Notes under the pieces: generated by a model
The model's input: the letters and a program-made list of their open reading frames with translations, nothing else
What the model was told of the DNA's origin: nothing
Databases searched by the model: none
In this document: one piece after another, positions 1-12,661 of the stretch
Position numbering within the stretch: position 1 is the first letter of the stretch
Layout of the letters: each line of letters starts with the position of its first letter
Source: Promethearchaeota archaeon
GTDB lineage: Archaea; Asgardarchaeota; Lokiarchaeia; Sigynarchaeales; SOKP01
Assembly: GCA_004524425.1 (NCBI GenBank)
Contig: SDNN01000066.1
Coordinates: forward strand, 1 to 12,661
DNA length: 12,661 nucleotides
Direction of reading: 5' to 3'
Program-made: the position numbers and the translations under genes

Positions 1-713
1 AACTCCAAAGAGTATTGTTCTTGTTTTGTGTCTTGTAATAATTGATCAGATTTAGGGATTTCTTGAAGATCTTTAGGGACTTCCTCTGTCATTTGATGAT
101 ATTCTTTTATTAAAGTTGGGGACTTTCTTTGAGAATCCTCAACAAATCTTTTAACCCATTTAAAGAAATCTAATGTATTGGGGATTTCTAATTCATATTC
201 GACTTCATGATAATCTTCAGACCGCTCATCAGCAAAATTATCTAACCGATATATCTCAAAACCTAAATTTTCATCCTTATCCATCTCAGTATAATCAAAA
301 ACAATTATAAAACCATTGGGATTTTCCTCATTTTGAATATATCTAAGATTCCTTTTGTAAGTGTCGGTTAAAAAAAGGCCCCAATCGAGATTGGAAACAT
401 ACAGACCTACAATTTTAAGACTTTGATTCATGTAATTCTTTTCTATCATCTTAAAATTATCAAGTATTGTCGGAGAGAAACCACTTGAGACTTTTTGTCC
501 GTGTATTAAAGGGATGGCATTAATTAAACGGGTATTTTTTCCATTAGGATCGACTTTACCTAAGCATACCCCCATTACCTCTGAGTCATTATCCAAATTT
601 TTATTTCCATGTTTTAATACGTGAGTGAGCATGTTACGAAAGGCCTCTTTTGAGATTATGACTTTGTTTTTATCTTTAGTATCAGTTTTATTAGATTCTG
701 GTGAATTTGCCAT
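1..713 (-). CDS. MPN-domain protein with degenerate metal site (MPN-minus, Rpn8/CSN6-like type), C-terminus outside window
   Basis: The reading frame starts at ATG 713-711 and runs open for 237 codons to the window edge, so the C-terminus is missing. I identify it as an MPN fold by ungapped similarity to the neighbouring JAMM protein: SEVMGVCLGK (E45 kept), GLYVSNLDWG, ENPNGFIIVFD and NLGFEIYRLD. In the JAMM motif the two histidines are V106 and N108, the serine is T116 and the aspartate is Y119, so it should not bind catalytic zinc. Known MPN-minus proteins act as structural partners of active MPN proteins, and that role is inferred here. The gene lies 4 nt after the upstream stop codon. A purine-rich AGAGGGA inside the last codons of that gene probably serves as its ribosome binding site, so translation is likely coupled. 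Residues 200-237 are polar and probably lead into a helical tail. Confidence 0.85.
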   Translation of the reverse strand, partial: MANSPESNKTDTKDKNKVIISKEAFRNMLTHVLKHGNKNLDNDSEVMGVCLGKVDPNGKNTRLINAIPLIHGQKVSSGFSPTILDNFKMIEKNYMNQSLKIVGLYVSNLDWGLFLTDTYKRNLRYIQNEENPNGFIIVFDYTEMDKDENLGFEIYRLDNFADERSEDYHEVEYELEIPNTLDFFKWVKRFVEDSQRKSPTLIKEYHQMTEEVPKDLQEIPKSDQLLQDTKQEQYSLE

Positions 714-717
714 TTTC

Positions 718-2157
718 TTAGTCCCTCTTGTTTTTCAATTTTTTCATTTCATTTAATAATTCTTTTTTTTCAGATTCTATTGATTTAATCTTTTTGTTGA
801 TCATATCTTTAGAATCTTTTAGGTTTGAGGTCAATTCTTCAAACTTGGAGGAGTAATCATTAACTTGTTCCTTTAAAGATGATAAATCGGTTGTAAAATT
901 ATGTACTTTCTCGAAAAACGATTTATTAAGCCTTTCTTGAAGATTTTTTACTTCCACAATTGCAGTATTTTCTAAAGAAGAAATTTTTTCTGCTAGGTCC
1001 CGCATGGATTCTTGATTTTTATTTAAGTTTTCTTCATTATTGATGGCTTTCTGATTAAGATCTGATATATCTTTCACAGCAGCTTCGAAAAAGTCCGAGA
1101 TACTAGTTATGCTTTTATTCAACTCCTCTTGAAATAGCGTTTCTAAGTGTTGAATGACCTCTTTTTTGAGTGAATTTAATTTATTCTTGTTTTCTTCTTG
1201 TTGAGCATCGAAAATTTCGAATTTATCATCAATAAAGAGATCAACTTCGTTTAACTGATCTTTAATAATGTTTTTAACTTTATTTTGTATTTGGTGAATC
1301 CCCTGAGTTAAATTGTCTTTTAAAGTAATAAGATCCTTTCTCATTTGGACATTATTATCCATGATATTCTTTACAATCTTTTGACTCCATTTATTTAGGA
1401 GCTCAGCTAATGGATTGATGGAAAAATCTAAAAATTGAAGGATACCCTCTTTTAAATTCGTTATTAAGATATCTGTATTAATTTCTGGTTTTTTTACCAA
1501 GATTTCATTTTGATCGGGAAAATATATCTCACCGAATGGATCGGGTGTTTCATTAATTTCTAATATTAAGGGTTCTTTGGCATGTATTTTATTAATCAAA
1601 TCCATCAGTTTTGAGTAATATTCTACACTATCCGGTGGCTCAACAATGGTTTTTACTTCATAATATCCTGATTTCATTCCCTTTTCATGATCCTCAAGTT
1701 TAAAAGTCCTGAATCCTAAATCCCCTTCATTATCCAAGTAAGTATGATCAAATACTATTCCAATTCCATGAGGATTTTGGTCTGTCTGCCAAAATAATTG
1801 ATTTTGTACGTCAGTAGAAGACCAGAAGATCTGTAGACCAGGATGTGAATGATACCAGCCTACTGAATGCTTACCTTGACTAAATGCCTCTTCATCTATT
1901 TTTGCGAAAGTTGGATAGTCTTCCATTGAAAATGCTACTTCTATAGAACCTCCATGAGAAATAGGAACAGCATCCTCGACTATAACCTTCGAATCTTCTA
2001 AATGACCAATAAGAATTCCCATTACTTCCTTAAATTTTCTCGGATCTCTAACCTTATTGCCAAATCTTAGAACGTGAACCAGCATTTTATAATACGCATT
2101 TGGTTTAATGATTACTAGCTCATCATCCGTTTCTTTTTTGGAGCGTCGTTTACTCAA
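718..2157 (-). CDS. JAMM/MPN-plus metalloprotease-type protein with long C-terminal coiled coil
   Basis: A 479-residue protein. Residues 12-175 form an MPN domain with a complete JAMM zinc site: E44 in KEVMGILIGH, then GWYHSHPGLQIFWSSTD giving H103, H105, S113 and D116 with the standard HxH-x7-SxxD spacing. Eukaryotic relatives with this site (Rpn11, CSN5, AMSH) remove ubiquitin-like proteins; the substrate here is unknown. About residues 245-479 are Lys/Glu/Asn-rich heptads, a long coiled coil probably used for assembly. The start is TTG: an in-frame TGA lies two codons upstream, and the first ATG (codon 25) would cut off the first strand that the downstream paralogue retains. A GTGAG motif sits a few bases upstream of the TTG. 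It is the first gene of an operon with the MPN-minus paralogue. No signal peptide or membrane segment is visible, so it is likely cytosolic. Confidence 0.9.
   Translation of the reverse strand: MSKRRSKKETDDELVIIKPNAYYKMLVHVLRFGNKVRDPRKFKEVMGILIGHLEDSKVIVEDAVPISHGGSIEVAFSMEDYPTFAKIDEEAFSQGKHSVGWYHSHPGLQIFWSSTDVQNQLFWQTDQNPHGIGIVFDHTYLDNEGDLGFRTFKLEDHEKGMKSGYYEVKTIVEPPDSVEYYSKLMDLINKIHAKEPLILEINETPDPFGEIYFPDQNEILVKKPEINTDILITNLKEGILQFLDFSINPLAELLNKWSQKIVKNIMDNNVQMRKDLITLKDNLTQGIHQIQNKVKNIIKDQLNEVDLFIDDKFEIFDAQQEENKNKLNSLKKEVIQHLETLFQEELNKSITSISDFFEAAVKDISDLNQKAINNEENLNKNQESMRDLAEKISSLENTAIVEVKNLQERLNKSFFEKVHNFTTDLSSLKEQVNDYSSKFEELTSNLKDSKDMINKKIKSIESEKKELLNEMKKLKNKRD
2155..2157 (-). promoter_or_regulatory. 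TTG start codon with GTGAG ribosome binding site
   Basis: Reading the minus strand, GTGAG precedes TTG by six bases, and an in-frame TGA sits two codons before the TTG. No ATG occurs until codon 25, inside the conserved fold. The paralogue downstream has a comparable N-terminal stretch before the same strand, which supports the TTG start. Confidence 0.6.
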
Positions 2158-2192
2158 ATTTTCTCACTAATTGCTTAAATAAAGATTCAGTT

Positions 2193-2212
2193 TATTTTAA
2201 TATATATAAAAA
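2193..2212 (-). promoter_or_regulatory. Putative TATA box of the MPN operon
   Basis: On the minus strand the 20 bases contain TTTATATATATTAAAA, a good archaeal TATA element, 44-53 nt upstream of the TTG start. Transcription about 25 nt downstream would leave a short leader of roughly 20 nt, enough to carry the GTGAG ribosome binding site. The flanking DNA is also AT-rich, so the call is tentative. Confidence 0.45.
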
Positions 2213-2216
2213 TTAA

Positions 2217-2230
2217 AAGATTTAAATCTT
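2217..2230. repeat. Perfect 14-bp palindrome upstream of the MPN operon TATA box
   Basis: AAGATTTAAATCTT is a perfect palindrome lying 6 bp upstream of the TATA-like core of the MPN operon, where the BRE and activator or repressor sites of archaeal promoters fall. It could be an operator. AT-rich DNA produces such palindromes by chance fairly often, so function is unproven. Confidence 0.35.
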
Positions 2231-2400
2231 GAATATAGTACTTAAAATGAAATATATTTTAACTTTTATATAGTTAAGTAATAATGGATGCCTATCATTA
2301 TAATGACTTGTTCTTAGAGATTGATTGAAAATCTAAGAATTTAATTAAAATATAATTAAAAACTTAATTGAATAGCTAATATCTAATGAAAATAAATAAA

Positions 2401-2418
2401 TGGTTCAAAAATTAACCA
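2401..2418 (-). terminator. Weak hairpin followed by T-rich DNA, possible terminator of the zinc-ribbon gene
   Basis: TGGTT and AACCA form a 5-bp stem around an 8-nt loop, starting 17 nt after the stop codon of the minus-strand zinc-ribbon gene. On that strand it is followed by TTTATTTATTTTC. The stem is short, so this is only a candidate. The rest of the 278-nt gap between the two minus-strand genes is AT-rich, with nothing else recognised apart from the MPN promoter. Confidence 0.25.
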
Positions 2419-2435
2419 TAATTTTCATTTATATC

Positions 2436-3098
2436 TCACTTGTGAGGAAGTGGCTTTCCACAATAGGGACAAAATTTAAATGAAAGATCCTTTCCACAAT
2501 AAGGGCAGAAAACTTTATCCTCTTCATTTACAGGAGCTTCTTTTTCCTTCGTAGCCCCTCCTGGAATGGATGGTAATGTTCTAGACGATTTCATCGTTGG
2601 GGCTGCTTTTGCTGCCTCCTCTTCCTTTTTAGCTGCCATTCTAGTTTGAAACGCCTGGCGCATCTCTTCTTCCTTCTCTTGAGCAGTCACCATTCCCTCC
2701 TCTTTAACCCATCCTTTCGATTGGGGTCTTTTGATTTCACTTTGAGGTACTTTTTCCAATTCTACTTTACGAGTCTCTTCGACTGGAGCAACAATCCTCT
2801 TTTCACTCCTCCTCTGTACAGCTTGTTTAACTAATGCTTGTACAGTTTTCATTATTTGATGAGGATTGATGTTCGGGATTGCAACGGTCCTGAGAACCCA
2901 CCCTACTATATAATTCTGATTGGGAAATTCGCCAGATATTTCTGTTTCTTTATAGACATATGAATCAATCACATCTTTACCTTTCATAATTCGTGAAGCC
3001 CATTTTTCATTAATTAATCCTAATTGAAGTCTATAAGAGGTTCCAGAAATGCCGAGCTGTGAGGTTAAAGGTATGAATCCTTGTTCTGTTATAATCAT
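2436..3098 (-). CDS. Uncharacterised protein with C-terminal zinc ribbon
   Basis: A 220-residue protein I do not recognise. Residues 1-98 look like a compact alpha/beta domain: alternating hydrophobic strands (YRLQLGLI, YIVGWVLRTVAI) then an amphipathic helix around 79-97. Residues 100-195 are highly charged, Lys/Glu/Ala-rich and probably disordered or a single helix. The C-terminus holds two CPYCGK knuckles, with C198, C201, C210 and C213 forming one zinc ribbon, a fold used for protein, RNA or DNA contacts. No catalytic motif is visible. It lies between two MPN-domain loci, on the same strand as one and divergent from the other, so a link with the MPN proteins is possible but rests only on position. 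The start is ATG. GGTG lies almost against the ATG, too close for normal use, which fits a leaderless transcript. Confidence 0.85.
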   Translation of the reverse strand: MIITEQGFIPLTSQLGISGTSYRLQLGLINEKWASRIMKGKDVIDSYVYKETEISGEFPNQNYIVGWVLRTVAIPNINPHQIMKTVQALVKQAVQRRSEKRIVAPVEETRKVELEKVPQSEIKRPQSKGWVKEEGMVTAQEKEEEMRQAFQTRMAAKKEEEAAKAAPTMKSSRTLPSIPGGATKEKEAPVNEEDKVFCPYCGKDLSFKFCPYCGKPLPHK

Positions 3099-3110
3099 AC
3101 ACCTTATTTT

Positions 3111-3127
3111 ACTAAATATATTAAATA
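3111..3127 (-). promoter_or_regulatory. Putative TATA box of the zinc-ribbon gene
   Basis: The minus strand reads TTTAATATATTTAGT centred about 22 nt upstream of the ATG at 3098. That spacing predicts transcription starting at or close to the start codon. The surrounding divergent gap (3099-3356) is AT-rich and shows no other clear element. Confidence 0.35.
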
Positions 3128-3316
3128 ATCTAAATGGTATTCCTTATGAACTTATAATTTTAATTAGAATAAAGACTTATATATTTATTTATCTTTTAAA
3201 TTCATTTTATTTCTTACTTGGAATCTTATCATAATCCCAAGAATTTCATGTCTTGTGAAAGTGCAAATATTCAACATTTCGATTAAATAAAGCATAAATA
3301 TGATTTCTTAGATATG

Positions 3317-3338
3317 ATTTTTAAAATGATATTTAATA
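3317..3338 (+). promoter_or_regulatory. Putative TATA region of the third MPN gene
   Basis: GATATTTAATA is centred about 24 nt before the ATG at 3357, with TTTTTAAAATG just upstream of it. Either fits an archaeal TATA box for a leaderless or nearly leaderless transcript. No ribosome binding site is visible before the ATG. Confidence 0.35.
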
Positions 3339-3356
3339 ACAAAATTTTTGCTTAAA

Positions 3357-4316
3357 ATGACTGTCATAATTCCGAAAAAGGCATATTTAACTGTAGTGGC
3401 CGCATGTGTCCGCTTTGCTAATCAAAAAATTCCAAGAGATAAATGGCTCGAAGTGAGTGGAATATTCATAGGTAAAAATGAAAAAAACAGGGAAAGCAAT
3501 GTTATAATTTCAGAGGCTCATCCAATAATGCATCAGACTTATGACCCAGAAGCAATTGTAGATAAGTATGTGTGGTCGGATGAGGACATGGTATCCTTAT
3601 CAATCATCGATGAACAAGCATTCAATAAGGGTGAATTCGTTATTGGATGGTGGCATTCACATCCAGGGTTTAAAGTAATGCTATCAGAGTTCGGAGATAG
3701 ACGAACTACCGTATTTTATCAGAGTAATAATCCTTTAGCCATAGCTTTAGTCTTTAATCCTGAAAGACTTACTAGACAAATAGAAGCAGGAGAAAAGATG
3801 GGAGATCCCGTAAAGCAATTAAAAAATGATCCGGGATTCAAGATTTTTAGACTAGAAGATGGGAATGATGAAAAAAGTAATTTTATAGAAGTTGACTATA
3901 GAATCGAAGGTTTCGACAATATGGAAGAATTAGTCAAAGAAACTCAAAAATTTATCATAGATATTACCAATTTTTTTCCAAAAGACGATTTATTTAAAAA
4001 ATATGAATCTTTCATTGATGAGAGGATTACCAGATTAAATTCCTTAATAATCGGAACTGAAGAGTATCTAAAAACTTTAATAAGGCAAGGTGAGAGGAAT
4101 AGAGTTCCAGAAGTACTAGACAATCAGAAAAAAGAAATTAGAAGGTTTGTGGCTGAAACATTCATAAAAGTTGGAAATATTAAAGAATACATGAATTTTT
4201 TAGAGTATAAAGAAAGAGAAACAACCATACCAATGGTTCATGAAATATTATCGCGATGGGATCAGACCATTTCAAAGTTGGATGAAAGATTGAATGAAAT
4301 TTCTAACAAATTCTAA
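3357..4316 (+). CDS. JAMM/MPN-domain protein with shifted metal-site aspartate and helical C-terminal tail
   Basis: A 319-residue protein counted from ATG 3357; a TTG at 3348 would add three residues but is less likely. Residues 1-185 form an MPN domain related to the two minus-strand MPN proteins: EVSGIFIGK (E32), GWWHSHPGFKVMLSEFGD (H100, H102, S110), NNPLAIALVFNP and GFKIFRLED. Aligned without gaps, the metal-site Asp position of SxxD is G113 and an Asp follows at 114. The enzyme may therefore use a shifted ligand, bind zinc weakly or be inactive. An insertion at about 138-155 separates the VFNP strand from the GFKIFRLED strand. Residues 200-319 are helical and charged, a shorter coiled coil than the 479-residue paralogue. 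Known relatives cleave ubiquitin-like conjugates; the substrate here is unknown. It is transcribed alone and ends before a strong terminator-like element. Confidence 0.85.
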   Translation: MTVIIPKKAYLTVVAACVRFANQKIPRDKWLEVSGIFIGKNEKNRESNVIISEAHPIMHQTYDPEAIVDKYVWSDEDMVSLSIIDEQAFNKGEFVIGWWHSHPGFKVMLSEFGDRRTTVFYQSNNPLAIALVFNPERLTRQIEAGEKMGDPVKQLKNDPGFKIFRLEDGNDEKSNFIEVDYRIEGFDNMEELVKETQKFIIDITNFFPKDDLFKKYESFIDERITRLNSLIIGTEEYLKTLIRQGERNRVPEVLDNQKKEIRRFVAETFIKVGNIKEYMNFLEYKERETTIPMVHEILSRWDQTISKLDERLNEISNKF

Positions 4317-4375
4317 GTTATTAGTTTCAACTTATTCCGATTATTCTAAAAACCTAATTTTAAGAATTTTACAGT

Positions 4376-4410
4376 AAGGAAAATCTTTAATTGATTTCCT
4401 TTTTTTTTTT
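4376..4410 (+). terminator. Hairpin with 11-T tract after the third MPN gene
   Basis: AAGGAAAATC (4376-4385) pairs with GATTTCCTT (4393-4401), leaving one bulged A and a 7-nt loop, and runs directly into eleven T residues (4400-4410). It lies 60 nt after the stop codon. Archaeal RNA polymerase stops at T-rich tracts, and the hairpin gives this a bacterial intrinsic-terminator shape. It separates the MPN block from the chelatase-family gene. Confidence 0.6.
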
Positions 4411-4470
4411 ATAGAAAGCTATTTCATTAAAGTTTTATTACACTATAGAAGATTTTAAATACCGGTTATA

Positions 4471-6672
4471 ATGAAGAGAATTAACTTTCCATTTCCTGCG
4501 ATCCTTGGCCAAGATAAGATGAAGATGGCATTGATCCTGAATGTCATTGACCCCTTAATAGGTGGTGTGTTATTATCTGGTCATCAAGGTACTGGGAAAT
4601 CTACAGCAGTTCGCTCGCTGGTAGAAGTCATGCCCAAAATAGAAGTAATTGAAGGATGCCAATTTGCTTGTGATCCTAAATCTAATTTAGATGACTTATG
4701 TGTTGAATGTAGAAAAAAAAAAGAGAAGGGAGAATTAAAAACTCAAGTCAAGGAAATGCGATTAATTAACTTACCATTGGGAGTTACGGAAGACATGGTC
4801 TGTGGAAGTCTTTCCATTGATAAAGTACTCACAGAAGGCACGTCAGAGCTTCATCCAGGATTATTAGCCAAAGCCAATCGCGGAATTTTATATGTTGACG
4901 AGATTAATCTATTGCAAGATCATATTATCGATGTACTCTTAGATTCTGCAGCTTCAGGAATAAATATAATCGAGAGAGAAGGTATTTCCGTAGCTCACCC
5001 CTCTAGATTCGTGCTGGTAGGATCCATGAACCCAGAAGAAGGAGAATTAAGGCCTCAAATAGCTGATCGTCTTGGATTAGAAGTTAAGATTAAAGCACCA
5101 CGAGAACCTGCTTTACGTGCCGAAATTACAAGAAGAGTTATTGAATTTAACGATAATCCGAAAGATTTCATAAAAAAATTTCAAGATGAACAAGAAGTAC
5201 TGAAAGAAAAAATAATCAAGGCACGCCAAATTATTAATGAAGTTGAAATTCCGGTTAAGATTTATGAATTAGTTTCAAAAATCGTAAATGATTTAGGAAT
5301 CTTTTCTCAACGAGCAGATATCACCTTTATCAGATGTGCAAGAGCTAATGCGGCTTTTAATAATAGAAAAGTAATCTCAATGAAAGACCTCACCATGGCA
5401 ATGGATCTGGTATTTGAACATAGAATAGCATCTCTACACTACGAGTTAACTCCAGAGGAAATAAAGGGGAAAATAGCTGAAGTTTACGGAAAGATTGAAA
5501 AAGCGTATGAGGATCCTAAAATTTATCAACCAAATAAAGATACTGAGGGTCCACTAAAACATGATGACACGCCTCAAAAAGAATTCCAAAGACAATCAAT
5601 AGACCCGGATAAAGTTGATATTCCAGAAACTAAGGAACAAAAACTACCCCCTCCCAAATATCCAGATGAAAAAAAAAGAAAAGCTAGCCCTGCTGAAGGA
5701 TGGAAAGTTAAGGATATTCCCATTGATGATGAATTTAATCTTTCAAATACCAATATAGATGTCATTCCTTTCATTTATAAGATGGAAAAAAAAATGACTT
5801 CCATATTAGATAATATCAGGAAAGAGAGAAAAATTTCAGATTATGGCGGAAGGGGCATCGGAAGGAGAATTAAAGTAGCATCTTCGCAAAAAGGCAGGTA
5901 TGTATCCTATAGAACTCCCATTAATGAACCAAAAAGTATCGCTCTGGATGCAACCATCAGAAATTATTTGAAAAATGTGTGTTATAATGAAACCAATATC
6001 AATTTTCCCATACATTTTAATAAATATGATCTAATGGACAAGATTTATGAATATAGGGCGCCACTGATTTTATTTTTTGTTCTTGACAGTTCTGCTTCCA
6101 TGTACTATGTTATAAAGCAGATGACGGATGTAATATTAAGTTTACAAAAAGAAGGCTATAGAAAAAAAGACAAATTATGTTTAATTTTGTTTAGAGGTAA
6201 AGAGGCAATTGTTCTTCAAAAACCCACGGTTAATTTCAAGAGCGCTATAAGTAAACTTAAAAATATTGAAGGAAAGTCTTATACTCCCATGGCTGCAGCA
6301 TTAATTAAGTGCTTGGAACTAATTAAAATTGAAAAAATGAAAAATAAAAACATCGTACCTGTTATTTTTGTCTGTTCGGATTGCGGAGCAAACATTTCCG
6401 TGAAGCATCCTAATTTAGTAGCACAAGTGGAACACGATTATACTCTTATTACTGAAGAATTAAAGGAATTGACAAAAAAATTATCGAAACAAAAAGTGCA
6501 TTTAGTAGTTTTGGAACCGAAAAAATCTTACGCCACTAGAGCTTTAGGAGTTCATACATATTCAGCAGAGCAAATTAAACAAAATTTTAAAATACATTCC
6601 AATGCAAAAATATATCAATTTGATAAATATAATCCTTCTGCTTTAATGCTTGAACTTAAGAAAATCCTGTGA
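4471..6672 (+). CDS. Fused ChlI-ChlD-like AAA+/VWA ATPase (magnesium/cobalt chelatase family)
   Basis: A 733-residue protein. Residues 1-340 form an AAA+ module of the magnesium-chelatase I type: Walker A GHQGTGKS (37-44), Walker B ILYVDE (139-144), sensor GSMN (N187) and the arginine-containing ADRLGLEV. A four-cysteine insert (C63, C67, C77, C80) probably binds zinc and is typical of the standalone members of the family. Residues 345-430 are a proline- and lysine-rich linker. The C-terminal VWA domain (about 530-733) has a complete MIDAS: DSSAS (D539, S541, S543), T605 and D637 in CSDCG. The family drives metal insertion into tetrapyrroles with a large CobN/ChlH subunit, which is not present here; many fused homologues have no known substrate. 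The start is ATG with no ribosome binding site. The ATP-grasp gene follows 41 nt later and is probably co-transcribed. The AAA+/VWA call is sure; the metal-chelatase role is not. Confidence 0.9.
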   Translation: MKRINFPFPAILGQDKMKMALILNVIDPLIGGVLLSGHQGTGKSTAVRSLVEVMPKIEVIEGCQFACDPKSNLDDLCVECRKKKEKGELKTQVKEMRLINLPLGVTEDMVCGSLSIDKVLTEGTSELHPGLLAKANRGILYVDEINLLQDHIIDVLLDSAASGINIIEREGISVAHPSRFVLVGSMNPEEGELRPQIADRLGLEVKIKAPREPALRAEITRRVIEFNDNPKDFIKKFQDEQEVLKEKIIKARQIINEVEIPVKIYELVSKIVNDLGIFSQRADITFIRCARANAAFNNRKVISMKDLTMAMDLVFEHRIASLHYELTPEEIKGKIAEVYGKIEKAYEDPKIYQPNKDTEGPLKHDDTPQKEFQRQSIDPDKVDIPETKEQKLPPPKYPDEKKRKASPAEGWKVKDIPIDDEFNLSNTNIDVIPFIYKMEKKMTSILDNIRKERKISDYGGRGIGRRIKVASSQKGRYVSYRTPINEPKSIALDATIRNYLKNVCYNETNINFPIHFNKYDLMDKIYEYRAPLILFFVLDSSASMYYVIKQMTDVILSLQKEGYRKKDKLCLILFRGKEAIVLQKPTVNFKSAISKLKNIEGKSYTPMAAALIKCLELIKIEKMKNKNIVPVIFVCSDCGANISVKHPNLVAQVEHDYTLITEELKELTKKLSKQKVHLVVLEPKKSYATRALGVHTYSAEQIKQNFKIHSNAKIYQFDKYNPSALMLELKKIL

Positions 6673-6713
6673 GCATTTTTTATTATACGATCTCAACCAT
6701 TAATTCTTTATAG

Positions 6714-7982
6714 ATGAAGATCCTTATTCAATTGATGTCTCAAAATCCAGAGTCTGTATTAGTTGTAGGATTTAATACTAGACCATTGGTATATTCCCTC
6801 AATAAGGCAGGATTTGAAGTTTATTCCATTGATTTTTTCGGGGATTTAGATCTTTATCCTTTCGTTAAAGATTGTTTAATCATTAGCGACGAATTAAATG
6901 CACATTATCATGATATAAAGGAAAATTATGCTTTTTATTTGGTAGAATTTGCTTTAAAATTCTTGCAAACGCATCCCAAAATAAATTATTTAATCATTGG
7001 AAGTGGTTTAGACGACAATTTCGAGGAACGTGAGAAAATTCTCGAATGGATTAAAATTAATAATTATTTGATTTCAAATTTAAATAATGATATAGAATCT
7101 ATCAGAAAAGCACGAGATATTTTATTCGTTTTCGAAATATTAGATACACATGGATATAAAGTTCCTATCACCTGTTCTTTAACAGATTGGGAAATTACTA
7201 CACCAAATATCAAAATTCCTTTTGTTCTTAAAAAAAAAAGGGGAGCAGGAGGAATGAATGTTCATAAAATTGAAAACATGGAAAAATTTACTTCTTTAAT
7301 TTCTTCCATGAATAATAAAACTTCTCAAGCTTCGAATTGGTTAATACAAGAATACATTAAAGGAACTCCTGTAAGTTGTACGACAATATCAAATGGAAAA
7401 GAGTGTGAAATAGTTTCTATTAATCGTCAAATCATTGGTGAGAACTTTGTATACACTCCTAAGGAATTCATTTATTGCGGTAATTTAGTGCCTGCAGAAA
7501 TAAATGAAGAGGATCATGAATTAATAATAGAAATTAGCAAGTTTTTAGTTGAAAAACTTGAACTAAAAGGCATAAATGGTTTTGATTTCGTCTTAAAAAA
7601 TCATTACCCTTATTTAATGGAAATCAATCCGCGAATTCCTGGTTCGATCAGAGTTTCTGAAACCGCATTAAAACTCAATTTAATGAACTTACACGTGCAA
7701 AGCTTTGACAAAACAAGGTGGAAGCAAGTTAAAAAAATCATCAAAAATAGTGACCCTCAAGTTTTTGCTACTAAATTAATAATTTTTGCTCCTAAAGATT
7801 TAGAACCTCATCATCTAAAGAAAATTAACGAATTGAATCATGTTCATGATAAGACCAATATTAACAAAAAAGTTTATAGGCACGAACCTGTCTGCACGGT
7901 TTTATACGAAGCAACCAATTTCGCAGATTCCTATCTTGGAGCTTTAAAAATTGTTGATGAAATAAGGAAAATAATGGAATAA
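6714..7982 (+). CDS. ATP-grasp superfamily ligase, COG2232-like
   Basis: A 422-residue protein. The N-terminus VLVVGFNTRPLVYSLNKAG (15-33) followed by VYSIDFFGDLDL is a Rossmann-like preATP-grasp domain resembling predicted carboligases of the COG2232 type. The ATP-grasp core has the phosphate-binding loop KKKRGAGGMNV (about 172-184), the strand WLIQEYIKGTPVS for adenine contact and the magnesium-binding MEINPRIPGS, with E303 and N305. About residues 345-422 form a C-terminal domain. These enzymes join a carboxylate to an amine or thiol using ATP; the substrates of this branch are not known to me. It lies 41 nt after the AAA+/VWA gene on the same strand, although six T residues (6676-6681) in the gap could reduce read-through. 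Its stop codon is only 10 nt from that of the convergent Roadblock gene. Cytosolic, with no signal peptide. Confidence 0.85.
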   Translation: MKILIQLMSQNPESVLVVGFNTRPLVYSLNKAGFEVYSIDFFGDLDLYPFVKDCLIISDELNAHYHDIKENYAFYLVEFALKFLQTHPKINYLIIGSGLDDNFEEREKILEWIKINNYLISNLNNDIESIRKARDILFVFEILDTHGYKVPITCSLTDWEITTPNIKIPFVLKKKRGAGGMNVHKIENMEKFTSLISSMNNKTSQASNWLIQEYIKGTPVSCTTISNGKECEIVSINRQIIGENFVYTPKEFIYCGNLVPAEINEEDHELIIEISKFLVEKLELKGINGFDFVLKNHYPYLMEINPRIPGSIRVSETALKLNLMNLHVQSFDKTRWKQVKKIIKNSDPQVFATKLIIFAPKDLEPHHLKKINELNHVHDKTNINKKVYRHEPVCTVLYEATNFADSYLGALKIVDEIRKIME

Positions 7983-7992
7983 GAATGAATGG

Positions 7993-8736
7993 TTACTTGA
8001 TTTGGTTCTTGATTTTAGCTATATATGAACCTAGTTTGCTCTCATCTGCTTCTGGAACCGCAACACATAGAATTCTATTCTTATCTAATTCATGAATGAT
8101 AATTGAACCATTTTCCCCTGCAATAATAGAATATTCAAGGTTTTGTGGAGATTCTAACAACACATCAGACAGGTTATAAAGCGCTGAAATCATTGCCGAA
8201 ATCACCGGTTCAGCCATGGTTGATTGAATCTTAATGGGTAAACCCTCTTTTGTGATGATGGCTATCATTAACGCAGATGGAATTGCCCTTTTAACGGCTA
8301 CAAATATTTCTTCCCTAATGATCTCAGAAGTTTCTACAAATGCAGAAATTTGTAAGGCTAGTTTTTTTAATTGGGAAACAATACTCTTCAAACCTTCAAG
8401 TTCAGCTAATTCCCTATTGAGATAACAGATCATGGTAATATTTTCGGCTAAGAGAGATACTATAATTTTATCCTTACCTGTTATCAAGTTATATGAGATT
8501 TCTTGCATCAATGATCCCATTAAAGTTTTTGATGATAAAAATAAAAGGCTAGATGAGGCTGCAGAAATCTCGAATTTATTTAAATTTATTTTTTCCTTGA
8601 AATGAGAAGCAAGATATGTTCCCCCGTGTGTCCCTACGTTTATCCCTAAAATGGCAGGTTCCTCATTTGAAAATTTTTCAATTAGATTGATGATATCTGT
8701 TTCTAATTGCTTAAGATCGAAATCAGGTCTATCCAT
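7993..8736 (-). CDS. Tandem Roadblock/LC7-domain protein
   Basis: A 247-residue protein with two copies of the Roadblock/LC7 pattern of long helix, strands, helix and strands. Copy one spans about 8-130: EEPAILGINVGTHGG as first strand, ISAASSSLLFLS with the central helix, and KIIVSLLAENITMICYLN as the strand pair. Copy two spans about 140-245: ALMIAIITKEGLPIKIQS, the small-residue helix ISAMISALYNLSDVLL, YSIIAGENGSIIIHEL and RILCVAVP. Such folds bind small Ras-like GTPases, either as MglB-type activators or as Ragulator-like scaffolds, and Asgard archaea carry many of them. No GTPase lies in the window, so the partner is unknown. The start is ATG with a TATA-like CTTTATAATTA about 28 nt upstream, predicting a leaderless mRNA. 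It converges on the ATP-grasp gene and diverges from the coiled-coil gene. Confidence 0.75.
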   Translation of the reverse strand: MDRPDFDLKQLETDIINLIEKFSNEEPAILGINVGTHGGTYLASHFKEKINLNKFEISAASSSLLFLSSKTLMGSLMQEISYNLITGKDKIIVSLLAENITMICYLNRELAELEGLKSIVSQLKKLALQISAFVETSEIIREEIFVAVKRAIPSALMIAIITKEGLPIKIQSTMAEPVISAMISALYNLSDVLLESPQNLEYSIIAGENGSIIIHELDKNRILCVAVPEADESKLGSYIAKIKNQIK

Positions 8737-8756
8737 GTAATAATATTAAGATTTGA

Positions 8757-8769
8757 TAATTATAAAGAT
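8757..8769 (-). promoter_or_regulatory. Putative TATA box of the Roadblock gene
   Basis: The minus strand reads CTTTATAATTA centred 26-28 nt upstream of the ATG at 8736, the archaeal spacing for a leaderless transcript. The remainder of the 244-nt divergent gap (8737-8980) is AT-rich without a recognised gene. Confidence 0.45.
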
Positions 8770-8958
8770 ATGTAAAAGCAAAAATGAAGTATATTGAATA
8801 TTTATGAACTTTAATTTAAACTAAATACAAGGCTTATAGTTCGAATGATTTTGGAATCAATTAGTTTAAATATATCGATTTTTTTTAGATTAATATTAAG
8901 TAGAATGTTTAATAAGAATTAAACAGAATATGAAGTAAAGCTTTTGAGTTAAATAATT

Positions 8959-8978
8959 AAAAAAGAAAAATCTTTTTT
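8959..8978 (+). repeat. Purine/pyrimidine inverted repeat just before the coiled-coil gene
   Basis: AAAAAAGA (8959-8966) and TCTTTTTT (8971-8978) form an 8-bp stem around AAAA, ending 2 nt before the ATG at 8981. If transcribed, it would fold next to the start codon; if the mRNA is leaderless it has no RNA role. It could equally be chance in AT-rich DNA. Confidence 0.3.
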
Positions 8979-8980
8979 TT

Positions 8981-10132
8981 ATGATGGAGAGCGAAGAATT
9001 TCAAAAAAAACTTGAAACGAAAGATAAGCAAATTGAAAGCTTAAGGCAAGATATTAAAATTAAAGAGGAGCAAATAGAGAGCGCAAAGGAAGAAATTAGA
9101 ATTAAAGAGGAACAAATAGAGAGCGCAAAGGAAGAAATCAAAAATAAGGAGAAACAAATAAAGACTGCAAAAGAGGAAATTGAAAATAATGAGGGCCAGA
9201 TAAATAATTTAAAAGAACAAATCACAATCAAAGATGAGCAGTTAAAAGAAATAAGTAATTCAATAGCGAATCTTAAAAGTGAAACTGAATCAATTAGAGA
9301 TCTCGAAAAGCAATTAAAATCTAAAAACAATTTAATAAAAACATTAGAAGATTCCATCAAGCTCAAGGAAAACCAATTAGAAATGCTAAAAGATCAAATA
9401 GAGACAATCAAGGATTCTATAAGATTAAAAGATGATCAAATCAAAATCTTAGAGAGCACTATTAGTAGTAAAGATACTAAAATTGAAACCTTAGAGCGTA
9501 CAATAAAATTAAAAGAAGAAGAAATCAAGGACATCGAAGAGTCCAAGGTTGATGAAGATATCATAGTTGAAAAAGATCAAGAAATAGCTGAATTAACAAA
9601 GAAAATAGATATTTTAAACGAGGAATTGATTAAAGCAGACGAGGATTTAGAAAAATTAGAGATGGAGAACGAAAAACTGCACGAAGATAGTCTTAGTACT
9701 TCTGGAACAAAAATCATTGATTTTACAGAGATTGAAATCACGAGAGACGAAATTTTAAGCGAAATGAAATCAATCTTAGAAAATGCATTACACAATGTAA
9801 TTATCACTGTTCCAAAAATTGAAGACTTGAATGATTTGCATCTCTATGAAGTGAGATCATCCGTCTCAATGAAAATTGCGTGTGAGATTGATCTCGGAAT
9901 TGAGGATAATATCGATTTATCGGAAGAGTATCAATCACTTGATAACATATCCTTACGACATTTCGAGGGGATAGATCGATATGTCATGAATAGAGATGGT
10001 GAATATCTGCTAATGGCCTTCAAGGGTAAAAAAGAAAGTAATTACTTGGTTTTCAAAACAAGAGATCCCATCCACATTAAGCTACTCAATCCATTGGTAA
10101 TGGAAAGCTGGCTTAGGAGCCGAAAAATATAG
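8981..10132 (+). CDS. Long coiled-coil protein with 14-residue repeats and a C-terminal globular domain
   Basis: A 383-residue protein. About residues 5-240 are a nearly unbroken coiled coil built from 14-residue units of the type IKEEQIESAKEEIR, each two heptads, with isoleucine or leucine at core positions; two adjacent copies differ by a single residue. About residues 248-383 form a globular domain: a helix (DEILSEMKSILENA), then strands NVIITVPKIEDL, SMKIACEIDLG and EYLLMAFKG, and a C-terminal helix. Its layout is faintly like the PLD-like sensor domain of TrmB-type archaeal regulators, but no HKD motif or DNA-binding domain is visible and I do not assign a function. The start is ATGATG at 8981, either codon possible, with no ribosome binding site. 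It is monocistronic, divergent from the Roadblock gene, and followed by a short T tract. A structural or scaffolding role is an inference. Confidence 0.85.
   Translation: MMESEEFQKKLETKDKQIESLRQDIKIKEEQIESAKEEIRIKEEQIESAKEEIKNKEKQIKTAKEEIENNEGQINNLKEQITIKDEQLKEISNSIANLKSETESIRDLEKQLKSKNNLIKTLEDSIKLKENQLEMLKDQIETIKDSIRLKDDQIKILESTISSKDTKIETLERTIKLKEEEIKDIEESKVDEDIIVEKDQEIAELTKKIDILNEELIKADEDLEKLEMENEKLHEDSLSTSGTKIIDFTEIEITRDEILSEMKSILENALHNVIITVPKIEDLNDLHLYEVRSSVSMKIACEIDLGIEDNIDLSEEYQSLDNISLRHFEGIDRYVMNRDGEYLLMAFKGKKESNYLVFKTRDPIHIKLLNPLVMESWLRSRKI
9059..9226 (+). repeat. Tandem 42-bp repeats encoding 14-residue coiled-coil units
   Basis: Four in-frame 42-bp units start at 9059, 9101, 9143 and 9185. 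The first two are nearly identical in DNA, with 3 differences in 42 bases, while the third and fourth are progressively diverged. Near-identity at the DNA level indicates a recent duplication rather than selection on the protein alone. Confidence 0.85.
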
Positions 10133-10134
10133 GA

Positions 10135-10141
10135 TTTTTTT
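10135..10141 (+). terminator. T tract after the coiled-coil gene
   Basis: Seven T residues begin 2 nt after the TAG stop, within the 27-nt gap to the convergent minus-strand gene. T tracts alone can terminate archaeal transcription. No hairpin is seen. Confidence 0.35.
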
Positions 10142-10159
10142 AATTCAGATTCGCATTCT

Positions 10160-10870
10160 TTAGAAAAAGGGGCATTTTATTCCTTCACATTTATCATTTA
10201 TATTCGAAAAGGAACACTCTTTATTAGTGTAATCCAAATCTATATCAAATTTTTCCTTTAAGAAAGAAAGCGTTTCGCAAATTGATATTTTTACCGATCT
10301 CTTACAGCAATGTTCCAAATTATCAGCAATCTTATCTAATGAACGAGAAGTCATTTTGTTTGCCAGCGTTCTTGATTTATTTTTTGTGGGATCAGCTCCA
10401 GTAAAAATACTAATGGCAACTCCAGAGCCCATACCAGCCCCGCAAGATCCATAAAATCCGCACCATCCACCCGGTATTTTAGAAGCTCTTCTAATGGCTT
10501 CTTGAATATCAGAAAAAGTTATTCTTTCCCCATTAGGTTTTTTAATATCATTATTTTTTAATGCTGTTAGAATTACTGCAGGAGTTAAAACATGATGTTC
10601 AGGACCATAGGATTTAAAATTTGGGTGTTTCATTATTTTTTCAGCTAATAAAAAAGGATCCTTGATATCCGTTGTCTTACAAATCTTCTCAATTATTTTA
10701 ATTGGTTCTTTAACATGACACGAATCACATATATAATGCCCATCTTCACAAAATACATTACTATTAAAAATTTTTCCACAAAATCCACATTCAAGATCTT
10801 TAGTTTCTCCTGGAATTGTAACATATACCAATTCTCTTCCACAAATGTCGCATTTATCTTTCTTTGTCAT
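10160..10870 (-). CDS. Cysteine-rich DUF5714-like protein
   Basis: A 236-residue protein. The N-terminus (1-55) is a zinc-binding region with CDIC (C7, C10), CGFC (C28, C31), C41 and CDSC (C48, C51), enough for one or two ribbons. About residues 56-236 match my recollection of the archaeal DUF5714 family: HPNFKSYGPEHHVLTPAV, GGWCGFYGSCGAGMGSG (C137, C143), the LANKMTSRSLDKIA helix, then CCKRS (C188, C189), C198 and a C-terminal set C219, C228 and C233. The invariant His/Cys/Gly pattern suggests a metal or Fe-S site, but the biochemical role is unknown. The start is ATG with a strong GGGAGTGA ribosome binding site, unusual for this window and fitting an internal operon gene. It follows the PHP gene by 29 nt and is probably co-transcribed. 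It converges on the coiled-coil gene. Confidence 0.75.
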   Translation of the reverse strand: MTKKDKCDICGRELVYVTIPGETKDLECGFCGKIFNSNVFCEDGHYICDSCHVKEPIKIIEKICKTTDIKDPFLLAEKIMKHPNFKSYGPEHHVLTPAVILTALKNNDIKKPNGERITFSDIQEAIRRASKIPGGWCGFYGSCGAGMGSGVAISIFTGADPTKNKSRTLANKMTSRSLDKIADNLEHCCKRSVKISICETLSFLKEKFDIDLDYTNKECSFSNINDKCEGIKCPFF

Positions 10871-10873
10871 TTT

Positions 10874-10881
10874 TCACTCCC
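10874..10881 (-). promoter_or_regulatory. Strong ribosome binding site GGGAGTGA
   Basis: The minus strand reads GGGAGTGA three bases before the ATG of the DUF5714-like gene, a close match to the archaeal 16S anti-Shine-Dalgarno. It lies in the 29-nt gap after the PHP gene. First genes in this window mostly lack such a site, so it supports an operon. Confidence 0.7.
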
Positions 10882-10899
10882 TTTAATTTGTTATTTACC

Positions 10900-11751
10900 C
10901 TAAATTTCTACAAAAGTCCTTTTTCTTTTATTGAAATGAACCAATTGTCTATATCCTATTTTCTTCACTAGGATCAATATCTTATCAAATGCCCAGCCAA
11001 CTTCTTCAGGGGCATGAGCATCAGAACCTAAGAGAATGGGGATCTCAAGTTCTTGCATTTTTCGAATTATCCTTTCGCTAGGATATTGTTCATTAACCTC
11101 TTTCCTTAACCCTCCTGTATTTATCTCCATTACGATATTTTTTCTTTTAATCATCTCTAACGTTTTCATGATTTCATCAAAAATCATATCATTATTTTCA
11201 GGAAAGTCGTTAAACTTTTTAGGTAAATCAAAGTGCCCTACAATATCTAATTTAAACTTATCAGAATCTAACATCTTTTGAAGGGTTTTATAATATTCTA
11301 AATAGACCTCATCTGGTCCGTAATATTTATAATCTTCTCTAAATCGGCTATCATCGAAACCCCACGCACCTCTATTGTCTTTAAAATTTAGTATGTGTAC
11401 TGAACCAATGATGTAATCCAATTTATCTAAGATCTTGTCAAGATGTTTATTAAGTGAATCTTCCTGTTTTTCAAAATAGTCAATTTCAAACCCAACTTTT
11501 ACTTTTATTTCAGGATTATACTTTTCTCTTAACTTTTCTACATTTAATAAATGACTTGTTATTTGATCTAAACTCATGGCATATTGATCGTATGGAATTC
11601 TCTCAATGTCCCTTAAAAATTCATAAGGAAAATGATCACATATACCAATTGTGTTTAAGTTGAGATCAACTGCTTTTTTGATATAATCTTCAACCGAACC
11701 TACAGCATGATGGCAAATTTCACTATGCGTGTGCCAATCTTCAATTATCAT
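10900..11751 (-). CDS. PHP-family phosphoesterase, histidinol-phosphatase (HisK/HisJ type)-like
   Basis: A 283-residue protein, the usual length for PHP-type histidinol phosphatases, which hydrolyse L-histidinol phosphate to histidinol in histidine synthesis. The PHP metal ligands are visible in order: WHTHSE (H7, H9), GICDHFP (D39, H40), VGFEIDY (E89), IGSVH (H119), VGHFD (H173) and GSDAH (D244, H246). The region GAWGFDDSRFRED and the helix ending EVYLEYYKTL also suit this subgroup. No other histidine genes are nearby, and PHP proteins of this type include enzymes on other phosphate esters, so the substrate is tentative. The start is ATG; AAAAAAGG abuts it, and a TATA-like element lies about 29 nt upstream, fitting a leaderless or near-leaderless mRNA. 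It is the first gene of a two-gene operon with the DUF5714-like gene. Cytosolic. Confidence 0.85.
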   Translation of the reverse strand: MIIEDWHTHSEICHHAVGSVEDYIKKAVDLNLNTIGICDHFPYEFLRDIERIPYDQYAMSLDQITSHLLNVEKLREKYNPEIKVKVGFEIDYFEKQEDSLNKHLDKILDKLDYIIGSVHILNFKDNRGAWGFDDSRFREDYKYYGPDEVYLEYYKTLQKMLDSDKFKLDIVGHFDLPKKFNDFPENNDMIFDEIMKTLEMIKRKNIVMEINTGGLRKEVNEQYPSERIIRKMQELEIPILLGSDAHAPEEVGWAFDKILILVKKIGYRQLVHFNKRKRTFVEI

Positions 11752-11774
11752 CCTTTTTTAATAAAAATATTAAA

Positions 11775-11784
11775 TTAATATAAA
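11775..11784 (-). promoter_or_regulatory. Putative TATA box of the PHP-DUF5714 operon
   Basis: The minus strand reads TTTATATTAA centred about 29 nt upstream of the ATG at 11751. The spacing predicts a transcript starting at or just before the start codon. The 98-nt divergent gap holds nothing else recognised on this strand. Confidence 0.4.
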
Positions 11785-11849
11785 TTAAACAATATAATAA
11801 GAAAGATAAAATTATTGATTAAAATTTATCAGCGGTCAAGGTCATTTAA

Positions 11850-12661
11850 TTGGAATTTAAAGAACCTCAATTTGACGGACCTTATGAAGTGGTGGAAATG
11901 GATATTGAAATTAATGAAGAAATTATGAAGGGATTAATTTATTTTCCGCCAGAAAGATTTAAAAAGCCTTATCCTTTGGTTTTGTATTTTCATGGTTTTC
12001 CTCAATTATTTCCATTACAAGAAATAGTAAAGAATTTTGAATTCCTTTTAAAAAGAGGATATTCATTTCTTATTTTTAATTTTAGAGGTTATAGATTTAG
12101 TGACGGAAACGTTTCAATAAAAGGACAAATCTCTGATGCATTGCAAGTTATTGAATTCGTCAATAAAATGTCGAAAAAGAAAATATTTGATTTAAATAAC
12201 ATAAATATCATAGCCCATGATTTTGGTGCTTATATTGCCTTGCTTATTTGTTCACAAGTGAATGAAATAAAAAACTTATTATTATTAAGCCCTATATTAG
12301 ATCTTAAAAAACATGTGTATAATCCCGAATTTGAAAAAGCATTGAACTATATCAATAAATTTCTTCCAGGAAACGTGAGGGGTATAGAAAATACTATTAG
12401 ATTCATCATGGAGGTCAAGAATGAATTGTCTGAAAGGAACCTTCAAATTAATCATTTTATTGGCAATCTAAAAAATAAAAAACTAAAAGTCATAATAGGT
12501 GATAAAGATAAAATAACGCCCATATTGGAGGTACAAGAAACATTCGCTGACTCTAATATTATTCCAGAGATTTCAGTAATAAATAACATGGATCATGAAT
12601 GCATGGAAGAAGAGGAATGCAATGAAATACAAAAGGAAATTGATAGTTTTTTTAGGGAGAA
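11850..12661 (+). CDS. Alpha/beta hydrolase with Asp at the nucleophile position, C-terminus outside window
   Basis: An open frame of 270 codons running to the window edge; the last visible helix suggests that only a short tail is missing. The alpha/beta-hydrolase landmarks are YFHGFP (oxyanion-hole loop, 46-51), FNFRGYRFSDG (76-86), the nucleophile elbow IAHDFGAYIA (D124), the acid turn GDKDKITP (D220) and NMDHE (H249). The elbow has Asp where esterases and peptidases have Ser. Asp nucleophiles are known in epoxide hydrolases and haloalkane dehalogenases (HDWG), yet the overall shape resembles short acyl-esterase or peptidase-like hydrolases, so the substrate is unknown. The start is TTG at 11850, directly after an in-frame TAA, with AGGTCA about 5 nt upstream as ribosome binding site. 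Later GTG (11889) and ATG (11898) codons are alternatives but would trim the first strand. It diverges from the PHP operon. Confidence 0.8.
   Translation, partial: MEFKEPQFDGPYEVVEMDIEINEEIMKGLIYFPPERFKKPYPLVLYFHGFPQLFPLQEIVKNFEFLLKRGYSFLIFNFRGYRFSDGNVSIKGQISDALQVIEFVNKMSKKKIFDLNNINIIAHDFGAYIALLICSQVNEIKNLLLLSPILDLKKHVYNPEFEKALNYINKFLPGNVRGIENTIRFIMEVKNELSERNLQINHFIGNLKNKKLKVIIGDKDKITPILEVQETFADSNIIPEISVINNMDHECMEEEECNEIQKEIDSFFRE

Follow-up and report, generated by a model that had tools for sequence, protein, structure and literature searches.

A pair of adjacent MPN-domain genes in Lokiarchaeia: a candidate heterodimeric JAMM isopeptidase whose second metal site has been lost repeatedly

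The window (the whole stretch of 12,661 nt analysed here, contig SDNN01000066.1 of a Promethearchaeota genome, placed in Lokiarchaeia by its nearest relatives) carries at one end two adjacent genes for MPN-domain proteins, A and D, with two further genes of interest beside them (Table 1). The Pfam domain JAB (PF01398) is found above cut-off in both A (1.1e-13) and D (3.4e-8), D also matching UPF0172 above cut-off, and the two proteins are 29% identical over 225 aa by BLASTP (E 1e-26). In A an MPN domain at approximately residues 15–165 is followed by a long helical, coiled-coil-like C-terminal part. The metal site of A is E44/H103/H105/S113/D116, while the corresponding residues of D are E45/V106/N108/T116/Y119, four of the five being changed and Glu alone kept. 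Judged by sequence, A is a putative JAMM/MPN+ protein, with Glu plus an H-x-H-x7-S-x2-D site in an MPN/JAB domain, and window D a putative MPN- pseudoenzyme, combining the MPN fold with lost metal-site residues. An earlier note on this DNA had described adjacent paralogues with just these residues, and coordinates, BLASTP, JAB matches and residues all agree with it. The alignment it took to be free of gaps over the metal site is so inside HxHx7Sx2D, but short gaps fall between the Glu and His-x-His.

Table 1. Features of the A/D locus (positions in the window)
Feature	Position	Strand	Description
Gene A, JAMM/MPN+ protein (putative)	718-2157	-	479 aa, TTG start
A-D junction	711..727	-	A stop TAA (720-718), 4 nt (gaaa), D ATG (713-711)
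Gene D, MPN paralogue with lost metal site	3-713	-	237 aa in window, open at window end
g1, 220-aa protein	2436..3098	-	upstream of A; conserved N-terminal domain, C-terminal zinc ribbon
T, third MPN/JAMM gene	3348-4316	+	divergent from g1-A-D

The remainder of window D is probably found on another contig, of 3,687 bases, whose 255-aa protein (P0005) begins with 30 residues that match the last 30 of window D letter for letter. With this continuation D would be 462 aa long and, like A, would end in a helical tail; D measures 462 and 461 aa in its two nearest relatives (L001 and L002).

To collect further loci, one genome per species was scanned with an alignment of A, and the best 80 of 411 matches by similarity to A were retained; by title, 76 are from Lokiarchaeota/Lokiarchaeia or Helarchaeota and four from Bathyarchaeota or Sigynarchaeum. 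A is directly followed by a second MPN gene in 56 of the 80, making 57 pairs with the window, and the remaining 24 hold other MPN types or fragments. A search of 83 genomes of the class (at most 20 candidates scored per genome) gave a full-length D match in 59 (E up to 3.8e-100). A adjoins D on the contig in 56 of these, and in the other three (G035, G054 and G071) D lies no more than 0.7 kb from where its contig ends; full-length D without A was thus found among the 83 genomes only at contig ends. In two genomes (G012 and G073) the D that accompanies A is divergent or fragmentary, and 22 of the 83 have no match at the level of full-length D, the best (1.6e-58) being a single-copy relative in G005. 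A search of 227 genomes of the phylum (at most seven candidates scored per genome, 129 genomes with any match) returned no D-level match outside the class, the best there, 3.4e-29, reflecting general MPN similarity. These genome tables, in which matches are listed down to approximately 1e-30, were tallied by eye. The pair is therefore conserved beyond this genome, a point the earlier note had set up for checking, and its confinement to this genome is ruled out by the locus and class-genome counts.

The two genes are closely spaced wherever they occur together, at -26 to +17 nt across the 57 junctions. In the window a ribosome-binding-like sequence, GAGGG, overlaps the 3' end of the A coding sequence, within its final codons. 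Over the 25 nt that precede the called D start, GGAGG is present at 33 of 57 junctions, one of GAGG, GGAG, GGGG or AGGG at 16, and none of these at eight. Translation of A and D is probably coupled, as the earlier note proposed. Tight spacing by itself shows co-expression, not binding.

Upstream of the pair, g1 is represented by 51 sequences including that of the window, in most cases as the gene immediately preceding A. Its N-terminal domain is predicted with a pLDDT of approximately 90, and comparison of the model with the PDB gave no confident match; g1 is a possible partner of the pair. Window T, a gene that the earlier note does not list, has all five metal-site residue types, but with S-x3-D (H-x-H-x7-S-x3-D), one residue above the canonical S-x2-D. 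T-type sequences (n = 50) comprise 33 with S-x2-D, nine with S-x3-D (window included) and eight split pieces.

The fates of the two metal sites differ. A has EHHSD at 54 of the 57 pair loci, the other three being cut or broken sequences, and in all 120 listed of the 344 A homologues found. The D sites (n = 57) include EHHSD (13), QHHSD (12), EHHTD (4) and EIRTT (4), with 20 further patterns, among them EVNTY in the window and one cut sequence; ELHSG also occurs. With the cut D of L048 left out, here and in the D trees, 17 of 56 usable D proteins keep E-H-H-S/T-D and 39 (window included) have lost at least one residue. The best 120 of 226 D homologues found divide into 59 intact and 61 not, a sample neither random nor fully new, since ten of them do not differ from a D of the loci in the stretch compared. 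By its residues, then, the D family as a whole is not MPN-, and since 17 of 56 members may still be active, a scaffold-only role is not general. The MPN-plus/MPN-minus pairing put forward in the earlier note is correct for the window but does not cover the family.

A quick tree built from 182 MPN sequences separates A from D (SH-aLRT 99 and 97 for the two clades) and puts T in a third clade, outside the A/D pair. In a more careful tree, built without the site columns from 56 sequences of D and 11 of A, the A and D clades are supported at 100/100 each. When the D tree is rooted with A, seven sequences fall on the two earliest branches and six of them are intact (L021, L051 and the L024 group). 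The long-branched L053, also on one of these branches, has a broken site and argues against a simple rule that early means intact; its placement, like that of the other long-branch sequences L055, L047 and L020, is unsure. With regain excluded, the site has been lost at least ten times in D; with regain allowed (unordered), the fewest changes between intact and broken is five. Minimum changes per site are 8 for E44, 14 for H103, 7 for H105, 12 for S113 and 8 for D116, and one of the losses is common to window D, L001, L002 and L003. On this tree the dead state of D is most simply taken as derived within Lokiarchaeia, reached repeatedly and still partial.

Loss of the site has not released D from constraint. 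Over the MPN domain, dN/dS is 0.10–0.31 in eleven close-relative pairs of broken-site D and 0.09–0.40 in three pairs of intact-site D, compared with 0.03–0.15 in A across all 14; the values for the broken pairs indicate that dead D is maintained by purifying selection. That D is a pseudogene is ruled out by these values and by its open reading frame in relatives. Mean pairwise MPN identity is 0.43 for D and 0.63 for A; among the 1378 pairs that 53 taxa give (L032, L048, L053 and L054 left out), the D value is below that of A in 1375. All five site residues of A are invariant, at conservation ranks 5–23 (L032, L048 and L054 left out of the A alignment), whereas those of D (E/H/H/S/D) rank 61, 105, 32, 73 and 65 of 179 MPN positions. 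The 40 best-kept positions of D contain, in addition to H105, seven residues of alpha1 (A22, F23, M26, H29, L31, R32 and F33) and four of alpha4 (F182, W184, V185 and E190). The dimers of Rpn11-Rpn8, Rpn8 and CSN6 use an alpha1/alpha2 surface and a swapped alpha4 (PMC4140821). Conservation of alpha1 and alpha4 in the D sequences fits a subunit kept for dimerisation; it would also serve the fold.

In a single-chain model of the L002 A-D read-through, each chain is an MPN domain followed by one helix of approximately 180–200 residues (H253-453 and H763-941). The pTM of this fusion model is 0.46, and the relative placement of the two MPN domains is not confident. Four BRCC36 structures (8py2, 5cw4, 5cw3 and 6gvw) match from the MPN domain of A to model residue 679 in alpha4 of D, while the match to a fifth, 6h3c, is confined to 10..218 of A; these ranges give the first and last aligned residue only, so the spanning matches are a hint at most. 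From the model, the long C-terminal helices may form a coiled coil, and such coiled coils could equally give homodimers.

The best analogue of the pair, in layout, is BRCC36 with ABRAXAS or ABRO1 (the core of BRCA1-A and BRISC): the putative archaeal dimer, too, would join an MPN+ subunit to an MPN- partner that lost its zinc site, and BRCC36 chains are among both the structural and the sequence matches. In BRCC36-Abraxas, according to a review (PMC7692841), both chains consist of MPN plus coiled coil, the MPN- chain activates the enzyme, and beta-sheets hold the two MPN domains together, a mode that differs from Rpn11-Rpn8. One difference is that decay of the partner in Lokiarchaeia is repeated and incomplete, with an intact site in the 17 D proteins counted above. 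Compared with Rpn11-Rpn8 and CSN5-CSN6, the modelled C-terminal helices of A and D are distinctive in their length, and no PCI partner was identified at the A/D locus. The latter is a weak test: PF01399 (PCI) was matched in 79 of 83 class genomes but also in two of 14 control genomes, with many repeated short matches in ORFs of approximately 800 aa, which we take to be winged-helix proteins, and the match nearest to a pair, among those listed, is approximately 8 kb away (G055).

By profile, A is nearest to Rpn11-like, Rpn11, CSN5 and BRCC36 structures. Its best PDB match is an archaeal JAMM, CsRpn11 of Caldiarchaeum subterraneum (6fjv, 2.7e-14), which, according to Fuchs et al. (PMC6043591), is encoded beside a ubiquitin operon and is a homodimer via H1 and H4 in the crystal and a monomer in solution. 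What sets A apart from CsRpn11 is its paralogous partner, its long helix and a locus without relatives of the E1 and E2 of L057. The profile of dead D matches Rpn11 at 7.7e-10 and Rpn8 at 3.7e-4, which at the sequence level rules out a direct relationship between D and Rpn8. According to Fuchs et al., an active/inactive heterodimer organisation was not known in archaea (PMC6043591), and our literature search, of incomplete coverage, found no later report of an archaeal active/inactive MPN heterodimer.

Most class genomes have an E2 (79 of 83) and a ubiquitin-family match (79 of 83). A single-copy MPN-coiled-coil JAMM of Helarchaeota has the same layout and by profile score is closer to A than to D (scores for A and D: 209.8 and 144.2 in L057, 201.8 and 154.5 in L060). 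Unlike the situation at A, no D was found beside it, and it follows an E2, in the order E1-E2-JAMM in L057, where the first gene is E1-like, and E2-JAMM in L060; an E2 in this position is absent from the other five of seven Helarchaeota loci inspected. In the DNA covered at the 80 loci and in the window, only L057 and L060 have relatives of the L057 E1 and E2. None lies at a pair locus, and in that DNA the pair is not encoded in or beside a ubiquitin/E1/E2 operon in the manner of CsRpn11. In the two genomes inspected for this, the E2 clusters carry a JAMM of their own far from the A-D pair: G001 has E2 and JAMM at C1:1854876-1856065 and the pair at 579896-582706, and G002 has JAMM, E2 and ubiquitin at 565737-568571 and the pair at 2465607-2468450. 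A deconjugating role for A is likely, and ubiquitin may be its substrate.

We consider the most likely reading, with a probability of about 0.6, to be that A and D are partners in a heterodimeric JAMM isopeptidase with which Lokiarchaeia strip proteins of ubiquitin-like modifiers, with D as a decaying scaffold. A single duplication, before the sampled pair-bearing genomes diverged, would have given two active copies, kept as adjacent genes of one operon, of which A retained the catalytic zinc site. D would have become a structural and activating subunit, leaving its own site free to decay, some ten times, but with its dimer-holding surfaces preserved. Physical binding of A and D would bring their MPN domains together via alpha1/alpha2 and alpha4 as in Rpn11-Rpn8, or as in BRCC36-Abraxas, with one coiled coil made jointly by the long C-terminal helices; A would be activated by D. 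It is roughly an even bet that the pairs EHHSD/EHHSD (two active sites), EHHSD/QHHSD (one silenced, zinc ligands kept) and EHHSD/EVNTY (one destroyed) are successive states of a single isopeptidase, an obligate heterodimer in which the MPN+/MPN- arrangement re-evolved independently outside eukaryotes and its intermediates are extant.

Among other readings, A and D might each form homodimers, or associate with other partners such as g1 or T, D decaying through redundancy of its activity. Each protein having its own long helix in the model, the crystal homodimer of CsRpn11 reported in PMC6043591, and the conservation of T and g1 as neighbours all speak for this, and we regard it as unlikely. A redundant gene is normally lost, whereas D is kept beside A with dN/dS well below 1 after loss of its site. 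It is unlikely, too, that D acts independently of A as a non-cutting binder (reader or decoy) of ubiquitin-like modifiers or their adducts, sharing merely an operon with it. The 12 D proteins with QHHSD, in which the zinc ligands are kept and the catalytic Glu alone is changed, are as such a binder would be, and the faster evolution of D points the same way; but many other D proteins have lost zinc ligands too (EVNTY, EIRTT, ELHSG), the residues of alpha1 and alpha4, the dimerising helices of known MPN pairs, are among the best kept, and full-length D apart from A was found in the 83 class genomes only at contig ends.

The earlier note had left it open whether the pair is an independent or an ancestral version of the eukaryotic arrangement. 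The ancestral form, in which the pair is the stock of the MPN+/MPN- heterodimers of eukaryotes (Rpn11-Rpn8, CSN5-CSN6, eIF3h-eIF3f and BRCC36-Abraxas), has in its favour the Asgard source, the structures to which the A profile is nearest and an MPN-plus-coiled-coil layout of both chains that recalls BRCC36 and Abraxas (PMC7692841). We think it very unlikely, given that the deadness of D is derived inside Lokiarchaeia, that no D-level match was found outside one class (in 227 genomes, with seven candidates scored per genome) and that the dead-D profile is far nearer Rpn11 than Rpn8. Independence of the pair from Rpn8, CSN6 and Abraxas, by contrast, is the likelier reading of the sequences: D is the sister clade of A, six of the seven sequences on its two earliest branches are intact, D-level matches are confined to one class in the phylum search, and Rpn11 is matched better than Rpn8.

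Eukaryotic MPN+/MPN- pairs are old and fixed, so the loss of the second subunit's site is hard to watch there. The Lokiarchaeia offer one operon pair with intact, partly lost and wholly lost second sites across related genomes, which makes it possible to ask if catalysis still depends on an active D, if selection favoured the individual losses or only tolerated them, and which surfaces cannot be given up. For Asgard ubiquitin biology, the pair is a candidate deconjugase of more than one subunit, distinct from the Rpn11-like enzyme that the operon encodes.

The neighbourhood of the pair is often conserved, with T on the opposite strand and then g1-A-D. Genes beyond T, at the loci including the window, encode AAA/VWA (43), ATP-grasp (37), roadblock (34), coiled-coil (30), PHP (23) and DUF5714 (13) proteins. 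The A gene of L032 is interrupted by a single TGA where others have Trp.

The third MPN/JAMM gene of the window, T, which belongs to a clade separate from A (the MPN+/JAMM gene) and D (its adjoining paralogue, whose copy in the window has lost the metal site), is interrupted in four genomes among the relatives collected by similarity to A (L012, L014, L026 and L035); other genomes carry it uninterrupted. The break point is common to the four, with the His-x-His motif of the metal site on one side and its Ser-Asp part on the other, and is occupied by a 30–31-nt insertion with stops and a similar small hairpin. Purifying selection is strong on both T pieces (dN/dS 0.06–0.11 in 9 of 12 comparisons, those that were computable), so the gene may contain a mini-intron or a stretch that is bypassed, or may encode a split protein. 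T also varies in metal-site spacing: the proteins of the window and of L018, L023, L034, L041, L043, L048, L055 and L064 carry S-x3-D (LSGFGD or LSEFGD), giving a Ser-Asp gap one residue longer than the S-x2-D of A and the other unsplit T proteins.

Features discussed, with their coordinates in the window or in loci of relatives
Locus	Positions	Strand	Feature
Window	2436-3098	-	g1, lying between A and T; conserved, 220 aa
Window	3348-4316	+	T, S-x3-D
Window	4471-6672	+	AAA/VWA protein
L012	7824-8801	-	Interrupted T
L014	7883-8869	-	Interrupted T
L026	6997-7981	-	Interrupted T
L035	7955-8942	-	Interrupted T
L032	2-1870	+	A broken by a single TGA
L056	2143-3018	+	291-aa MPN protein
L057	6420-13429		Helarchaeota cluster: E1-like ThiF, E2, MPN-coiled-coil JAMM and two further proteins
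L072	9221-10882		TPR repeats, MPN/JAB domain and C-terminal winged helix in a single protein
L073	9227-10894		TPR repeats, MPN/JAB domain and C-terminal winged helix in a single protein

One D clade of 11 members (L033, L038, L040–L046, L049 and L054) has Gln in place of the metal-site Glu, with pattern QHHSD in ten and QHHAD in one. The zinc ligands are retained, and the pattern suggests a domain that is zinc-bound yet silenced. The MPN protein of L056 falls between the A and D clades in the tree of MPN proteins; its scores against the two profiles are nearly equal (217.8 for A, 204.9 for D). The TGA in A of L032 stands where other A proteins have Trp, and may be a sequencing error, a mutation or a recoding event.

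Beside these genes, g1 combines a zinc ribbon with an N-terminal domain that bears the motif IPNINPHQxMKTTQ and is without a recognised fold. The AAA/VWA protein resembles Mg/Co-chelatases in which the I and D subunits are fused (TIGR02442, with a match below cut-off), and no other chelatase-pathway gene was seen in the window; its gene occurs in 43 loci of the set, mostly directly after T.

The L072 and L073 proteins are archaeal TPR-MPN-PCI-like fusions; the winged helix gives a PCI match of 3.4e-9 in L072 and weak HTH matches in L073. An apparent Ras-type small GTPase gene, judged by eye, directly precedes the fusion gene in both loci. The Helarchaeota cluster of L057 also encodes a VWA-domain lookalike and, on the opposite strand, a second ThiF-like protein, both named by eye or similarity.
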